In this document: positions 1-64,000 of the stretch, one piece after another
Numbering within the stretch: position 1 is the first letter of the stretch
Layout of the letters: every line of letters starts with the position of its first letter
Assembly: GCA_019695115.1 (NCBI GenBank)
Contig: JAIBAP010000032.1
Location: forward strand, 1-64,000
Direction of reading: 5' to 3'
Source: Caldilineales bacterium
Lineage (GTDB): Bacteria; Chloroflexota; Anaerolineae; J102
DNA: 64,000 bases
Notes under the pieces: generated by a model
Databases searched by the model: none
What the model was told of the DNA's origin: nothing
The model's input: only the letters and a program-made list of their open reading frames with translations
Made by a program: the position numbers and the translations under genes

Positions 1-30
1 TTGTATAGTCTCTCGTACGGCGGTTGGCAT
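1..30 (-). CDS. 5' end of an unidentified minus-strand gene (partial)
   Basis: Reading the complement from position 30 leftwards gives ATG followed by nine sense codons (MPTAVRETIQ) running off the window edge. A strong Shine-Dalgarno sequence, AAGGAG, lies six bases upstream of this ATG, which is the main support for a real start. Ten residues are too few to identify a family. The gene would be divergent from transketolase. Confidence 0.35.
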   Translation of the reverse strand, partial: MPTAVRETIQ

Positions 31-253
31 GGTTCTCTCCTTGCAGGAGCTTGTGGGAATGGTTTCCTGCAATCATGAACCATCCAGCCGCCTTTGTCAC
101 GTCAGCACTTAGCGGAAACTAAAGTAATAACTAATAACTGATAACCGCCTCTATTCGTGCCATTCGTCCATTCGTGTCATTCGTGATCGATCCATTTCGC
201 AATTCGCAATTCGCAATCCGAAATTCCAAATCCGCAATTCATCCGAGGGTCTC
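31..253. other. Intergenic region with simple dispersed repeats
   Basis: No gene is seen here. The stretch holds an AT-rich 'taataactaataactgataacc' type motif around 123-147, then a run of CGTGCCATTCGTCCATTCG-like words at about 152-186, then short repeats of 'cgcaattcgcaat' around 200-240. The same word families recur at about 26350, 26550, 55510, 55935 and 53990-54020, so they are genome-dispersed filler rather than a promoter signature specific to this locus. Confidence 0.6.
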
Positions 254-2281
254 ATGTCCGAAATGCAATCATCTCGTTCTTTTCGCGCTGCCGTCAGCGG
301 CGATCTGGCCGAACGCGCGGTCAACACCATCCGTTTTCTCGCCGCCGACGCCGTGCAGCAGGCCGATAGCGGCCATCCGGGGATGCCCATGGGCATGGCC
401 GATGTCGCCTTCGTGTTGTGGACGCAATTCCTGCGCCACAACCCCGCCGATCCGGGCTGGTTCGACCGCGACCGTTTTGTCCTCAGCGCCGGGCACGGCT
501 CGATGCTGCTGTACTCGCTCCTTCACCTCACCGGCTACGACCTGCCGCTGGACGAACTCAAACGCTTTCGACAGTGGGGCAGCAAGACGCCCGGCCATCC
601 TGAATACGGCCACACGCCCGGCGTGGAGACGACGACGGGGCCGCTGGGCCAGGGGGCGGGCATGTCGGTGGGGATGGCCCTGGCCGAGGCGATGCTGGCC
701 GCCCGCTTCAACCGCCCCGGCCACACCCTGATCGACCACTACACCTACGCCCTGGTCTCGGACGGCGACCTGATGGAGGGCGTCTCCTCGGAGGCGGCGT
801 CGTTGGCCGGGCACTGGCGGCTGGGCAAGCTGATCTGGCTGTATGACGACAACGGCATCAGCATCGACGGCCCCACCGCGATCAGCTTCAGCGAAGACCG
901 CGCCGCCCGTTTCCGGGCCTACGGTTGGGAGACCATTGCCGTGGACGGGCACGACCGCGTCGCCATCGCCGAGGCGATAGCTGCGGCCCAGGCCCAGGGC
1001 GAGCACCCCACCCTCATCCTCTGCCGCACCCACATCGGTTTCGGCTCACCCCACCGCCAGGACACCTCCAAAGCCCACGGCGAACCGCTGGGCGAGGCCG
1101 AGCTGGCCGCGACCAAAGCCAACCTGGGCTGGCCGGCCGAGTCGCGCTTCTTCATCCCCGACGATGTGTTGGCGCACTACCGGCAGGCAGGGGCCGATGG
1201 GACGGCGATGCAGGCAGCCTGGGAGTCGCGGCTGGCCGCCTACCGCGCCGCCTATCCCGCCGAGGCCGCCCACCTGGAGCGCGCCCTGGCCGGAGACCTG
1301 CCCGCCGATCTGGATGCGGCCCTGCCGGTCTTCGGCCCAGAGGTGAAACAGGCCACCCGCAATCTCTCCGGCCAGACGCTGGCCGCCCTGGCCCCGGTGC
1401 TGCCTGAGCTGGTTGGCGGCTCGGCCGACCTCACGCCCTCGAACAAGACCGATTACAAGGGGGTGAAGGATGTGCAGGCGGGCCAGTTCGAGGGCCGTTA
1501 TCTGCGTTTTGGCGTGCGCGAGCACGGCATGGGCGCCATTCTCAACGGCATCACCTTGCACGGCGGCCTCATCCCCTACGGCGGCACCTTCCTGATCTTC
1601 AGCGACTACATGCGGCCCAGCATCCGCCTGGCGGCGCTGATGGGCGTGCGCGTGATCTACATCTTCAGCCATGACAGCATCGGCCTGGGCGAGGATGGCC
1701 CCACCCACCAGCCCATCGAGCAGTTGCCGGCTCTGCGCGCCATCCCCAACCTGGCGGTGGTGCGCCCTGCCGATGGCAACGAGACCGCCCAGGCCTGGAA
1801 GCTGGCCCTGGGCCGGCGTAGCGGCCCCACCGCCCTGCTCCTCACCCGCCAAAACACGCCCACCCTGAGCACGCCGCAGCAGGCGCAAGGCGTCTTGCGC
1901 GGGGGCTATGTCCTGTCCGAGCCGGGCGAGGCGGCGCCGGAGGTGGTGTTGGTCAGTTCGGGTTCCGAGCTGGAGCTGGCGGTGCAGGCGCAGGCGCAGC
2001 TGGCCGAGGATGGCATCGCGGCGCGGGTGGTCAGCCTGCCCTGCTGGGAGTTGTTCGAGGCTCAGCCCGAACCCTATCGGCTGGAGGTTTTCCCGCCCGA
2101 GCTGCCGGTGGTGGCCATCGAGGCCGCCGCTCCCTTCGGCTGGGAACGCTACGCCGACCGGGTGATCGGCATCGCCCGTTTTGGCGCTTCCGCCCCCTAC
2201 CAGACGATCTACGAGAAGTTTGGCATCACCGCGGCGGCGGTGGTGGAGGCGGCGCGGGAGTTGGTGTACGAGGGGGAGTAG
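254..2281 (+). CDS. tkt: Transketolase
   Basis: Thiamine-diphosphate enzyme of the non-oxidative pentose phosphate pathway. It moves two-carbon ketol units between sugar phosphates in the cytosol. The 675-residue length is normal for the family. Visible hallmarks are SGHPG at residues 39-43, the ThDP/metal-binding SDGDLMEG (169-176) followed by DDNGIS (198-203), and the pyrimidine-domain motif GVREHGMG near residue 415. The start at 254 is chosen because a GAGGG Shine-Dalgarno lies four bases upstream and the family N-terminus aligns directly after it. It stands alone on the plus strand, convergent with the large STAND gene. No partner transaldolase is visible. Family assignment is very secure. 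Confidence 0.97.
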
Positions 2282-2292
2282 AGGGCAGGCGA

Positions 2293-2344
2293 GCCGGTGC
2301 GACGCACTTTGCTGCCATCGTGGGTGGCTGTGCGTCGCACTGGC
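2293..2344. terminator. Inverted repeat between convergent genes
   Basis: A 15-base arm at 2293-2307 (gccggtgcgacgcac) pairs with 2330-2344 with one G-T mismatch, separated by 22 bases. It lies exactly between the ends of transketolase and the minus-strand STAND gene, so a bidirectional terminator is plausible. There is no clear U-tract on either side, so it may instead be a dispersed repeat. Confidence 0.45.
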
Positions 2345-2350
2345 TTGCGA

Positions 2351-5300
2351 TCATTGGCTTTCCGTGACGATCAGGCGATAGCGCCCGCTCGTCCGCCCGC
2401 CCAAAGCGGCGGGCGAGATGATGCGGGGGTGCTCAGTCGCTTCGAAAACCAGTTGCGAGTTGAGACCGCCGCCGCCGTCGTCATCAGTTCGCCTGGCGCC
2501 GTTGGCGTCGACCACCGTCAGGTAGGGGTCGATGCCACTGCCGGCATCCTCCAGGCGGATGACGACGCGTTTGCCCTCGGCGCCGGTCAATTCCCAGGCG
2601 ATGCCCTCGGCAAGATCCACTTCCTTCGTTTCTCCCAGGCGAATCGGTCGCGTCTCTGGTCTGGGGAAGCTAAGGCGGTAGCCGCCGGTCGGCGTTTGGG
2701 CGCTGGGAATGATGCCGTAAAGCCCTTCAGAGGGCAGGACGGCCAAAGGCAGCACGGTACGATGGTTCTGGCCGCTGTTATCGGCGCGAGCGACCTCGCC
2801 GGTCGGGCCGACCAACCTGAGTGAGGGGAGGATGGTGGGGTCGTCGGTCGGGTCGAGGTTGATTCGTAGCAAGTCGCCGGCCGTGCCTGCGAAAACCCAA
2901 ACAACAGGCTGAGCGAAGTCGCCTTCCACAGGCTGGGGTGGCGTAATCGGCGTGGACTCAAGCTCTGTGATCGAGAGCTGATAAGCGCCAGAACTGCCAT
3001 CATTCAACGGGCGGGCGACGATGAGATAGGGGCCGTTGCTGCTGAGCACTGCCTCTGCTCGTGAGTTCGAACCTTGATAGTCATCATTTCTGGCAGCCAG
3101 TTTGCCGTTGGGGTCGTACACTTCTAGCAGGGTATCGAAATCGCTGCTGGTCATGTCGATGCGGACTACCTGACCGGCGTGTGCATCCAACTGCCACAGC
3201 CGATTGCCATCGCTGGGGGCTGAAATGGTTTGTCCCGCCCCAATAGGCGTTGCGCTCGCCTCGGCCACTGAGAGCCGGTAGGGGGCAACACTGTTGGGCC
3301 TGCCCACCTGAATGAGATAGCTTCCATCGGCTGGCAGGACGGCGGCCTGGATGCGGGCATTCAAACCGCCGCCGCCATTGTCGTTTTCGACGACGATGCT
3401 GCCATCGCTCCGGCGCAGGGTGAGGTAGGGATCGAAATTGGCGTCGCTGGTGCTGAGGGCGATATCGAGGATCTGGCCGGCGCGGCCTCTGAATTCCCAA
3501 AATGGCTGGCGGTCGCTGGAATTGGTGACTGACTGGCCGAGGGCGATGAGTGATGGCTTGGCTTCATTCATCGATAGCAAATAGGGGGCGTCGAGCGGGG
3601 GCTCACGCCTCTGAACTACCTGCACGAAGTACGTTCCGTCGGCCGGGAGGATGTCCTGAATGCGAGCATTGATGTCCGTCCCGCCATCATCGTCCTCCCG
3701 GAAGCTGTTGCCGTCGCTGCGGCGCACGATCAAATAGGGATCGAACTCAGACGCAGGGGCGGTGGTGGAAAGACTGATGTCGATCGGTTGGCCGGCGCGG
3801 CCGGCGAATTTCCACAATTCGTTCTGCGTGGTGGAGGGGACTGGCTTACCCGGTTCGAGATCGCCAGGGATGAGGGCTGAGAGGGTGATGGTATAGGGAT
3901 TGGCGCTGCTCGAAACATCAGGTGGGGTCGTTTTCAGGAAGTAGCGGCCATCGGCCGGGAGGATGAAGGGGGAGATGCGTTTGGCGCCGTCGGTCGCACT
4001 GGCGGCCTTGCCTTCGGCCAGTGTGCTGCCATCGGTCCGTTGCAAGGCCAGGTAGGGATCAAAGGTAGACGTTGCCGCCTGGAGGGTGACGCTGATGACC
4101 TGGCTCTGTTTGCCATCGAATGACCACAGGGGTTGCTCTTGGGTGTTCCCCGGCGTAGCTTGTTCGAATTTCAATGTGGCAGGCGCAGCGCCGGTTAGCG
4201 TCAGGTCATAGTCGATGCGAGCGTCATCCCGAACCCTGGGCGCGAGGCGATAGATGCCATCGGCAGGTAGAATGACTTCTAGCGACGAGTCGTTGCCATC
4301 ATTCCCGGCGTTGTTCCCCGAATATAGGCTGCCATCCGGCCCCTGCAATTCCATCCAGGCGCCGTAGCTGCTTTTCTCGGCGGCCAGGTAGATCGTGACC
4401 AGGTCGCCTTGTTTGCCATCGAAGAAGTATGCCTGGTCTTGGTTTGGCTCGTATCGATGGCTGATGGTCTTACCATAGGCCATGAATTCGGGCCGCCCCC
4501 TCAGATTCCAGCATCCTTCGGCATCACCCTGCTGACAGAGTGTGAAGTAGACTCTGTTCAACAAGGCTGAGATCGAACTCAATGCGACCGGCCAGGGTTC
4601 TGCTCCCTCAGCCATTGTCTTCAGATCGCCGGCCGCCTGCTTGAGCATGGAGCTATCATTGGCGGCAACCGCCTCTTCAGCTCGAACCAACTTCTTGCCA
4701 GTTTCTACAGCCTTGAGTGGGTCGAATGCCCGCTGCGAGTTGTTTTCGGCTGCCAGGTCGGCGGCAACTTGCAGGCACTGCAATGCCTGTTCCTCATAGA
4801 CGGCTTCGGGTAGGCGAAGTTTGCTGAGGGCCTCCTCACTGAGGGTCGAGAAAGCCGTATCCAACGGCTGTATGGATAGAGGCGGCGTCACAGTCATGTC
4901 TCGCGCTTGTTCCAAGAGCCGATAGCCTTGTTTGGCCTTCGCTATTTCGCAGTTTCGGATCAGTTTTGTCGCTTCATCCACGCGGGCCTGGGCGAAGGTC
5001 ACATCCAGGGGATAGTCACAGATACTGGCATCCCTATAGTCGATCGCTTCGGGAAAAGCGCGCTTCCATGCCTCATAGCTCAGATTGCCTTGAGCGCGCA
5101 CACAGGCCAGCTCCCGCCAGACGGCTTCGGTCATCGGCCATGCGATCACATCCTCGGCCCGCAAGGCGATCAGTTTTTGCTGTTCGGCGTCATAGGTCAC
5201 ATCGAGAGCCTTGTTGTCGAGTCTGAAGGCGGACACTTTCTTCCAACTCGGCAATTGCCAAAGTTCCAGCTCCGGCGCGTCCTCCGGCGCGTCCTCCGGC

Positions 5301-8300
5301 GCGTCAGAAGTGATTGCCAGCCAGTCATCGTCATGCAGAAAGGCGATGGCGTCGAATCTGCGCCTAGCTGATTCGTCGGGTGGCTCAGAGTGATCGATGC
5401 TTTCGTGGTCGCTCCAGTTCCAGATTGTGACCGCACCCTCTTTGCTCAGAGCGGCCAGGAGATTACCGTTGCTGCTGAAGGCAAGATCGCTGATCTTGGG
5501 CATGGTCCCCTTCAACGGTTCAGGTTGGCGTTCGGCATCCAGATAATGAGCTTCGACCCCGCCCGATGCCAGCCCCACCGCCAGGGCCTTCCCCTGCGGA
5601 TGAAAGGCCAGGGCATGGATCGGCTCAGCAAAGGGCAAAGTGATGGTCGAGTCATAGCCTCTTGATCGCACCTCCACCTGACATGCGCTGGCTTTCTGGC
5701 TGAGGTCAGGGGCTGTTTGCGGCCCAGATGGTTCGACACCGCCTGACCGGTTGTTTGTTCGATTGACTGCTGATTGGGCTGCGTTATTAGCTGGCGCCCC
5801 TTTCTCTTTTGTGCCGCACCACCCCACCGCCACCTGGCTGCCATCGGCGTTGAGTGCGACGGCGGTTGGGGTCATCGGGATGGTGAAACTAAAGGTTTGG
5901 CTGTCCGAGACCGGCGAGGCCACATAGACGCCCCAATGGTTGTCGACACTGCCCACATTTGCCAACCATGCGCCATCAGCACTCAAGGTTATCGTCATTG
6001 CTGACGCCGTTTGCGGTGATCGAAAGGACGGCGCAACCGGTCGGACGGCGGGGAACTCGGAGGGGTGGCTCAAATCCGAGGCGAAGGGTTCGGCATCCTG
6101 GGTGCTCACCGAAATCAGGCGTTGAGGAGTGGCGGGGTCGAACGCAACACTCCAGGCTTCGCCGCTATGACCAGGCATGACCAACGGTGCGGCGTTCGGA
6201 TGCGCCAAATCATAGACACGCACCTGGCCATCGCCCCATCCTGCAGCCAGCCGCTTGCCATCGCCAGGGCTGAAGGCGAGTTCCCATGCCTCGAACCCTT
6301 CGCGGGAGTGGTCGTCGATGACCTGGTTGGTCGGTGGGTCTTCGTTCAAGTTCCACAGCAGGATGCGGCTGTCGTCGCTGCCCGACGCCAGCTGGCTGCC
6401 ATCCGGGCTGAAAACGATGTCATTGACCCAGTCCGTATGGCCGCCTGTCAATGTCTGTGAGTTCGGCCGACGGGTTGTTAGATCACTCCAGAGAATAATG
6501 TCGCCACCCCTTCCAGCCGAAGCCAGCCGGTTGCCGTAGGGGTCGAAGGCGATCGCATAGGCCCAGTCGCTATGACGGCCGGGCAAGGTGCGGCTGACCG
6601 GGGCCGAAGCGGAGAGATCCCAAAGCGTCACTGTCCCATCCTGATTGCCCACAGCAAGCTGTTGGCCATCGGAGCTGAAGGCCACCGACCACATCGCCGG
6701 TTGCTCATCCGTCAGGACGGTTGGTTTGGGCGCGGCGGGGTCTTGGATGTCCCAGAGGATCAGTTTGTGCTTGAGGGCGGCAGGGTCATTGCGGTCGCCG
6801 CCGGTTGTGGCCAGCCGGGCGTGAGCCGGATCGAAGGCCAGGCTGTAGTCATGACCAGCGTAGGCGTCGTGCGCGTCCAGTCGCTCGCCGATCTGCTCAC
6901 CGCTGGCGTTGTCCCACAGGCTGAGGCCGCCCCGGTCGTCGAACAAAGCCAGGATGCGACCATCCTGGCTGAATGCGGCGCGCCGCCAGGGGCCATCTGT
7001 GGCAAAATCGAGCCGTTTGCCGGGTGCGATGGGCGAAATGTAGCCTTGTTGCAGCGCCTCTAGCAGCGCCGCCGTAGCTGGAAAGGTTGTCGTGTCGGAG
7101 ATGGCGCGGTGGGCAAGCAAGAGTTTGTCCACGATTGCGGCGCTATCAGTATCGAAAGACTCGTTGGCAAGTTTCAATGATTGTTCGGTCAGACGCAGCC
7201 TGTTCGCTTCGGCCTGTGCATCTTCGGCAGTCTCTTGGGCCACTTTCGCCCTCGATTCAGCAACGACCGCCTTGCTCGTCTGCGCTCTGGCATCGATCTC
7301 CGTCGTCTCGGCTTTGTGGCGTTCGTTCACTGCCACTTTCGCCGCCGCATTGGCTTGCGACCAGAAAAAGGCCGCCACCAAAGCCATCAGCACAGCGAAA
7401 AAGGCCGCCGCCCCTGCTGCCACTGCAACCCGGCGAAAGCGTTGTTTCTGTCGTGCTTCCTGATCGGCGCGTTCTTTCTCTTGTCGCGCCGTCTCCTGGG
7501 CTGCTTTCTCGCGCTTGGCCGCTTCATCCGCACGCCGTCGCGCCTCGAACATCTGGCGCTTCCGCTCGGCCTCTTGCCTGGCCTCCAGGAATTCCTCCAC
7601 CTCCGGCGACTGTCGTTGCCCCTGCGCCGCCTCCACCGCCTTCTGCAGGTCTTCGTCATCGAGCCGTAACTTGTCCGCGCTTCTTTCCGATTCGATCCAG
7701 ATACGCGCCGCCAGCACCAACGGCTGTGCATTCTGCTCCAACCACTTGCGGTTCCTGGCCCGGATGGGGTCGATGAAGCGGTCATGCACCAACTCATACC
7801 AGTAAGCGCCGGCGTGTGCTTCGGCTCGCAGCAGATATTTGTCCTCCAGGAATTCGACCACGCGATTGGGCATGCCTTCGGTCTCGGTCTTGCCTTTGTT
7901 CAGGAAGCCGCGCGTCCCCGCCTCGGTGATCAACTCGTCCGAAAACCAGGTGCGCAACTGCGCTTCCGTCACCTCCACGCCCTCCAGCGCCAGCGCCTGG
8001 CGCAGTCGCTCCTCATAGAAATCGCCCAACGCGTTGTCGACAAAGGTGGTCAAGTCGCCTTTAGCCAATTCCTTCAAGTCGTCGATGGTGATCGTTTGGC
8101 CCGCCTTCTCTTGCATACCCTCCCACATCTGATAACACACCACCTGCAATTGCACCGGCTGGACGAACTCGCCCTCTTGTCCTTGCCCCTCCTGGCTCTG
8201 CTCGCGCACCAGCAGCAGGTTACGGACAATCTCTTTGACTGCATCGGCTTCGATGGATCGCCCTTTCTTCTCGGCCGGCTTTTCGATTGCTTCGGTGGCT

Positions 8301-9046
8301 GCGGCCTCGCCCATCCGTTCCATAGCAAAACGGACAAAGGGAAAGCCTGGCAGCCGGGGTGCATAGCGTTCGATCTCCGGCACATAATCCGAGCGCATGC
8401 TCAGCACAACCCAAAGATGAGGGTCGTCTTGCAGGGCGTCGTTGATCTGGTCGAAGAATCTCTCGCGTTCGGGCCAGCGAGCGGGGTGGGTGGTGACGAG
8501 TTCTTCGAATTGATCGAGGATGAGCACGTGCGGCGGCTGTTTGCGTCGCGGCTGCGCCGGCGCAGCATTGGCTTCGGCGTTTGCTTTCTCGGCCTGGGCT
8601 GCAACATCGGCATCGTAGCTATAGCTTTTGCCATCGCTGGTGCGTAGCCCACGCATGAAATCCCTCAATGTCAGGTGGGCAAAGGTGCTCGACATCTCCC
8701 CTCGCCCATCGATGCTCGACATGACGTTGAAGGCATAGATATTGTCTATTTCGCCGCTGTCTTTGGCGGGTGCGCCGCCGACGCGAGCCAACGGCAGCAC
8801 CAGATAACGGACATCCTTGGCTCGCAAGCCCGGTATCAGCCGCACCTTCAGCAGCGAGCTTTTCCCGGCGCCGGATGGGGCATAGAAAAGCACAAGCCGG
8901 TGGGCAATCACGACCGAGAGGAGGTCGCGCGCCTCGCGTTCGCGCCCGAAGTAATAGCTGGCGTGTTTCTCGTCGAACTGCTGCGGCCCAACATAGGGGT
9001 TGGACGGCTCTTCGACCTTGGTGGGGGAGATGATGGGTTCTGCCAT
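2351..9046 (-). CDS. Membrane-anchored nSTAND NTPase with WD40 propellers and seven PPC-like repeats
   Basis: Predicted signal-transducing NTPase of 2231 residues. Order of parts: nSTAND1-type NTPase at about 17-430 with NPYVGPQQF and FGRE lead-in, Walker A APSGAGKSSL (56-65) and Walker B HVLILDQFEE (173-182). Next come a charged coiled coil (about 483-537), one hydrophobic helix (about 539-563), a second helical stretch, about 13 WD40-like blades (about 679-1300), a helical linker, and seven repeats of about 100 residues from about 1520 to the end. These repeats carry the PPC-type pattern DPYLTLRRSDGS...LPADGSYLIQV. Basic residues (QKQRFRR) just before the helix suggest the NTPase is cytoplasmic and the propellers and PPC repeats are outside. 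The start is set at MAEPIISP, one base after the stop of the SIR2 gene; earlier in-frame codons lie inside that gene. Effector or sensor roles are inferred from family knowledge. Confidence 0.9.
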   Translation of the reverse strand: MAEPIISPTKVEEPSNPYVGPQQFDEKHASYYFGREREARDLLSVVIAHRLVLFYAPSGAGKSSLLKVRLIPGLRAKDVRYLVLPLARVGGAPAKDSGEIDNIYAFNVMSSIDGRGEMSSTFAHLTLRDFMRGLRTSDGKSYSYDADVAAQAEKANAEANAAPAQPRRKQPPHVLILDQFEELVTTHPARWPERERFFDQINDALQDDPHLWVVLSMRSDYVPEIERYAPRLPGFPFVRFAMERMGEAAATEAIEKPAEKKGRSIEADAVKEIVRNLLLVREQSQEGQGQEGEFVQPVQLQVVCYQMWEGMQEKAGQTITIDDLKELAKGDLTTFVDNALGDFYEERLRQALALEGVEVTEAQLRTWFSDELITEAGTRGFLNKGKTETEGMPNRVVEFLEDKYLLRAEAHAGAYWYELVHDRFIDPIRARNRKWLEQNAQPLVLAARIWIESERSADKLRLDDEDLQKAVEAAQGQRQSPEVEEFLEARQEAERKRQMFEARRRADEAAKREKAAQETARQEKERADQEARQKQRFRRVAVAAGAAAFFAVLMALVAAFFWSQANAAAKVAVNERHKAETTEIDARAQTSKAVVAESRAKVAQETAEDAQAEANRLRLTEQSLKLANESFDTDSAAIVDKLLLAHRAISDTTTFPATAALLEALQQGYISPIAPGKRLDFATDGPWRRAAFSQDGRILALFDDRGGLSLWDNASGEQIGERLDAHDAYAGHDYSLAFDPAHARLATTGGDRNDPAALKHKLILWDIQDPAAPKPTVLTDEQPAMWSVAFSSDGQQLAVGNQDGTVTLWDLSASAPVSRTLPGRHSDWAYAIAFDPYGNRLASAGRGGDIILWSDLTTRRPNSQTLTGGHTDWVNDIVFSPDGSQLASGSDDSRILLWNLNEDPPTNQVIDDHSREGFEAWELAFSPGDGKRLAAGWGDGQVRVYDLAHPNAAPLVMPGHSGEAWSVAFDPATPQRLISVSTQDAEPFASDLSHPSEFPAVRPVAPSFRSPQTASAMTITLSADGAWLANVGSVDNHWGVYVASPVSDSQTFSFTIPMTPTAVALNADGSQVAVGWCGTKEKGAPANNAAQSAVNRTNNRSGGVEPSGPQTAPDLSQKASACQVEVRSRGYDSTITLPFAEPIHALAFHPQGKALAVGLASGGVEAHYLDAERQPEPLKGTMPKISDLAFSSNGNLLAALSKEGAVTIWNWSDHESIDHSEPPDESARRRFDAIAFLHDDDWLAITSDAPEDAPEDAPELELWQLPSWKKVSAFRLDNKALDVTYDAEQQKLIALRAEDVIAWPMTEAVWRELACVRAQGNLSYEAWKRAFPEAIDYRDASICDYPLDVTFAQARVDEATKLIRNCEIAKAKQGYRLLEQARDMTVTPPLSIQPLDTAFSTLSEEALSKLRLPEAVYEEQALQCLQVAADLAAENNSQRAFDPLKAVETGKKLVRAEEAVAANDSSMLKQAAGDLKTMAEGAEPWPVALSSISALLNRVYFTLCQQGDAEGCWNLRGRPEFMAYGKTISHRYEPNQDQAYFFDGKQGDLVTIYLAAEKSSYGAWMELQGPDGSLYSGNNAGNDGNDSSLEVILPADGIYRLAPRVRDDARIDYDLTLTGAAPATLKFEQATPGNTQEQPLWSFDGKQSQVISVTLQAATSTFDPYLALQRTDGSTLAEGKAASATDGAKRISPFILPADGRYFLKTTPPDVSSSANPYTITLSALIPGDLEPGKPVPSTTQNELWKFAGRAGQPIDISLSTTAPASEFDPYLIVRRSDGNSFREDDDGGTDINARIQDILPADGTYFVQVVQRREPPLDAPYLLSMNEAKPSLIALGQSVTNSSDRQPFWEFRGRAGQILDIALSTSDANFDPYLTLRRSDGSIVVENDNGGGGLNARIQAAVLPADGSYLIQVGRPNSVAPYRLSVAEASATPIGAGQTISAPSDGNRLWQLDAHAGQVVRIDMTSSDFDTLLEVYDPNGKLAARNDDYQGSNSRAEAVLSSNGPYLIVARPLNDGSSGAYQLSITELESTPITPPQPVEGDFAQPVVWVFAGTAGDLLRINLDPTDDPTILPSLRLVGPTGEVARADNSGQNHRTVLPLAVLPSEGLYGIIPSAQTPTGGYRLSFPRPETRPIRLGETKEVDLAEGIAWELTGAEGKRVVIRLEDAGSGIDPYLTVVDANGARRTDDDGGGGLNSQLVFEATEHPRIISPAALGGRTSGRYRLIVTESQ

Positions 9047-9047
9047 C

Positions 9048-10103
9048 TCAATTCGCCTCTGCCGCGTATTTCTCGAACAGCTCATGGATGAACTGAGTCG
9101 GGTCTTCCTCGATGACATCGAATGCAGCCTGGGTCAGATAACGCTGCAAGTAGATTTTGGCGCTTTCGTCGCGCTCAAGCTGAATGGCGACCCGCGACAC
9201 CTCGATCCCTTCTTTGATCGAAGGTTTGATCAAACCGCGGAAGAGCACCCGAAAATCCCAATCGTTGGGACGATAGCCGATCATGGCCAACGAGCGCAGG
9301 GTGAGGGCATCCTTGATGCGCGGGTGTACGGCCGGCTTCTGGGATTGGTCGGCGCTGACATCGCGAGAAATGGCAGCCAGGAAGTCCAGATGGTCATCCA
9401 CCGTCAGCACCAGCGACTCTGGCCAGTCGTCACAACCGTGCAAGTGGTAGACCAATGGCCGCTGTTTGGGGTCATAGTCGGCGCTATCGAATGGAGACGG
9501 AATGCTGTGCAGAGCCGGATGCCAGCGACAGATCTCGGTCGCGGCTTCGACCCCGCGCGTCTGTTTGATGGCCGCCTCCAACTGGCGGTGATAGCTGGTG
9601 GTCAGATAGATGGAGAGGGGCAAACTGGCCAGCAGCAACAAGGGGTTGGCATCCGGTTCGGACAGACTCGGCAAGTCGAAACGATCCGCCGCCGCAGAGA
9701 CGGTCAGCGTCTTCTTCTGAGCTTTGACTTCCTTGATCGCCTGTTCAGTGACCCCGTTTTTACGGCTTGCCACCACCACCAGGGCATCCTTGAGGAAGTC
9801 CAGATAGGATTTCTTGACGGCCGCTTCTTCGCGCATTGCCCCGCCAGCCTCGTTGTAGCGAGCGAATTGAGAAATGCGGGCGATGCTGAGGTTGGTCTTG
9901 TCGGCGGCATCAGGGTAACTGGCCCGTTTGGCCCAGCCGCTGACCAGGCTGTCGTGGCTGGTGAAGGTGAGGTCGTTGGTGAAACAGACGCCGACGATGG
10001 GGAGAACTTTGTCCTCTCTGATCTTGCCGGCCAGGGCAGCAACAGGGCCTTGATCGGCGTCCGTCGGTTGCATCTCTTCGCCTTCGAAACTGATGATTTC
10101 CAT
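9048..10103 (-). CDS. SIR2-like domain protein (predicted NAD-consuming effector)
   Basis: A 351-residue soluble protein of the SIR2-like type found in bacterial conflict systems. Visible motifs are LPIVGVCFTND (34-44), matching the degenerate nucleotide-binding loop, YLTTSYH (166-172), VYHLHG (218-223) carrying the conserved histidine, and MIGYRPNDWDFRVLFR (274-289), a sequence typical of defence-associated SIR2 proteins. In that family the domain usually hydrolyses NAD+, but activity here is an inference. The gene is tightly coupled: its stop is one base from the STAND gene start and it begins two bases after the FGE-fold gene ends. A classical sirtuin deacetylase is unlikely because the zinc-binding cysteine module is absent. 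Confidence 0.85.
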   Translation of the reverse strand: MEIISFEGEEMQPTDADQGPVAALAGKIREDKVLPIVGVCFTNDLTFTSHDSLVSGWAKRASYPDAADKTNLSIARISQFARYNEAGGAMREEAAVKKSYLDFLKDALVVVASRKNGVTEQAIKEVKAQKKTLTVSAAADRFDLPSLSEPDANPLLLLASLPLSIYLTTSYHRQLEAAIKQTRGVEAATEICRWHPALHSIPSPFDSADYDPKQRPLVYHLHGCDDWPESLVLTVDDHLDFLAAISRDVSADQSQKPAVHPRIKDALTLRSLAMIGYRPNDWDFRVLFRGLIKPSIKEGIEVSRVAIQLERDESAKIYLQRYLTQAAFDVIEEDPTQFIHELFEKYAAEAN

Positions 10104-10105
10104 GA

Positions 10106-11119
10106 CTAGACCTTGTTGGTTGGGGGGATTTCCATCGCCACGCGAAAGCCACGGTTCGGCAAGCGATCTTCTTCGGGGGCGCCACGGCGGGTGGCATTGG
10201 TCACGCCGCCGGGTTGGCTGGCATAGGAACCACCGCGCACGATGCGGCGAACAATGACAGTGTAGCGGGCGGCGTCGGGGTCTTCGCGGCCATCGTCACT
10301 GCGATAGGGATAGGGGAAATCACTCACGGCATCCTGGCTGCCCCAGATCGTCTGCGTCCACTCTTCGGCATTGCCCATCATATCCATACAGCCAAACGTA
10401 CTTGCCCCCTCAGGAAACTGGCGGACGGGCGTCGTGCCGCCCCCGCCCATGTTGCAGACGCCGTCGCGCCACTCATCTCCCCAGGGAAAGCGGGTGTTCA
10501 GCCGCCCGCGCGCCGCCCTTTCCCATTCAGCTTCGGTGGGCAGGCGATAGTGAGGGCCGCTCTTATCCCGGCCCGATTTCTCGTTCAGCCAATCGCAGTA
10601 GGCGCGGGCCTCGCGCCAGCTCACATTCACCACCGGATGGTCCTCGATATTTTTAGGCGGTTTGCGCATCAGCCAGTTGCGGGCAGGCGGCGACACACTG
10701 GGCCGAGCCTTGAGGAAGTCGGCGTACTCTTTGTTGGTCACCGGAAACACACCGATGCAATAGCCCGCCAACCTTATATCGTGCGGTGGGGATTCGTTGG
10801 CGCTCTCGCTGCCCATGCAGAATGTACCTTCGGGGATCGGCGTCATCTCCGACTCGAACGGCAGCCGCGGACACTCCGGCTCTGCCTCCAGCCCGGGCCC
10901 TGCCGCGACCCCGTGCTCAGCCTCCAACTCGCCCAGCCGCCGCAGGTCAGCTTGGATTTGCTCCTCGCGCTGTTTGATCTCGACCCGCGCCTTAGCCGCT
11001 TCGACAACACCGGCCGTGATCTCGCCCTGGCGCAGCTCTTGCACAAGTTGCTTGTTGGTTTGCAGGCGCGCCTGAATCTGGCGCATTTCGTCTTCTAGCA
11101 ATTGGCGTTGGCTGGGCAT
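10106..11119 (-). CDS. FGE-sulfatase/SUMF1-fold protein with N-terminal coiled coil
   Basis: A 337-residue protein. Residues 1-70 are a charged coiled coil (ending near RRLGELEAEHG). Residues 91-337 are a formylglycine-generating-enzyme fold with IPEGTFCMGSES, FPVTNKEYADFL, RLPTEAEWERAARG, FPWGDEW, MMGNAEEW and RGGSY motifs. The cysteines of true formylglycine-generating enzymes near the C-terminus are missing (GGSYASQPGGV), so sulfatase activation is unlikely. A binding or recognition role, common for this C-type-lectin-like fold, fits better. It is the first gene of a cassette with the SIR2-like and STAND genes. The start at ATG 11119 is chosen over an in-frame TTG at 11152. Neither has a good ribosome-binding site, so the start is uncertain. 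Confidence 0.85.
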   Translation of the reverse strand: MPSQRQLLEDEMRQIQARLQTNKQLVQELRQGEITAGVVEAAKARVEIKQREEQIQADLRRLGELEAEHGVAAGPGLEAEPECPRLPFESEMTPIPEGTFCMGSESANESPPHDIRLAGYCIGVFPVTNKEYADFLKARPSVSPPARNWLMRKPPKNIEDHPVVNVSWREARAYCDWLNEKSGRDKSGPHYRLPTEAEWERAARGRLNTRFPWGDEWRDGVCNMGGGGTTPVRQFPEGASTFGCMDMMGNAEEWTQTIWGSQDAVSDFPYPYRSDDGREDPDAARYTVIVRRIVRGGSYASQPGGVTNATRRGAPEEDRLPNRGFRVAMEIPPTNKV

Positions 11120-11230
11120 AGAATCAGATCGGGGGTTCTCGATGAAATGCAAGTTTTTCGCCGATTATCCGTCAAAACGATAAATACCTTTGTTTCTGCG
11201 AATATGCCAGAAACTCGGATGAACGTCAAA

Positions 11231-13459
11231 TCACGCCAGCGGATCCACCCGCTCGAACGCGGCAACCATCTGGCGCAGGAGGGCGGCGGGGCGGGGGGCG
11301 CCGGCGGGGCCGTAGTGCAGGGCGGCGAAAACGTCGAGATCGCCCTGGCGCAGGGCTTGCAGGCGGCGGGAGTCGGCCGCTGGCCCGGCGATGAAGTCGA
11401 ACCAGGCCAGCGCCTGGAAGCGCTCATGGCTGGCGAAGGCGTCGAGCATGGCTTTGGCCGAGTCGTAGCCGGCCGCCGCATGGGTCAGGCCCATCAGCCG
11501 GGGGAAACCGAGCGCGGTCGCGTCCAGGGCAGCGGCCTGATCGAGCGAGACCGCCCGCCGGAAGGCCGCCCATTCGCTGTTTTGCGCGCGGTGCACCTCG
11601 CGCCAGCCGGCCTGGGCGGAGGGCCGCCAGCGGTGCTGCTGCCAGGGGCGGTCGGGGTCGAAGCTGAAATGCCGGGCGAAGACCTCGGCCTGGCCTTGGC
11701 CCCAGCGATCCCAGAAGGCGTCGATCTCGAAACGGATCACCAGCCGGCCGGCTTCGTCCATCCCCCGGCGGTCGGCGACCAGGGCCAACACAGCGGTGGC
11801 GATGCTGATTGGCAGCTTGAGGATGTCGGCCACCTCGACCAGCAGGAAGCCGAAACGGTTCCAGACGGCGGCCAGACGGCGCTCGGCCGGGCCGGCGTCG
11901 GGGGCGGGGTCGATGCGCAGGGCAGCGGGCAGGTCGAGGCCGGTCTGGCTCAGTTCGGGCCAGCGGGCAAGGAAGGCATCGTGGACGGGGAAGCCGAAAT
12001 CGACATCGTCGGGCAGGGCGGCGCGGATCTGTTGGCGTTCTTCGGCGCTCAGGCTGGCAATGGCATCGAGGGCGGGGCCGCGATAGGGGCTGCGGCGGTC
12101 TTTGACCAGGGCGCCCAGGCTCAGCCCGGCCTTGCCCATCAGCCCCCAGTTGCCCAGGCCCAGGGCAATCGAGGCGCGGTTGAAGGCGTTGATGACCTGG
12201 TTGTTGGTGGCGCCGAGTGGGATCGGGGCGACGTCGATGTCCGGGACGACGGGGCGCGGCTCGATGACCGGAGGCACGTCGATGTCGGGGAGGGGGTCGG
12301 GTTGGGGGAGAGGGGCGGGCGAGGGCGGGCGCGGGGCGATGGGTTCCACCACCGGCGCCACTACCGGCGCGACCGGCAATCCCTGCCATTCGCGGGCGCA
12401 GAAGGTCTGCAAGGTCGCATAGACCGGTTTGCGGTGGCCGATGTCCAGCCCGCCGGGGCGGTAGACGCCGTAGTATTTGTCGCCGTCCAGCGGGCCAAAG
12501 TCCTGGGTGCAGAACCACACCGCCAGCTCGATCCACGGGTCCTTGAGCAGCAGTTCCAGGCCCAGCGGCAGATTGCGCGACTGGAAGTCATCCTGGCCGC
12601 CGTTGCTGTGCCAGCCTACCTCCGAGACGAAGATCGGTCGCCGGCCCCCCTCCTCGGCCTGGATGACATCTTTGACGCCCTTGAGATAGCGGGCATAGGT
12701 GATGGGCACCTGCCGGGCTTGCTGTTCCCACGGCCTGGGTCCTTCTTCGACATAAAGATGATAGCCGACGCCGTCGAAGGGGAAGGCCTTGCCGCTGGCG
12801 CCCCAGCCGAAGCGCCTCTTGCCCTCGCGATAGGTCTGGCGCAGATACTCGGCCCCGGCGTTGCGGTTGATGCCCAGCCCCTGCACCGGCCCCGAGGCCA
12901 GCCTGACCTGGCTCAGCCCCATCTCGGACTTGACCTTGTTGTAGATGCGCTCGAGGAGGATGGCGAACCAGCCCGGATGCACCCAGTTGCTCTTGCCGTG
13001 ATGCCAGTCGTCCGGCTCGTTGAACGATTCCCACACGGCCACATCAGCCTGGAAGCGACGGACGATGCTGGCAAAAGTCTCGACATAACGGTCGAGCCAT
13101 TCCTGCCGGAAGGCGGAATTGGCGGGTCGCTGGCGCAGGGCGTCGCCGAAGTCGGTGGGGCGCACGGCTTCGCAGTTGATCAGCCCGTAGATTTTCAGCC
13201 CCCGGCCCTTGAGCCCGGCGATGATCTGGCGGAAGCACTGTTCCCAACCGGCGTCCTCGACCGAGGCGAAGTCGCCGAGGACGAAGTTGAGCCGCACCCA
13301 GCCCACGCCGGTGTCGGCGATGAGGGCGGGGTTGGCGAGGCGCGGGCTGGGGCCGAGGCCTTCGAGCGGGTTGTTGGCGTCGATGCCGATGCGTTCGCGG
13401 GCGCGGAGGGTGTCTGGGCTGGGGATGGGCAGGGGTGGGGGGATGTGGGGGCCGATCAT
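11231..13459 (-). CDS. Glycoside-hydrolase-like (clan GH-A) protein with helical C-terminal half
   Basis: A 742-residue protein. Residues about 20-360 look like a TIM-barrel glycosidase of clan GH-A: WESFNEPDDW puts the acid/base glutamate at residue 148, and PIFVSEVGWHS puts the nucleophile at E280. No signal peptide is seen, which is odd for a polysaccharide-degrading enzyme. A Pro-rich linker (about 370-410) leads to an alpha-helical region of about 330 residues (NNQVINAFNRASIALG onwards) that I do not recognise. An AGGAG sits nine bases before the ATG at 13459, supporting this start. It is the last gene of a minus-strand group with the C25-like peptidase and the Gly/Asp-rich protein. Substrate unknown. 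Confidence 0.75.
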   Translation of the reverse strand: MIGPHIPPPLPIPSPDTLRARERIGIDANNPLEGLGPSPRLANPALIADTGVGWVRLNFVLGDFASVEDAGWEQCFRQIIAGLKGRGLKIYGLINCEAVRPTDFGDALRQRPANSAFRQEWLDRYVETFASIVRRFQADVAVWESFNEPDDWHHGKSNWVHPGWFAILLERIYNKVKSEMGLSQVRLASGPVQGLGINRNAGAEYLRQTYREGKRRFGWGASGKAFPFDGVGYHLYVEEGPRPWEQQARQVPITYARYLKGVKDVIQAEEGGRRPIFVSEVGWHSNGGQDDFQSRNLPLGLELLLKDPWIELAVWFCTQDFGPLDGDKYYGVYRPGGLDIGHRKPVYATLQTFCAREWQGLPVAPVVAPVVEPIAPRPPSPAPLPQPDPLPDIDVPPVIEPRPVVPDIDVAPIPLGATNNQVINAFNRASIALGLGNWGLMGKAGLSLGALVKDRRSPYRGPALDAIASLSAEERQQIRAALPDDVDFGFPVHDAFLARWPELSQTGLDLPAALRIDPAPDAGPAERRLAAVWNRFGFLLVEVADILKLPISIATAVLALVADRRGMDEAGRLVIRFEIDAFWDRWGQGQAEVFARHFSFDPDRPWQQHRWRPSAQAGWREVHRAQNSEWAAFRRAVSLDQAAALDATALGFPRLMGLTHAAAGYDSAKAMLDAFASHERFQALAWFDFIAGPAADSRRLQALRQGDLDVFAALHYGPAGAPRPAALLRQMVAAFERVDPLA

Positions 13460-13680
13460 GGTGGGCGTCTCCTGGTGGGGGGAGGGCGGGGGTGATCCGC
13501 GAAGGACGCGAAGGGGGCGAAGGGGGGGGATCCGCGAAGGGGGCGAAGGTGGAATGTGGATCTGCGCCTATCAGGGCACTGATCTTGACGCCCAGAACGT
13601 GCATTTCGCTTCAGGGTCAGGTGCGCGAGGTGGCGCAGGGGGATGGGGTTTCGGTCAATCAGGCGGTTGTTCCGGGCACA
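13460..13680. other. Intergenic region with GA-rich simple sequence
   Basis: No gene supported. Around 13495-13560 the plus strand has near-repeats of 'gatccgcgaaggacgcgaagggggcgaagg', a simple-sequence patch similar to the filler seen elsewhere in the window. No hairpin with a U-tract was noticed. Confidence 0.4.
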
Positions 13681-15189
13681 TCAGCCTCCACGCAAAGTCG
13701 TTGCTTCTTTAGCCGGAGCAGGGGGCGGCGCCATCCCCCCCAACCTCACCGCCGGATCCCCCACCACCACATAATTGCGGGCGTCGCTGTTGGCCGTCCA
13801 CAGCCGCGCCAACTCCTCCGGGCGCACCGCCTCGCCCCCTTTGATCTGCTCGATGCGGTCGGCCACCTCAGTGCTCAGCTCGGCATAGCGGACGTTGAAA
13901 TCCTCCGTCACCGCCCCCAGGCGCTCACCGGCGAACAACCGTTGCAAGGCGCTGTCGAAGGTTGTCTCCTGTCGCACCCCCTCCCAGATGAAACTCGCCC
14001 CCCAGGCCCGGTCCACGTGCCCCACCACCGCCAGCGCCCCGCCCCTGGGGTGGCCCAACAGCCGTTGTGGGAGGCGGGCGATAAAAGGCTCCGGCGCCAC
14101 CGGGATGCGCGTCACCTGCTCCAGCCCGCCCACCTGCACCCCCGCCTCTTGCCAGGTGCGGATGGCGAACTCATCATCTTTGGGTGCGCCTGCCCCGTAG
14201 CAGGCGAAGAAGAAAGCAATCAATCCCTGCACCTGGGCGTCGTCGCCGATATCGCGCGCCGCCAGATAGTGCCCATCCCCCAGCGCACCCTCGCCCGGCC
14301 AGTCGCTGCAGATCAGCGCCCCCTGCTCCTCCCGCTGCCGCGGATGCCCCACCTGCCCGAAGCCCATCCCGTGGCTGGCGCTGAAGAGAAAGGCCGGCGT
14401 ATCCTCACCGCCCAGCAGCCGGCTCAACTGCGTCTTGCTGGCCCCTTCGCCGATCCAGCTCTGCACCTGCCAGCCTTGCAAGCGCCGGCTGAAGGCAGCC
14501 GCCAGCGGATCGACGAGTTCGCCCGCGCTGAGGGCCGTGGCGCGGTCGGCGCCGTTTCTGGCCCCGAAGAAGGCCGCCTTGCGTTTCGGCGGCCCTTGCG
14601 GTTCCCCGCTTTCGGCTGCCACCAGGCTGCGGGCGTAATGCTCGTATTCCGCTGTCGTCTCGAAATGGATACGACCCACGGCATAGGCCACATCTAGCTG
14701 GTATTGGAAGCGATAGGGGATGTGGGCCGGGTCGCCGACGATGAGCAGGTAATAGGGCACCTTGCGCGGATCGACCACGCCCGGCGAGGCGTTGTTGCGG
14801 GTCAGCCAGGCATTCTTCGAGTCTCCCGGCTTGTAACGGAAGCGCGGCGAGAGACCGGCGTCGCGGTACAGCCCGCCCGCCTGCTCTCGCCGCAATCGCA
14901 ACAGAGGGCCGAGCGCCTCGCGGATGGCGGCAAGCTGCGGGTCGCCCTCGGCGAAGATCACCCCCCAGCCGGCCTGGGCCAGATCGTTGGCATTCACCCC
15001 TGCCATCACCCCCCGCCAGCCCTGGCCCTCGCCCAACCCGCGTTTGCCCATCCGCAAATCCTTCAGCTCCTCCGCCGAAAGCGGCTGGCCCTGCACCAGG
15101 TCGGCCAGACGGGCGGCCGTCAGCGCTGGCAGCAGCGGCTGGCCGGTGAGGGCGTCGATGCCGTTGGCGAAGATGAAGTCATCGTTCAT
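13681..15189 (-). CDS. C25/caspase-fold (clan CD) cysteine peptidase-like protein
   Basis: A 502-residue protein with the clan CD catalytic arrangement. FLFSASHGMGFG places a histidine at residue 273 after a hydrophobic strand, and IAFFFACYGAG places a cysteine at 330 after another. LLIVGDPAHIPY (149-158) and the closing NYVVVGDPAVRL are typical of the gingipain-like C25/CHAT group. There is no signal peptide, so a cytoplasmic role is likely. Start ATG at 15189 lacks a clear Shine-Dalgarno. It lies 78 bases downstream of the 199-residue protein gene and upstream of the glycosidase-like gene, all in the same direction. Regulated proteolysis is an inference; the target is unknown. Confidence 0.75.
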   Translation of the reverse strand: MNDDFIFANGIDALTGQPLLPALTAARLADLVQGQPLSAEELKDLRMGKRGLGEGQGWRGVMAGVNANDLAQAGWGVIFAEGDPQLAAIREALGPLLRLRREQAGGLYRDAGLSPRFRYKPGDSKNAWLTRNNASPGVVDPRKVPYYLLIVGDPAHIPYRFQYQLDVAYAVGRIHFETTAEYEHYARSLVAAESGEPQGPPKRKAAFFGARNGADRATALSAGELVDPLAAAFSRRLQGWQVQSWIGEGASKTQLSRLLGGEDTPAFLFSASHGMGFGQVGHPRQREEQGALICSDWPGEGALGDGHYLAARDIGDDAQVQGLIAFFFACYGAGAPKDDEFAIRTWQEAGVQVGGLEQVTRIPVAPEPFIARLPQRLLGHPRGGALAVVGHVDRAWGASFIWEGVRQETTFDSALQRLFAGERLGAVTEDFNVRYAELSTEVADRIEQIKGGEAVRPEELARLWTANSDARNYVVVGDPAVRLGGMAPPPAPAKEATTLRGG

Positions 15190-15267
15190 GGTGTTTTGGG
15201 ATGCGTGAAGGGCGCAAAGGGGCGCGAAGGGTGTTGGGCAATGGACGATGGCAACGCAGGCCCGGCT

Positions 15268-15867
15268 CTAGAACTGGAGGCCGAGATGCCGGGCAAAGCG
15301 GTCGAGTTTGTCTTCGATCCGCTGCAACTGCGCGGCCAGAGCCGCCACCTCGCCGCTGCCGCCGCTGCTCCCCCCGCCGGTATCGTTGCCAGTATCGTCA
15401 CCGGTATCGTCACCATCAGCGGTCCGCTCGCGGAAGAGAAGGTGGAAGCAGACATGATGGCCGCCGGGCAGGCCCAGGCCCCCGACCACGTCGCTGTCGA
15501 TGTTGCCGGCGGCGTCGCCGATGTAGATCGCCAACGGCCCCTGCTGCGAGGGATTGTAGACGTTGGTGATCATGTGCTGGATCGGGTAGTTGGGGTTGCC
15601 CGGCCTCCCCCGACCTTCGAAATGGGCGACATCTCCCTTCCAGGGCCAGGCCAGCCAGCAGGTCGCCGAGATCGCGTCATAGCCGTCCTTGTCCTTGACG
15701 AAGATACTGGCTACGGTGTTGCCCTGGGCCGCGACTTCGTCGATCAGCGTCGCCCTGATCAGTTCGTACTTCGTCCCCGGCATGGGCGCATGCGTGAGCT
15801 GGACGCCCGTCACCATGCCGCCGGACTCCGAAAAACGCCTGCAATTTTCATCACGTGGGTCAGACAT
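15268..15867 (-). CDS. Small protein with beta-rich N-terminus, Asp/Gly linker and C-terminal coiled coil
   Basis: A 199-residue protein of unrecognised family. Residues 1-150 look like a compact beta-rich domain ending in VGGLGLPGGHHVCFHLLF. Then comes a low-complexity Asp/Gly/Thr/Ser linker (about 152-172) and a short amphipathic helix (VAALAAQLQRIEDKLDRFA) that could oligomerise. Start ATG at 15867 is supported by GGGGAG seven bases upstream. It is first in a same-strand group with the C25-like peptidase and the GH-like protein. The N-terminal part resembles domains I associate with phage or lysozyme accessory modules, but I cannot name it. Confidence 0.6.
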   Translation of the reverse strand: MSDPRDENCRRFSESGGMVTGVQLTHAPMPGTKYELIRATLIDEVAAQGNTVASIFVKDKDGYDAISATCWLAWPWKGDVAHFEGRGRPGNPNYPIQHMITNVYNPSQQGPLAIYIGDAAGNIDSDVVGGLGLPGGHHVCFHLLFRERTADGDDTGDDTGNDTGGGSSGGSGEVAALAAQLQRIEDKLDRFARHLGLQF

Positions 15868-16764
15868 CTTGTTGCTCCCCTTGTTTGAGTGTAAGTCGGA
15901 TCGGTATCGAATAGAAGCGAGCGCAAATGAGTAGGGAAGACTTCGCCGGACACCTCCTGAGACACGGGAAAGACCAACCATCAAACCGACTGCCAGCGGC
16001 CAAACCTGCACTGGCTGTCGTGCAAATGCGGCAGGGCGGCGCTGCGTATGAGAACCTATCGGTGAAAACCGGCGAACCTTCGCTGCCGGCGCTTAACGCC
16101 AACGAATCAGGATCGGCGAACGCGGCGACGTCTCGGCCCAGCCTGGCGCCTGTCTGCCGGGCGCGTTCCATCTCACCCCCGCGTTCGTAACCTGCGAACG
16201 CGCCCATCCCTTTCCCCACCAGGCCACGCGCGCAGCAACGATGCCGAAGCAGATCATCATCCGGTCAGAGCACTTTGTTTGAAACCCGCCTGCCCGACCT
16301 TGTCGTCTCGGCCTGGTTTGTTCGCTCGAATTGCGAATCATCTCTGGGGGGATCGCCAAATGAGAGGGAGATAACTGACGATGGGGGCGAGTCTAGCACA
16401 CCGGACCACGCCGCGCAACTTGCAGCGCCAAAGATGTAAGCCTCTGCCATCCTGAACATGGGGCCACCTTGTGCTCGTGTTCTGGATTTGCGGATAGAAC
16501 AAATGTTCTGTTATGCTATCCCCACAGCTTGGGTCATGGCATTTTGTCGGCATGTTGGGTCATCGAGCACTGAACACGGAACGCGAAAAACAGAACCCGG
16601 AACCCCGTCCGCATGTAAGCGTGCGAACTCCGCCAGCCCCCGGAACCCGGCCCCCGTTCGCACGTAGGCGTGCGAACTCCGCCAACCCCCGGAACACGGA
16701 ACACGGAACACCCCTCCCTGCGTCCCCCCCTCTCAGCGTCTCCCCCTCTCCCCGCCCTCCCGCC
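15868..16764. other. Long intergenic region between divergent gene groups
   Basis: About 900 bases with no gene I can support. Short open frames in this stretch lack ribosome-binding sites and resemble no family. Near 16565-16715 there is a block of 'ggaacacgg' and 'ggaacccgg' words and two copies of a 'gcgtgcgaactccgcca' segment (about 16619 and 16668), preceding the FtsK-like gene. The same GGAACAC family is expanded at 23072-23189. Promoters for both flanking gene groups should lie here but none is convincing by eye. Confidence 0.5.
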
Positions 16765-17766
16765 ATGAACCGCCTCACCCTCGAACGCCAGGCTGACCTC
16801 ATCGAAGCCGTCCTGTCCGCACACAAGATCGACAGCCATGTCTGGGGCGGCACGGTCACGCCCCGCTTCATCCGCTTCGACCTCACCGCCACACTCGGCG
16901 CCCGCGTCCAGAAGATCCTCGCCCTCAAAGACGAGATCGCTCTCTCGCTCGGCGTCAAGGACATCCGCCTGTACCGCGAAGGCGGCGCCATCCGGCTGGA
17001 GGTGCCGCGCCCGCAACCCGCCACCATCCGGCTGCTGCCCTTGTGCGCCGGGCTGAGCAAGACGCCGCCGCTCTCGGCTGTGCTGGGGGTGGATGCAGAG
17101 GGTGCGCCCTTGCTCTTGCGGCTGCCCAGCCCGGAGGTGGCGCATGTGCTGGTGGCGGGGACGACGGGCAGTGGCAAGACGGCGCTGTTGCGTTCGATGC
17201 TGCTGAGCCTGGCCCTGAACAACCCCCAGCGCAGCCTGCAACTGGCCTTGATCGACCCCAAGGGTCGGGGTTTTGGCGCCCTGGCGGGGCTGCCGCACCT
17301 GGTGCGCCCGGTGGTGACCGAGGCCGAGATGGCGGTGCGGCTGCTGGCGGGGCTGGTGGAGGAGATGGAGCGCCGCGACCGCGAGAAGCGGAGCGAGCCG
17401 GCGCTGGTGGTGGCGATCGATGAACTGGCCGACCTGCGTCAGGTGGGCGGGAAGGCGGTGGAGGAGTTGCTGGCGCGGCTGACGCAACGCGGGCGGGAGG
17501 CGGGAGTGCATGTGATCGTGGCCACACAGCGGCCGGCGGCGACGGTGGTGGGGAGCCTGGTGAAGGCGAACCTGCCGGTGCGGCTGGTGGGGGCAGTGGG
17601 CAGCGCCGAAGATGCGAAGGTGGCGATGGGGGTGGCCGGGAGCGGGGCCGAGCGCCTCAAAGGGAGGGGCGACTTCTTGCTGGTGGCCCGCGGGCAGACG
17701 GTGCGCCTGCAGGCGGCCTACATTAGCGAACAAGAAGTCATCCAGGCCGTCTCTCACTTGAAATGA
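16765..17766 (+). CDS. Soluble FtsK/SpoIIIE-type P-loop ATPase
   Basis: A 333-residue motor ATPase of the FtsK/SpoIIIE/HerA class. Walker A is GTTGSGKTA (132-140), followed by LIDPKGRGF (162-170) typical of FtsK DNA pumps, Walker B LVVAIDELADL near 215, and GVHVIVATQRP and NLPVRLVGAVGSAEDA, which match the FtsK sensor region. There is no membrane anchor, and no gamma winged helix beyond the motor, so it is shorter than chromosome-partitioning FtsK. DNA translocation is a family-based inference. Start at MNRLTLERQ is chosen because the upstream in-frame sequence is simple repeats; no clear Shine-Dalgarno precedes it. The stop codon lies within the first unit of a tandem repeat array. Confidence 0.82.
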   Translation: MNRLTLERQADLIEAVLSAHKIDSHVWGGTVTPRFIRFDLTATLGARVQKILALKDEIALSLGVKDIRLYREGGAIRLEVPRPQPATIRLLPLCAGLSKTPPLSAVLGVDAEGAPLLLRLPSPEVAHVLVAGTTGSGKTALLRSMLLSLALNNPQRSLQLALIDPKGRGFGALAGLPHLVRPVVTEAEMAVRLLAGLVEEMERRDREKRSEPALVVAIDELADLRQVGGKAVEELLARLTQRGREAGVHVIVATQRPAATVVGSLVKANLPVRLVGAVGSAEDAKVAMGVAGSGAERLKGRGDFLLVARGQTVRLQAAYISEQEVIQAVSHLK

Positions 17767-17940
17767 CACAAATGGGGGAAACACAGATACATTGTTTTGA
17801 TGACACAAATGGGAGAAACACAGATACATTGTTTTGATGACACAAATGGGGGAAACAGAGATACATTGTTTTGATGACACAAATGGGGGAAACACAGATA
17901 CATTGTTTTGATGACACAAATGGGAGAAACACAGATACAA
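17763..17940. repeat. Tandem array with 37-bp period (four full copies plus one partial)
   Basis: Units begin at 17763, 17800, 17837, 17874 and 17911. Each starts with ATGACACAAATGGG, then (G/A)GAAACACAGATAC, then a tail ATTGTTTTG. The copies are contiguous with no spacers and differ at one or two positions. The array begins on the stop codon of the FtsK-like gene. An array with the same core and same period but a different tail lies at 55533-55632. Confidence 0.9.
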
Positions 17941-18180
17941 CCTGCCACCTCCCGCTGATCAAGACCCCCCCCCCTGCCACCCCCCCCCTGTCTACCTGCC
18001 CCCTGCCACCCTGCCTCGTCTACCTGCCTACCCGCCACTTGTCTACCTGCCACCTGCCACCCGCCACCTGTCTACCTGTCTACCTGTCTACCTGTCTACT
18101 TGTCTACCTGCCACCCGCCACCTGCCACCCGCCACTTGCCACCCGCCACTTGCCACCTGCCACTTGTCTACTCCCCCCCA
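17941..18180. repeat. Low-complexity CTGCCACC/TGTCTACC tract
   Basis: Irregular tandem repeats of 'ctgccacc', 'cgccac' and 'tgtctacc' fill this stretch up to the ribosome-binding site of the next gene. The complement of the same words (ggtggcaggtggcag) appears at about 22937-22980, so the family is dispersed. No gene seen. Confidence 0.75.
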
Positions 18181-18191
18181 AAGGAGCACCC

Positions 18192-18590
18192 ATGCGAAAC
18201 GCAATCCTCTTGATACTGGCCGCCGCAGCGGCGGCGCTGGCCGGGGTCATGGCCTGGCGGCTGAGCGCCGACGCCCTGGCGATGATCCTGGGCGTCCTCC
18301 TCGGCTTCCTGGCCCTGATCCCGGCCCTGATCATCGCCGTGGTGGCGCTGCGACGCAGCCAGGAGACCGCCCCGCCGCCGGGCGCGCCCATCGCCCCACC
18401 GCCGGTGGTGGTGGTCAGCGGCGGCTTCCCGCAGATGCTACCGATGGGGCAGGGACAGCCGGCCGGCTACGGCGCCCAGGCCATGTTGCCCGCCCCGCCG
18501 CTGGCCTCGGCCCCGCGCCAGTTCCGCGTCATGGGCTACGAAGCCACAGACGAGGCCAACAACGAAGCCTGGTCGTCAGACTCCTGGTAA
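18192..18590 (+). CDS. Small two-helix membrane protein
   Basis: A 132-residue protein of no recognised family. Two hydrophobic helices (about 4-22 and 27-51) sit at the N-terminus, followed by a Pro/Gly/Ala-rich cytoplasmic-type tail ending in acidic and Trp residues (NEAWSSDSW). AAGGAG lies five bases before the ATG, which fixes the start despite open reading frame continuing upstream through repeats. It follows the FtsK-like gene on the same strand after 425 bases of repeats. A membrane partner for that ATPase is possible but unproven. Confidence 0.7.
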   Translation: MRNAILLILAAAAAALAGVMAWRLSADALAMILGVLLGFLALIPALIIAVVALRRSQETAPPPGAPIAPPPVVVVSGGFPQMLPMGQGQPAGYGAQAMLPAPPLASAPRQFRVMGYEATDEANNEAWSSDSW

Positions 18591-18599
18591 TCGCACCCG

Positions 18600-19319
18600 T
18601 TAGTGGTTGGCGACCTGTTCGGCGGCCAACTCCAGCGGTTCGCCCCCTACCTGCACCGGCCCCTCCACATCCAGGCAATAGCCCCGGCCGCGATAGGTCC
18701 GCACCAGAACGGGATGATCGGCGTCCTCTTCGATGCACTCGCGCAGCCAACGCATGTGCACATCCAACGTGCGGGTATCGCCCAGATAGCTCGTGTTCCA
18801 CACTTCCTGCATGAACTGCTTGCGCGTCACCAAGCCACCGGGATGCTTGAACATGATGTCCAGAAGCTGAAACTGTTTGGGCGTCAACTGGCACAGCCCC
18901 TTGGTCGAAATCACCATGCGCGTCCGTCGATCCAGCGTCAGAGGCCCCAGGCGGACGATGAAGCCCGGCCGCGAGTCCAGCAGCTTGCGCACTACATTGC
19001 CCAGGCGACGCGGGGTGAACGGCCGGGCGATGTACTCATCCCACAGGGCCTCATGGTCGAGGCTGCTGTGATTGCTGAGCAGGAGAACGACGAACGGCGC
19101 CTGCGGTTTGCGCCCGGCGGCATGGGTGATGCGATGCAGGTTGACCGGGTTGATGTCAACGGCATCGACGATCACCAGGTCGGCCCGAAACGCATCCAGC
19201 GCCCGCAGACTCGGGCGCAGCCCATCCACCTCGGCGACCTCGTAGCCCTGCTCTTTCAGGAAGGCGCAGGCTTTGCCGTTGGTGGCCGGCTTACCAATGC
19301 ACAACAGACGCTCTCGCAT
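18600..19319 (-). CDS. OmpR/PhoB-type response regulator with atypical receiver
   Basis: A 239-residue DNA-binding regulator. Residues 1-117 follow a receiver layout with the phosphorylatable aspartate position kept (LVIVDAVD), but the acidic pair after strand one is absent (LLCIGKP) and the conserved lysine is replaced by arginine (YIARPFTP). Residues about 125-225 are a winged helix with LTPKQFQLLDIMFKHPGG, TLDVHMRWLRE and VRTYRGRGYCL. No sensor kinase gene is adjacent. It may act without phosphorylation. A TATAAT -10 box lies upstream at 19380-19385. Confidence 0.85.
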   Translation of the reverse strand: MRERLLCIGKPATNGKACAFLKEQGYEVAEVDGLRPSLRALDAFRADLVIVDAVDINPVNLHRITHAAGRKPQAPFVVLLLSNHSSLDHEALWDEYIARPFTPRRLGNVVRKLLDSRPGFIVRLGPLTLDRRTRMVISTKGLCQLTPKQFQLLDIMFKHPGGLVTRKQFMQEVWNTSYLGDTRTLDVHMRWLRECIEEDADHPVLVRTYRGRGYCLDVEGPVQVGGEPLELAAEQVANH

Positions 19320-19379
19320 AGGGTGGGCGTGAAAAAGGGTCGGGGGGATGATCGCTTGCGGACGACGACGTCGCCAGGG

Positions 19380-19410
19380 ATTATAGCCAGGTGACGCCGT
19401 CTGCGCACAA
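19380..19410 (-). promoter_or_regulatory. Promoter of the response regulator gene
   Basis: On the minus strand a perfect TATAAT (19385-19380) follows TTGTGC (19410-19405) with a 19-base spacer, longer than ideal. The -35 overlaps the A/T tract of the rplS terminator. Confidence 0.5.
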
Positions 19411-19438
19411 AAAGGCGTGAGTGGATCACACTCACGCC
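19409..19438 (-). terminator. Rho-independent terminator of rplS
   Basis: A perfect ten-base stem (ggcgtgagtg / cactcacgcc, 19414-19423 and 19429-19438) with a five-base loop. On the minus-strand transcript it is followed by TTTTTG. It lies 33 bases downstream of the rplS stop. Confidence 0.85.
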
Positions 19439-19470
19439 CTGTTTGACACTGACCGACGTCAGCCGGTCGC

Positions 19471-19821
19471 CTAGCGCCGTTCCTGCTTCAGGCGGGCTTG
19501 CTTGCCCACGCGGTCGCGCAGGAAGTAGAGCTTGGCGCGCCGGATCTTGCCGCCGCGCACGACCTCGATCTTCTCCACGCGCGGCGAATGCAGCCGGAAG
19601 ATGCGCTCGACGCCCACACCGTGCGCTCCGATCTTGCGAACGGTCACACTTTCGGCCGGCCCGCCGCCGCTCAAGCCAATGATCGTGCCCTGGAAGACCT
19701 GGATGCGTTCGTTCTTGCCTTCGACGATGCGATTGTGCACCTTGACGGTGTCGCCCACCCGCAGATCGGGGGTTTCTTCTTTCAGTTGCTGGTCTTCGAG
19801 TGATTTCAGAAGGTAAGTCAT
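19471..19821 (-). CDS. rplS: 50S ribosomal protein L19
   Basis: A 116-residue ribosomal protein located at the 30S-50S interface. The sequence matches L19 throughout: VGDTVKVHNRIVEG, ERIQVFQGTIIG, SVTVRKI, GVGVERIFRLHSP and the basic end KLYFLRDRVGKQARLK. Length is normal. A ribosome-binding site AAAGGA precedes the ATG by ten bases. The gene is monocistronic here, with its own promoter, a leader hairpin and a strong terminator; rimM and trmD, often linked to rplS, are not adjacent. Confidence 0.97.
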   Translation of the reverse strand: MTYLLKSLEDQQLKEETPDLRVGDTVKVHNRIVEGKNERIQVFQGTIIGLSGGGPAESVTVRKIGAHGVGVERIFRLHSPRVEKIEVVRGGKIRRAKLYFLRDRVGKQARLKQERR

Positions 19822-19849
19822 GGGAAGAATATCCTTTCAAGACAAACAA

Positions 19850-19869
19850 AGACACCCATCAGGGTGCCT
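19850..19869 (-). promoter_or_regulatory. Leader hairpin upstream of rplS
   Basis: The minus-strand RNA forms an eight-pair stem AGGCACCC / GGGTGTCT with a four-base loop (one G-U pair), followed by TTTGTTTGTCTT, and lies just before the rplS ribosome-binding site. It could be an autoregulatory leader or a weak attenuator. Ribosomal-protein leaders of L19 are known in other phyla, but no homology was tested. Confidence 0.45.
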
Positions 19870-19897
19870 GGAACAAGCATGGTTCGTAACGGCGGGA

Positions 19898-19927
19898 AGT
19901 CTAGCATAAGCCGGGTGACGCCGCCAA
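19898..19927 (-). promoter_or_regulatory. rplS: Predicted rplS promoter with extended -10
   Basis: Minus strand: TTGGCG (19927-19922), 18-base spacer, then TAGACT (19903-19898) preceded by TGC, giving an extended -10 TGCTAGACT. The identical TGCTAGACT occurs in the promoter proposed for the ABC leader at 47799-47827. Confidence 0.55.
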
Positions 19928-20167
19928 ATTGCCCATGCTGCTTTTTGCGATTCTGTTGGTTAGAAGCTAGAATACCCGGCTGTTGTCCTCCTCCCAGTAG
20001 CCTTTCTAGCCTTGCGGCTGAGGGGCGCACAAGGATAGCGAGGCCCGCTACTTTGGCCTCATCAAGCACTGCCAACGCCACGCGTAGGGAGATGAATGGC
20101 GCAGCACCGGCTTGTGATTCGCATTACGCCTACCTGACACACCCCCAAACGGAGTCCTTTTCAACCT

Positions 20168-20803
20168 ATGCAACAAGTTCTTACTGTCGAGCCTCGCAGC
20201 CAGACCGGTAGCGCTGCCAAGAAGGTGCGCCATGCCGGCATGGTTCCGGGCGTCGTCTATGGTCAGGGCCAGCCTGCCACACCCATGCAGTTCAGTGAAT
20301 TCGACCTGCTCAAGATCCTGCGCGCCGGCGGGCCCAGCCAGCTGATCGAGATCCAGGGGCTGGGCGGATCGAGCCTTCATGTCCTCTTGCGCGAGGTCCA
20401 GCGCCACCCCACCCGCCGCAACATCCTCCACGCCGATTTCTATCGCGTCCAGATGGATGTCGCCGTCCGCACCGAGGTTCCGGTTCATTTCAGCGGCGAG
20501 TCCGAGGCCATCCGCAACGGCGCTGTGCTCATCCACCATCTCGACAAGGTGCATGTCGAGTGCCTTCCCGGCCTTATCCCCGAGGCCTACACCGTCGATC
20601 TCGGCAAGCTGGTCACCTTCGATGATGTCATTCGCGTCTCCGACCTGCCGCAGTTCGAGGGCGTCCGTCTGCACCACGACGCCGAGGAAGTGGTGATGAG
20701 TGTGGCGCCGCCGCGCGTCCTCGAAGACGAGGAAGGCGCACCGGCGGCCGAGGTGGCCGAGCCTGAAGTCATTCGCAAGGGCAAGGCCGAGGAAGAAGGC
20801 TGA
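20168..20803 (+). CDS. rplY: 50S ribosomal protein L25/general stress protein Ctc
   Basis: A 211-residue, long (Ctc-type) form of L25, which binds 5S rRNA. N-terminal RSQTGSAAKKVRHAGMVPGVVYG is the L25 signature. The C-terminal Ctc/TL5 domain runs from about residue 95 with VPVHFSGESEAIRNGAV and YTVDLGKLVTFDDVIRVSDL. The end is acidic with alternating charges (GKAEEEG). ATG at 20168 has GGAG about 13 bases upstream, a loose spacing. It is divergent from rplS and followed by a hairpin and the DUF89 gene. Confidence 0.95.
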   Translation: MQQVLTVEPRSQTGSAAKKVRHAGMVPGVVYGQGQPATPMQFSEFDLLKILRAGGPSQLIEIQGLGGSSLHVLLREVQRHPTRRNILHADFYRVQMDVAVRTEVPVHFSGESEAIRNGAVLIHHLDKVHVECLPGLIPEAYTVDLGKLVTFDDVIRVSDLPQFEGVRLHHDAEEVVMSVAPPRVLEDEEGAPAAEVAEPEVIRKGKAEEEG

Positions 20804-20808
20804 GTGGG

Positions 20809-20903
20809 AACGACTGAAGTCGTTACTACGAGGTAGTCAAGAGGTAATTTACTGCGAGATCGTTGCTACGAAGGGCCGCTGGGGCCTCGGTTCCCGGCGG
20901 CCC
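20809..20903. repeat. Dispersed CGACTGAAGTCG repeat and downstream hairpin
   Basis: 'aacgactgaagtcgttac' at 20814-20831 is the same word family as the inverted pair at 41851-41907. Slightly further, gggccgc (20873-20879) pairs with gcggccc (20897-20903). The hairpin may terminate the L25 transcript, but its U-tract is poor. Confidence 0.4.
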
Positions 20904-20955
20904 TTGCATTGGGGGATAGGACCCTTCTTGTTCTTCCTGCCGCATCCTGTGCCGT

Positions 20956-22927
<1,972 letters not shown>

Positions 22928-22936
22928 AACGATTCA

Positions 22937-23184
22937 GGTGGCAGGTGGGGGGTGGCAGGTGGCAGGTGGCAGGTGGCAAGTCGCAGAGCTTGTCCCTTCA
23001 CTCCGTTCAGGGCAGGCTCTGAGTGAAACGAAGGATCGCAGGTGCTCAGCATCGCGCATCACGTTTTACGGAACCCGGAACCCGGAACACGGAACACGGA
23101 ACCCGGAACACGGAACACGGAACACGCAACACGGAACACGGAACACGCTCCACGGAACCCGGAACACGCAACACGGAACACGTT
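22937..23184. repeat. Intergenic repeats: GGTGGCA tract and GGAACAC period-7 array
   Basis: Positions 22937-22980 are copies of 'ggtggca', the complement of the tract at 17941-18180. Positions 23072 to about 23184 are a period-seven array of 'ggaacac'/'ggaaccc' words. This fills the gap between the SDR and MDR genes; nothing else is seen. Confidence 0.8.
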
Positions 23185-24900
23185 TCACGGCAACATAATC
23201 CGCAAAAACTCTTCCTCCGCCGCGATCGTCCACTCTTTGCCGTCCTTGAGTTTGGCGTAGACGGTGGGGAGCGAGTCTTTCAGGTCGGGGAGGGCGGTGA
23301 GGGGGAAGTCCTTGATCTGCGGCCAGATGACGACCTTGCCGGGGAAAGTGGTGTCCTGGACGGCTTTCAGCCCCTCTTTGGCGGCGTTGAGCGAACCAAT
23401 GGCGGCCACCGAGCGGTTGGGCGAGAGTTCGCCGGTCTCGGTGTCGTGCAGCATCTGGCGCAGGTCTTCGATGGACGAGGCCGAGTGGCCGATGACGCGG
23501 GCATCCTTGAGATAGGCGTCGCTGAGGTCGAGTGTGGTCATCGTCCCGCGCGCCACCCCCGCAAAGACGTTCATCACCCCCTTGTCGGCCAGCCACTTGC
23601 CTGCGTCGGCGATGACGGGCGGGATCGGGGCGAGGACGATGATATCGTCGAAGCCGGCCGCTTTGAACGGAGCCATGCCGGCGGCGTAGCTTTCTTTCTC
23701 CATCGGGTTCAGGCAGATGAATTCGATGCCCTTTTCGGCGGCTTCGGCGGCGTAAGAGTCCTGCAAATCGCCCAGCCGCAGGGTGCTGACATCCGAGCAG
23801 ACGATGATGCCGGGGCCGTTGGGCTTCTGGATGGCGCGCTGGACGTGCATCCGGCCCATCGGCCCGCCCGCGCCCACGAACCAGGCCCGGCCGCCGGGCT
23901 TGAGCGACGAGCGCACGGGGGTGTCGCTATAAGCGCGGGCGATGTCGGGGCTGCGGCCGCCGGTGTACACCCAGCGGTTGTAGTGCACCCGGCCGATGTC
24001 CACACTCACCGGGCGGGCGAGCGGCTGGTCGGCGACAAGGGCAACGATGCCGAAATCGGCCAGGCGTGGGCTGACGGTCTCGATCAGCTCGGAGGTGGCG
24101 CCCAGGAGGACGATGTCATCGATCTTGTCGAGGGGCGGGTTGGCCACATCGGGCGCGGCCATGACTTCGACGCCGAGCGTTTTCGCCCCGGTCCGCAGCC
24201 AGGCTTCCAGGTCGGCGGGGACATCGGTCAACAACAAGGCCCGTGGGTGCGAGTTGGCGTCGAAGCCGGCGCTGAGGGTGTATTCCTGGCCGGGGTCGGC
24301 GTGGCTGCCGATGATCCAGGTCACGCCGCCGGGCCGCAGGCCGGTACGATATTTGAGTTCGTAGGCGGCGGTCACGCAGGCCCACGGTTCGGTGAGGGCG
24401 CTTTCGGCGTAGCCGGTGGTGGGTTGCACGCGCAGGAGGTAGTTGCCATCATCGCCGTCGAGGATGCGCTGGTCGATGACGTTGTACTCCGACAGCCCGC
24501 CCTGGATCTCGTAGCCGTAGGCATAGCCCACCCCGCCCACGTTGATGTCGGCCTGGATGGTGAAGCGATCGCCGACCTTGTACTGGTCGCGCAGGTGTTC
24601 GCCCACCCCCACCACCGTCATGGCGATTTCGTGGCCGAGCGTGATCGGGTTTTCTCGCATGTTGCGGTAGATGCGCGGGTGTTTCTCGCCCAGGCCGATG
24701 ACCTTGATGTCCGAGAAGCAGAGGCCGGTGGCGTCGTGGCGCACCAGGAGTTCATCGGGGCCAAAGGTGGGGAGAGAGGTCTCGATGGGGCGATTCTCGA
24801 CGCCGAGATTGTCCAGCCCGGCGCCGAAGAGCGGCCAGAGGTGGTTGGTGGCCGGCAGCGGGGCGCCGGCCTGTCGGAAGGCGGTGAGTTTGTCGGTCAT
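23185..24900 (-). CDS. Zinc-dependent MDR alcohol/sugar-phosphate dehydrogenase
   Basis: A 571-residue medium-chain dehydrogenase, much longer than the usual 340-380. The N-terminal catalytic domain shows GLCFSDIKV and GHEIAMTVVGVG, the zinc-binding Cys-Ser-Asp and Gly-His-Glu motifs. The four-cysteine structural zinc lobe is absent. The middle has Rossmann-like GAGGPMGRMHVQRAI (about 356-370). An extra domain of about 150 residues sits before it (DIVLLGATSELIETV). It resembles the L-sorbose-1-phosphate reductase branch, an impression not a proof. The start at 24900 (MTDKL) has GGAG nine bases upstream. It lies between the SDR and PHP-like genes on the same strand. Confidence 0.78.
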   Translation of the reverse strand: MTDKLTAFRQAGAPLPATNHLWPLFGAGLDNLGVENRPIETSLPTFGPDELLVRHDATGLCFSDIKVIGLGEKHPRIYRNMRENPITLGHEIAMTVVGVGEHLRDQYKVGDRFTIQADINVGGVGYAYGYEIQGGLSEYNVIDQRILDGDDGNYLLRVQPTTGYAESALTEPWACVTAAYELKYRTGLRPGGVTWIIGSHADPGQEYTLSAGFDANSHPRALLLTDVPADLEAWLRTGAKTLGVEVMAAPDVANPPLDKIDDIVLLGATSELIETVSPRLADFGIVALVADQPLARPVSVDIGRVHYNRWVYTGGRSPDIARAYSDTPVRSSLKPGGRAWFVGAGGPMGRMHVQRAIQKPNGPGIIVCSDVSTLRLGDLQDSYAAEAAEKGIEFICLNPMEKESYAAGMAPFKAAGFDDIIVLAPIPPVIADAGKWLADKGVMNVFAGVARGTMTTLDLSDAYLKDARVIGHSASSIEDLRQMLHDTETGELSPNRSVAAIGSLNAAKEGLKAVQDTTFPGKVVIWPQIKDFPLTALPDLKDSLPTVYAKLKDGKEWTIAAEEEFLRIMLP

Positions 24901-24966
24901 GGCGATGGTCTCCGAAGTAGGATCAAAATGACACAAATAGGATAAACACAGATGATAACGTCTTGG
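24901..24966. repeat. Single copy of the ATGACACAAAT repeat core
   Basis: 'aatgacacaaataggat' followed by 'aaacacagatgat' at about 24927-24956 is a solo relative of the 37-bp unit in the tandem arrays. It sits in the short leader between the PHP-like and MDR genes. Confidence 0.6.
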
Positions 24967-26319
24967 TCACGAAAGCAGAAATTGGAGCGCGTCGGCTGGC
25001 TCGAACGATGAATCCAACTCGCGCAAGCGCCCATCTTTTCTCGCCTCTGGCGGCGTGGCATAACCTGCTTTCGTATAGAAATCGTTGCGTTCGGCGCGGG
25101 TGGGCAGGTGCTGCTGCGCCCAATCGCTTTGATAACCCAGCCCGGCCGCCCTTTGGAGGACGGTATGCCCGTAAATGAAGTGGGCGCCGTCGAGAAAGGC
25201 CCGACGCACCGGCGCCAGCTCGGGGGCGTCGAAATCATCGACCAGCTTCTGTCCGAAGGCGTTCATCTCGGTGCCGACGTTGAGCGGCAGGTCGTATGCG
25301 CGGGCCATCGCGACCACTTCGTATAGTTTTGTGACCTTGTGCCGCCGTTGTTCGGGGTCCGCGAGGTTCCAGTTGCGGTCGGGGATGATGTTCATCGCCA
25401 CCACGCCCTTGCCCACCAACAGGTCGAGCAACTCCGGCAGGGCCTGTTCCCCGGCCGAGGTTCCATCCAGCCAGGCCAGGCAGGGCAGGGCGCCGCAGGC
25501 GACGATCAGTTCGTGGAAGGCCTCGAGGCGGGGGAAGCTGCCGGCGTCCGGCTGCACATAGCCCACGCCCCCGCGTTTCATCAACCGGGCGCGAATCGTG
25601 TTCCTGAATCCGGCCCCATCCTGGCGCAGGCTGCGGATCTGCGCAACCGGCAGCTGCAGCCGCGCGGCCCAGAAGCCGTCGGGGTCGTCGAAGTGCTTCT
25701 CCGCCTTGCGTACATAGGCTTCGACGATGTGGCGCTCGGTGGCGTTGCCGTTTGGCGTCAGGGGCAGCACGTCGGCATCGTAGTCGAGGGTCAGGGGGTC
25801 GAGATAGGCATCGATGCGGGCGACGACATCGCGATTGCGGGCTTCGGCGCGGCGGCGCAGGTCGGCGGCGATGGGGGCGACCGAGGCGGGGATGGCGCTG
25901 GCGGTGAAGCCGATGCCCATGTGATAGGTCACGCCCGGCTCGCCGGGAGAGTTGATCTCGCGGTCGGCGAATTCGGGCAGGAACAGTCGCGTCTCGATGC
26001 CGGCGCTGCCGCGCACGCCCGTCAGTTCGCAGGCGTCGAGAAATTCGTCCACGGCGTCGAGCACATCGAAATCGACGATGCCCATGAGCTTGTAGCCCTT
26101 CTCTCTGCCCAGCCAGGCCAGGGCCGTGGGCGAATAGCCGTAGGCGTTGAACGAGAAGAAGGTGTGGCAGTGCATGTTGGCCACGTCGGCCGGTTGGGGC
26201 AGGGCGATGGCGCCCGCGCTTGCCAGGTCGAGCAGCTCACGCAGGGCGGCTCCTCGTCTGACGGGGCTGAAGTCGTTGAGTTGGGAGTGGAGAGTGGAGA
26301 TTGGAGATTTGCTCTGCAT
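24967..26319 (-). CDS. PHP-domain-like metal-dependent hydrolase
   Basis: A 450-residue protein. The motif ANMHCHTFFSFNAYGYSP at about residue 48 is a PHP-type metal-binding start, followed by MGIVDFDVLDAVDEFLD and a later GIETRLFLP and NVGTEMNAFGQ region that fit the PHP barrel. PHP proteins hydrolyse phosphoester bonds, but the substrate is unknown. The first 15 residues are encoded by repeat-like 'tctccaatctccactctcc' sequence, so the true start may be further in; no better ATG exists before the motif. It is adjacent to the MDR and AKR genes on the same strand. Confidence 0.7.
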   Translation of the reverse strand: MQSKSPISTLHSQLNDFSPVRRGAALRELLDLASAGAIALPQPADVANMHCHTFFSFNAYGYSPTALAWLGREKGYKLMGIVDFDVLDAVDEFLDACELTGVRGSAGIETRLFLPEFADREINSPGEPGVTYHMGIGFTASAIPASVAPIAADLRRRAEARNRDVVARIDAYLDPLTLDYDADVLPLTPNGNATERHIVEAYVRKAEKHFDDPDGFWAARLQLPVAQIRSLRQDGAGFRNTIRARLMKRGGVGYVQPDAGSFPRLEAFHELIVACGALPCLAWLDGTSAGEQALPELLDLLVGKGVVAMNIIPDRNWNLADPEQRRHKVTKLYEVVAMARAYDLPLNVGTEMNAFGQKLVDDFDAPELAPVRRAFLDGAHFIYGHTVLQRAAGLGYQSDWAQQHLPTRAERNDFYTKAGYATPPEARKDGRLRELDSSFEPADALQFLLS

Positions 26320-26604
26320 TGGAGTTTGATTTTGCAGGAAGCAGTTTTATCAACACGAATCACACGAATGGACGAATGGCACAAATGATTGTAGAAAATT
26401 CGGTATGAGTTCACCTTGTCTGTCATTGCGAGGCTGTAGGCCGAAGCAATCCCCAACTTCCAATGCGATTTGGAGATTGCTTCCTTCACTGTGTTCAGGA
26501 CGGCTGTCGCCCCTCGCAATGACAGAACGTGAACAGATAGAAAATTCATGCCATTCGTCAAATTCGTGTAATTCGTGAAAAAAAGATGGTCGTTGCGGCG
26601 ATAC
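26320..26604. repeat. Intergenic inverted-repeat element (TGTCATTGCGAGG type)
   Basis: A 14-base terminal pair ctgtcattgcgagg (26420-26433) and cctcgcaatgacag (26512-26525) encloses a second imperfect pair gaagcaatc / gattgcttc. GTTCAC/GTGAAC extend the arms outward. It is flanked on both sides by CACGAATGGACGAATGG-type words. The design is that of a non-autonomous MITE- or REP-like element. No gene is present. Confidence 0.7.
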
Positions 26605-27501
26605 TCAAGCTAATAGAGCAATCGCTGCGACATTGGCCTCGACTTGGGCGACGGTCTTGCAGCCGGGGATGACGGCGCTGACGGCCGGATGGCGCAGGCA
26701 CCAGGCCAATGCCCAGGCCGCCATCTCCGCCCCCGCCGGAAGCTCTTCCCGGCGGATGAGCTCGACCTCGGCCAGTTGCGCCTGCACGCGCTCCGCCGGC
26801 AGCGAGGAACGCATGTCATCGGCCTGGCTGAACTCCGTCCCCGGCCGGTACTTGCCGCCCAGCAGACCGCTGGCCAGGGGCACGCGGGCCAGCACGCCCA
26901 GGTCGTGTTTCAGGCAGACAGGCAGGGCGGCGGCCTCGGGGCCGCGCTCTAGCCGGTTGTAGACGATCTGGATCACACTCGCCCCTACCGCCGTCGCTCG
27001 CTCGATCTGGTGCATGGGGTCGCCCTTCGAGCTGACCGACACGCCCAGATGCCGCACCTTGCCCAGCCGCACCTGCTCGTTGAGCATCGCCCATAGTTCG
27101 TCGTTTTCGAAGACGGCGTTGCCGCCGGAATGAAACTGATAGAGGTCGATGAAGTCGGTCTGCAGGGCGCGCAGCGAAGCCTCGAGTTGCTGCCTCACCT
27201 GCGCCGGCTGCCAGCGATCGGCGCGGGCCAGGTGGCCCAGCCAACGGTGCCCGAACTTGGTGGCCACGACCCACCGCTCCCTTCGCCCGGCCAGCGCCTG
27301 GCCGATCAGCCGTTCGGAAACATGGTCGCCGTAGCATTCGGCCGTATCGACCAGATTGACGCCCAGATCGGCCGCCCGGCCGAGGATGGCAGCCACTTCC
27401 GCGACCGCGAACGCCCGGCCCCATTCGCCGCCGAACTGCCAGGCGCCGATGCCGATGGCCGAGACGCGCAAGCCGGTGCGGCCGAGACGGCGGTAGATCA
27501 T
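26605..27501 (-). CDS. Aldo/keto reductase
   Basis: A 298-residue NADPH-dependent oxidoreductase of the AKR barrel family. It begins MIYRRLGRTGLRVSAIGIG and has the catalytic set: Asp in NLVDTAECYG with the tyrosine, Lys in WVVATKFGHR, and His in LYQFHSGG. The end AVIPGCKTVAQVEANVAA is the cofactor-phosphate binding region. Start at 27501 lies ten bases after the aldolase stop, with GAGGACAGGAGG just upstream, so the two are translationally linked. It probably reduces a sugar aldehyde or ketone in this cluster; the substrate is not known. Confidence 0.9.
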   Translation of the reverse strand: MIYRRLGRTGLRVSAIGIGAWQFGGEWGRAFAVAEVAAILGRAADLGVNLVDTAECYGDHVSERLIGQALAGRRERWVVATKFGHRWLGHLARADRWQPAQVRQQLEASLRALQTDFIDLYQFHSGGNAVFENDELWAMLNEQVRLGKVRHLGVSVSSKGDPMHQIERATAVGASVIQIVYNRLERGPEAAALPVCLKHDLGVLARVPLASGLLGGKYRPGTEFSQADDMRSSLPAERVQAQLAEVELIRREELPAGAEMAAWALAWCLRHPAVSAVIPGCKTVAQVEANVAAIALLA

Positions 27502-27511
27502 CCTCCTGTCC

Positions 27512-28273
27512 TCAACGGGCGCCCAGTTGACGCTGGCGGTAGTGCTCATCGGGCCGGGTGTGGATGCGGGCCACATGTTGGGGCGTCATGAAGTTAGGCC
27601 CGCCCAGGCTGTAGGCGCCCACCAGCACCCGCGCCGCCTTCACGGCCATGGCGGTGATGTTTTCGACCTGGCGGGCGGTGGGCGCCAGGGCGATGAAGCC
27701 GTGGTTTTGCATGTAGATGGTCTTGGGCCGTTCGCCGTGCGCGTCGAGGTACTCGGCGAGGGTCGTGCGCACGGCCCGGGCCAGCGGCAGGCCGGGATCG
27801 ACATAGGGCGTCAGGGCTGGGGCCACGCCACAGACCACGATCTCATCGGGGAAGAGGCGTCCGGCCAGGGCCGAGGCGAAGGTGGTGGAGCAAGTAATGG
27901 CGTTGACGGCGGTGGGATGGGTGTGGCCGACGAAGTTGACGCCGGGCAACTGCAAGCATAGGGCGTGCAGAAAGGTCTCGACCGAAGGGTGGCCGGGCGC
28001 AGCCGGGTCGACTTTTGCCGCCGCCAGGGCCTCTTTGACCTCGGCATCGCTCAGATCAGGGCCGTCGAGCACGGCCAGGGCGCGGTCGAAGCGCACCTGC
28101 ACGAAGCCCTCCGGCCCGATGCCATGCATCTCGCGGCCGCTGGCCTTCACCCAGAACGTCTGGTCATCCACCCGCGCCGAGGTGTTGCCTTCGGCAAGGA
28201 TGACGTAATCGTGGGCGGGGTCGCCCAACCGGCGCGACATGTCCGCGAGCTGGCTCAGGATGTCATCTGGCAT
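27512..28273 (-). CDS. Class II aldolase/adducin-family protein
   Basis: A 253-residue zinc aldolase or epimerase of the fuculose/rhamnulose/ribulose-phosphate group. Seen motifs: AEGNTSARVDD (substrate loop), WVKASG, GHPSVETFLH with the catalytic glutamate, the zinc ligands FVGHTHPTAVN, and a third histidine in YMQNHGFIAL. It cleaves a ketose 1-phosphate to dihydroxyacetone phosphate and an aldehyde, or epimerises a pentulose 5-phosphate. The choice cannot be made here. ATG 28273 (MPDDIL) is used; its ribosome-binding site is weak. It is the first gene of the minus-strand sugar cluster. Confidence 0.88.
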   Translation of the reverse strand: MPDDILSQLADMSRRLGDPAHDYVILAEGNTSARVDDQTFWVKASGREMHGIGPEGFVQVRFDRALAVLDGPDLSDAEVKEALAAAKVDPAAPGHPSVETFLHALCLQLPGVNFVGHTHPTAVNAITCSTTFASALAGRLFPDEIVVCGVAPALTPYVDPGLPLARAVRTTLAEYLDAHGERPKTIYMQNHGFIALAPTARQVENITAMAVKAARVLVGAYSLGGPNFMTPQHVARIHTRPDEHYRQRQLGAR

Positions 28274-28367
28274 GGTGTCTGTTGGATTCGCTTTGAAAAT
28301 GGTCGGTTTTGGAGTTACGGTTACAGCAGCCAGATTGTACCACACGACAGGCGAGCAGGTCTCGTAT

Positions 28368-28790
28368 CTACAGCAGCGCCGCCAGAAAATCGATCACCCC
28401 CGCCAACTCCTCCGGGATGGCGCCGTCTATGGCCGTCACCATATGGCCGTTGTAGGTGATGGTGTACACGAACTGGTCGGCGCCGGGGGTCTCGAAACTG
28501 TGGTCAGCGTCGAAAAGGCCGCTCCCCGCCAGCAGCGAAGCTAATTCCTGCGTCTGGCTGGGCGTCAGTTGGCCGGTCTCGGTGCTGCCATCGTTGCGGG
28601 TGACGATGGTGGAGCCATCGACCTCGATCTGGACTTGATTCGTCTGGCCGGCAAAACCGCCGCTACGAACAAAGCTGACCGGCGTCAGCAACTGGCCGGA
28701 CGAGGAAGTGGCCGGGGTGGCGGGGGCGCGGCAAGCCGCCAGAAGCAGGCTCAGCACGACCAAAGAGAACGACCAACGCACAACTTTCAT
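28368..28790 (-). CDS. Putative lipoprotein
   Basis: A 140-residue exported lipoprotein. The signal peptide ends in the lipobox LLAAC (cysteine at residue 20), followed by a Thr/Ser/Pro spacer. The remainder is a small beta-rich domain (QVQIEVDGSTIVTRNDGST ... FVYTITYNGHMVTAIDGAIP). It looks like an inhibitor-type or emfourin-like fold, which would fit its place directly upstream-divergent... but here it is downstream on the same strand as the M4 protease, so a protease-inhibitor role is only a hypothesis. AAGG precedes the ATG by about seven bases. Confidence 0.72.
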   Translation of the reverse strand: MKVVRWSFSLVVLSLLLAACRAPATPATSSSGQLLTPVSFVRSGGFAGQTNQVQIEVDGSTIVTRNDGSTETGQLTPSQTQELASLLAGSGLFDADHSFETPGADQFVYTITYNGHMVTAIDGAIPEELAGVIDFLAALL

Positions 28791-28879
28791 CGCTCTACCT
28801 TCGCTTGGGGGGGATACGGCAGGTTATCCGCAGTTGCGGCGACCCTGCCGGCTGGATGGGTGAGGAGCGTCAAACAAGT

Positions 28880-28907
28880 GGGCCGGGGTTTTGCAGAACC
28901 CCGGCCC
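28880..28907 (-). terminator. Terminator downstream of the M4 protease gene
   Basis: A perfect 11-base GC-rich stem (gggccggggtt / aaccccggccc) with a six-base loop, followed on the minus strand by ACTTGTTTG. It sits 25 bases after the protease stop and before the lipoprotein gene. Confidence 0.75.
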
Positions 28908-28931
28908 AGGTGAAACGAATGAGAAGGCGGT

Positions 28932-30422
28932 TCAGCTGCCACAGAGCGCCGCATCGATGCCCACTTCGTCCCAGGCATCGCGGACGTTGGCGGCATTGGC
29001 GCCGGCCACGGCGGCGGTGCTGCTGCGAGCATTGCAGAAGGTGGCGTTGGACGGCAAGGCGGTGAAGCCTAGGAAGGCGATGCGCTCAGCCGCCGAGAGG
29101 CCAATGCCGACCACGTTCGTGCCACTGGCCCGCGAAGGCTTGGCATTCTGGCCGCCGTTCACCAGCAGATAGTACCAGTGGTTGGCGATGCCGCTGTTGG
29201 TGTGCACCCCACCGTTGTCGCTGGTGCCGGTGTAGCGGTCGAGCCAGTGCGAGGGGTCGCCATCGGCGCCGGGGTTGGCCATGTCGCGGAAGCCATCCGA
29301 GAAGACGTCGATGTCCTCGCCCATGGTCCAGTTACCCTGGCCGGCATAGAACTCAATCGTATTGCCCATGATGTCCGAGAAGGCTTCGTTCAGCGCGCCC
29401 GACTGGTTCTGATAGATAAGGCCGCTGGTGGCTTCGGTGACGCCATGCGTCAGCTCGTGTGCGACCACATCCAGGTCGCCGGAAAGCTCCAGGTAGTTGA
29501 CGCCATCGCCATCGCCATAAGTCATCTGTGTGCCGTTCCAGAAGGCGTTGACGTAGTTGCGGCTGTAGTGGGCCGACGAGCGCATGCCCTGGCTGTAGTA
29601 GCTCGTCCAGTTGAAGCTTTGCTTGTTCAGGTAGTAGTTGTCGGTGACGCGGGCATAGTAGTGCGCATCGACCATGGCCCGCTGGCCGGGGGAAGTGCGA
29701 CCGGTCGTGTTCCAGATGTCGTTGCTATCGGTCGCCAGCGTGCCGGGCAACCTGGAGCGATTCTTGGCGTCGTAGGTGCTTTGGCGGCCGTCGGGCGTCT
29801 TCAGCTGATAGCTGCCGCTGACGTACTTGGTCAAACCGGTGAGATCCTTGGTGTCGCCCAAGACGCCGATGCCACTGCCGTAGGCGATGCCGTCATAGGC
29901 GTTCAGCACGGCGCCGGTTTCGGCATCCAGCCAGTAGAACCAGCGGCTGTCGGGCCGGCGGGTCTCGACGCGATAGAAATAGCGAGCGGTGGCGGGGTCG
30001 ATCATCAGATCCACCGACCAGGCGCCCTCGCCGCCTACCTGCGCCGCCACAGCCGCCTGGGCGGCATCGGCGCTCAGCAAGATCTGGTTGGCGGCGATGA
30101 GGTCGGGGTAATGGGCGCCGATCACAGCCTCGGGCTGGCCGTTGGCCCCCCGATAGACCGTCACCTGCCCGCCCAAGACCAACGCCTCGCCCAACTTCTG
30201 TTGATAGCGTTCGGCAGTGATCCCGTAGACGTCGAGTGATTGCGCATCGACCAGGGCCAGGTCGGCAGGGAGGGCGACCTGGGCGGCATCCGCCCCGCTG
30301 GTGGCCTGGAAGCCGCTATCCTGTCCGCCCGATCCATCCTGAGCCGCGGCTACAAGTGGTAGCACGGCTGCCAGGGCGACGACGAGAGCGATGATGAAGA
30401 GTGTGTGTTTGCGGTTTTTCAT
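28932..30422 (-). CDS. Thermolysin-family (M4) secreted metalloprotease
   Basis: A 496-residue secreted zinc protease. A signal peptide (about 1-28, ending LPLVAAAQDG) precedes a propeptide of about 170 residues with FTP/PepSY-like parts (ARYFYRVETRRPDSRWFYWLDAETG), then the catalytic domain. VVAHELTHGVTEATSG (about 316-331) gives the two zinc histidines and glutamate, and GALNEAFSDIMG supplies the third ligand. HTNSGIANHWYYLL is the substrate-side histidine region. The start at 30422 has AGGAGA ten bases upstream. It digests extracellular protein. A promoter is proposed at 30501-30528 and a terminator follows. Confidence 0.95.
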   Translation of the reverse strand: MKNRKHTLFIIALVVALAAVLPLVAAAQDGSGGQDSGFQATSGADAAQVALPADLALVDAQSLDVYGITAERYQQKLGEALVLGGQVTVYRGANGQPEAVIGAHYPDLIAANQILLSADAAQAAVAAQVGGEGAWSVDLMIDPATARYFYRVETRRPDSRWFYWLDAETGAVLNAYDGIAYGSGIGVLGDTKDLTGLTKYVSGSYQLKTPDGRQSTYDAKNRSRLPGTLATDSNDIWNTTGRTSPGQRAMVDAHYYARVTDNYYLNKQSFNWTSYYSQGMRSSAHYSRNYVNAFWNGTQMTYGDGDGVNYLELSGDLDVVAHELTHGVTEATSGLIYQNQSGALNEAFSDIMGNTIEFYAGQGNWTMGEDIDVFSDGFRDMANPGADGDPSHWLDRYTGTSDNGGVHTNSGIANHWYYLLVNGGQNAKPSRASGTNVVGIGLSAAERIAFLGFTALPSNATFCNARSSTAAVAGANAANVRDAWDEVGIDAALCGS

Positions 30423-30500
30423 GCGGGCTTGGTCTCCTGGAGACAAGGGGTAAGGGCCAAAGTGGGAGGTAGAGCGGATGTGGTTCGGACGACGGCCTGA

Positions 30501-30528
30501 AGTATCGTCAAAAACCGGGCTTTGTCAA
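30501..30528 (-). promoter_or_regulatory. Predicted promoter of the M4 protease
   Basis: Minus strand TTGACA (30528-30523), 16-base spacer, GATACT (30506-30501). The -35 is consensus and the -10 matches four of six. Confidence 0.5.
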
Positions 30529-30753
30529 TTCACGGGAAAGCAGCGAAAAAAGTGAGGGTGAGCGATAAACTATGTGAATTAGCGCACAATGGCTTTGACA
30601 GAGCCATGAATTTGTGGCAGGATCAGGGAAAATGGGACCTGCACTTGATGGGCCGGCAAGCCCCCTCAGGCGTCCGATCCCTATGTGTTGGATAAATGCC
30701 GATTCGAAGCCGATTGATTGGGCTTGCCGATACCTCCAAGAGGAGAGCGAGGA

Positions 30754-31254
30754 ATGCAGAGAATCATCTTGTGGATTGTTGTGGCGGTGGTGGCTGGGTT
30801 CGTTTTGATCCAGATTCTTCCTTTCGGGCGCAATCACACTAACCCCCCAGTCGTGGCCGAGCCACAATGGGACGGCCTACAGACGCGTGCGCTTGCCGCT
30901 CGCGCATGTTTTGATTGCCATAGCAACGAGAGCGTGTGGCCCTGGTACAGCAACATTGCGCCAGTCTCGTGGTTGATCACGCATGATGTGGATGAAGGGC
31001 GCAGCAAGCTCAACTTCTCGGAGTGGGGCGTTGTCCGTGCCGGGCGCGGCAGCGAAGGCGAAGAGGGGGAAGAAGGCGAGGGCAGACCGGGCGGTGGTGA
31101 ACGGGGTGAAGGTGACGATGTCGTCCACTTGGTGCGATCGGGCGAGATGCCGCCATGGTATTTCGTTCTGCTGCACCCCAACGCAAAACTCACCGACGCC
31201 GAGAAGGAGGCGCTGATCCAGGGTCTGCAAGCATCGGGTGTTCAGGGCAACTAG
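30754..31254 (+). CDS. Haem-binding domain protein with single CxxCH
   Basis: A 166-residue membrane-anchored protein of the Haem_bd type. An N-terminal hydrophobic helix (about 4-22) is followed by ARACFDCHSNESVWPWYSNIAPVSW, with covalent haem site C52-x2-C55-H56. GEMPPWYFVLLHPNAKLTDAEKEALIQGL is the conserved C-terminal half, including a methionine likely to be the second axial ligand. Between them is an extra acidic/Gly/Arg low-complexity insert (about 98-122). Start at 30754 is supported by AGGAG and GAGGA just before it. The function in electron transfer is inferred. Its stop overlaps the convergent gene by four bases. Confidence 0.85.
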   Translation: MQRIILWIVVAVVAGFVLIQILPFGRNHTNPPVVAEPQWDGLQTRALAARACFDCHSNESVWPWYSNIAPVSWLITHDVDEGRSKLNFSEWGVVRAGRGSEGEEGEEGEGRPGGGERGEGDDVVHLVRSGEMPPWYFVLLHPNAKLTDAEKEALIQGLQASGVQGN

Positions 31255-31841
31255 CGGGTCAGGTCCAAATTGCGATAGAAGTCCGCATTGAAGAAGGCGG
31301 CTGCCAGCAGCTTTTCCAGCCGTGGGTCCTCAAGATTCAGCCCGCGGCGGTCGGCCAGCCAGCGGGCGATGCCCTCGGCCAGGTAGAGGTCGACATCGGC
31401 CAACGCCTCCTGGCTGGCGGCATAGCCTGCCCGATGGCAGCTTGTCAGCCCCGCCCAGAATTGCTCCCAGACGGCGGGGCTGGGTTGCCGCGGGAGGCGC
31501 CAACGGTTGAGGATGAGGCTGTGGATCAGGCGGCCGGCCGGGACGAGGAAGCCGGCCGTATCCTCGACCAATCGGCTGGCCTGCACCCAGGCGACATCCT
31601 CTAGCTGGCGCTGGAACACCGTGCTAGGGCCGGGGATGAAGGCGTGGGTGGCAGCGCCGATGACGATATGGCCGCTTTCGTCCCGCAACCAGGCTTCGAC
31701 CAGCGGGGCAGGCAGGGGAGCGAGCATCTGCTGGGTGGCTGCCAACAGGCGCGTGGGCAACGGGAAGGCTGCGATCACGCTGGTGGGCGAATGGGCCAGA
31801 GTGTCGGGCAAGATGTGAATGCGAGGGTAGAGGGAGGGCAA
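31251..31841 (-). CDS. Uncharacterised protein downstream of meaB
   Basis: A protein of about 196 residues that I do not recognise. It is rich in Leu, Ala and Trp and probably helical: LLAATQQMLAPLPAPLVEAWLRDE, VWEQFWAGLTSCHRAGYAASQEALADVDLYLAEGIARWLA. There is no signal peptide or membrane helix. It follows meaB closely on the same strand. The start is uncertain: the open frame reaches back to a TTG at 31931 inside meaB. Internal TTG codons at 31841 or 31811, after the meaB stop, are more sensible; none has a clear ribosome-binding site. Confidence 0.55.
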   Translation of the reverse strand: MPSLYPRIHILPDTLAHSPTSVIAAFPLPTRLLAATQQMLAPLPAPLVEAWLRDESGHIVIGAATHAFIPGPSTVFQRQLEDVAWVQASRLVEDTAGFLVPAGRLIHSLILNRWRLPRQPSPAVWEQFWAGLTSCHRAGYAASQEALADVDLYLAEGIARWLADRRGLNLEDPRLEKLLAAAFFNADFYRNLDLTR

Positions 31842-31863
31842 GGGGGGGTGAGGGCGAGGTTCG

Positions 31864-32883
31864 TCAGCCGCCGATGAGATGGCGCACGGCGGTGTAGGGA
31901 TCAAGCTGGCGCTCGGCCACGGCGTCGACAAGCTCGTTCAGCACGGCAGTCGGGGTGCGCTCCAAGACCTGGGCCAGCAGGGCGTCGCGCAGGATCATGC
32001 GCAGCTCGGTGGCGGCGCGCAGGCGGTCGCGCAGTTGGCGCGTGCCGCTCTGTTCCAGGTAGAGGCGGTGGGCCTCGATGTCGTCCACCAGCTCGCCCAG
32101 GCCCTGGTTCTGCACGGCCACGGTCTTGTGGATGGGCGGCATCCAGGCGGCGGGGTCGGGGTCGGGCGCCGGCAGGGTGATGGGCAGGATGCGGCCATGA
32201 TGGATGACCTGGTGTTTGTCGGGCACACCCAGGCCGAGCATCATCTTCAGGGCCATGACGGTGCGGTCGGCCCCCTCGCGGTCGGCTTTGTTGACGGCGA
32301 AGATGTCGGCAATCTCCAGGATGCCGGCCTTGATGGCCTGGACTTCGTCGCCCAGGCCGGGGGCTTCGACGACGACGGTGGTGTGGGCCGTGCTGGCGAT
32401 CTCGACCTCGCTCTGGCCCACACCGACGGTCTCGATCAGGATACGGTCGAAGCTGGCCGCGTCCAGGAGCATGACGACGTCGGCGGTGGCCTGCGCCAGC
32501 CCGCCCAGGCTGCCGCGGGTGGCCATCGAGCGGATGAAGATGCCGGCGTCGCCGGCCAGGTCGCGCATACGGACGCGGTCGCCCAAGAGGGCGCCGCCGC
32601 TAAAGGGGCTGGTGGGGTCGATGGCGACGATGCCGATGCTGAGGCCGCGGCGCCGATAGTCAAGGGCCAGGCCGTTGACGAGGGTGGATTTGCCGGTGCC
32701 GGGCGCGCCGGTGACGCCGATGATGTGGGCCTGGCCGGCGCGCGGGTAGAGGGCGGCCAGCAGGGGTTGGGCGAGGGCGGTGGCGTTCTCGATGTGCGAG
32801 ATGGCGCGGGCCAGGGCGCGACGGTCGCCGGCGATGATGCCCGTGGTCAGGCCGGCGATGGTGTTGAGTTCTGTAGGCGACAT
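31864..32883 (-). CDS. meaB: Methylmalonyl-CoA mutase-associated GTPase MeaB
   Basis: A 339-residue G3E-family GTPase that guards and reloads the adenosylcobalamin cofactor of methylmalonyl-CoA mutase. Walker A is GAPGTGKST (59-67). The MeaB pattern continues with GIVAIDPTSPFSGGALLGDRVRM, FIRSMATRGSLGGLA, ETVGVGQSEVEIA and the base-recognition VNKADREGADR. The C-terminal dimerisation arm is present. It lies nine bases after the cobalamin-binding subunit gene, on the same strand as both mutase genes. Assignment is secure. Confidence 0.95.
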   Translation of the reverse strand: MSPTELNTIAGLTTGIIAGDRRALARAISHIENATALAQPLLAALYPRAGQAHIIGVTGAPGTGKSTLVNGLALDYRRRGLSIGIVAIDPTSPFSGGALLGDRVRMRDLAGDAGIFIRSMATRGSLGGLAQATADVVMLLDAASFDRILIETVGVGQSEVEIASTAHTTVVVEAPGLGDEVQAIKAGILEIADIFAVNKADREGADRTVMALKMMLGLGVPDKHQVIHHGRILPITLPAPDPDPAAWMPPIHKTVAVQNQGLGELVDDIEAHRLYLEQSGTRQLRDRLRAATELRMILRDALLAQVLERTPTAVLNELVDAVAERQLDPYTAVRHLIGG

Positions 32884-32892
32884 CGAGATCCG

Positions 32893-33297
32893 CTACCCTG
32901 CAACAGCGCCTATTTCGCTATGAATGAAGGTGGTGATCTGCGAAGTGGGCGTTCCCGGCCCGAAAACGCCTTTGACGCCCATCTGATGCAGGGCGGGGAT
33001 GTCTTCATCGGGGATGATGCCGCCCAGAAGGACGAGCACATCATCCAGCCCGGCGTTGTGTAACGATTCCTTGACTTTGGGCACCAGGGCCATGTGGGCG
33101 CCGGAGAGGATGGAGAGGCCGACGACGTCGACATCTTCTTGCAGGGCGGCTTCGGCGATCATGTCGGGGGTCTGACGGATGCCGGTGTAGATGACTTCGA
33201 AGCCGGCGTCGCGCAGGGCGCGGGCGACGACTTTGGCCCCGCGGTCATGGCCGTCGAGACCGGGTTTGGCGACGAGAATGCGGATTTTGCGATCCAT
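32893..33297 (-). CDS. Methylmalonyl-CoA mutase cobalamin-binding (C-terminal) subunit
   Basis: A 134-residue B12-binding subunit. [19 protein letters not shown] holds the DxHxxG motif with the cobalt-ligating histidine at residue 17. GLSILSGAH and [28 protein letters not shown] are the other cobalamin-binding loops. It is a free-standing version of the domain that is fused in larger mutases and should assemble with the large subunit encoded at 33710-35395. A repeat element of about 290 bases separates the two genes. Confidence 0.95.
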
Positions 33298-33709
33298 GTA
33301 ATTATATACCTCTTTGTTGAGTATGGATATTTGTTATTGGTTACTGGTTATTAAGCGCCAATAACTCAGGGCTTTCCGGTTCTCATATCCACTGAGTCGT
33401 AAAGCGTCAGAGTGCTAATTATGTCATGCTGAGCGGGTCGATCACACAAGGTTGTTGCAGAGGAATTCCAGCGAAGCATCTCGCGTGGGCCATCCAAATC
33501 TCATGAATTGTATGATGCCTTTCCGTTAGTGCTGACCTAAGACGCGCGAGATGCTTCGCTGGTATGGTCTTCACCATGTAAGTTGGCCGATTGACCCGCT
33601 CAGCATGACACACTATCGAGGAGTTCTCTTGCATCAAATGAGAAACGGAAAGCCCTGCCAATAACTAATAACCAATTACCAATAACCAATTACTAATTAC
33701 CAATAACCA
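33298..33709. other. Intergenic gap between mutase subunit genes
   Basis: Nothing coding is supported. It contains the inverted-repeat element at 33367-33657 and, on both sides, AT-rich words of the 'taataaccaattac' type that also occur at 123-147 and 53990-54020. The gap breaks up what would otherwise be a continuous mutase operon. Confidence 0.6.
33367..33657. mobile_element. MITE-like element with nested inverted repeats
   Basis: Three nested inverted pairs: 'cagggctttccggttctcat' (33367-33386) with its complement, one mismatch, at 33638-33657; TGTCATGCTGAGCGGGTC (33422-33439) with its complement ending at 33609; and AGCGAAGCATCTCGCG (33470-33485), perfect, with 33545-33560. There is no coding capacity. 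A decayed relative is at 55720-55864. Mobility is an inference from the structure. Confidence 0.75.
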
Positions 33710-35395
<1,686 letters not shown>

Positions 35396-35403
35396 AAGAC
35401 GTG

Positions 35404-35784
35404 CTACAACTGGCTGATCATCCATTCGAATACCCCTTCGGTTCGGCGCAGAACCAGGGCGGCTTCCTGGCGAGATAGTGGAGGCAGGGAGGCGTCGCCA
35501 TAAAGGCTCTCGAAGTCGAACGGATTGGCGTCTGCCAGAACATCGAGCTGTTCTTCTGACAAGGACAACCGCGCAAGGTGGGCAAGCTTTGCCAAATCGT
35601 GGATTCTTGGCGCCAGGTCATTGGTCTGCCTGCAAACGTGGGCCTTCAGGGCTTTTTCCAGAGCAAGATGGAGGAGAAAGAGGCCCTGGCGCACCAATTG
35701 ACGGCGCAGCAAAACCTGGGCTGCTTCCCAGTCCGATAGGGCGCCATTGCGCCAGTAGGCGACCTGCTTTTCGATGTCGATCAT
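35404..35784 (-). CDS. HEPN-domain protein without nucleotidyltransferase partner
   Basis: A 126-residue, all-helical HEPN protein. The first helix has [12 protein letters not shown] and the second [16 protein letters not shown], then the hallmark [15 protein letters not shown] (about 59-73) and [11 protein letters not shown]. Family members usually pair with a MNT nucleotidyltransferase as a toxin-antitoxin module or act as RNases. No such partner is adjacent, so its role is open. It directly precedes the mutase large subunit gene, probably in one transcript. Start at ATG 35784. Confidence 0.85.
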
Positions 35785-36267
35785 GGCCGGCTCATCATGG
35801 TCATCGTCAACTTTGTGTCATTTTACACCAGACCCCGCCGGCTGTGAAGCTTCCGCTACAGACATGCGATCATGTTGCACGGTTGCATGGCTCCATCGGC
35901 TGCTGGAAGACGAAACCCTGGCAGAATCGTCTCACAAAGCGGTTCGTCTTACAGCACCTTTGCCGTACTTGCGCTAGAGTGCGGTCATTCACGGGTTATG
36001 GGCGTGGTCTTGCTCGTGAGCCCGCGGCTTGTGATGTTCGGTATGGAACCCTGCATTGATTGGTGCAGGCAGGCAATGAAGCGACCAGGCAGCGCATCAA
36101 AGCTGCGCTGTGGGTTGGGATAGGCTGGGAGCGAGTATGTTCCTGGTCGTGTCGGTTGAAAAAGAAAACGTGTCTCTTTCGACGGAAAGCCCTCTTGCGC
36201 AGCGACAATGCCAGGTCGCTGCGCAAAACCCCATCACCTTCTCTCCACCCCGCTCAGGAGCCAAGCC
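35785..36267. other. Intergenic/leader region with two hairpins
   Basis: No gene is supported. Hairpin 1: cagcgca (36090-36096) with tgcgctg (36104-36110). Hairpin 2: a perfect 12-base stem ttgcgcagcgac (36195-36206) / gtcgctgcgcaa (36215-36226) with an eight-base loop, 42 bases before the next start codon. They could shape the 5' leader of the secreted-protein operon. I do not recognise a known riboswitch. Confidence 0.5.
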
Positions 36268-37290
36268 ATGAGATCACGCCGTCTGGAAATCTTCGCCTTC
36301 ACCGCCATGCTCTTTGCCATGCTGGCGCTGTTCGTATCGCTGCAGTCGAACACGCGCGCTGACGATGGCTCCGCTGGGCCTGATTCAGCCGCAGCGCCTC
36401 AGCAAGCGCAAGCCGACATCCCGCACACCTTCAACTATCAGGGCTTTCTGCGCAACCCTGACGGCACGCCGATGTCCGGAGTCTATAAGATCGATCTCGC
36501 TGTCTATTCCGACGTCTTTGGAGGGAGTCCGCTCTCGCCCTCGCCATGGTCATGGTTTAATGTGCCCGTGCAGGATGGTCTATTCAATGTCGTCGTGGAA
36601 GACACGGGCAGTGTCTTTACTGCCAACGCCCCTCTTTACATCGGCATCAAGGTGAACAACGGGCCGGAGCTGATCCCACGCCAGCGCGTCCACCCTGTGC
36701 CCTGGGCCCAGACTCTGGCGCCGAATGCCACTGTCAGCAATCTCAACCTGACCGGTTCGACGCTGCTCGGCTACACGTTGGTTTCGTCGAACGCCAATGG
36801 CCTGCTCACGCTCGTGAACCAAGGCGGCTTCGAGTTTCAGACTCAAAGCATCTCCAGGCTCCGGGTGAACACCAATGGCGATACCATCGTGTATGGCAGT
36901 CTTAAGGTGAACAACGACAGCCCGGTCTTGATCAAGCGCTGGAATGGTTTCCAATGCACCAGCAATGAGCCCTGCCTGATCCCGACGGGGATCAACAGCA
37001 GCACCCATTACTGCACGATGGCAGGATGGGAACTGGCGATGGATATCTCCGAGAATGACAGCGGCGTCTATTCGCGCTGGCTTTATACTGATGGCAACGG
37101 CCAGTGGATTCTGAAATTCTCGAACAACATCCAGGATTCCCCACAGAAGGTTTGGGCAGAGATCGTCTGCTACCGCGCGGGCATCTACGCTCAGACGTTC
37201 GTTACCGCCAGCGGAGCGAGCGATGGAACCGACCCCACCCAGGGCCAGGCGCCTGAACCGGTCGCCGCGCCTGCGGATGATGGCCAATGA
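36268..37290 (+). CDS. Secreted/anchored protein with fibre-like N-terminal domain
   Basis: A 340-residue protein, first in a three-gene operon. A signal-anchor helix (about 7-27) is followed by an Ala/Gln/Pro spacer and a domain HTFNYQGFLRNPDGTPMSGVYKIDLAVYSD ... DGLFNVVVEDTG ... PLYIGIKVNN ... RQRVHPVPWA. I recall this domain from tail-fibre-like surface proteins of environmental bacteria. The middle is repetitive and beta-rich, and the C-terminal part carries four cysteines (CTSNEPC, HYCTM, VCY). CAGGAG lies seven bases before the ATG. Receptor, matrix or fibre roles are all possible. Confidence 0.72.
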   Translation: MRSRRLEIFAFTAMLFAMLALFVSLQSNTRADDGSAGPDSAAAPQQAQADIPHTFNYQGFLRNPDGTPMSGVYKIDLAVYSDVFGGSPLSPSPWSWFNVPVQDGLFNVVVEDTGSVFTANAPLYIGIKVNNGPELIPRQRVHPVPWAQTLAPNATVSNLNLTGSTLLGYTLVSSNANGLLTLVNQGGFEFQTQSISRLRVNTNGDTIVYGSLKVNNDSPVLIKRWNGFQCTSNEPCLIPTGINSSTHYCTMAGWELAMDISENDSGVYSRWLYTDGNGQWILKFSNNIQDSPQKVWAEIVCYRAGIYAQTFVTASGASDGTDPTQGQAPEPVAAPADDGQ

Positions 37291-37300
37291 GGGGGAGCGT

Positions 37301-40300
37301 ATGAGACCGAACACCGTGTATAGCCGCGGGCCGGACCCTTCGGGCCGGCGCCTGCTGCGAAGTTCTTTTTTCGGCATCGTCCTCGGCTTCGCCTTTCTGT
37401 TCACACTCAACCTGGCGGCGGCCCAAGGCTCCCTCGAAGCACGCTGCGGCGCAGATTCACACTGCGGCGCCGCCGACGCCATTTCGCCGGGGGAAGGTGA
37501 GGCTTTCGGCAATTACCGCATCACCGGCCCCAGCGCCCCTGCCGCCGGCGCCCTTGTCTACGATGACTTCAAGCGGATAGAAGCGCAGGCGCGCGACCTG
37601 CTGCGCCGCAACATGAACTTCCGCCAGGACATTTCTCCCTACCGCGGCGGCAACAGCTTCGACGAGCTGGTGCGCAAGTTCGACACGGCCGCCGGCGGCG
37701 TCACCGGCTTCAACAAGCCGGCGCCAGACAACCCCAACCTCACCCTCCAACAGCGCATCGACATCGCCGACGCCGAGCTGCGCCAGGCGCGCGATCTCTA
37801 CGCCTATCTGACGGTCTTCGGCCCGGAAACGCGCTTCCGCGGCGATGGCTTTTACAACGGCGCTCCCCCTGTCGGCTATCCGGCGCCGCTTTGCGGCAAC
37901 CCGGCCAGCAAGGAGAACCCAAACCCGCCCGATCTCCAGCACGACGGGCAGGTGCTGGAACCCATCATCGACTGGTGCGACTTCCCCGCCCGGCTGCGCC
38001 AGAGCGTACGCGAAGCCGCCAACATCCGCATGATCTTCGCCCAGCAGTTCATGGTCGACGCCCTGGGGCTGCATTTCAGCGGCACCGAATTCTTCGGCGG
38101 CGAGGCCTTCGTCCGCCAGGAGGTGGCGAAGCTGGATGCGGCCAAACACCAGTATGAGTTGGCCGAGACGGGTCTGGCCGAGGCCATGACCCGCGCCGTC
38201 GGCAACGGCTGCGTGGTTTCGGATTTCTACACCCAACCTGAGTGGTCCCTGTTTTCCCGCGCGGCCGAAAATCAGGGCACAGCCCAGCACCATATCGCCG
38301 TCCGCCAGAGCTATCTCGATATCAACCAGCCTGGCGACGTTGCCCGCGCCAAAGCTGCGGCCGAAAACACCTTCCGTCTTGCGGCCATCGAGGGTTACGT
38401 CAAAATGGCGCGCATGGCCGGGATGACCACCAACCCCACGGCCGGGCTTGGCTGCGCCCGCGGCGTGGCCCCCAACGCGCAATTGGCTTCGGACATGGCG
38501 ATCAACCTGCAGGAAACCCGGCGCAAGGCCCGCGAGATGGGCGATGGGCGCAATGTCTTTGGCTTCGACGTCAACTTCACCCCCGCCCGCCCCTACTACC
38601 TGCCGCCCAACAGCCAGGATCGCGGGCTGTGGAACGAAGCCATGGATGCCGTGGCGATTGCCCGCGACCTGGAGAAAGACGAGACGCAGAACAGCCGCGC
38701 CTTCGACCAGACCCAGGAAGACCTGCGCACGGCGATCAACGCTCTCAAGACCTCGCTGGACATGGAGATTTCCAACGACCTCGGCTGCACCCATACCGGC
38801 GCTGATGCCAACGACCCGGAATTCTTTGCCTGCGTCGATTTCCAGATGGCGGAATTGAACAAGTGCCTCGACTACGTGCGCTATGAGAAAGTGCCGCCAA
38901 CCAATCCCCTTCCGGGGATAGCGACCTTCCAGCAGTGCATGGATCGGAAGGACAATAAGGGCGAGCTGCTGATCGTCAATGCCAACGCCCGCCAATCGCT
39001 TTTGGAACTGCGCGGGATCTTCATGGAGCAATACGGCATCGAGCAACGGGCGCAGAACATCAACCAGCGCATCCAGCTCTCCAGCGGTCGCAACGCCACC
39101 GTCACTCTGTGGTTGGGCATCTCGGGCGCAGCGCAGACGGCTGCCGCCGTCTCGCAAGCGATGTTCGACATGGTCTCCGGGATTGATGTTGAAAGTCCCA
39201 CAGCACCTGCGGCCGCGATTTATGGCGGAGTCAATATTTTGGTGCAGGCCGCGGCCGGCGCCCTCTCCACCGCCGCCGACATCGAGATCGAAAACGCCGA
39301 ACTGTACGAAGAAGTGCAGAACATGCTGCTGGATCAAAGCGAGCTTCTGATCGATGCCCTGGTGGCCGAGCAGGCCTTCCGCGCCAAGTACGTCGAGTTT
39401 GTGGGCATCCTCGGCCACATGGACGACGTGGTCAACGAGACGCAGCGCCAGCGCGCTTACTTCAAGCTCAGCCCCGGCAACGACCCCAGCTACCGCATCG
39501 TGCGCGATTCAAAGCGCCTGGAACTGGCCAAGCAGTTGGAGTATGCCTCCAGGGTCGCCTATTTGGCTGCGCGCCGGGCCGAGTACGAGTACGCCGCCCG
39601 CCTCTCGGCCAGCAACTTCCGCATCTCTGACATCTACCGCGCCCGCACCGCCGGCGACATCAAACGCTTTCTCGAACGCCTGAAATCCACCACCGACAGC
39701 CTGGCCGCGGGCACCAGCAGCGCCGCCCTCACCCCTGCTGATTTCACCGTCTCGGTGGCGCAGCAGATGTTGGGCCTCACCGATGACGCCCTGGCGCGAG
39801 ACGGGTTCAGCACCCCCGCCGCCCGCCAGGCCGAGAGGGTGCGGCGCTTCCGGCTGTGGGTGGCGCAGAACTCGGTTCCCAATACCTTCGAGCCACCCTT
39901 CGAAGGCAACGTGCTGCGTTTCACGTTCACCACCTCGCTTCTGAATGGCGGCGTCTTCTCCAACGTCATCCAGCAGGGCTACGACCGCTACTGGCTGCTC
40001 AAGCTGGCCGGTATCGGCGACCCCAAGCCATCCAGCACCGGCCTGAGCATCAACCTGCTGACGGCCCAGAACGGACTTTCGTACCGCACCGTGGCTGTCA
40101 CCCAGGGCGGCGTCTCCCATCTGAAAGCGCAAAGCGGGTGCGTGTTCGATTACCGCCTGATGCCGCCGGCCGTGCTGCTGGGCCTGGAATGGCCGAGCAA
40201 CCAGCCGCCGGAACAGGTAACCGCCGTGTTCAATGGCAATATCAACGCCGAGAATCCCTGGACGGCCAACGGCTTCCGCACCCCGTCCTTCCTCGGTCGC

Positions 40301-40474
40301 CCGGTCTCGGCCACCAACTGGCAGGTGCTGGTCTTTGCCGGCGCACCCATGAGCGGGATGACGGACATGGACTTGCAGCAACTGACCGACATCCAGTTGA
40401 ACTTCAGCACCACCTATGCCAGCCGCACTCCAGGGCCGCCTGCGGCCGGCGACTGCACGCGGATCGACTATTGA
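37301..40474 (+). CDS. Large secreted alpha-helical protein of unknown function
   Basis: A 1057-residue exported protein that I do not recognise. A signal sequence (about 22-42, ending NLAAAQG) precedes long helical stretches rich in Ala, Arg and Glu (for example AAENTFRLAAIEGYVKMARMAG, and a coiled region around 690-790). Several Cys residues near the front may form disulfides. The last 250 residues look beta-rich. GGGGGAG is four bases before the ATG at 37301, which lies ten bases after the previous stop. The operon position suggests it works with the fibre-like and the C-terminal-tail proteins at the cell surface. Confidence 0.7.
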   Translation: MRPNTVYSRGPDPSGRRLLRSSFFGIVLGFAFLFTLNLAAAQGSLEARCGADSHCGAADAISPGEGEAFGNYRITGPSAPAAGALVYDDFKRIEAQARDLLRRNMNFRQDISPYRGGNSFDELVRKFDTAAGGVTGFNKPAPDNPNLTLQQRIDIADAELRQARDLYAYLTVFGPETRFRGDGFYNGAPPVGYPAPLCGNPASKENPNPPDLQHDGQVLEPIIDWCDFPARLRQSVREAANIRMIFAQQFMVDALGLHFSGTEFFGGEAFVRQEVAKLDAAKHQYELAETGLAEAMTRAVGNGCVVSDFYTQPEWSLFSRAAENQGTAQHHIAVRQSYLDINQPGDVARAKAAAENTFRLAAIEGYVKMARMAGMTTNPTAGLGCARGVAPNAQLASDMAINLQETRRKAREMGDGRNVFGFDVNFTPARPYYLPPNSQDRGLWNEAMDAVAIARDLEKDETQNSRAFDQTQEDLRTAINALKTSLDMEISNDLGCTHTGADANDPEFFACVDFQMAELNKCLDYVRYEKVPPTNPLPGIATFQQCMDRKDNKGELLIVNANARQSLLELRGIFMEQYGIEQRAQNINQRIQLSSGRNATVTLWLGISGAAQTAAAVSQAMFDMVSGIDVESPTAPAAAIYGGVNILVQAAAGALSTAADIEIENAELYEEVQNMLLDQSELLIDALVAEQAFRAKYVEFVGILGHMDDVVNETQRQRAYFKLSPGNDPSYRIVRDSKRLELAKQLEYASRVAYLAARRAEYEYAARLSASNFRISDIYRARTAGDIKRFLERLKSTTDSLAAGTSSAALTPADFTVSVAQQMLGLTDDALARDGFSTPAARQAERVRRFRLWVAQNSVPNTFEPPFEGNVLRFTFTTSLLNGGVFSNVIQQGYDRYWLLKLAGIGDPKPSSTGLSINLLTAQNGLSYRTVAVTQGGVSHLKAQSGCVFDYRLMPPAVLLGLEWPSNQPPEQVTAVFNGNINAENPWTANGFRTPSFLGRPVSATNWQVLVFAGAPMSGMTDMDLQQLTDIQLNFSTTYASRTPGPPAAGDCTRIDY

Positions 40475-40484
40475 GAGGAGACCC

Positions 40485-41831
40485 ATGAATCAACAGGCGA
40501 ATTCCGCTGCATCCAGGATCACACTGATCGCAAGCGCCTTCATCGTGGGCCTGGCGCTCCTGGCGCTGCTGGTGGCGCTCCAGATGAGGCCGCGCCCGGC
40601 GCCGGCCCCCGCTGTCCGGGCCGATTCGGCCCTCGCCGCCTATGGTCCGTTGGGCGCCTACAGCGGCATCGTCAAGCTGGATTGGGCGCTGACCGGCGTC
40701 TATTCCGATACACTGCCCACCCCGACGCCGCAGCCGGACGGCACCCCTTCCCCGATCCTGGGCGACGTCAACCTGGGTATTCTGTTTCATCCCGACAGCA
40801 GCCCGGATGACGGGCATGTGGATCTCGGCAACACCCTGGTTTTCACACGCGAACACACGATCACGGCGACGCCCGTTGGCCCCACGCCCGGTCCCGGCAC
40901 TCCAGCCCCGGCCGCCGTTCCCCTGGCAGTCGGCCCCAAGGTCAGCGTCGCTTTCAACGGACTCACCCTACGGGTGGAGTCCGAACGTTTCGCCATGACT
41001 ACCGGTGCAGGGCAGCGCTTGCAGCGCCAGTTCCGGCTCATCGGGGCCACCGACGCTGGCGACAGCCATCGCTTCACCGGCGAGTATCGAGAGACGATCT
41101 GGGGCTTTGGCGCCCGGCCGCTGACGCTGGTGGGGACGTTCATCCTGGTGCAGCCGCCGAACGACGCGCCTGGCGCCGAGTTCGGCCAGTGGGCCACCAC
41201 GGCGACGGCCAGCAGCGAGTATGCCAACCCCGATTGGTCTGCGAACCAGGCGACAGGCGCCCCCAACGTCGAGACTTGCAGCGACAACATCTATGCCTGG
41301 GCGCCCGCCCCTTCCGGTCCGGACCCGGAATGGCTGCGGCTTGGCTACGCCACCCCGGTCTATGCTACGGCAGTGCGCGTGCGTGAAAGCTGGGTCACCG
41401 GGTCGGTCAAAGGCATCGACCTGGTGGAGCCTGACGGCACGATCCACACGCTGACCATCCCCGCCGACACGACTCCCTGTCCCGGCTTGTTTGTGGTCAC
41501 CTTCCCTCAAACCACCTATGTCGTGGTCGAGGTGATCGTGCACACCCAGATCGCTGACTGGGAGGAGATCGACGCCGTGGAACTGGTGGGTGTGCCTGTG
41601 CCGACCGCCACACCGACGCCCACACCTACGGCCAACGCCTCGACGGCGACGCCAACCCGCACCCCCACCACCGTTGCCTCGACGGCCACGCCCACGCGCA
41701 CACCGACGCCGGCCGGCCCCACAGCGACGCCCACGCGCACCTCTACCCCAGGCGGCCCCACAGCGACGCCTACCGTCACCGGCCCCTCCGGCTTCAAGCT
41801 CTTCCTGCCGCTCAGCCTGCGCCAGAGATAG
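40485..41831 (+). CDS. Surface protein with Thr-Pro linker and short LFLPLSLRQR tail
   Basis: A 448-residue protein. An N-terminal membrane helix (about 10-33) is followed by a beta-rich domain, then a discoidin/F5-8-like part (ATASSEYANPDWSANQATGAPNVETC ... VRVRESWVTGSVKGIDLVEPDG). Next come repeated (T-A/P-T-P)n units and a final GFKLFLPLSLRQR. I know Thr-Pro linkers with an LxLPLxxR end from Chloroflexota exported proteins; it may be a sorting or anchoring signal. GAGGAG precedes the ATG by about five bases. It is third in the operon. The ligand is unknown. Confidence 0.75.
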   Translation: MNQQANSAASRITLIASAFIVGLALLALLVALQMRPRPAPAPAVRADSALAAYGPLGAYSGIVKLDWALTGVYSDTLPTPTPQPDGTPSPILGDVNLGILFHPDSSPDDGHVDLGNTLVFTREHTITATPVGPTPGPGTPAPAAVPLAVGPKVSVAFNGLTLRVESERFAMTTGAGQRLQRQFRLIGATDAGDSHRFTGEYRETIWGFGARPLTLVGTFILVQPPNDAPGAEFGQWATTATASSEYANPDWSANQATGAPNVETCSDNIYAWAPAPSGPDPEWLRLGYATPVYATAVRVRESWVTGSVKGIDLVEPDGTIHTLTIPADTTPCPGLFVVTFPQTTYVVVEVIVHTQIADWEEIDAVELVGVPVPTATPTPTPTANASTATPTRTPTTVASTATPTRTPTPAGPTATPTRTSTPGGPTATPTVTGPSGFKLFLPLSLRQR

Positions 41832-41850
41832 CACGCCCCGTGATAGCCTG

Positions 41851-41907
41851 GTAGTAGCGACTTCAGTCGCCCTTCTCGCGAAAGATCGCGACTGAAGTCG
41901 CTATTAC
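41851..41907. repeat. Inverted pair of the GCGACTTCAGTCGC repeat
   Basis: gtagtagcgacttcagtcgc (41851-41870) and its near-complement (41888-41907, one mismatch) flank a 17-base loop. It lies just after the surface-protein operon and may terminate it. The same word occurs at 20814-20831. Confidence 0.6.
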
Positions 41908-41983
41908 GATGGCCCGATGGCCTCCGCCAAATGCCTTGCATTTTCGGGCGGGGTGCGGTATAACCGGGGCAGGAGGTTCGGCC

Positions 41984-43549
41984 ATGATGAAGCTACCGAT
42001 CGGGATCCAGGCGTTCGAGGTCATGCGCAGCCAGGGCTTTGTCTACGTGGACAAGACGCGCTGGATTCACCAATTGGTCACGGAGGGCATCTACTACTTC
42101 ATGGCGCGACCGCGGCGCTTTGGCAAGTCGCTGCTGGTTTCCACATTGCGTTGCCTGTTCCAGGGCCGGCGCGAGTTATTCGATGGGCTGTGGATCGCCG
42201 AGCCGGGTCGCTGGGATTGGCAGCCGCATCCGGTGGTGGTGCTTGACTTCAACCAGATCGCGCATGACACACCGGAAAACCTTCACCTGGGCCTGATGCG
42301 CGCTCTGGAGCAAATCGCCGAGAGCTATCAATTATCGCTTCGAGAACCGCTGTTACAGGGGCGATTCGTCGAGTTGGTGCTGAAATTGCAGCAAGTCGCG
42401 GGCCAGCCGGTGGTTGTGTTGATCGACGAATATGACAAGCCCCTGATCGACCACCTCGGCAGAGGCGAGCCTGGGCTGGAAGTGGCGCGGGCCAATCGAG
42501 ACATCCTGCGGAACTTCTTTGCCGTGCTCAAGGGCAGCGACGTCGCTCCCGTGCTGCGTTTTGTCTTGCTGACCGGCGTCTCGCGCTTCAGTCGCGTCTC
42601 CGTCTTCTCGGCGCTGAACAATCTCAACGACATCAGTATGCACGAGGATTATGCCGGCATGTTAGGGTACACGGACGAAGAGCTCGACCCTTACTTCAGC
42701 AGCCATATCACTCGCCTGGCGACTAAACTGGGCGTCGAACACGCAGGGGCGCATGCAGCCCTGGCGCACTATTATGACGGCTATCGCTTCTCCACCAGCC
42801 CGCTCCAAGTTTACAACCCCTTTTCGGTGCTGGTCGCGCTGGATCGCCGTGAGCTGAACAACTATTGGTTCGAGACTGGTACACCGACCTTTTTGATCGA
42901 CTTGCTGCGGGAGAAACAATACTCTCTGCCGGCATTGGAAGGTCTTCAAGTAAGCCCATCCGCCTTTTCAACCTTTGAACTGGAGCGCCTGTCGCCTGAA
43001 GCATTGCTGTTCCAGACCGGCTACCTCACCATTCACGATGTGCAAGACAACATCTATACCCTTGGTTATCCCAATCAGGAAGTCAAGACTGCCTTCACCG
43101 AAGCGATGTTGTTCGGTCTTGAGTCTCTGGCTTCCGAAACAAGTTCCCACGTACTGCGGCTCTCGCGCTATCTGCAAGCAGAAAACCTGACGAGCTTCTT
43201 CACCTCGATCCAGGCTGTTTTCGCTTCGATCCCGTATGACATCCAAACCAAACGGGACGAGGCCTACTACCACACGCTCTTTTACCTCATGCTTTCGGCT
43301 TCTGGTGGACAGGCGCAGAGCAGTGTGCTGACCGCGCGCGGGCGCATCGACATGGTGGTGGCCTTCCCCGATAAGGTCTATGTTGTGGAGTTCAAGTGCA
43401 ACCAGGATGCACGAGCAGCTATTCGCCAGATTCGCGGCCAGGGCTACGCCGACCCCTATGGCGGCGGAGGCCGCAAGGTGCTCTTGCTGGGAATCGACTT
43501 CAGCACCGAGGCGCGGAATGTGGCCGAGTGGGTGGTGGAGGAGGGGTAG
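41984..43549 (+). CDS. AAA-ATPase-like/PDDEXK nuclease-fold protein (DUF1703 type)
   Basis: A 521-residue protein of the AAA-ATPase_like plus PDDEXK_9 family. The N-terminal half has ARPRRFGKSLLVSTL (P-loop, about 41-55) and VVVLIDEYDKPLID (about 145-158). The C-terminal half ends in the restriction-endonuclease-like core GRIDMVVAFPDKVYVVEFKC, where Asp, Glu and Lys form the active site. These proteins are abundant and often multicopy in environmental bacteria; their biology is unclear. AGGAGG lies seven bases before the ATG at 41984. It stands alone, convergent with the YceI gene. Confidence 0.88.
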   Translation: MMKLPIGIQAFEVMRSQGFVYVDKTRWIHQLVTEGIYYFMARPRRFGKSLLVSTLRCLFQGRRELFDGLWIAEPGRWDWQPHPVVVLDFNQIAHDTPENLHLGLMRALEQIAESYQLSLREPLLQGRFVELVLKLQQVAGQPVVVLIDEYDKPLIDHLGRGEPGLEVARANRDILRNFFAVLKGSDVAPVLRFVLLTGVSRFSRVSVFSALNNLNDISMHEDYAGMLGYTDEELDPYFSSHITRLATKLGVEHAGAHAALAHYYDGYRFSTSPLQVYNPFSVLVALDRRELNNYWFETGTPTFLIDLLREKQYSLPALEGLQVSPSAFSTFELERLSPEALLFQTGYLTIHDVQDNIYTLGYPNQEVKTAFTEAMLFGLESLASETSSHVLRLSRYLQAENLTSFFTSIQAVFASIPYDIQTKRDEAYYHTLFYLMLSASGGQAQSSVLTARGRIDMVVAFPDKVYVVEFKCNQDARAAIRQIRGQGYADPYGGGGRKVLLLGIDFSTEARNVAEWVVEEG

Positions 43550-43577
43550 GCCGGGCCGACAAGGGCGCTGGCCAGGA

Positions 43578-44309
43578 TCAACCTCCCGCTTCCACCGCCG
43601 TAAACTCCAACTTCACCGTCACCGCATCCTTCACCTTCAGCAGACCGGGCATGTCGGGCGGCTCGAAGCCGAAATCGGTCATCAGCAACTCCGCCTGGGC
43701 CACGCCGGTCAGCTCGTTGCCCTGCAAGGTGGCGGTCACATCGAACACCACCGGCTTGGTGACCTGGCGGATGGTCATGTCCCCGGCCAGTTTGAAGCTG
43801 AAGGGCTGGCCCTCGGCGGCATCGGCGGGGAAGTCCTGGATGCCGGTGGGGACGAATGCCGCCGAGGGGTAGCGCGACGATTCCAGCCAACGCTGGCGGA
43901 TGCGGTTGTCGCGGCGGTTGTCGTCGCTTTTGAGGGTGCTGATATCGACCTGGAACTGGCCGGACACCACCTGCGGCGGGGTGAAGGGCGACACAGCGAA
44001 CTCGCCCTGCAAGGCGTTGGTGACGCCGACGGCGTTGGCCAGCCCCAGCGCCTTGCCCAACATCCCCACCGCCTCGTTGAAGAATTCCTCTTCGGCGGTG
44101 TAGCTGGCCTGGCTGCGGGCCGGGTCGAGGCGGAAGGTGCGCACATCCAGGGCCACACCCTCGTCGGGCGGTTGCGGGCTGGATTCGGCGGGTGGGACGG
44201 CGGTGGCAGCCGGAGCGGGTGCCGGGGTGGGCGTCGCTGCCGGCGCACACGCGGCCAGGAGGACGACGAGCAGGAGGCTGGTGAACAGGAGGAGGCGGGT
44301 GTGGGTCAT
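43578..44309 (-). CDS. YceI-family lipoprotein
   Basis: A 243-residue exported lipoprotein. The signal ends in the lipobox LLAAC (cysteine about 20), then a Pro/Ala/Thr linker, then a YceI-type lipocalin-like barrel: RTFRLDPARSQASYTAEEEF, VSGQFQVDISTLKSDDNRRDNRIRQRWLESSRYPSAAFV, FKLAGDMTIRQVTKPVVFDVTATL. This family binds long isoprenoid or lipid ligands. ATG at 44309 is the only start that gives a signal peptide. It is convergent with the AAA-like gene and downstream of the GNAT gene. Confidence 0.88.
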   Translation of the reverse strand: MTHTRLLLFTSLLLVVLLAACAPAATPTPAPAPAATAVPPAESSPQPPDEGVALDVRTFRLDPARSQASYTAEEEFFNEAVGMLGKALGLANAVGVTNALQGEFAVSPFTPPQVVSGQFQVDISTLKSDDNRRDNRIRQRWLESSRYPSAAFVPTGIQDFPADAAEGQPFSFKLAGDMTIRQVTKPVVFDVTATLQGNELTGVAQAELLMTDFGFEPPDMPGLLKVKDAVTVKLEFTAVEAGG

Positions 44310-44344
44310 GGTGGCGTCTGAGATGTGAACAGCGGCGGCAGAGG

Positions 44345-44395
44345 ACGACGGCCACAAGGATAGCACGGGAACCGTGTTTTCTTTGTAGCCGTCGT
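44345..44395. repeat. Long imperfect hairpin between GNAT and YceI genes
   Basis: acgacggccacaagga (44345-44360) pairs with tctttgtagccgtcgt (44380-44395) with few mismatches, and contains an inner CACGG/CCGTG stem. It directly follows the GNAT stop on the minus strand, so it may end that transcript. An alternative is a dispersed palindrome. Confidence 0.45.
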
Positions 44396-44421
44396 GACCT
44401 TGTGCCGGCATTCTGCTCGTG

Positions 44422-45450
44422 TTACGCCGCTGCGGCGGTGGGCGGTCGCTCGACCGGCTTCTGAAAGCTGATGCTGCGCTTGACCGGGGTGAAGCCGACC
44501 CGTTCGTAGACTCCCAGGGCGCCGGTGGGGTTCTCGGTGTCCACGCCCAGGCTGGCGTAGTCCAGGCCGGCGGCCTTGAAGTCAAGCATGGAGCGGTGCA
44601 GCAGGGCGGTGGCGATGCCGCGCTTGCGCCAGGGCCGGCGCACGCCCAGATCGCCCACCCAGGCCTCGCGGATGCCCTTGCGCTCGTTCTCTTCCTCATT
44701 GAGGAAGTTGATCGAGAAGCCGGCCACCTGGTCGCCATCCAGCACGGCGTAGGACATCGTGGGCAGGAAGCTCTCGCGTCCGACCATGAACAGCTCCCAG
44801 GCCGCCTTTGTCATCGGCTCGAAGCCCCAGTGGTCGCGGAACGACTCGTTGAAGGCTTCGAAGATGAAGGGGTCGAGCTCAGGCGTCCATTCGACCAGTC
44901 GCAGGCCGCCGTTCATAGCAGGCGCGGGGATGGGCTGGCCCAGGTCGCGGCGCATTTCGTAGAAATAGCGCTTTGCCTGGTAGCCGTGGCGGGTGAAGAA
45001 GTCGATGCGCTCGTGCTCGAAGTCGTTGCAGTGCAGCCGTAGGACGCGGGGCAGGTTTTCGGGCCGAGCCAAAAGCGCGGCGCTGGCGCGGGCTTCCATC
45101 CAGCCGAGGATGGCGCTGCCGAGCCCCTGACGCCGGTGCTGAGGATGCACCCCGCCCCAGAAGTAGGCTTGCAGCTTGGTCTCGGCCGTGGGGAAGATGT
45201 AGACCCAGGCCAGGGCGGCTATCTCGCCGTCGGGTGTGAAAGCCACGAGGCTGTCCTTCTCGACGTCGACGTCGGGGTCCTTGAACTCCCGCTCGATGTC
45301 GGAAATGCTGTCGGTGCGGTGGGTGCCGTCGGCGGCATCGCCGGCAAGGAACAGGCGCTGGATGGCGGCTGCGTCTTCAAGCACGGCGGGCCGCCAGATG
45401 TAATGGGGGAAATCGCCCGGTTGGAGCGATGAGAGGCTGTTGGTATTCAT
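44422..45450 (-). CDS. Tandem GNAT-fold acetyltransferase
   Basis: A 342-residue protein with two GNAT domains. The first (about 15-165) has WRPAVLEDAAAIQRLF and the acetyl-CoA loop VHPQHRRQGLGSAIL. The second (about 185-330) has GDLGVRRPWRKRGIATALL with the same pyrophosphate-binding pattern, and ends in ALGVYERVGFTPVKR. The tandem arrangement resembles mycothiol synthase, but the match is only architectural. The acceptor is unknown. ATG at 45450 has no strong ribosome-binding site. Confidence 0.88.
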   Translation of the reverse strand: MNTNSLSSLQPGDFPHYIWRPAVLEDAAAIQRLFLAGDAADGTHRTDSISDIEREFKDPDVDVEKDSLVAFTPDGEIAALAWVYIFPTAETKLQAYFWGGVHPQHRRQGLGSAILGWMEARASAALLARPENLPRVLRLHCNDFEHERIDFFTRHGYQAKRYFYEMRRDLGQPIPAPAMNGGLRLVEWTPELDPFIFEAFNESFRDHWGFEPMTKAAWELFMVGRESFLPTMSYAVLDGDQVAGFSINFLNEEENERKGIREAWVGDLGVRRPWRKRGIATALLHRSMLDFKAAGLDYASLGVDTENPTGALGVYERVGFTPVKRSISFQKPVERPPTAAAA

Positions 45451-45481
45451 GGGGTTGTCTTGTGTGGTGAGTGTTGGGGTC

Positions 45482-45514
45482 AGACCTTTAGGGTCTCGCA
45501 GACCCTAAAGGTCT
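45482..45514. repeat. Perfect palindrome AGACCTTTAGGGTCT
   Basis: A 15-base perfect stem (45482-45496 and 45500-45514) with a three-base loop. It lies just after the ABC permease stop, on whose strand it is followed by CTGACCCC rather than a U-tract. It looks like a dispersed palindrome that could also act in termination. Confidence 0.6.
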
Positions 45515-45521
45515 TCCTTGT

Positions 45522-46382
45522 TCAACCATTGCGGTGCAGCTTGCCGGTGCGCTTGGCGTATCGTTCGGCCAGGCCGAAGACTTTCAAGCCGACCGGGATG
45601 GCGATGAAGCCCATCAGCAGCACGGGCCAGATCTGCGGCCAGAGTGCGGCCGGGCCGGCGCCTTGCAGCAGGGCGGCGCGGACGCCGACGAGCACGTAGG
45701 TGGCCGGGCTGAGCACCGACAGCTTCTGCAGCGCCTCGGGCAGCACCTCGATGGGGTAGTAGACGCCGGAGATGAGCAGCATCAGGGCGACGATGACATG
45801 GGTCATCTGCGAGCCGCGCTCGGGGAAGAGCAGCGGCAGCACTGAGCCCATGATGCCGACGCCGATGAAGCTGAGGCTGCCGGCCAGTAGCATGATGGCG
45901 CCTGCGGCCAGGTTGGCGTTGCTGAGGTCGATGTCGAACAGCAGCACGGCGACGACCAGGATGGCCATGTTGAAGACCATGCTGTAGAGTACGGCGAAAA
46001 ACGTCTGGCCAGCCATGTGGGTGATGCGGTGGATCGGCGCCATCAGGGTGTATTCGATCGTCCCTTCCCAGCGTTCGATGCTGATCACATCGGTGATCCA
46101 GTAGAAGATGACCGAGAGGAAGTGCCAGACCAGGGTGCCGACGATCAGGTAGAGGGCCAGGTAGCGGCCGTCGACGGTGGCGTTGCCGCCGCCGAGCTGC
46201 TCCATGCCCAGCCCGATGTAGGCGACCGAGAGGGCGTTGGCGATGGAGTAGCACAGCCAGACGATCTCCCACGACCAGTAGCGGCGCACCAGGTTGGCGT
46301 TGCGCTCCATGAAGGCATAGGTGGCGCGCAGTTGTTGCCTGGCGAAGGTGGGTTGTGATGAGGTGATGGGTGTGGCGGACAT
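45522..46382 (-). CDS. ABC-2 type exporter permease
   Basis: A 286-residue membrane protein with about six hydrophobic helices and an ABC2_membrane layout. The loop WEGTIEYTLMAPIHRITHMAGQ is the conserved motif before the third helix, and SGVYYPIEVLPEALQKLSVLSPATYVLVGVRA is the typical ABC-2 signature near the end. It partners the ATPase gene 106 bases upstream on the same strand. Substrate is unknown; this class exports drugs, lipids or polysaccharides. Confidence 0.9.
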   Translation of the reverse strand: MSATPITSSQPTFARQQLRATYAFMERNANLVRRYWSWEIVWLCYSIANALSVAYIGLGMEQLGGGNATVDGRYLALYLIVGTLVWHFLSVIFYWITDVISIERWEGTIEYTLMAPIHRITHMAGQTFFAVLYSMVFNMAILVVAVLLFDIDLSNANLAAGAIMLLAGSLSFIGVGIMGSVLPLLFPERGSQMTHVIVALMLLISGVYYPIEVLPEALQKLSVLSPATYVLVGVRAALLQGAGPAALWPQIWPVLLMGFIAIPVGLKVFGLAERYAKRTGKLHRNG

Positions 46383-46487
46383 GGGAGTAACCTTGAGAGG
46401 ATGCAGGGAAGAGAGGTGAAAACAGTCAACAATCAGCAGTCAACAATCAACAGTCAACGGTTGACGCTTCACTTGCGACTTGCGACC

Positions 46488-47405
<918 letters not shown>

Positions 47406-47537
47406 GGGAACCTCTGGGGGTGGGTCGTGGATGGTGATGGGCCAGGAAAGAAGGGATGAAAGGGCGTCAGGATTTGGGCTGATGGGGATGGTGGTATTCA
47501 TGGCAAGGTGTGTGGGGTGAGGGGGCGGAACAAACAA

Positions 47538-47569
47538 AAACGGCCACGGGGGTTGCCCGGTGGCCGTTT
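47538..47569 (-). terminator. Leader terminator 2 upstream of the ABC exporter
   Basis: A perfect ten-base stem (aaacggccac / gtggccgttt) with a 12-base loop. On the minus-strand RNA it is followed by TTTTTGTTTGTT. It lies 133 bases before the ABC ATPase start and after leader terminator 1, with which it shares the GGCCAC core. Confidence 0.75.
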
Positions 47570-47607
47570 CTTGCTGACAGGCGCCGAAAAAGGCGCGAGA
47601 AACAAAA

Positions 47608-47639
47608 AGGCCACGGGGCTGGAAGTGCGCCCGTGGCCT
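47608..47639 (-). terminator. Leader terminator 1 upstream of the ABC exporter
   Basis: A perfect ten-base stem (aggccacggg / cccgtggcct) with a 12-base loop, followed on the minus strand by TTTTTGTTTC. It begins 29 bases after the leader-peptide stop codon. Confidence 0.8.
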
Positions 47640-47667
47640 GTGTCGTCGAATTGACTTTACATAACCC

Positions 47668-47760
47668 CTAGGTGGTGGACGCACTCCGAGAACGCGCAAC
47701 GAAATCGCCAGCGGCAAGACGGCGAATTCGCAGATAGGTGTGGGCAAAGGTGATTTGCAT
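47668..47760 (-). CDS. Candidate 30-residue leader peptide of the ABC exporter operon
   Basis: Complement reading from 47760 gives a 30-codon open frame MQITFAHTYLRIRRLAAGDF-VARSRSASTT ending in TAG. GGAGG is nine bases before the ATG and a promoter lies further upstream, so it should be translated first in the transcript. It contains R11-I12-R13, a (+)x(+) motif like the one at which macrolide-bound ribosomes stall in known resistance leaders. Two terminator hairpins follow before the ABC genes. This layout fits attenuation control, but the inducer is a guess. Confidence 0.6.
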   Translation of the reverse strand: MQITFAHTYLRIRRLAAGDFVARSRSASTT

Positions 47761-47798
47761 TGACTGCGTCCTCCAAATAGGGATGTGAAACGGGAATG

Positions 47799-47827
47799 AG
47801 TCTAGCATGGCCGGGCGGCAAGGGCAA
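47799..47827 (-). promoter_or_regulatory. Predicted promoter of the ABC exporter leader
   Basis: Minus strand TTGCCC (47827-47822), 17-base spacer, TAGACT (47804-47799) with an upstream TGC giving an extended -10 TGCTAGACT, identical to the proposed rplS promoter. It lies just after the stop of the MacB-like ATPase gene and about 40 bases before the leader-peptide ATG. Confidence 0.6.
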
Positions 47828-47835
47828 ATCTGCGA

Positions 47836-48675
47836 TCAGGCTTTGTTGATTTTGCCCAGAATCTGGGCGAGTACAGCCTGCTCTTCCTCATCCAGGTAGC
47901 CGGCTTGCAGGCCGGCTTGCAGATGGTTGCCTCCCAGCAGCGCCTGGCCCAAGCGGCTGGCAGCCAGCGTGCGCAGGTCTTCCTCGTAAGGGTCGCTGAG
48001 TAAATGGTCATCGACAATGCGACCATCGCGCATTCGCAGAATCCGCCGCGTCGACTGGGCCACGCGGCGGTCATGGGTGACGACGACGATCGTGACCCCC
48101 TGAGCGCGGTTGAGTTCGTCGAGCAGGGCCAGGATCTCCTCGCCACTCTGGCTGTCCAGGCTGCCGGTGGGTTCGTCGGCCAGGAGGATGGCGGGGGAGT
48201 TGGCCAGGGCGCGGGCCACAGCCACACGCTGGCGTTGTCCGCCCGACAATTGGCTGGGGGTCGCCTGCAGCCGCTCACCCAACCCCACCAAATCCAGGAG
48301 ATGGGCGGCCCGCTCTCTGCGCTTGCGGCCATCGTCCCCCTGTCCCACCATCGGCGTTTCCACGTTTTCGATGGCGGTGAGGGTGGGGATGAGGTTGTGC
48401 AGTTGGAAGACGAAGCCGACGGTGCGCGCCCGGAAACGATCGACGTCCTTCAGCCGGGCCAGGTTCTCGCCCGCGACCCGCACTTCACCCGAAGTGGGCA
48501 GGTCGAGCGCCCCCAGCAGGTTGAGGAGCGTGCTCTTGCCGCAGCCGCTCGGCCCCATGATGGCCACGAATTCGCCCGTCCGGGCCGAAACGGTCACATC
48601 GTCCAGCGCCCGCACGGCCGTCTCGCCGCTGCCGTAGATTTTGGTCAGATGAGTGGTTTCAATCAATGCTTCCAT
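47836..48675 (-). CDS. MacB/LolD-type ABC ATP-binding protein
   Basis: A 279-residue ATPase. Walker A is GPSGCGKSTLL, signature LSGGQRQRVAVARAL, Walker B ILLADEPTGSLDS, with the switch histidine in VVTHD. A C-terminal extension of about 50 residues (DPYEEDLRTLAASRLGQALLGG ... LAQILGKINKA) is not typical. MEALIETTHL at 48675 is taken as the start since it aligns with the family. It is the third gene of a MacAB-like set with the adaptor and permease on the same strand. Exported substrate unknown. Confidence 0.9.
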   Translation of the reverse strand: MEALIETTHLTKIYGSGETAVRALDDVTVSARTGEFVAIMGPSGCGKSTLLNLLGALDLPTSGEVRVAGENLARLKDVDRFRARTVGFVFQLHNLIPTLTAIENVETPMVGQGDDGRKRRERAAHLLDLVGLGERLQATPSQLSGGQRQRVAVARALANSPAILLADEPTGSLDSQSGEEILALLDELNRAQGVTIVVVTHDRRVAQSTRRILRMRDGRIVDDHLLSDPYEEDLRTLAASRLGQALLGGNHLQAGLQAGYLDEEEQAVLAQILGKINKA

Positions 48676-48708
48676 GCAACTTCTCGCCACCTTCGCGCCC
48701 TGCGCGGA

Positions 48709-50028
48709 TCACCTCTCCGGCTCGATATTGACGAGAGCCGTCATCCCCCAGCGCAGGGCCGGGTCGAGGTCGGTGACGGCGACGGTGAGGGTGAAATCGG
48801 TGCTGCCCTTTTCGGTGGTGCTGATGGGCGCAATGCGGAGGATCGTCCCCTCGAAGGTGCGGCCTGGCAGAGCGTCGAAGCTCACCTCCACCCGCATCCC
48901 CTCCTGCACATGGGCGACATCCGTCTCGCGCAGGTCGGTGGTCTCCACCTGCATCTGGCTGGTGTCGCCCAGCAGGATCAGAGGCGACCCCGGAACAGCC
49001 ATCTCGCCCGGCCTGGCCATCACACTGCCCACCTGTCCGGCGAACGGGGCCACGATCTGCATCTGCTGCAACTGGGCCTGGGCTGCGCCGAGGGCGGCTT
49101 GCGCCTGCCGCACGCGTGCATTGGCCATGGCCTTGTCGGCAGCCGTGGCGCCATCTTGCCGCGCCTTCAGCCCGGCCTGGGCGCGGGCCAGCTGGGCTTG
49201 GGCGCTGCTCACGCCTGCCTGAGCCTCTGGCAGACGTGCTTGCGCCATGGCCACCTGGTGTTGGGCAGCGGCGATCTGGGCGCGAGCGACGGCCCTCTGC
49301 TGGGGAGTTGCGCCCTGGAGGATGGCTTCGCTGGCGGCTTTGGCGGCCTCAAAAGCGATGGTGGCCTGCTGCAAGGCCGCTGCCTGCGGCATGGCCCCGG
49401 CGTGGGGGTCGCCGCGGATGGCGTCATAGGCGCTTTGGGCCTGCTGGAGGGTCGCAGCCGCCAGGTCGATCTGCTTCTGCGCTGCGATCCGTTCGGCTGG
49501 CGTGGGATGGCTGGCCAGCTCGTTGTATTGGGCCTGAGCGATGGCAAGTTGGGCCTGCGCCGCTGCCACCGACTCATTGGCCTGCTGGACTCCAGCCTGG
49601 GCCAGCGCCACGCCCGCCTCGGCCGCGGCCACATCGGCCTGGGCCGCCGCTAATTCCGCCTCGGTTGCTCCTTCAAGCAACTTCTCGCGGGCGGCTTCGG
49701 CCTCGGCCAGGGCAGCCTGCGCCGTCTCCACCTGGCTTTGCGCCAACTCGTCCGCCAGTTCGACCAGCAAGGCGCCTTCCTCGACCTGATCGCCCGCCTC
49801 GACCTGCACCCTGGCCACCTTTCCGCCCGCCGCCGGGCTGAGCGAGGCCCAGCGGACAGGGGTCAGCCGGCCGGAGGCCCAGATCACAGTGTCTTCTGCC
49901 GCCGCCTCCGTGTCGAGAGGCGCTTCGGCGGCGGGCGTGGCGGCGGGGGCGGTGAAGCGCTGGTAGGCCAACCATCCCGCCACGACGGCGAGCAAGGCGA
50001 GTACGGCGACAAGGAAGGTTCTTCTCAT
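48709..50028 (-). CDS. HlyD/MacA-type periplasmic adaptor protein
   Basis: A 439-residue membrane-anchored adaptor. An N-terminal helix (about 4-22) precedes a lipoyl-like beta section (PAAGGKVARVQVEAGDQVEEGALLVEL). A very long Ala/Gln-rich coiled coil follows (about 75-280), then the returning lipoyl half (QIVAPFAGQVGSVMARPGEM) and a beta-barrel with FEGTILRIAPI. In Gram-negatives this bridges to an outer-membrane channel; in a monoderm-like Chloroflexota its coiled coil may reach other wall parts. GGAGG lies five bases before the ATG at 50028. Confidence 0.9.
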   Translation of the reverse strand: MRRTFLVAVLALLAVVAGWLAYQRFTAPAATPAAEAPLDTEAAAEDTVIWASGRLTPVRWASLSPAAGGKVARVQVEAGDQVEEGALLVELADELAQSQVETAQAALAEAEAAREKLLEGATEAELAAAQADVAAAEAGVALAQAGVQQANESVAAAQAQLAIAQAQYNELASHPTPAERIAAQKQIDLAAATLQQAQSAYDAIRGDPHAGAMPQAAALQQATIAFEAAKAASEAILQGATPQQRAVARAQIAAAQHQVAMAQARLPEAQAGVSSAQAQLARAQAGLKARQDGATAADKAMANARVRQAQAALGAAQAQLQQMQIVAPFAGQVGSVMARPGEMAVPGSPLILLGDTSQMQVETTDLRETDVAHVQEGMRVEVSFDALPGRTFEGTILRIAPISTTEKGSTDFTLTVAVTDLDPALRWGMTALVNIEPER

Positions 50029-50046
50029 AGTTGCCTCCAACGATTG

Positions 50047-52281
50047 TCATTCATAACGCAGCGCCTCGACCGGCAGCAAACGGCTGGCGCGCCAGGCTGG
50101 ATAGGCGCCGGCGAGCAGACCGACGACCAGCGTCAGGATCACGGCCTGGATGAACGTAGCCGGCTGCCACAAAGGCTGCATGTACGTGCTCAGAATCGGC
50201 GCCTGAGCCAGCGCCTGCATGAAGACGACGCCGATCAACGAGCCGAGTAAAGCCGCCAGCAAACACAGCAGCAGGCTCTCCTCGACGATCTGTCCCAGAA
50301 TGCGGCTGCGACGCCAGCCCATCGCCCGCAGCGCTCCAATCTCGCGCGTGCGCTCGTAGATCGACATCATCATCGTGTTGGCGACGACGATGCCGCCCAC
50401 CAGCAGGGCGAGCAGGCCGATGCCATTCATCATCTCGCTGCCGCGGGCCATGTCGTCTGTGTTCTGCGCAAACTGGCTGCTCAGGCTGGCTTGGGCGTCG
50501 GGGAAGCGGCGCTCGATGGCCTTGACCACCGCTTCGGCCTGCCTGGGGTCGGCGACATCGACGAAGATGAAACTGACATTGCGCGGGCGATTGAACAAAC
50601 GCTCGGCCTCGCGCAAGGCCAGCATCCCGCTGCCATCCTCCCAGGCCACGCCCGTCTCCACCAGCCCGACGATCTGATAGCGATTGTCGTAGAGCGTCAT
50701 CGCCTCGCCCACCTTCAGCTTATAAGTCTTGGCGGCCAGTGTCCCCAAAAGGATTTCGTGCGGACGCCGGATGCTCCGCCCCTCTTTGATCTTGTAGTGC
50801 CGCATGGCGGCGCTGTTCGGGTCGATGCCGCCGACCATGAACAGCGGCAGGTCGGGCGTCATCACGAAGCCCAGCACCATCGGGCTGACCGACCGCACCC
50901 CCGGCATGGCCGCAATCTGCGAGACCATGCGCTCATCGAGGCTGCTGAGGCTGAGGTCGGCCACATCGCGCTGCATGATCGTGATATTGCCGGCGCCGGC
51001 GCTGCCGGCCAGGCTGTTCATCTGCTCGGTCACGCCGTCGATCAGCCCACCCAACATGATCAACGTGGCCACGCCGATGCCGATGCCGGTGGCCGAGATC
51101 AGGGTGCGGTTGCGCCGCCGCCACAGATTGCGAAAACTCTGGCTGCCCACGCCAGCGAGAACGCCCTTCGCCTCGCCGGCGCCGCCGCCTTCGTAGCGCA
51201 GCGCCTCGACTGGCAACAGATTGGCGGCCGTCCAGGCTGGGTACAACCCGCCCAACAACCCCAGGCAAACGGCCGTGACCATGCCCTGGACGAAGATCTT
51301 GGGCGAGTAGCTGCCTTCGAGCATGGCGCCGAAGCCGGGGATGCGGGCGATGGCCTGGCCGAAGAGAACTCCCAGACCCAGGCCGAGCAATCCCCCCAGC
51401 AGGCTAAGCGCCAGCGCCTCGCCCAGGATCAGACCCACCACGCGACCCCGCCGCCAACCCAATGCCCGCAGCACACCGATCTCGCGCGTTCTCTCCAACA
51501 CCGTCATCACCATCGCGTTCATCATACCCAGACCGCCGATGAGGATGGCAATGGCCGAGAGACCCCAGGCAAAGCCCCCCATCATCCCGCTCCACTGGGC
51601 GTTGGCTTCGCGGTCGCTGGCTGTGGCCACACTCAGATCTTTGTCGAGGGCGGCGATACGGCTTTTCACCGTCTCCAGATCGACGCCGCGGCTCACGCCC
51701 ACCTGAAACAAACTGACGTTTCGCTCTTTCTGGGTGATGTCCTGGGCTTCGACCAGCGATACCACCCCACCCGATTCCTCCATCCCCTGGCCGGTCTCGT
51801 AAACCCCTACCACCTGATACGGGATGGCGTTGAGCCGGACCGTCTCGCCGGCTTTCTTGTCCAGGCTTTCCGCTGCCCGCCGCCCCAGCAGGATTTGCCT
51901 GGCCCCTGCCAGCGGTTTGCCTTCCACCAGCCGATAGTGGTTCAGCGCCGACGCGCCCGGTTCATAGCCAAAAATGAGCAGGAACGGCAATTCAGGCGTG
52001 CTGATCCATCCGTAGACGCCCGGCTCGACCGCGGTCACGCCAGGCACGGCGGCGATGCGTTGGCCCAACTGCTCATCCAGACTGCTGTAGGCGACATCGA
52101 TGGCATTGGCCTGCGAGACCAACAGATCATCACTCATGCCGACGGCGGTGGTGTAGTTCTGGCTGAGGCCGGCAGCCATCGCATTCAGCCCGACCACGGC
52201 TGCCACACCAGCGGCAATGCCCAACATCGTCAGCAGGCTGCGCAGCCGTCGCCGCCAGAGATTCTTGATGATCATCGACAT
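50047..52281 (-). CDS. FtsX/MacB-type ABC permease, two-unit fusion
   Basis: A 744-residue permease made of two tandem FtsX-like units, each with an N-terminal helix, a large extracytoplasmic MacB core and three further helices. Each unit repeats the pattern RTREIGVLRALGWRRGRV and ends PAWTAANLLPVEALRYEG or PAWRASRLLPVEALRYE. Usual MacB permeases have one such unit, so this is an internal duplication and could act as a monomeric pair. Start at 52281 is supported by GGAGG six bases upstream. A consensus promoter precedes it and it is the first gene of the MacAB-like operon. Confidence 0.92.
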   Translation of the reverse strand: MSMIIKNLWRRRLRSLLTMLGIAAGVAAVVGLNAMAAGLSQNYTTAVGMSDDLLVSQANAIDVAYSSLDEQLGQRIAAVPGVTAVEPGVYGWISTPELPFLLIFGYEPGASALNHYRLVEGKPLAGARQILLGRRAAESLDKKAGETVRLNAIPYQVVGVYETGQGMEESGGVVSLVEAQDITQKERNVSLFQVGVSRGVDLETVKSRIAALDKDLSVATASDREANAQWSGMMGGFAWGLSAIAILIGGLGMMNAMVMTVLERTREIGVLRALGWRRGRVVGLILGEALALSLLGGLLGLGLGVLFGQAIARIPGFGAMLEGSYSPKIFVQGMVTAVCLGLLGGLYPAWTAANLLPVEALRYEGGGAGEAKGVLAGVGSQSFRNLWRRRNRTLISATGIGIGVATLIMLGGLIDGVTEQMNSLAGSAGAGNITIMQRDVADLSLSSLDERMVSQIAAMPGVRSVSPMVLGFVMTPDLPLFMVGGIDPNSAAMRHYKIKEGRSIRRPHEILLGTLAAKTYKLKVGEAMTLYDNRYQIVGLVETGVAWEDGSGMLALREAERLFNRPRNVSFIFVDVADPRQAEAVVKAIERRFPDAQASLSSQFAQNTDDMARGSEMMNGIGLLALLVGGIVVANTMMMSIYERTREIGALRAMGWRRSRILGQIVEESLLLCLLAALLGSLIGVVFMQALAQAPILSTYMQPLWQPATFIQAVILTLVVGLLAGAYPAWRASRLLPVEALRYE

Positions 52282-52296
52282 TGCATGCCTCCAAAA

Positions 52297-52316
52297 AATT
52301 TAGGCTCGACTAAATT
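52297..52316. promoter_or_regulatory. Palindromic operator overlapping the MacAB promoter -10
   Basis: AATTTAG and CTAAATT, perfect seven-base arms separated by six bases. It overlaps the -10 box and the expected transcription start, so a bound repressor would block initiation. The arms recall DtxR/MntR-type sites, which is only a resemblance. Confidence 0.55.
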
Positions 52317-52342
52317 ATAGCCAGGACGGGCGCCTTTGTCAA
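52314..52342 (-). promoter_or_regulatory. Consensus sigma-70-type promoter of the MacAB-like operon
   Basis: Minus strand TTGACA (52342-52337), 17-base spacer, TATAAT (52319-52314): both boxes and spacing are perfect consensus. It is the best promoter in the window. Confidence 0.85.
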
Positions 52343-52642
52343 GCTGCAAAGGGCATAGTCTGACATTTTACTGTGATCCAATTTACAAGTCTCTGCGGAA
52401 GGCCATTGACTTTCGCCGCAGTTGCGCCTATAATGGTAGCAATCCTACAAGCTGAGGCCCAGCCGCTGTCATGGCTCCTCAGCGACGCTGACATCGAAGT
52501 TTCATCGCACAAATGATACCTGCCGCGGGCGTGCGAGCGGCGGACGGCCACAGCGCCACTGTTGAACGAGCATACGGCGGGGACGGTAGCCTCGGCGGGT
52601 TTTGGTGATCCTTGTGTACACAAACAGAGAGGAAGGCATCCC

Positions 52643-53830
52643 ATGAAAGCGATCTTCGTTGCCGCCTGCCTGAGCCTGGCGGTGCTGGCGATGACGGCCT
52701 GCGCCCGCGCGGCCACCCCACCGCCGCCCACGGCCACGCCGTCGCCGCCCACCGCCACCCGCATCCCTCGCACCCCCACCCCGCGCCTGCCCACCCCCAC
52801 CCCCATCCCACCCACCATCACCCCCATCCCCTACCTGCCCCCGCCCTCCGAGACGCCGCCCCCGATTTCGCCCAAGTATAGACTCAGCCAGGTCTACGAA
52901 AGCTTCCGTAGTCCCTCGTTGGCCGGCAACATGCTGGAAATTGCTACCACGCGCACGTTCATGGTGCATCTGCCTGCCAGCTACGATAGCGGTGACAAAC
53001 GCTATCCGGTCCTCTATGCGCTGCCGTTGTGGACGACCGGAAATGCCAGGGATTTCGGCCTCCCCGAGGCGCTGGGCCGGTGGGTGGAGGCGGGGAAGAT
53101 GCCGGAGGCGATCATCGTCGAGGTCGATTCGCACAGCACCCACTATGTCGGTGACTTCTACCAGAGCAACCCGGTGATCGGGGATTGGGAGGGCTACGTC
53201 GCCAAGGATCTGGTCGGCTATATCGATGGCAAGTACCGCACGCTGCCCGACCCGGCCAGTCGGGCCATCCTCGGTCTCGAGGACGCGGGCGGCGGCGGCG
53301 CCATCCACATGGGCCTGAAGCGGCCGGATGTGTTCGGCATTGTGGCCACTATGGCTCCTGGTCTCGGCTCTGAGGTCTTCCTCAAGGATTGCGCCATCAA
53401 GTCCTACTTCACCGGGAGCGGGCACATGTGGGCGCCGGCCTGGGCCTGCAAGGAATTGGCCCAGGCCCTGAGCCTGAGCTTCGCTGCCGACCCGAACAAC
53501 AAGCCTGTTGCCCCTGAGCCGGCCGTCAAAGTGAATGGCAAGTGGCAGTTGACGCCTGAAGTGTGGGAAAAGGGCAAGCGGGTTCATCCTTCCTATGACC
53601 TCGAGGGCTACAGCCAACAAAGCGCCAGGCTGAAGGCCATGCTGCTGGTGCAAAGCGCCACCGATCAGGCTACCAATATCAGCAATGTGCGCAATTTCGT
53701 AGAAGCGATGGAAGAGATCGGGATTCCGGTCGATTACCGCGAGGTGATCACGCCCGACGAGTGGGGGCATCATTTCTGGGATAACGAAATGCTGTTCGAG
53801 TTTCTGAGCAAGCAGTTGGTGGCCGAGTAG
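52643..53830 (+). CDS. Esterase-fold (EstD-like) lipoprotein lacking the catalytic serine
   Basis: A 395-residue exported lipoprotein. The signal ends in AMTAC (cysteine about 16), followed by a Pro/Thr-rich linker and an alpha/beta-hydrolase of the PF00756 type (FMVHLPASYDSGDKRYPVLYALP, EAIIVEVDS, VFGIVATMAPGLGSEVF). The nucleophile elbow, normally GxSxGG, reads GLEDAGGGG: no serine is present. The late histidine in ITPDEWGHHFW is kept. It is probably a non-catalytic binding protein. AGAGGAAGG precedes the ATG at 52643. A strong palindromic hairpin follows the stop. Confidence 0.8.
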   Translation: MKAIFVAACLSLAVLAMTACARAATPPPPTATPSPPTATRIPRTPTPRLPTPTPIPPTITPIPYLPPPSETPPPISPKYRLSQVYESFRSPSLAGNMLEIATTRTFMVHLPASYDSGDKRYPVLYALPLWTTGNARDFGLPEALGRWVEAGKMPEAIIVEVDSHSTHYVGDFYQSNPVIGDWEGYVAKDLVGYIDGKYRTLPDPASRAILGLEDAGGGGAIHMGLKRPDVFGIVATMAPGLGSEVFLKDCAIKSYFTGSGHMWAPAWACKELAQALSLSFAADPNNKPVAPEPAVKVNGKWQLTPEVWEKGKRVHPSYDLEGYSQQSARLKAMLLVQSATDQATNISNVRNFVEAMEEIGIPVDYREVITPDEWGHHFWDNEMLFEFLSKQLVAE

Positions 53831-53857
53831 CCAGGCGGGGCGGCCATCCACCACTCG

Positions 53858-53892
53858 CAGAGTTGCCAACTTTCCGAAAGTTGGCAACTCTG
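53858..53892 (+). terminator. Palindromic terminator of the esterase-like gene
   Basis: A perfect 16-base stem (cagagttgccaacttt / aaagttggcaactctg) with a three-base loop, followed by TTTTG. The same palindrome appears at 62222-62260, so it is a dispersed repeat that serves as a terminator here. Confidence 0.75.
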
Positions 53893-54034
53893 TTTTGTAG
53901 ACAGAATTGACTTGACGCGGCCATCGAAGGTACAATCCACCATCGCAATTCGGGAACACTGTTTCATAATACGCAACATCGGCCTCGACACCAATAACCA
54001 ATACCCAATAACCAACAATCACCAGGAGCCACCC

Positions 54035-55504
<1,470 letters not shown>

Positions 55505-55532
55505 AAAGAACACGAATAGCACGAATGGATGA

Positions 55533-55632
55533 ATGACACAAATGGGAGAAACGCAAATAGGATCAGGAGATGACATAAATGGGAGAAACACAAATAGGAT
55601 CAGGAGATGACACAAATGGGGGAAACACAGAT
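55533..55632. repeat. Second tandem array with 37-bp period (two full copies plus partial)
   Basis: Units start at 55533, 55570 and 55607. Each begins ATGACACAAATGGGAGAAAC (one unit has ATGACATAAAT) and then has a tail 'aaataggatcaggag'. The core and the period match the array at 17763-17940, while the tail differs. Confidence 0.85.
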
Positions 55633-55719
55633 AGTATAGATGGAAAAGGTCGATATTATGACTAAAAAACAGCGAATAGACCTACTACTGCACCGCAAAT
55701 GGCGGATAACACTCAATTT

Positions 55720-55864
55720 GTGTCATGTTGAGCGGAAATATTGCTCAAACTGCACGGAAGCAAACCATTTCAGCGAAGCATCTCGGATTTCATCAGTACA
55801 ACGGAGATGCTTGATTTGATGAATATGATGGCGGAATCGCATTGTAAGACCCGCTCAGCATGAC
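55720..55864. mobile_element. Decayed MITE-like element related to 33367-33657
   Basis: GTCATGTTGAGCGG (55722-55735) pairs with CCGCTCAGCATGAC (55851-55864), one mismatch. AGCGAAGCATCTCGG (55772-55786) pairs imperfectly with the region near 55802-55812. These are the same inverted sequences as in the element at 33422-33609. Confidence 0.6.
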
Positions 55865-55989
55865 TAGTGCGATTGAGGTATTAAGCCAGAAAAATACCCA
55901 AAACATCTGTGTTTCCCCCATTTGTGTCATAAAAAACATTCGTGTCATTCGTCCATTCGTGACATTCGTGTTGAAAAGAGGCTATCGAC

Positions 55990-58164
55990 ATGGAGAGCAA
56001 CCAGAAGCATGAGGTGATCACCAGCTTGTGTGGCGTCTGCCCGGCCGGTTGCGGGGCGCATGTCCATTTGACCGACGGCCGCATCACCCGCGTGGCCCCG
56101 ATCAAAGACCATCCCTACAGCGCCATCTGCCCGCGCGGGATCAAGGCGCCGGAGATCGTCTACTCGCCCGAACGGCTGCTCTATCCACAGCGGCGGGTGG
56201 GGGAGAAGGGCGAGGGGCGGTTCGAGCGCGCCAGCTGGGACGCAGCCTACGATACGATTGTCGAACGCTTGCAGGAAATTGCCGCCGAGTCGGGACCAGA
56301 GGCGGTGGCCATCTACACCGGGCGGGGCAACTTCGAGTATGGCCTCAACGAGATGTTCGCACCCGCAGGCACGGTCGAATCCTCGGCCAACGCCGTCCTC
56401 TTCCCCTTTGGCTCGCCCAACACCACCGGCGTCGGCGCGCTCTGCTATGTCTCCTACGGCATGATCGCCCCCCGCTCGTGCTTCGGCGCCACCATGCTCG
56501 AGATGCAAGAGGACATCGAGCACGCCGACCTCATCCTGGTCTGGGGCGAGAACCCCGCCACCGATTCCTCGCCCATCAACCTGGCCCGGCTCAAGCGCGC
56601 CCAACAGCGGGGGGCGCGGGTCATCGTCATCGACCACCGGCGCTCGGAGACGGCGCAAGCGCTGCGGGCCGAGTGGATCGGCGTCCGTCCCGGCAGCGAT
56701 GGGGCGCTGGCGCTGGGTGCACTTCATGTCCTCCTGGCCGAAGACCTGTACGACCAGGAGTTCGTGGCCTATTGGGCGCACGGCTTCGAGGAATTGCGCG
56801 ACTACGTGGCTGATTTCACACCAGAGCGGGTAGAACACATCACCGGGGTGCGGGCCGAGATGGTGCGCGAGTTGGCGCGGGCGATGGCGCGGGCGCGGGG
56901 CTGCTCGATTCTGACCTACACCGGCCTGGAGTACTCCGACAGTGGCGTACAGGCCATCCGCGCCGTGCTCATCCTGCAGGCGCTGGCCGGGCATCTGGAC
57001 CGACCCGGCGGCAAGCTGTTCAAGTCCCGCGACCGGCTGCAACTCAACCGGCTGCTGACCGAGCCGCCCACCGGGGCGCCCAAACCCATCGGCGCCGACG
57101 AGTACCCGATCTACTACGAAGTGCGCAAGGAGGCCCACGCCGCCCTGCTCCCGCGCGCCATCCTGGAGGGCAAACCCTACCGCATCCGGGCGCTGATCAT
57201 CAGCGGCTCCTCGCTGATCACGGCCTGGCCCAACCCCGACCTCTGGCGTCGCGCCCTGGCCGCGCTCGATTTCCTCGTCGTGATCAACCGCTTCCCCACC
57301 GCCGACAGCGGCTACGCCGACCTCGTCCTCCCTGCCGCCACCCAGTTCGAGATCGAGTCCTACGCCATCCACGGCAGCCATGTGCAGTTGCGCCAGCGCG
57401 TGATCGAGCCGGTGGGCGAGGCCCGCAGCGACTATCTGATCTTTGCCGAACTGGCGCAGCGGCTGGGGTACGGACATTTGTGGCCGCAGAGCGAGCGGGC
57501 GATGGTGGAGTACGCTCTGCACGACACCGGCGTGACCGTGGATGAGCTTCTGGCCCATCCCGAAGGCGTCACCTATCCCGAACCGCCGCGGCGCTACTGC
57601 CAATACGCCACTGGCGAACTGCGCCGGGACGGCCGGCCTGGCTTCGAGACCCCCACCGGCAAGTTCGAGATCACATCCGAATGGCTGCGCGGCTATGGCT
57701 ACGACGCCCTACCGCTCTACACCGAGCCGGCCGAAGGCCCCCTGGCCGACCCCGGTTTGGCCGCCAACTACCCGCTTGTGTTCAACTCTGGCGCGCGCAC
57801 CAACTTCGACTTCCGCTCGCAGCACCACAACATCCCCGGCTTGCTCCACCGCCTGCCCAACCCGGTCGTTCACCTCCACGCTTCTGATGCCGCCGCTCGC
57901 GGCATCGCCCACGATGACCCGGTGTGGGTGGTCACGCCGCGCGGCCGCGTCCCTTTTCATGCTTGCGTCAGCGAGGACATCGTCGCCGGCGCCGTGGAGG
58001 TGAGCGCAGGCGGCGGCGGGCCGTTGGGGCCGCTATCGTGGCAACAGGCCAACGTCAACACCCTCACCGACTTCGAGCACCGCGACCCCATCTCCGGCTT
58101 CCCCGTCTACAAGGCGCTGTTATGTGATGTTGTGAAGCGAACCGATGATGCTCAGGCGGGATGA
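55990..58164 (+). CDS. Molybdopterin-dependent oxidoreductase (CISM/formate dehydrogenase-like)
   Basis: A 724-residue catalytic subunit of the molybdo-bis-PGD family. The N-terminal iron-sulfur motif is C14-x2-C17-x3-C21-x25-C47 (SLCGVCPAGCG ... AICPRG), binding one 4Fe-4S cluster. LILVWGENPATDSSPI, VIVIDHRRSETAQ, DRPGGKLF and, near the end, ARGIAHDDPVWVVTPRG are cofactor-binding blocks. There is no Tat signal, so it is cytoplasmic. No iron-sulfur or membrane partner subunits are adjacent, which recalls stand-alone CISM enzymes such as acetylene-hydratase-like proteins. The reaction cannot be named. It sits between the MttB-like and IclR genes on the same strand. Confidence 0.88.
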   Translation: MESNQKHEVITSLCGVCPAGCGAHVHLTDGRITRVAPIKDHPYSAICPRGIKAPEIVYSPERLLYPQRRVGEKGEGRFERASWDAAYDTIVERLQEIAAESGPEAVAIYTGRGNFEYGLNEMFAPAGTVESSANAVLFPFGSPNTTGVGALCYVSYGMIAPRSCFGATMLEMQEDIEHADLILVWGENPATDSSPINLARLKRAQQRGARVIVIDHRRSETAQALRAEWIGVRPGSDGALALGALHVLLAEDLYDQEFVAYWAHGFEELRDYVADFTPERVEHITGVRAEMVRELARAMARARGCSILTYTGLEYSDSGVQAIRAVLILQALAGHLDRPGGKLFKSRDRLQLNRLLTEPPTGAPKPIGADEYPIYYEVRKEAHAALLPRAILEGKPYRIRALIISGSSLITAWPNPDLWRRALAALDFLVVINRFPTADSGYADLVLPAATQFEIESYAIHGSHVQLRQRVIEPVGEARSDYLIFAELAQRLGYGHLWPQSERAMVEYALHDTGVTVDELLAHPEGVTYPEPPRRYCQYATGELRRDGRPGFETPTGKFEITSEWLRGYGYDALPLYTEPAEGPLADPGLAANYPLVFNSGARTNFDFRSQHHNIPGLLHRLPNPVVHLHASDAAARGIAHDDPVWVVTPRGRVPFHACVSEDIVAGAVEVSAGGGGPLGPLSWQQANVNTLTDFEHRDPISGFPVYKALLCDVVKRTDDAQAG

Positions 58165-58203
58165 GAAGATGGAGGGAGTGGTCTTGTCCTGACAGGCGCA
58201 TGA

Positions 58204-58440
58204 TCAGGCAACCGCAAGCAGCGGATACACCCTTTCAGCGTGCAAGACATCGCTGACGTAGGCCAAACAAGCTCTGATATCTTCTCGCTTGAGGCCAGGA
58301 TAGTTGCGCAAAATCTCGGCTTCGCTCCAGCCCTGGGCAAGGAGATCAACAACGAACTCCACTGCCAGCCGCGTGCCTTTGACAACCGGTTTGCCAACCA
58401 GGATGTTGGGGTCAACCACAATCCGTTCCTGCCAGTTCAT
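58204..58440 (-). CDS. DUF433 small protein (VapB45-like antitoxin type)
   Basis: A 78-residue DUF433 protein: RIVVDPNILVGKPVVKGTRLAVEFVVDLLAQGWSEAEILRNYPGLKREDIRACLAY is the family pattern, with a DNA-binding helix-turn-helix in the middle. In many genomes it is followed by a PIN-like (DUF5615) toxin gene. None is seen here; the next gene downstream is the Mo-oxidoreductase end. ATG at 58440 is used; an alternative at 58473 adds 11 residues. It lies in the gap between the Mo-enzyme and IclR genes, antisense. Confidence 0.85.
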   Translation of the reverse strand: MNWQERIVVDPNILVGKPVVKGTRLAVEFVVDLLAQGWSEAEILRNYPGLKREDIRACLAYVSDVLHAERVYPLLAVA

Positions 58441-58499
58441 TGCCGCAATCTCCGTAGTATCGAGAAAGGTCATCCAATCATAGCCGATCCTCGGCCCCA

Positions 58500-58612
58500 G
58501 CGCAAAGCCTCCCTGCGTCCCCCCTCCCTGCGTCCCTGCGTCTCCCCCTCCCTGCGTCCCTGCGTCTCCTCCTCCCTGCGTCCCTGCGTCCCCCTCTCTG
58601 CATCTCTCCATC
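58500..58612. repeat. CTCCCTGCGTCC simple repeats
   Basis: At least five copies of 'cctccctgcgtccctgcgtc' variants fill the space before the IclR gene. A 'ctccctgcgtccc' word also precedes the FtsK-like gene (16717-16730). No function is assigned. Confidence 0.75.
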
Positions 58613-58615
58613 CCC

Positions 58616-59419
58616 ATGTCTCCCCCCCTCTCCCGCCTCACCTCCCCCATCCAGGCCCTCGAACGCGCCATTGCCATCTTGCGCAGCTTTACCGAGGCCG
58701 AGCCGGAGCTGGGCGTGGGCGAACTAAGCCGGCGGCTGGGGCTGCACAAAAGCACGGTCTCGCGCATCCTGGCCACGCTGGAGCGAGAAAGGTTGGTGGG
58801 GCGCAGCAGCGAGACGGGGAAATACCGGCTGGGGCTGGGGTTGGTCAGTCTGGCGGGGGTGGCGTTGGGCCGCCTGGATGTGCGCGGGGCCTCGCAGCCG
58901 CACCTGCCGGCGCTGGTCGAAGCCACGCAAGAGACGGTGAATGTGGTAGTGCGCGAGGGCGGCGACTGCGTCAACATCGAACGCGAGGCCAGCGCCCGAC
59001 CCATCCACTACACCGGCTGGATCGGTCGCCGCCTGCCGCTGCACTGCACCGCCGCCGGCAAAGCCTTACTTGCCTGGCTGTCTCCGGCCCAACGCCAGGT
59101 GATCTTGCCTGTCCCTCTCCGCCGCCACACCTCCCACACCCTGGCCGACCCCGACCTGCTCGAGTCGGCTCTGGCGGCCGTCGTCGCCCAGGGCTATGCC
59201 ATCGACCACGAGGAGTTCGAGGCCGGGTTCAGCGCCATCGCCGCGCCCATCCGCAACCACCTGGGCGAGGTCATCGCCGCCGTCGCCGTCTCTGGCCCCA
59301 CCTATCGCATGGGCCCGGGCCAGATCGAAGCCTTCATCCCGGCGCTGATCGAGACAAGCCAGCGCGTTTCCGCCGAACTCGGTTTCGCCATCTATGCCGA
59401 CAGGGATGGCGACAGCTGA
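58616..59419 (+). CDS. IclR-family transcriptional regulator
   Basis: A 267-residue regulator. The N-terminal winged helix has PIQALERAIAILRSF and GLHKSTVSRILATLERERLVGRSSETGKYRLGLG (about 35-75). The C-terminal GAF-like effector domain has GRRLPLHCTAAGKALLAWLSPAQR and GYAIDHEEFEAGFSAIAAPIRNHLGEVIAAVAVSGP. IclR proteins respond to small carboxylate or aromatic ligands and often repress an adjacent catabolic operon. Here the following unknown, PhnD-like and PrpD-like genes on the same strand are likely targets. The start at 58616 has no clear ribosome-binding site and lies at the end of simple repeats. Confidence 0.92.
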   Translation: MSPPLSRLTSPIQALERAIAILRSFTEAEPELGVGELSRRLGLHKSTVSRILATLERERLVGRSSETGKYRLGLGLVSLAGVALGRLDVRGASQPHLPALVEATQETVNVVVREGGDCVNIEREASARPIHYTGWIGRRLPLHCTAAGKALLAWLSPAQRQVILPVPLRRHTSHTLADPDLLESALAAVVAQGYAIDHEEFEAGFSAIAAPIRNHLGEVIAAVAVSGPTYRMGPGQIEAFIPALIETSQRVSAELGFAIYADRDGDS

Positions 59420-59458
59420 ATACAGGTGACGCCTCGCCCCTCGTCTACGGAGCCTCCC

Positions 59459-60082
59459 ATGTCCCCTGCATTCCAACTCATCACCGGCAGGTCACTGGTG
59501 CAGGAACGCCCCTTCACACACCCTGCGCACACCGAGGCCGACCACCTGACCTTGCGCTATCTGGCGGCGCGGCTGCGCGCGACCCGCGACCAGGCCGACT
59601 CCTACGCCCATTGGCCGACCCCGGTTGTCCTGTACTGCCCTGAACCCAATCAACGGCAGCATCGCCAGGTGCTCGTCCGCCCGTTCGACCTCTTCGGCGA
59701 CCGCCAGCTACCCGTCGTCGGCTTCTTTGGCCAGACGCAAGCGGGGGCCGACCGGCGGCTGCTCGATGAAGTGGATGGCCAGCTCTTGACCGAATTGCCC
59801 TCGCGGGAGGGACTCGTAGCCTATTGCACGCTCGACCTGGGGGATGGCAATTGTGGCAACCTGGTCATCTTTGCCGACGCCGAAGCCAAAGGACGCTGGC
59901 GCGAGAGTGCGCGGCATAGCTACGCCGCGCGCGAACTTGCGCCGGCCTACTATGCCTCGGTGCGCATCTACAATGGCATCCTCCCGCGCGGCCTGTCAGA
60001 AGTCGACGCCCTCCAATTCAGCCTGGTCAAATACTACGACTACGGCTCCCATCCCCCCTGGCGCGGTCTGCGACGATTTTGA
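59459..60082 (+). CDS. Unknown protein between IclR and PhnD-like genes
   Basis: A 207-residue soluble protein that I do not recognise. It starts MSPAFQLITGRSLVQERPF and has a central LVAYCTLDLGDGNCGNLVIFADAEAKGRWRESARHSYAARELAPAYYASVRIYNG. The last part has the look of a small ferredoxin-like alpha+beta fold (as in antibiotic-monooxygenase-type domains), which is an impression only. No membrane helix is present. It is 40 bases after the IclR stop and likely co-transcribed with the two genes that follow. Confidence 0.65.
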   Translation: MSPAFQLITGRSLVQERPFTHPAHTEADHLTLRYLAARLRATRDQADSYAHWPTPVVLYCPEPNQRQHRQVLVRPFDLFGDRQLPVVGFFGQTQAGADRRLLDEVDGQLLTELPSREGLVAYCTLDLGDGNCGNLVIFADAEAKGRWRESARHSYAARELAPAYYASVRIYNGILPRGLSEVDALQFSLVKYYDYGSHPPWRGLRRF

Positions 60083-60148
60083 GAGCCAGGCAAAACACCG
60101 CTTCTTGCCGCCATCCGCTTGCCAGCCCACACATCAGGCGCGACCTTC

Positions 60149-60949
60149 ATGCACCCCCTCACCCTCACCATGTGCCAGGCGCCCAACGCCGAGCCGACCT
60201 GCCGGGCCATTGCTCACACCCTGGGCCAGCGGTTGGGCCAGCCGGTGCGCTTCGTCGATGACATCCCCTGGCCCGAGCGTCTGGCCGGGCTGGAGAGTGG
60301 GGAGATCGACATCGGCTGGGTCTGCGGGGCCTACTATGTGGACTGGGCCGACCGGCCTGACCCGACCATCGAACTGTTGGCGGCCCCGGTGATGCTCGGC
60401 GACCGCTACGCCGACCGGCCGGTGTACTTCTCGGATGTGGTGGTGGCCGCGGCCAGCCCCTACCGCCGCTTCGACGACCTGCGCCGGGCGCGCTGGGCCT
60501 TCAACGAGCCGGGTTCGCACTCCGGCCACGGCGTCGTTCGTTACCACCTGGCCACAGTGGGCGAAACGTGGGATTACTTCGCCTGCGCCCTGGCTTCGGG
60601 CGCGCACCAACGCTCGTTGCAGATGATCCTGGCGGGCGAGATCGACGCCTCGGCCATCGACAGCACCGTGCTGGAGACCGAACTGCGCCAGCAGCCCGAC
60701 CTGGCCGCCCGCATCCGGGTCATTGCCGCCCTCGGCCCCAGCCCCATCCCGCCGTGGATCATCCAGCGCCGCCTGCCCGCCGAGCTGCGTGATCAGCTCC
60801 GGCGGCTGTTCGCGACCATGCACCATGACCCGGCTGGTCGTGCGCTGCTGTCGGCAGGACAGATGGCGCGTTTTGCAGCCGTGAGCGACCGGGATTACGA
60901 CGAAATCCGGCGGATGCAAAAGCTGGCGGAGGCCATCGAGCAGCGATGA
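60149..60949 (+). CDS. PhnD-like substrate-binding protein without signal peptide
   Basis: A 266-residue periplasmic-binding-type fold of the PhnD/phosphonate-binding (PF12974) group. GLESGEIDIGWVCGAYYV, RPVYFSDVVVAAASPYRRFDDLRRARWAFNEPGSHSGHGVVRYHL and ILAGEIDASAIDSTVLETEL are the usual blocks. It begins directly with the first strand (MHPLTLTMCQAPN), with no signal peptide or lipobox, and no ABC transporter genes are adjacent. It may therefore act in the cytosol as an enzyme or ligand sensor. Its stop overlaps the PrpD-like start (ATGA), so the two are translationally coupled. Confidence 0.82.
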   Translation: MHPLTLTMCQAPNAEPTCRAIAHTLGQRLGQPVRFVDDIPWPERLAGLESGEIDIGWVCGAYYVDWADRPDPTIELLAAPVMLGDRYADRPVYFSDVVVAAASPYRRFDDLRRARWAFNEPGSHSGHGVVRYHLATVGETWDYFACALASGAHQRSLQMILAGEIDASAIDSTVLETELRQQPDLAARIRVIAALGPSPIPPWIIQRRLPAELRDQLRRLFATMHHDPAGRALLSAGQMARFAAVSDRDYDEIRRMQKLAEAIEQR

Positions 60950-62259
60950 ACCACACAGACCTGACCGAGCACGCCCTCGATTTCATCCTCTCCACCACCT
61001 GGGCCGGCCTCCCGACCGCGGTGCAGCATCAGGCCCACCGCTGTCTGCTGGACGGGCTGGGGGCGCTGATCGCCGGGACGCAGACGCCGGTGGCGGCGAT
61101 CATGGCCGACTTTGCCGCCGGCCAGTTCGGCGGCGATGAGGCGACCATCCTGCGCGACGGCCGGCGGGCCTCGATGGTGGGGGCGACGCTGGCCAACGGT
61201 TTTGCCGCCAACGCCCTCGACATCGACGACGGTTTCCGTCCGGTCAAAGGGCATCCGGGCGTGTGTGTGTTGCCCGTGCTGCTGGCGCTGGCCCAGGCGC
61301 GCCCCCTCGCCGGCGCCGACTTCCTAACGGCGCTGGTGATCGGCTACGAGATCGGCATCCGGGCCGGGCGCATCCGCCACGCCACCTACAGCGTCTATCA
61401 TTCGTCGGGCAGCTGGGGGGCGATAGCGGCGGCGGCCGTGGCCGGCAGGGTGCTGGGGCTAGAGCGGCCGGCCTTGCGCCAGGCCCTGGGCGCGGCCGAG
61501 TATCACGCGCCGATCGCACCGATGATGAAAGGCATCGACCGGCCATCGATGGGCAAGGACAGCACCGGCTGGGGGGCGATGGTGGGGATGGCCTCGGCCC
61601 TGATGGCGGGGCAGGGCTTCACCGGCGTCGATCCCCTTTTCGACGACGCGCCCGACCCCGGCTGGGTGCTGAACCTGGGCCGCGACTACGAGATCATGAA
61701 GCTCTATTTCAAGCCCTATGCCTGCTGCCGCTGGACGCAGCCGGCCATCGCCGCCGCCCTCCGCCTCGCCGCCTCGGCGCATCTGCAGCCCGCCGACATC
61801 GACCGCATCCGGGTGCGCAGCTTCGAGGCCGCGGCCCGCCTGAGTCGCGCCCATCCCCGCAACACCGAGGAGGCGCAATACAACCTGGCCTATCCGGTGG
61901 CTGCGGCTTTGATCGACGGCGAGCTTGGCCCCGGCCAGGTGCTGCCGCCGCGCCTGTTCGACCCCGACCTGCTGGCCCTGGCCGACCGGGTGGAGGTGGA
62001 AGTCGAGCCGGAGTACGAGGCGGCTTTTCCGGCCAAAGCCTTTGCCGAGGTGATTGTGACCGGGCGCGATGGCCGAACCCTGGCCAGCGGCCGGGCCGAG
62101 GCCCGTTGGGAGCCGCCCGACCGACCGAGCGATGATGAGTTGGAGCGCAAGTTCAGGTGGTTGGCGACGCCGGTGTTGGGGTCGGGCCGGGTGGATGACT
62201 TGCTCCACTGTATCTGGGAGAGTCAGAGTTGCCAACTTTTCAAAAGTTGGCAACTCTGA
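60946..62259 (+). CDS. MmgE/PrpD-family protein
   Basis: A 437-residue protein of the MmgE/PrpD superfamily, whose known members dehydrate 2-methylcitrate or decarboxylate cis-aconitate. DGLGALIAGTQTPVAAI, ANGFAANALDIDDGF, KGHPGVCVLPVLLALAQ, ALVIGYEIGIRAGR and FKPYACCRWTQPAIAAAL are visible family blocks. Its actual substrate is unknown; no prpB or prpC lies nearby. The last 13 residues (ESQSCQLFKSWQL) are encoded by a dispersed palindrome, so the native end was probably replaced. Start overlaps the PhnD-like stop by four bases. Confidence 0.88.
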   Translation: MNHTDLTEHALDFILSTTWAGLPTAVQHQAHRCLLDGLGALIAGTQTPVAAIMADFAAGQFGGDEATILRDGRRASMVGATLANGFAANALDIDDGFRPVKGHPGVCVLPVLLALAQARPLAGADFLTALVIGYEIGIRAGRIRHATYSVYHSSGSWGAIAAAAVAGRVLGLERPALRQALGAAEYHAPIAPMMKGIDRPSMGKDSTGWGAMVGMASALMAGQGFTGVDPLFDDAPDPGWVLNLGRDYEIMKLYFKPYACCRWTQPAIAAALRLAASAHLQPADIDRIRVRSFEAAARLSRAHPRNTEEAQYNLAYPVAAALIDGELGPGQVLPPRLFDPDLLALADRVEVEVEPEYEAAFPAKAFAEVIVTGRDGRTLASGRAEARWEPPDRPSDDELERKFRWLATPVLGSGRVDDLLHCIWESQSCQLFKSWQL

Positions 62260-62260
62260 C
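62222..62260. repeat. Perfect palindrome forming the ends of two convergent genes
   Basis: A 19-base perfect stem (62222-62240 and 62242-62260) of the AGAGTTGCCAACTTTT family, also present at 53858-53892. It encodes the final residues of the PrpD-like protein on the plus strand (stop at 62257-62259) and the end of the DUF2721 protein on the minus strand (stop at 62242-62240). Confidence 0.85.
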
Positions 62261-62467
62261 GATATAGGCCTGCATGTTGCGGATAATGACGATGCGATAG
62301 CGCAGGTTGGCCAGTTGGCCTTTGATGCGCGGGTCAGGCTGGGCTTTGTAGCGGGCGTACAGGTCGCGGATCAACGAGGCCAGGGTGAGGAAGCGGTTGG
62401 TGTAGGCCAGCAGGAGGAGGGAGATGGCGGGGAAAAGCAGGGCGGGGGTGGTGAGCGTGAGTTCCAT
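62240..62467 (-). pseudogene. Truncated DUF2721 membrane protein
   Basis: A 75-residue remnant of the DUF2721 family, which is normally about 130 residues with several membrane helices. LTTPALLFPAISLLLLAYTNRFLTLASLIRDLYARY is the conserved start and ANLRYRIVIIRNMQ the second block. The sequence then ends at VRVANF inside the palindrome, so the second half, with its remaining membrane helices, is lost. Start at 62467 (MELTLTTPAL) lies seven bases after the radical SAM stop. It may still be translated as a short protein. Confidence 0.7.
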
Positions 62468-62474
62468 GGGCCGA

Positions 62475-63818
62475 TTATAGCGCGATCGCCTGCGGCCACG
62501 GCTGTCGGCGCGCCTGTGTCCACAGGGTGTTGACATAATTCAAGGCGTAGTAGTTCTGCGCCAGGTGCAGCCAGAAGGCCCCTGGTTGCGTCAGTTCGAT
62601 GAAACGGCCTTTCTGTACCGCCAACCCGGCCTTCTGCGCCGCCCACAACAGCCGGCGGGCTTTGTCAGCGTCCGGGCCAAGCTCGGCGTCGAGGGCGTCG
62701 AGCGGGATGCGTGTATCGTAGAAGCGCCAGTACAGCCACCACCAGCCCGACATCTGGCCAGCGAAGGGCATGCGCAAGGCGATAGCGCCGCGAGCTACGC
62801 CGGTCGCCTCCATCCAGGTCTCGAGGTCGAAGGTGTTGAGGACGAAGCCATCGGGCAGATGCGAGCCGGAACCGGGGCCGATGCCGATATAGCCATCGCG
62901 TGTGACCGAAGAATAGCGGGGGACAGCACCTTGCTTGAATCCCCACACCGACACGCGGCGGAAATCGTGCTCCGCGCACCACCGGCTGATGGCGTTGTAC
63001 TGGCTTCGCCGCACCGCCAGCCGAGGCATGCGCACGCCGGTCAGGTGCAGGTAGTTGCCGACAGAGGTGTAGGGAAAGGTGAAAAGCGGATAGGCCGTGA
63101 TCTGGTTGGCGCCGAGTTGGGCGGCGCGGGCGAGGTCGGACAGCACATCGGCGGCGCTTTGTCCGGGCAGGGCGAACATGAGATCGGCGTTGACCGAGGC
63201 GAAGCCGGCGCTCGCCAACAGGCCGAGGGCGCGTTCGGCGGTTTCGGGCGGGTGGCCTCGGCCCAGCGCGGCCAGTCTGTCGGCCTGAAACGATTGCACG
63301 CCCAGCGAGACAAGCGTGATCCCGGCCTCATGCATCTGCCCCACCATCTCGGCATCGACATCGGCCGGGTTGGTCTCGATGCAGATGTCGCCGGTCAGAC
63401 GGAAACGCCGGCGCACATGCTCCAGGATGCTGGCGACGCTGCCAAGCGCCAGGGTGGGTGTGCCGCCGCCGATGTAGACGGTGGTGATCTCGGCCGGCCC
63501 GACGCGCTCTGCCCACCAGTCGATCTCGGCCTGGGCCGCGGCGGTGTACGGGGCGAGCAACCGCTGGCGGTAGGGCGTCTTGGTGTAGGGGCAATAGGGG
63601 CAGAAGTGCCGGCAGAAGGGGACGTGCAGGTAGAGCGAGGTGCGGTCGAGGCGCGGCGGCGTCCAGTCGGGCGGCGGCGGCTCGAAGAGCCATCGCTGCG
63701 CCGGGCCTACAAACCAGCGCCGGGCGCCGCGGGTGACGCCGCGGGTGAGTCGCTGTCCCAGGCTGTTTACCAGTACCTGGCCATGGCGCGCAGGGCGCTC
63801 GGTCGTAAGCGTTGGCAT
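62475..63818 (-). CDS. HemW/HemN-like radical SAM protein
   Basis: A 447-residue radical SAM enzyme of the coproporphyrinogen III oxidase-like group. LYLHVPFCRHFCPYCPYTK gives the iron-sulfur cysteines C69, C73 and C76 in CxxxCxxC order. GGGTPTLAL (about 117), ETNPADVDAEMV, GVQSFQ, ADLMFALPGQ and a DUF/HemN_C-like end follow. Many relatives act as haem chaperones or unknown methyl/oxidation enzymes, not as true HemN. Start at 63818 (MPTLTTERPA) overlaps the upstream minus-strand gene by 52 bases; it is provisional. Confidence 0.85.
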   Translation of the reverse strand: MPTLTTERPARHGQVLVNSLGQRLTRGVTRGARRWFVGPAQRWLFEPPPPDWTPPRLDRTSLYLHVPFCRHFCPYCPYTKTPYRQRLLAPYTAAAQAEIDWWAERVGPAEITTVYIGGGTPTLALGSVASILEHVRRRFRLTGDICIETNPADVDAEMVGQMHEAGITLVSLGVQSFQADRLAALGRGHPPETAERALGLLASAGFASVNADLMFALPGQSAADVLSDLARAAQLGANQITAYPLFTFPYTSVGNYLHLTGVRMPRLAVRRSQYNAISRWCAEHDFRRVSVWGFKQGAVPRYSSVTRDGYIGIGPGSGSHLPDGFVLNTFDLETWMEATGVARGAIALRMPFAGQMSGWWWLYWRFYDTRIPLDALDAELGPDADKARRLLWAAQKAGLAVQKGRFIELTQPGAFWLHLAQNYYALNYVNTLWTQARRQPWPQAIAL

Positions 63819-64000
63819 GCGATGATCTCGGTGCAGGCGGCGTAGCCGCAATCGGGGCAGGTTTCGTCAGAGGCGCGACAGCAGAAGGACTCGCCATCGA
63901 CGTCGGCCACAATCGCCGAGGCCAGCCGGCGCGGCCAGTTGCCCGATTTGAGCGCCAGCAACCCGGCGCGGGAGTTGAGCACCGGTAGCCCGGCCCGGAT
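63767..64000 (-). CDS. Cysteine-rich protein, C-terminal part (partial)
   Basis: The window edge cuts this minus-strand gene; 77 residues are visible before the TAA stop at 63767. It contains ESFCCRASDETCPDCGYAAC with clustered cysteines (CC, C-x2-C, C-x4-C) that could bind a metal or an iron-sulfur cluster. No family is recognised. It overlaps the proposed start of the radical SAM gene, implying tight coupling, or that one of the two starts is wrong. Confidence 0.55.
   Translation of the reverse strand: MRAGLPVLNSRAGLLALKSGNWPRRLASAIVADVDGESFCCRASDETCPDCGYAACTEIIACQRLRPSALRAMARYW

Follow-up and report, generated by a model that had tools for sequence, protein, structure and literature searches.

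A predicted gingipain-fold peptidase of family C25 within a six-gene nSTAND1 locus of Chloroflexota

The gingipain family is known mainly for secreted virulence proteases. The bacterial conflict systems termed STAND/CLec and EAD are carried by multicellular bacteria, filamentous Chloroflexota included, and their nSTAND1, FGE, CHAT and SIR2 domains are shuffled among adjacent genes. These parts, with the lectin fold of FGE, have been described between three papers (PMC7159879, eLife 2020; PMC8195603, eLife 2021; PMC10907252, the DGR paper). Neither C25 nor gingipain occurs in the two eLife papers, and C25 is absent from the third. No prior description of C25 in STAND/CHAT conflict systems was found in the literature searched, outside of which lay preprints and most subscription papers.

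Here a stretch of 64,000 nucleotides from a Caldilineales bacterium (contig JAIBAP010000032.1, positions 1 to 64,000, below termed the window) was analysed. It carries a locus that is like the STAND/CLec and EAD systems in its shuffled domains. Unlike these systems, however, C25 loci have a gingipain-fold peptidase as their constant part, and the lineage of the window adds a GH-A/muramidase-like protein and a small protein.

Layout of the six-gene locus

The original prediction had singled out three minus-strand open reading frames, of 199, 502 and 742 aa, as a second cassette next to a cassette of STAND genes. The frames were found where it had placed them, but the division into two cassettes did not hold: all six genes are co-directional, the minus strand showed no terminator-like site between one gene and the next, and in relatives C25 is joined directly to STAND genes. 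The small, C25 and GH-muramidase genes make up the first half of a single six-gene locus, the features of which are, in order of transcription:

15268..15867, minus strand: small protein, 199 aa, with a domain of ~150 residues, a Gly/Asp linker and a conserved C-terminal coiled coil
13681..15189, minus strand: C25 (gingipain-fold) cysteine peptidase, 502 aa, assigned by Pfam, fold match and dyad
14371..14373, minus strand: codon of the predicted catalytic His273 of C25, conserved in 84/84
14200..14202, minus strand: codon of the predicted catalytic Cys330 of C25, conserved in 83/84
11231..13459, minus strand: GH-A-like and N-acetylmuramidase-like protein, 742 aa (PF11860, E 2.6e-18; a paralogue in the same genome; homologues adjoining C25)
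12365..13402, minus strand: GH-A-like domain, residues ~20-365, with E148 (ESFNEP) and E280 (SEVGW)
12005..12223, minus strand: module of ~75 residues (TNNQVINAF... GLSLGAL...YRGP) in the interval between GH-A and muramidase, with matches in G423, G422 and G435
11255..11887, minus strand: muramidase-like domain, residues ~525-735, with Val561 in place of the general-acid Glu and Glu578 kept
10106..11152, minus strand: FGE-sulfatase (C-type-lectin fold) protein with a coiled-coil N-terminus (PF03781, 1.1e-45)
9048..10103, minus strand: SIR2-like protein, TTS for the canonical TTN (PF13289, 5.9e-15; motif alignment)
2351..9118, minus strand: nSTAND1 NTPase with WD40 repeats and PPC repeats, ORF of 2255 aa (PF20703, 1.7e-37; WD40; PPC)

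Transcription runs in one direction, from small through C25, GH-muramidase, FGE and SIR2 to nSTAND1, with gaps of 78, 221, about 80 and 2 bp, followed by an overlap of SIR2 and nSTAND1. A promoter-like site ahead of FGE (11229-11201) makes an internal transcription start possible there, such sites being at about chance level overall. An nSTAND1 NTPase and effector genes in one directional run, the arrangement that characterizes an nSTAND1 conflict system, were found in the window locus. PADLOC gave no system matching it. The locus is probably a self-defence or cell-death system, and an immune role is plausible. Regarding synteny on the FtsK side, members of the family have an FtsK gene, and in the flanking stretches listed the cassette was not beside it.

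The SIR2-like protein keeps the LHG motif, where most relatives have LFG. In a SIR2 NADase such as ThsA, the catalytic residues are the Asn of TTN and the His of LHG. With its TTS, the window protein departs from this motif, and the SIR2 parts of these loci look degenerate by sequence. Thoeris was considered and set aside, the match to a ThsA-like SIR2 being only weak and no TIR gene for a ThsB partner being found among the six proteins.

The small protein had been predicted to be a coiled-coil protein. This was right for a short C-terminal segment and wrong for the bulk: the first ~150 residues form a domain that resembles the module at the C-terminus of a GH-A-like protein of 900 aa, encoded on another contig of the same genome (C126, BLASTP 5e-8). 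No match to the small protein was found in Pfam, NCBIfam, PADLOC or PHROG, and its AlphaFold model (pLDDT 41.6) was unusable for a fold search.

The C25 peptidase and its linkage to STAND, CHAT and SIR2 genes

A caspase-fold, C25-like peptidase had been predicted, and both profile and model agree. The Pfam Peptidase_C25 profile (PF01364) matched with 27.4 bits, against a cut-off of 23, over the C-terminal quarter of the profile, and a homologue (L035) matches its positions 118-374 of 374. The AlphaFold model (pLDDT 77, pTM 0.82) was aligned with gingipain RgpB (1cvr, 4ief) with a Z score of 23.9 over 309-315 residues (rmsd 3.5); weaker matches were obtained with TPR-CHAT (Z 15.6), separase (14.7) and metacaspase (10.9), and gingipains were also top-ranked by Foldseek. 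Searched as a profile against the PDB, the C25 alignment gave no match by sequence. Relatives are named 'C25 family cysteine peptidase' by NCBI. H273 and C330 stand at the positions that had been named, and in 84 homologous segments from 81 loci (best 80 of 273 relatives) the His is present in 84/84 and the Cys in 83/84, so that the expected conservation of the catalytic residues was confirmed. By profile, dyad and modelled fold, the window protein is a member of peptidase family C25, and it is predicted to be proteolytically active.

Inspected by eye, the N-terminus of C25 (MNDDFIFANGIDALTG) shows no hydrophobic signal segment of the kind that secretion as a gingipain would call for. No obvious signal peptide was seen by eye on the small, C25 or GH-muramidase proteins, as had been predicted for the last of them. 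The gene is single-copy in its own genome, and neither phage records nor viral contigs yielded a C25 match.

In a first survey, 26 of 400 genomes of the phylum and 7 of 61 near relatives were positive for C25. A scan of 84,980 genomes by species then turned up 273 relatives, and the analysis continued with the best 80 loci. Among these best 80 of 273, the loci span at least nine phyla (Chloroflexota, Cyanobacteriota, Acidobacteriota, Planctomycetota, Myxococcota, Thermodesulfobacteriota, Pseudomonadota, Actinomycetota, Latescibacterota and others). Locus genes were called with HMMs built from the sequences of this analysis, several calls being checked with Pfam, and flank length varies between loci. 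In the 81 loci (best 80 of 273 relatives), nSTAND1 was present in 37, CHAT in 39 and SIR2 in 18; these counts are not population estimates, because only the top-scoring loci were retained and many contigs are short and end early. Where the locus extended over at least 17 kb, 24 of 34 had one or more of the three genes, and 10 of 34 had no STAND, CHAT or SIR2 gene. The nearest such gene lay on the same strand as C25 in 40 of 45 loci, with a gap of at most 200 bp in 19, some overlapping.

Individual loci support the predicted linkage of a clan CD peptidase to the STAND cassette. In G402, a member of the same family, the order is C25, CHAT-FGE, SIR2 and nSTAND1, with the FGE domain fused to CHAT and with neither the GH nor the small gene. 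Its C25 is 63-65% identical to that of the window, and an AbiEi/AbiEii pair lies just upstream. G432 encodes a 910-residue nSTAND1-C25 fusion behind a CHAT-SIR2 gene, and G425 has CHAT-SIR2, nSTAND1-WD40 and C25 in this order. In annotated plasmid records of Planktothrix, Nostoc and Sinorhizobium, CHAT genes lie next to C25 or close to it. In Oscillochloris relatives, C25 adjoins response-regulator and SufE-like genes, not STAND genes. For 31 C25 proteins (among the best 80 of 273), the C-terminal domain is duplicated in a neighbouring small gene, which recalls the adaptor logic of EADs.

The GH-A/muramidase-like protein and its homologues at C25 loci

In the GH-A-like domain, E148 and E280 are at the positions predicted for them and match the acid/base Glu (in NEP) and the nucleophile Glu (in SExGW) expected of glycoside hydrolase clan A, and the motifs around both are kept in a paralogue from the same genome (contig C107, 42% identical) and in the L130 homologue. 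No recognised GH family profile matched the window protein itself; of 13 relatives, two matched Cellulase GH5 (PF00150, best 8.2e-7) and three matched DUF5722. What had been described as an unknown 330-residue helical half turned out to hold an N-acetylmuramidase domain (PF11860, residues 555-721, 67.3 bits against a cut-off of 22.3, E 2.6e-18). The module of ~75 residues (about 413-485) that precedes it is common to other Chloroflexota GH proteins, and the proteins of G423, G422 and G435 align with residues 362-491 of the query.

Free-standing muramidases served to locate the catalytic Glu of the muramidase domain by alignment, and one of them (L066) was itself aligned with Pae87 and AP3gp15 of the PDB. 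At the general-acid position (Glu29 of Pae87) the window has Val561, the C107 paralogue Ser, L130 Ala and one copy in L192 Gln, whereas the second catalytic Glu is kept in the window as Glu578. L132, the second L192 copy and the free-standing L066, L067, L091 and L093 keep the general acid. Its loss is therefore not universal. In the second L192 copy, the GH nucleophile is lost (ISAIGW). For full muralytic activity, Pae87 requires Glu29 as well as Glu46, and the activity is markedly reduced in E29A (PMC8972805). Since the general acid is lost and the fold kept, the window protein would be more likely a glycan binder than a lytic enzyme; the GH-A site is apparently intact, so that hydrolysis of another glycan is possible.

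Only two PF11860 domains, those of the window and C107, are present in the 6 Mb genome, which has seven strong nSTAND1 matches, and both lie in nSTAND1 loci. For each of them, a place within 10 kb of such a locus would arise by chance, in a genome of 5 Mb, with an estimated probability well below 1%. Elsewhere, G402 has its GH homologue on another contig than C25, without STAND genes, and several free-standing GH-A relatives adjoin housekeeping genes.

Among the 81 C25 loci (best 80 of 273), four have GH-A/muramidase or muramidase genes: the window, L130, L132 and L192. L130, a Chloroflexota MAG from Lake Pavin, has the full gene set of the window in another order, all in one direction: GH-muramidase, small, C25, nSTAND1, FGE, SIR2 and a second nSTAND1. 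Each gene is 53-68% identical to its window counterpart (62% for the small protein, which adjoins C25), and C25 and nSTAND1 overlap by 4 bp. In L132, the muramidase part lies beside C25. In a C25 tree made by a quick method, L192 is in a supported branch apart from the clade of the window, L130 and L132, so that at least two changes are forced for the presence of GH/muramidase genes next to C25. In addition, a module with two transmembrane segments is fused to the GH-muramidase in L192 and to C25 in L155, L191 and L146, and it adjoins C25 as a separate gene in L121.

The synteny predicted for the trio thus stood in L130, where it occurs together with STAND genes, and failed in most C25 relatives. 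Because these lack the GH and small genes, the trio is not a conserved unit, and its description as a self-contained cassette was given up.

Proposed mechanism and comparison with known systems

It seems to us fairly probable that the small, C25 and GH genes form with the STAND genes a single conflict or cell-death locus, in which C25 would be the executioner and the GH-muramidase and small proteins a partner module. The computed features that carry this model are gene content, linkage, the nSTAND1-C25 fusion, the fold, the conserved C25 dyad and the loss of the muramidase general acid. Two parts are constant, the NTPase switch and the peptidase, whose dyad is near-invariant. The simplest model is that nSTAND1 activates C25. 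The nSTAND1-WD40-PPC protein would be an NTP-dependent receptor and switch, and the lectin-fold FGE and SIR2-like proteins may be accessory sensor or adaptor parts. Upon assembly, nSTAND1 with its WD40/PPC sensor would activate the intracellular gingipain-fold peptidase, which would then cleave a cellular or locus-encoded target. The GH-A/pseudo-muramidase and small proteins, a lineage-specific partner module, most likely would bind envelope or peptidoglycan glycans, for sensing or targeting, and be handled by C25, rather than act as a lytic muramidase.

A wider reading is put forward tentatively: C25 may be a widespread intracellular executioner of STAND/CHAT/SIR2 systems in at least nine phyla, with exchangeable partners, here a repurposed GH-A domain with an inactive muramidase. 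In other lineages the partner may be a hydrolase-like or a 266-residue protein, with a shared SF[SAG][VI]G motif as a candidate cleavage or docking site.

Several other explanations were weighed against a C25 executioner with a partner module. The GH-A/muramidase protein might itself attack the wall, being released or activated by C25 for an endolysin-like lysis from inside. This is rather unlikely: the general acid is missing from the window, C107, L130 and one L192 copy, its replacement in Pae87 (E29A) markedly lowers muralytic activity (PMC8972805), no export signal was seen by eye, and the L192 protein with an intact muramidase lacks the GH nucleophile (ISAIGW); yet the window, C107 and L130 retain both Glu of the GH-A domain, L132 and the L192 copy with the membrane module still have the muramidase Glu, and endolysins are members of this muramidase family. 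Alternatively, the GH-muramidase and small genes may be unrelated passengers inserted between C25 and FGE. A pure passenger was favoured after G402 was seen, with its C25, CHAT-FGE, SIR2 and nSTAND1 genes and neither of the two, and most C25 loci likewise lack them; it was then weakened by L130, where all parts are together in another order, by L132 and the second branch (L192), where GH/muramidase genes adjoin C25, by the two-TM module common to GH-muramidase and C25 proteins, and by the confinement of PF11860 to two nSTAND1 loci in 6 Mb. We now regard it as unlikely.

It is also doubtful that the locus has a role in development or in homeostasis of the envelope, with filamentous Chloroflexota using it to remodel the wall or to die in a regulated way, instead of one in defence against invaders. 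The glycan-related domains, the single genomic copy of C25 and the Oscillochloris neighbourhood, with response-regulator and SufE-like rather than STAND genes, would fit such a role, but the patchy distribution over many phyla and plasmids, the swapping of components, the AbiE neighbour in G402 and the likeness to conflict systems already on record (PMC7159879, PMC8195603) do not. Secreted digestive or predatory enzymes of the gingipain kind are very improbable: the founding members of C25 are secreted and GH-A domains are often extracellular, whereas none of the three proteins has an obvious signal peptide (by eye), the operon includes cytosolic STAND/SIR2 genes, and C25 is fused to nSTAND1 in G432. 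A remnant of a prophage lysis module is scarcely credible. The muramidase part has endolysin matches in PHROG, and there is a weak match to phage Pan1; on the other side, STAND and housekeeping genes lie all around, and a prophage lysin was rejected since C25 and the GH-muramidase (scanned with a two-member alignment) were both missing from the viral contigs searched.

If C25 is indeed the executioner, the gingipain family would join the caspase-like executioners of bacterial immunity, and there would be a concrete, testable connection between a STAND receptor and a peptidase, with a natural nSTAND1-C25 fusion to illustrate it. This raises the question whether the disarmed cell-wall enzyme of a STAND locus is an envelope-damage sensor, a targeting subunit or a substrate of the protease.

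Among known proteins, the PF11860 endolysins Pae87 and AP3gp15 share with the window protein a recognisable domain (2.6e-18) and the second catalytic Glu (E578), but the window muramidase has Val561 for the general acid, is fused behind a GH-A domain and lies inside a STAND locus. TPR-CHAT/Csx29 of Craspase, the next best fold (Z 15.6), is likewise a caspase-like protease that an immune switch controls; unlike it, the window C25 is not CRISPR-linked and is closer to gingipain than to CHAT. The gingipains RgpB and Kgp share the predicted fold (Z 21.8-23.9), the Pfam model and the His/Cys dyad. The window C25 differs from them by an identity of only ~12% and the lack of an obvious signal peptide, and, unlike gingipains, the C25 proteins of these loci are linked or fused to nSTAND1 and linked to CHAT.

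Neighbours and fusions of the C25 peptidase

Near genes of the gingipain-fold C25 cysteine peptidase, or fused to the peptidase, the loci compared have the following:

L192:5443-6639 and 6680-7831, genes for a patatin-like phospholipase and a subtilase that follow C25 immediately
L116:295-1935, toxin-antitoxin pair AbiEi/AbiEii that precedes the cassette of a same-family genome (C25, CHAT-FGE, SIR2, nSTAND1)
L119:4241-6973, natural nSTAND1-C25 fusion protein of 910 aa
L035:9645-12182, protein that joins a C25 domain to one of the carbon-nitrogen hydrolase (nitrilase) type

On contig C107 of the window's own genome (L064), a paralogue of the GH-muramidase, with a GH-A/GH-A/muramidase layout, adjoins a metacaspase-like gene and also lies beside giant caspase-like/nSTAND1-WD40 proteins. 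In the window, the ORF list includes a tandem repeat coding for 'CVSPICVIKTMYL' stretches (17738-18053, minus strand).

A motif in partner proteins

A motif scan of L134-L190 found SF[SAGT][VI][GNQ], picked post hoc, in 16 of 39 C25-adjacent partner proteins (a 266-aa downstream family and a hydrolase-like upstream family of about 450 aa) versus 10 of 558 other neighbours, counts that come from non-independent relatives. It likewise occurs in the C25 linkers of L184 and L190, and is a candidate cleavage or docking site. In the proteins of the window's cassette, the scan found no such motif.

The C-terminal domain of C25

A total of 31 relatives have a C-terminal domain of C25 duplicated as a separate small downstream gene (about 126 aa); the window's C25 lacks this domain. 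Such copying of the domain into a separate small gene resembles the effector-associated adaptor domains.

Follow-up and report, generated by a model that had tools for sequence, protein, structure and literature searches.

The promoter of a MacB-type exporter operon in a Caldilineales genome carries on its -10 box a palindrome, AATTTAG-N6-CTAAATT, that very probably serves as operator for a metal-dependent DtxR/MntR-family repressor. The operon lies in the 64,000-nucleotide stretch of contig JAIBAP010000032.1 that was analysed here (the window), and sequence patterns point to the MntR-type protein encoded on contig C41 as the most likely repressor, which would place the exporter in a metal-starvation regulon. 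In the proposed mechanism, MntR loaded with Mn(II) or Fe(II) would occupy the -10 box together with the start point, keeping RNA polymerase out; when metal is scarce, MntR would release the DNA and the perfect sigma-70 promoter would drive the genes for the permease, membrane fusion protein, and ATPase. The exporter would thereby share one metal-starvation regulon with FeoB, a multicopper oxidase/ZIP pair, and a P-type ATPase. MntR binding, repression by that binding, the acting metal, and a need for the exporter in metal shortage are what we infer from the comparisons below. A DtxR/MntR-family operator on the -10 box is a known type of switch; a MacB-type pump under such a switch is unusual.

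Promoter, palindrome, and further copies in the genome

The features of the operon and its promoter are collected in Table 1. The original prediction of a perfect TTGACA-17-TATAAT promoter with a palindrome over its -10 box and start point was borne out, as the promoter matched the consensus at 12/12 positions on the minus strand and the palindrome (AATTTAG-TCGAGC-CTAAATT on that strand, 52316-52297) has the letters AAT (52316-52314) in common with the -10 box, the end of one being the beginning of the other. The start point, at about 52307, should fall inside the palindrome. The GGAGG motif and the permease ATG at 52281 follow within 20 bases downstream. By chance, the exact palindrome is expected about 7e-6 times per 64 kb at 64% GC, and allowing up to three mismatches gave two matches in the 64-kb window against 0.23 expected. 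A second near-consensus promoter (TTGACT-17-TATAAT, 52406-52434, plus strand) aims at an esterase gene at 52643 and has no box on it.

Table 1. Exporter genes and promoter features in the window
Feature	Position	Strand	Basis or remark
744-aa single-chain duplicated MacB/FtsX-type permease	50047..52281	-	PF12704 and PF02687, two stretches each
443-aa HlyD/MacA-type membrane fusion protein, TTG start as listed	48709..50040	-	HlyD_D23; RND_mfp above cut-off
284-aa LolD/MacB/YbbA-type ABC ATPase	47836..48690	-	profile matches; 222 bits on YbbA
-35 hexamer TTGACA	52337..52342	-	consensus 6/6
-10 hexamer TATAAT, 17-bp spacer	52314..52319	-	consensus 6/6
Predicted DtxR/MntR-family operator AATTTAG-N6-CTAAATT	52297..52316	.	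overlaps -10 by three bases and the expected start point; layout recurs at C10:1969 and C26:29230
Probable ribosome binding site GGAGG	52288..52292	-	sequence

With its A/T flanks the exact palindrome occurred three times in the 5.99-Mb genome and its reversed-pattern control not at all. The search elsewhere in the genome that had been proposed along with the promoter thus returned two exact copies beyond the window, one on C10 preceding a DtxR-FeoA fusion gene, behind which comes a split FeoB, and one on C26 preceding a heavy-metal P-type ATPase, with a methyltransferase-like gene next in line. The three unlinked promoters have the same layout, TTGACA-17-(TATAAT/GATAAT/TAAAAT) fused to the box, and a tandem pair of boxes with one mismatch lies upstream of a multicopper oxidase and a ZIP-like gene on C1. 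Only exact or one-mismatch sites were meaningful, since a two-mismatch search of the genome lost the signal against the reversed control (12 matches versus 17). Neither the MntR gene on C41 nor the single Nramp gene of the genome was found among the genes with a box. The SirR/MntR box of staphylococci and the DtxR/IdeR box have the core TTTAGG-N4-CCTAAA, from which the window copy departs once (TTTAGG-CTCG-ACTAAA), and it holds no second overlapping core; a search for TTTAGGN4CCTAAA in the genome with two mismatches permitted showed no enrichment (32 matches versus 127 in the control).

The box across the class and before exporter orthologs

Counted from the result rows, the exact site was present in 18/61 genomes (the own genome and 60 relatives) with 26 sites against 8 for the reversed control, and TTGACA followed within 10-26 bases by TTTAG-N6-CTAAA gave 103 matches in 77 of the 298 class genomes against 19 in the control. 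The gap between TTGACA and the box was 21 or 22 in 55/103 pairs, where an even spread would give 12, a difference whose p-value is overstated and not literal because the class genomes are related. The gene census was confined to the 66 sites with a gap of 20-24, leaving out the 37/103 matches with other gaps, and the first gene at each site was assigned by Pfam on 39 proteins and, at 26 sites, from N-termini and earlier searches. Metal-homeostasis genes followed 53 of these promoter-fused boxes, namely short MntR/DtxR, DtxR-FeoA, FeoAB, ZnuA-type binding protein, Nramp, multicopper oxidase, and P-type ATPase. A MacB-like permease followed four, in the window, G005, G004, and, truncated, G052, where the box is succeeded by a permease of 247 aa and then directly by an Nramp gene (L117:624-2739). 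The other nine were of neither kind or unassignable, comprising contig ends (L279, L281, and L282), sites without an ORF (L275-L277), a reversed GbsR motif (L272), a membrane protein (L245), and a 444-residue protein (L278). The original guess of a DtxR/MntR-type site with metal control was supported in this way, as boxes on the -10 precede metal genes throughout the class, and the pattern offers a testable metal regulon for Chloroflexota (Caldilineales and the class) with one box, one promoter layout, and one candidate regulator. The cluster of matches at gap 26 was left out of the metal-box count, being mainly a GbsR/MarR-like motif: in family f27, GTTTAGTAATTACTAAAC lies three bases past the -10 of genes for GbsR/MarR-like proteins of about 176 residues (L142, L144-L148, and L150), probably as autoregulation.

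Ahead of orthologous permeases the box was found in the window, G004, G005, and G006, which represent four different f1 genera. The G006 box falls immediately after the -10 (TTGACA-18-TATACT, read by eye), and the permease behind it has no adjoining adaptor or ATPase genes (L113). A second arrangement was present in one genus of family f38, in which a single operon runs from the box through MntR, permease, and membrane fusion protein to the ATPase in 7/10 of the f38 genomes fetched, with permeases 59-62% identical; in OY282381.1 (L172) the box likewise precedes a co-directional MntR gene in the box-MntR-exporter arrangement. The exporter would thus be placed in the metal regulon in several genera and in two ways, as box-pump and as box-MntR-pump operon. 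At L229-L235 in family f38, the box TTTAGCCATGACTAAA contains the MntR start codon (ATG ACT AAA = MTK) about six bases past the -10, which would give a leaderless transcript and make the operator a piece of the coding sequence.

Absence of the palindrome upstream of orthologous operons had been named beforehand as the outcome that would speak against the reading, and here the result was mixed. Nineteen named orthologs reached 57% identity or more and came with upstream sequence (L175, with 5 bases upstream, was dropped). The full box lay directly upstream in three of them (L162, L164, and L184), a weaker one in L174, and one before MntR in L172; the upstream sequence of the remaining 14 held no box. 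L162, L164, and L184 seem identical to the contigs of G005, G006, and G004 and add no further cases. The closest ortholog (71%) has a TetR gene upstream and no box, and LysR genes lie upstream of two others, which suggests that the pump has been placed under different regulators by lineage, the metal regulon among them. More distant permease relatives (below 55% identity) had the box in 0/11 of one set and 0/7 of another and were judged not orthologous in regulation.

Exporter type and possible substrate

The designation of the operon as a MacAB-like exporter held for the permease, which carries the MacB periplasmic core and FtsX permease domains of MacAB-TolC, each twice. The remainder differed: the ATPase is a separate gene where MacAB-TolC has an ATPase-permease fusion, the permease is duplicated with a fold most like YbbP, and no TolC-family protein was found in the genome (0 matches to PF02321, a profile that matched in 7/14 control genomes). 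The structure model of the permease is weak (pLDDT 67.9, pTM 0.43) and was used for the fold class only; it shows, with low confidence, two repeats of one helix, an extracytoplasmic domain, and three helices. Foldseek with this model placed YbbAP (9ge6) at the top, at 16% identity, followed by LolCDE and MacB, and the best solved relatives by sequence were the Streptococcus pneumoniae MacB-like permease 5xu1 and MacB. Escherichia coli YbbAP also has a long chain (799 residues), whereas an adaptor gene is present here in contrast to both YbbAP and LolCDE. The 5xu1 permease forms a separate chain of 419 residues, and the permease here is separate as well. YknXYZ and S. pneumoniae Sp0785-0787 are described as a MacB-type permease with an adaptor that work without an outer membrane (PMC5985334), and the permease here differs from theirs as a single-chain duplication. 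The ABC-2 transporter genes downstream (45522-47747) were not assigned to the exporter operon.

As a working guess, the exporter would collect, at the membrane or on the cell-wall side, a small molecule that is amphiphilic or binds metal. Substrates reported for MacB relatives are antibiotics, a protein toxin, siderophores, and lipoproteins (PMC5985334). Export of a classical self-made siderophore was not supported, because neither NRPS condensation domains nor IucA/IucC were found in the genome. A bolder and rather unlikely possibility is that the YbbAP/MacAB-type exporter and its adaptor form a dedicated Mn/Fe-starvation arm in Caldilineales-like Chloroflexota, which would clear from the envelope some molecule that binds metal, be it a new metallophore, a heme-like compound, or a chelator of foreign origin; metal acquisition in these monoderm bacteria would then include an export step not described so far. 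In the open literature searched, no publication described an MntR or DtxR motif for Chloroflexi/Chloroflexota, and among the matches listed there was no evident one for MntR or DtxR combined with MacB; RegPrecise may have entries of this kind. Membership in the regulon would supply a condition in which the pump can be studied.

Candidate repressor and alternative readings

The MntR-type protein on C41 (G000:C41:8276-8920) is the only soluble one in the genome, is unlinked to the exporter, and combines PF01325 and PF02742 above cut-off with an FeoA/SH3-type domain; two further PF01325 matches in the genome read as MarR- and DeoR-like and were set aside as regulators. In the MntR type, DtxR Met10 and Cys102 are replaced by Asp and Glu, and alignment to IdeR (1fx7) put D8 and E100 of the C41 protein at the places of IdeR M10 and C102. 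Among solved structures it aligned best with 8pvt, which we take to be DR2539. Glu11 of the regular MntR binuclear site is replaced by K11, and H96 stands at the place matching His98 of DR2539. The lysine at position 11 makes the protein DR2539-like rather than Bacillus subtilis MntR-like. DR2539, a DtxR-family protein that depends on Mn(II)/Fe(II), represses mntH in Deinococcus radiodurans, binds with Mn or Fe to an inverted repeat within the promoter of a metal transporter, and has Lys in place of MntR Glu11 while keeping His98 and the SH3-like domain (PMC3327659), so the C41 protein resembles it in K11, H96, and the FeoA/SH3-type domain. By analogy, Mn(II), Fe(II), or both would be the likely signal. 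Unlike the box under the exporter here, the targets of DR2539 in the passages covered do not include a MacB-type exporter (PMC3327659). TroR of Treponema pallidum provides a further DtxR-family operator lying over a promoter like the window site (PMC2628430), whereas the arms of Treponema operators differ from the window box and promoter and operator are 10 bp apart in T. denticola (PMC2628430); on account of the arms, the TroR operator was rejected as a match.

Co-occurrence in family f1 also points to the soluble MntR. A strong ortholog (E < 1e-80) was present in 9/10 genomes with a box and 0/10 without, the box being called in 10/20 genomes from the union of three box searches and the flank-less matches in G007 and G010 counted as without; with these two counted as box-positive, the figures became 9/12 versus 0/8 (p 0.001). 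G008 has the box and an MntR relative of only 36%. It is improbable that the possibly membrane-anchored DtxR-FeoA fusion beside FeoB on C10 binds the box in place of the soluble MntR, in which case repression would still be metal-dependent. The fusion does have an exact box before its own operon, and its orthologs have one in six more genomes of the family (L283-L288) and in G005 (L128). Its occurrence in f1 showed no link to the box (8/10 genomes with, 8/10 without), however: it is kept without a box in eight family genomes of genus g6 and absent from G004 and G012, which have the box. Its helix-turn-helix also falls below the Pfam DtxR DNA-binding model, which 28/30 of the DtxR proteins under boxes reach. 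An unrelated repressor with similar arms (MarR/GbsR or TetR) is a much fainter prospect, brought up by the look-alike GTTTAGTAATTACTAAAC before the f27 genes; that motif has TA..TA inside and lies three bases beyond the -10, whereas the window site fits the metal-gene class in both spacing and letters. Coincidence, for which the only point is the single exact copy in the window, can practically be dismissed given the chance expectation above and the conservation of the palindrome before the orthologs in G004, G005, and G006.

The metal operator being granted, there is an appreciable though minor chance that the exporter came under it when promoters were shuffled at random, its role being the general efflux of drugs or peptides. 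The TetR or LysR genes upstream of orthologs in other lineages, as often seen with drug pumps, fit this explanation, as does the restriction of the box to a minority of exporter orthologs. Against it, the linkage of box and exporter recurs, in the four f1 genera, in the MntR operon of the f38 genus, and in the series of box, truncated permease, and Nramp in G052.

Two of the other gene sets have features of their own. The heavy-metal P-type ATPase (L013:6648-9715) is followed by a PEMT/ICMT-type methyltransferase gene and lies under a box in G001 as well (L258); a P-type ATPase exporter is unexpected under a switch of the starvation type, unless its task is to expel metal that was imported in error. 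At L014:2018-5516, a DtxR-type repressor with an N-terminal hydrophobic helix and an FeoA domain stands beside an FeoB split in two genes; this fusion is possibly a membrane-anchored metal regulator and is full-length in about 20/61 genomes.
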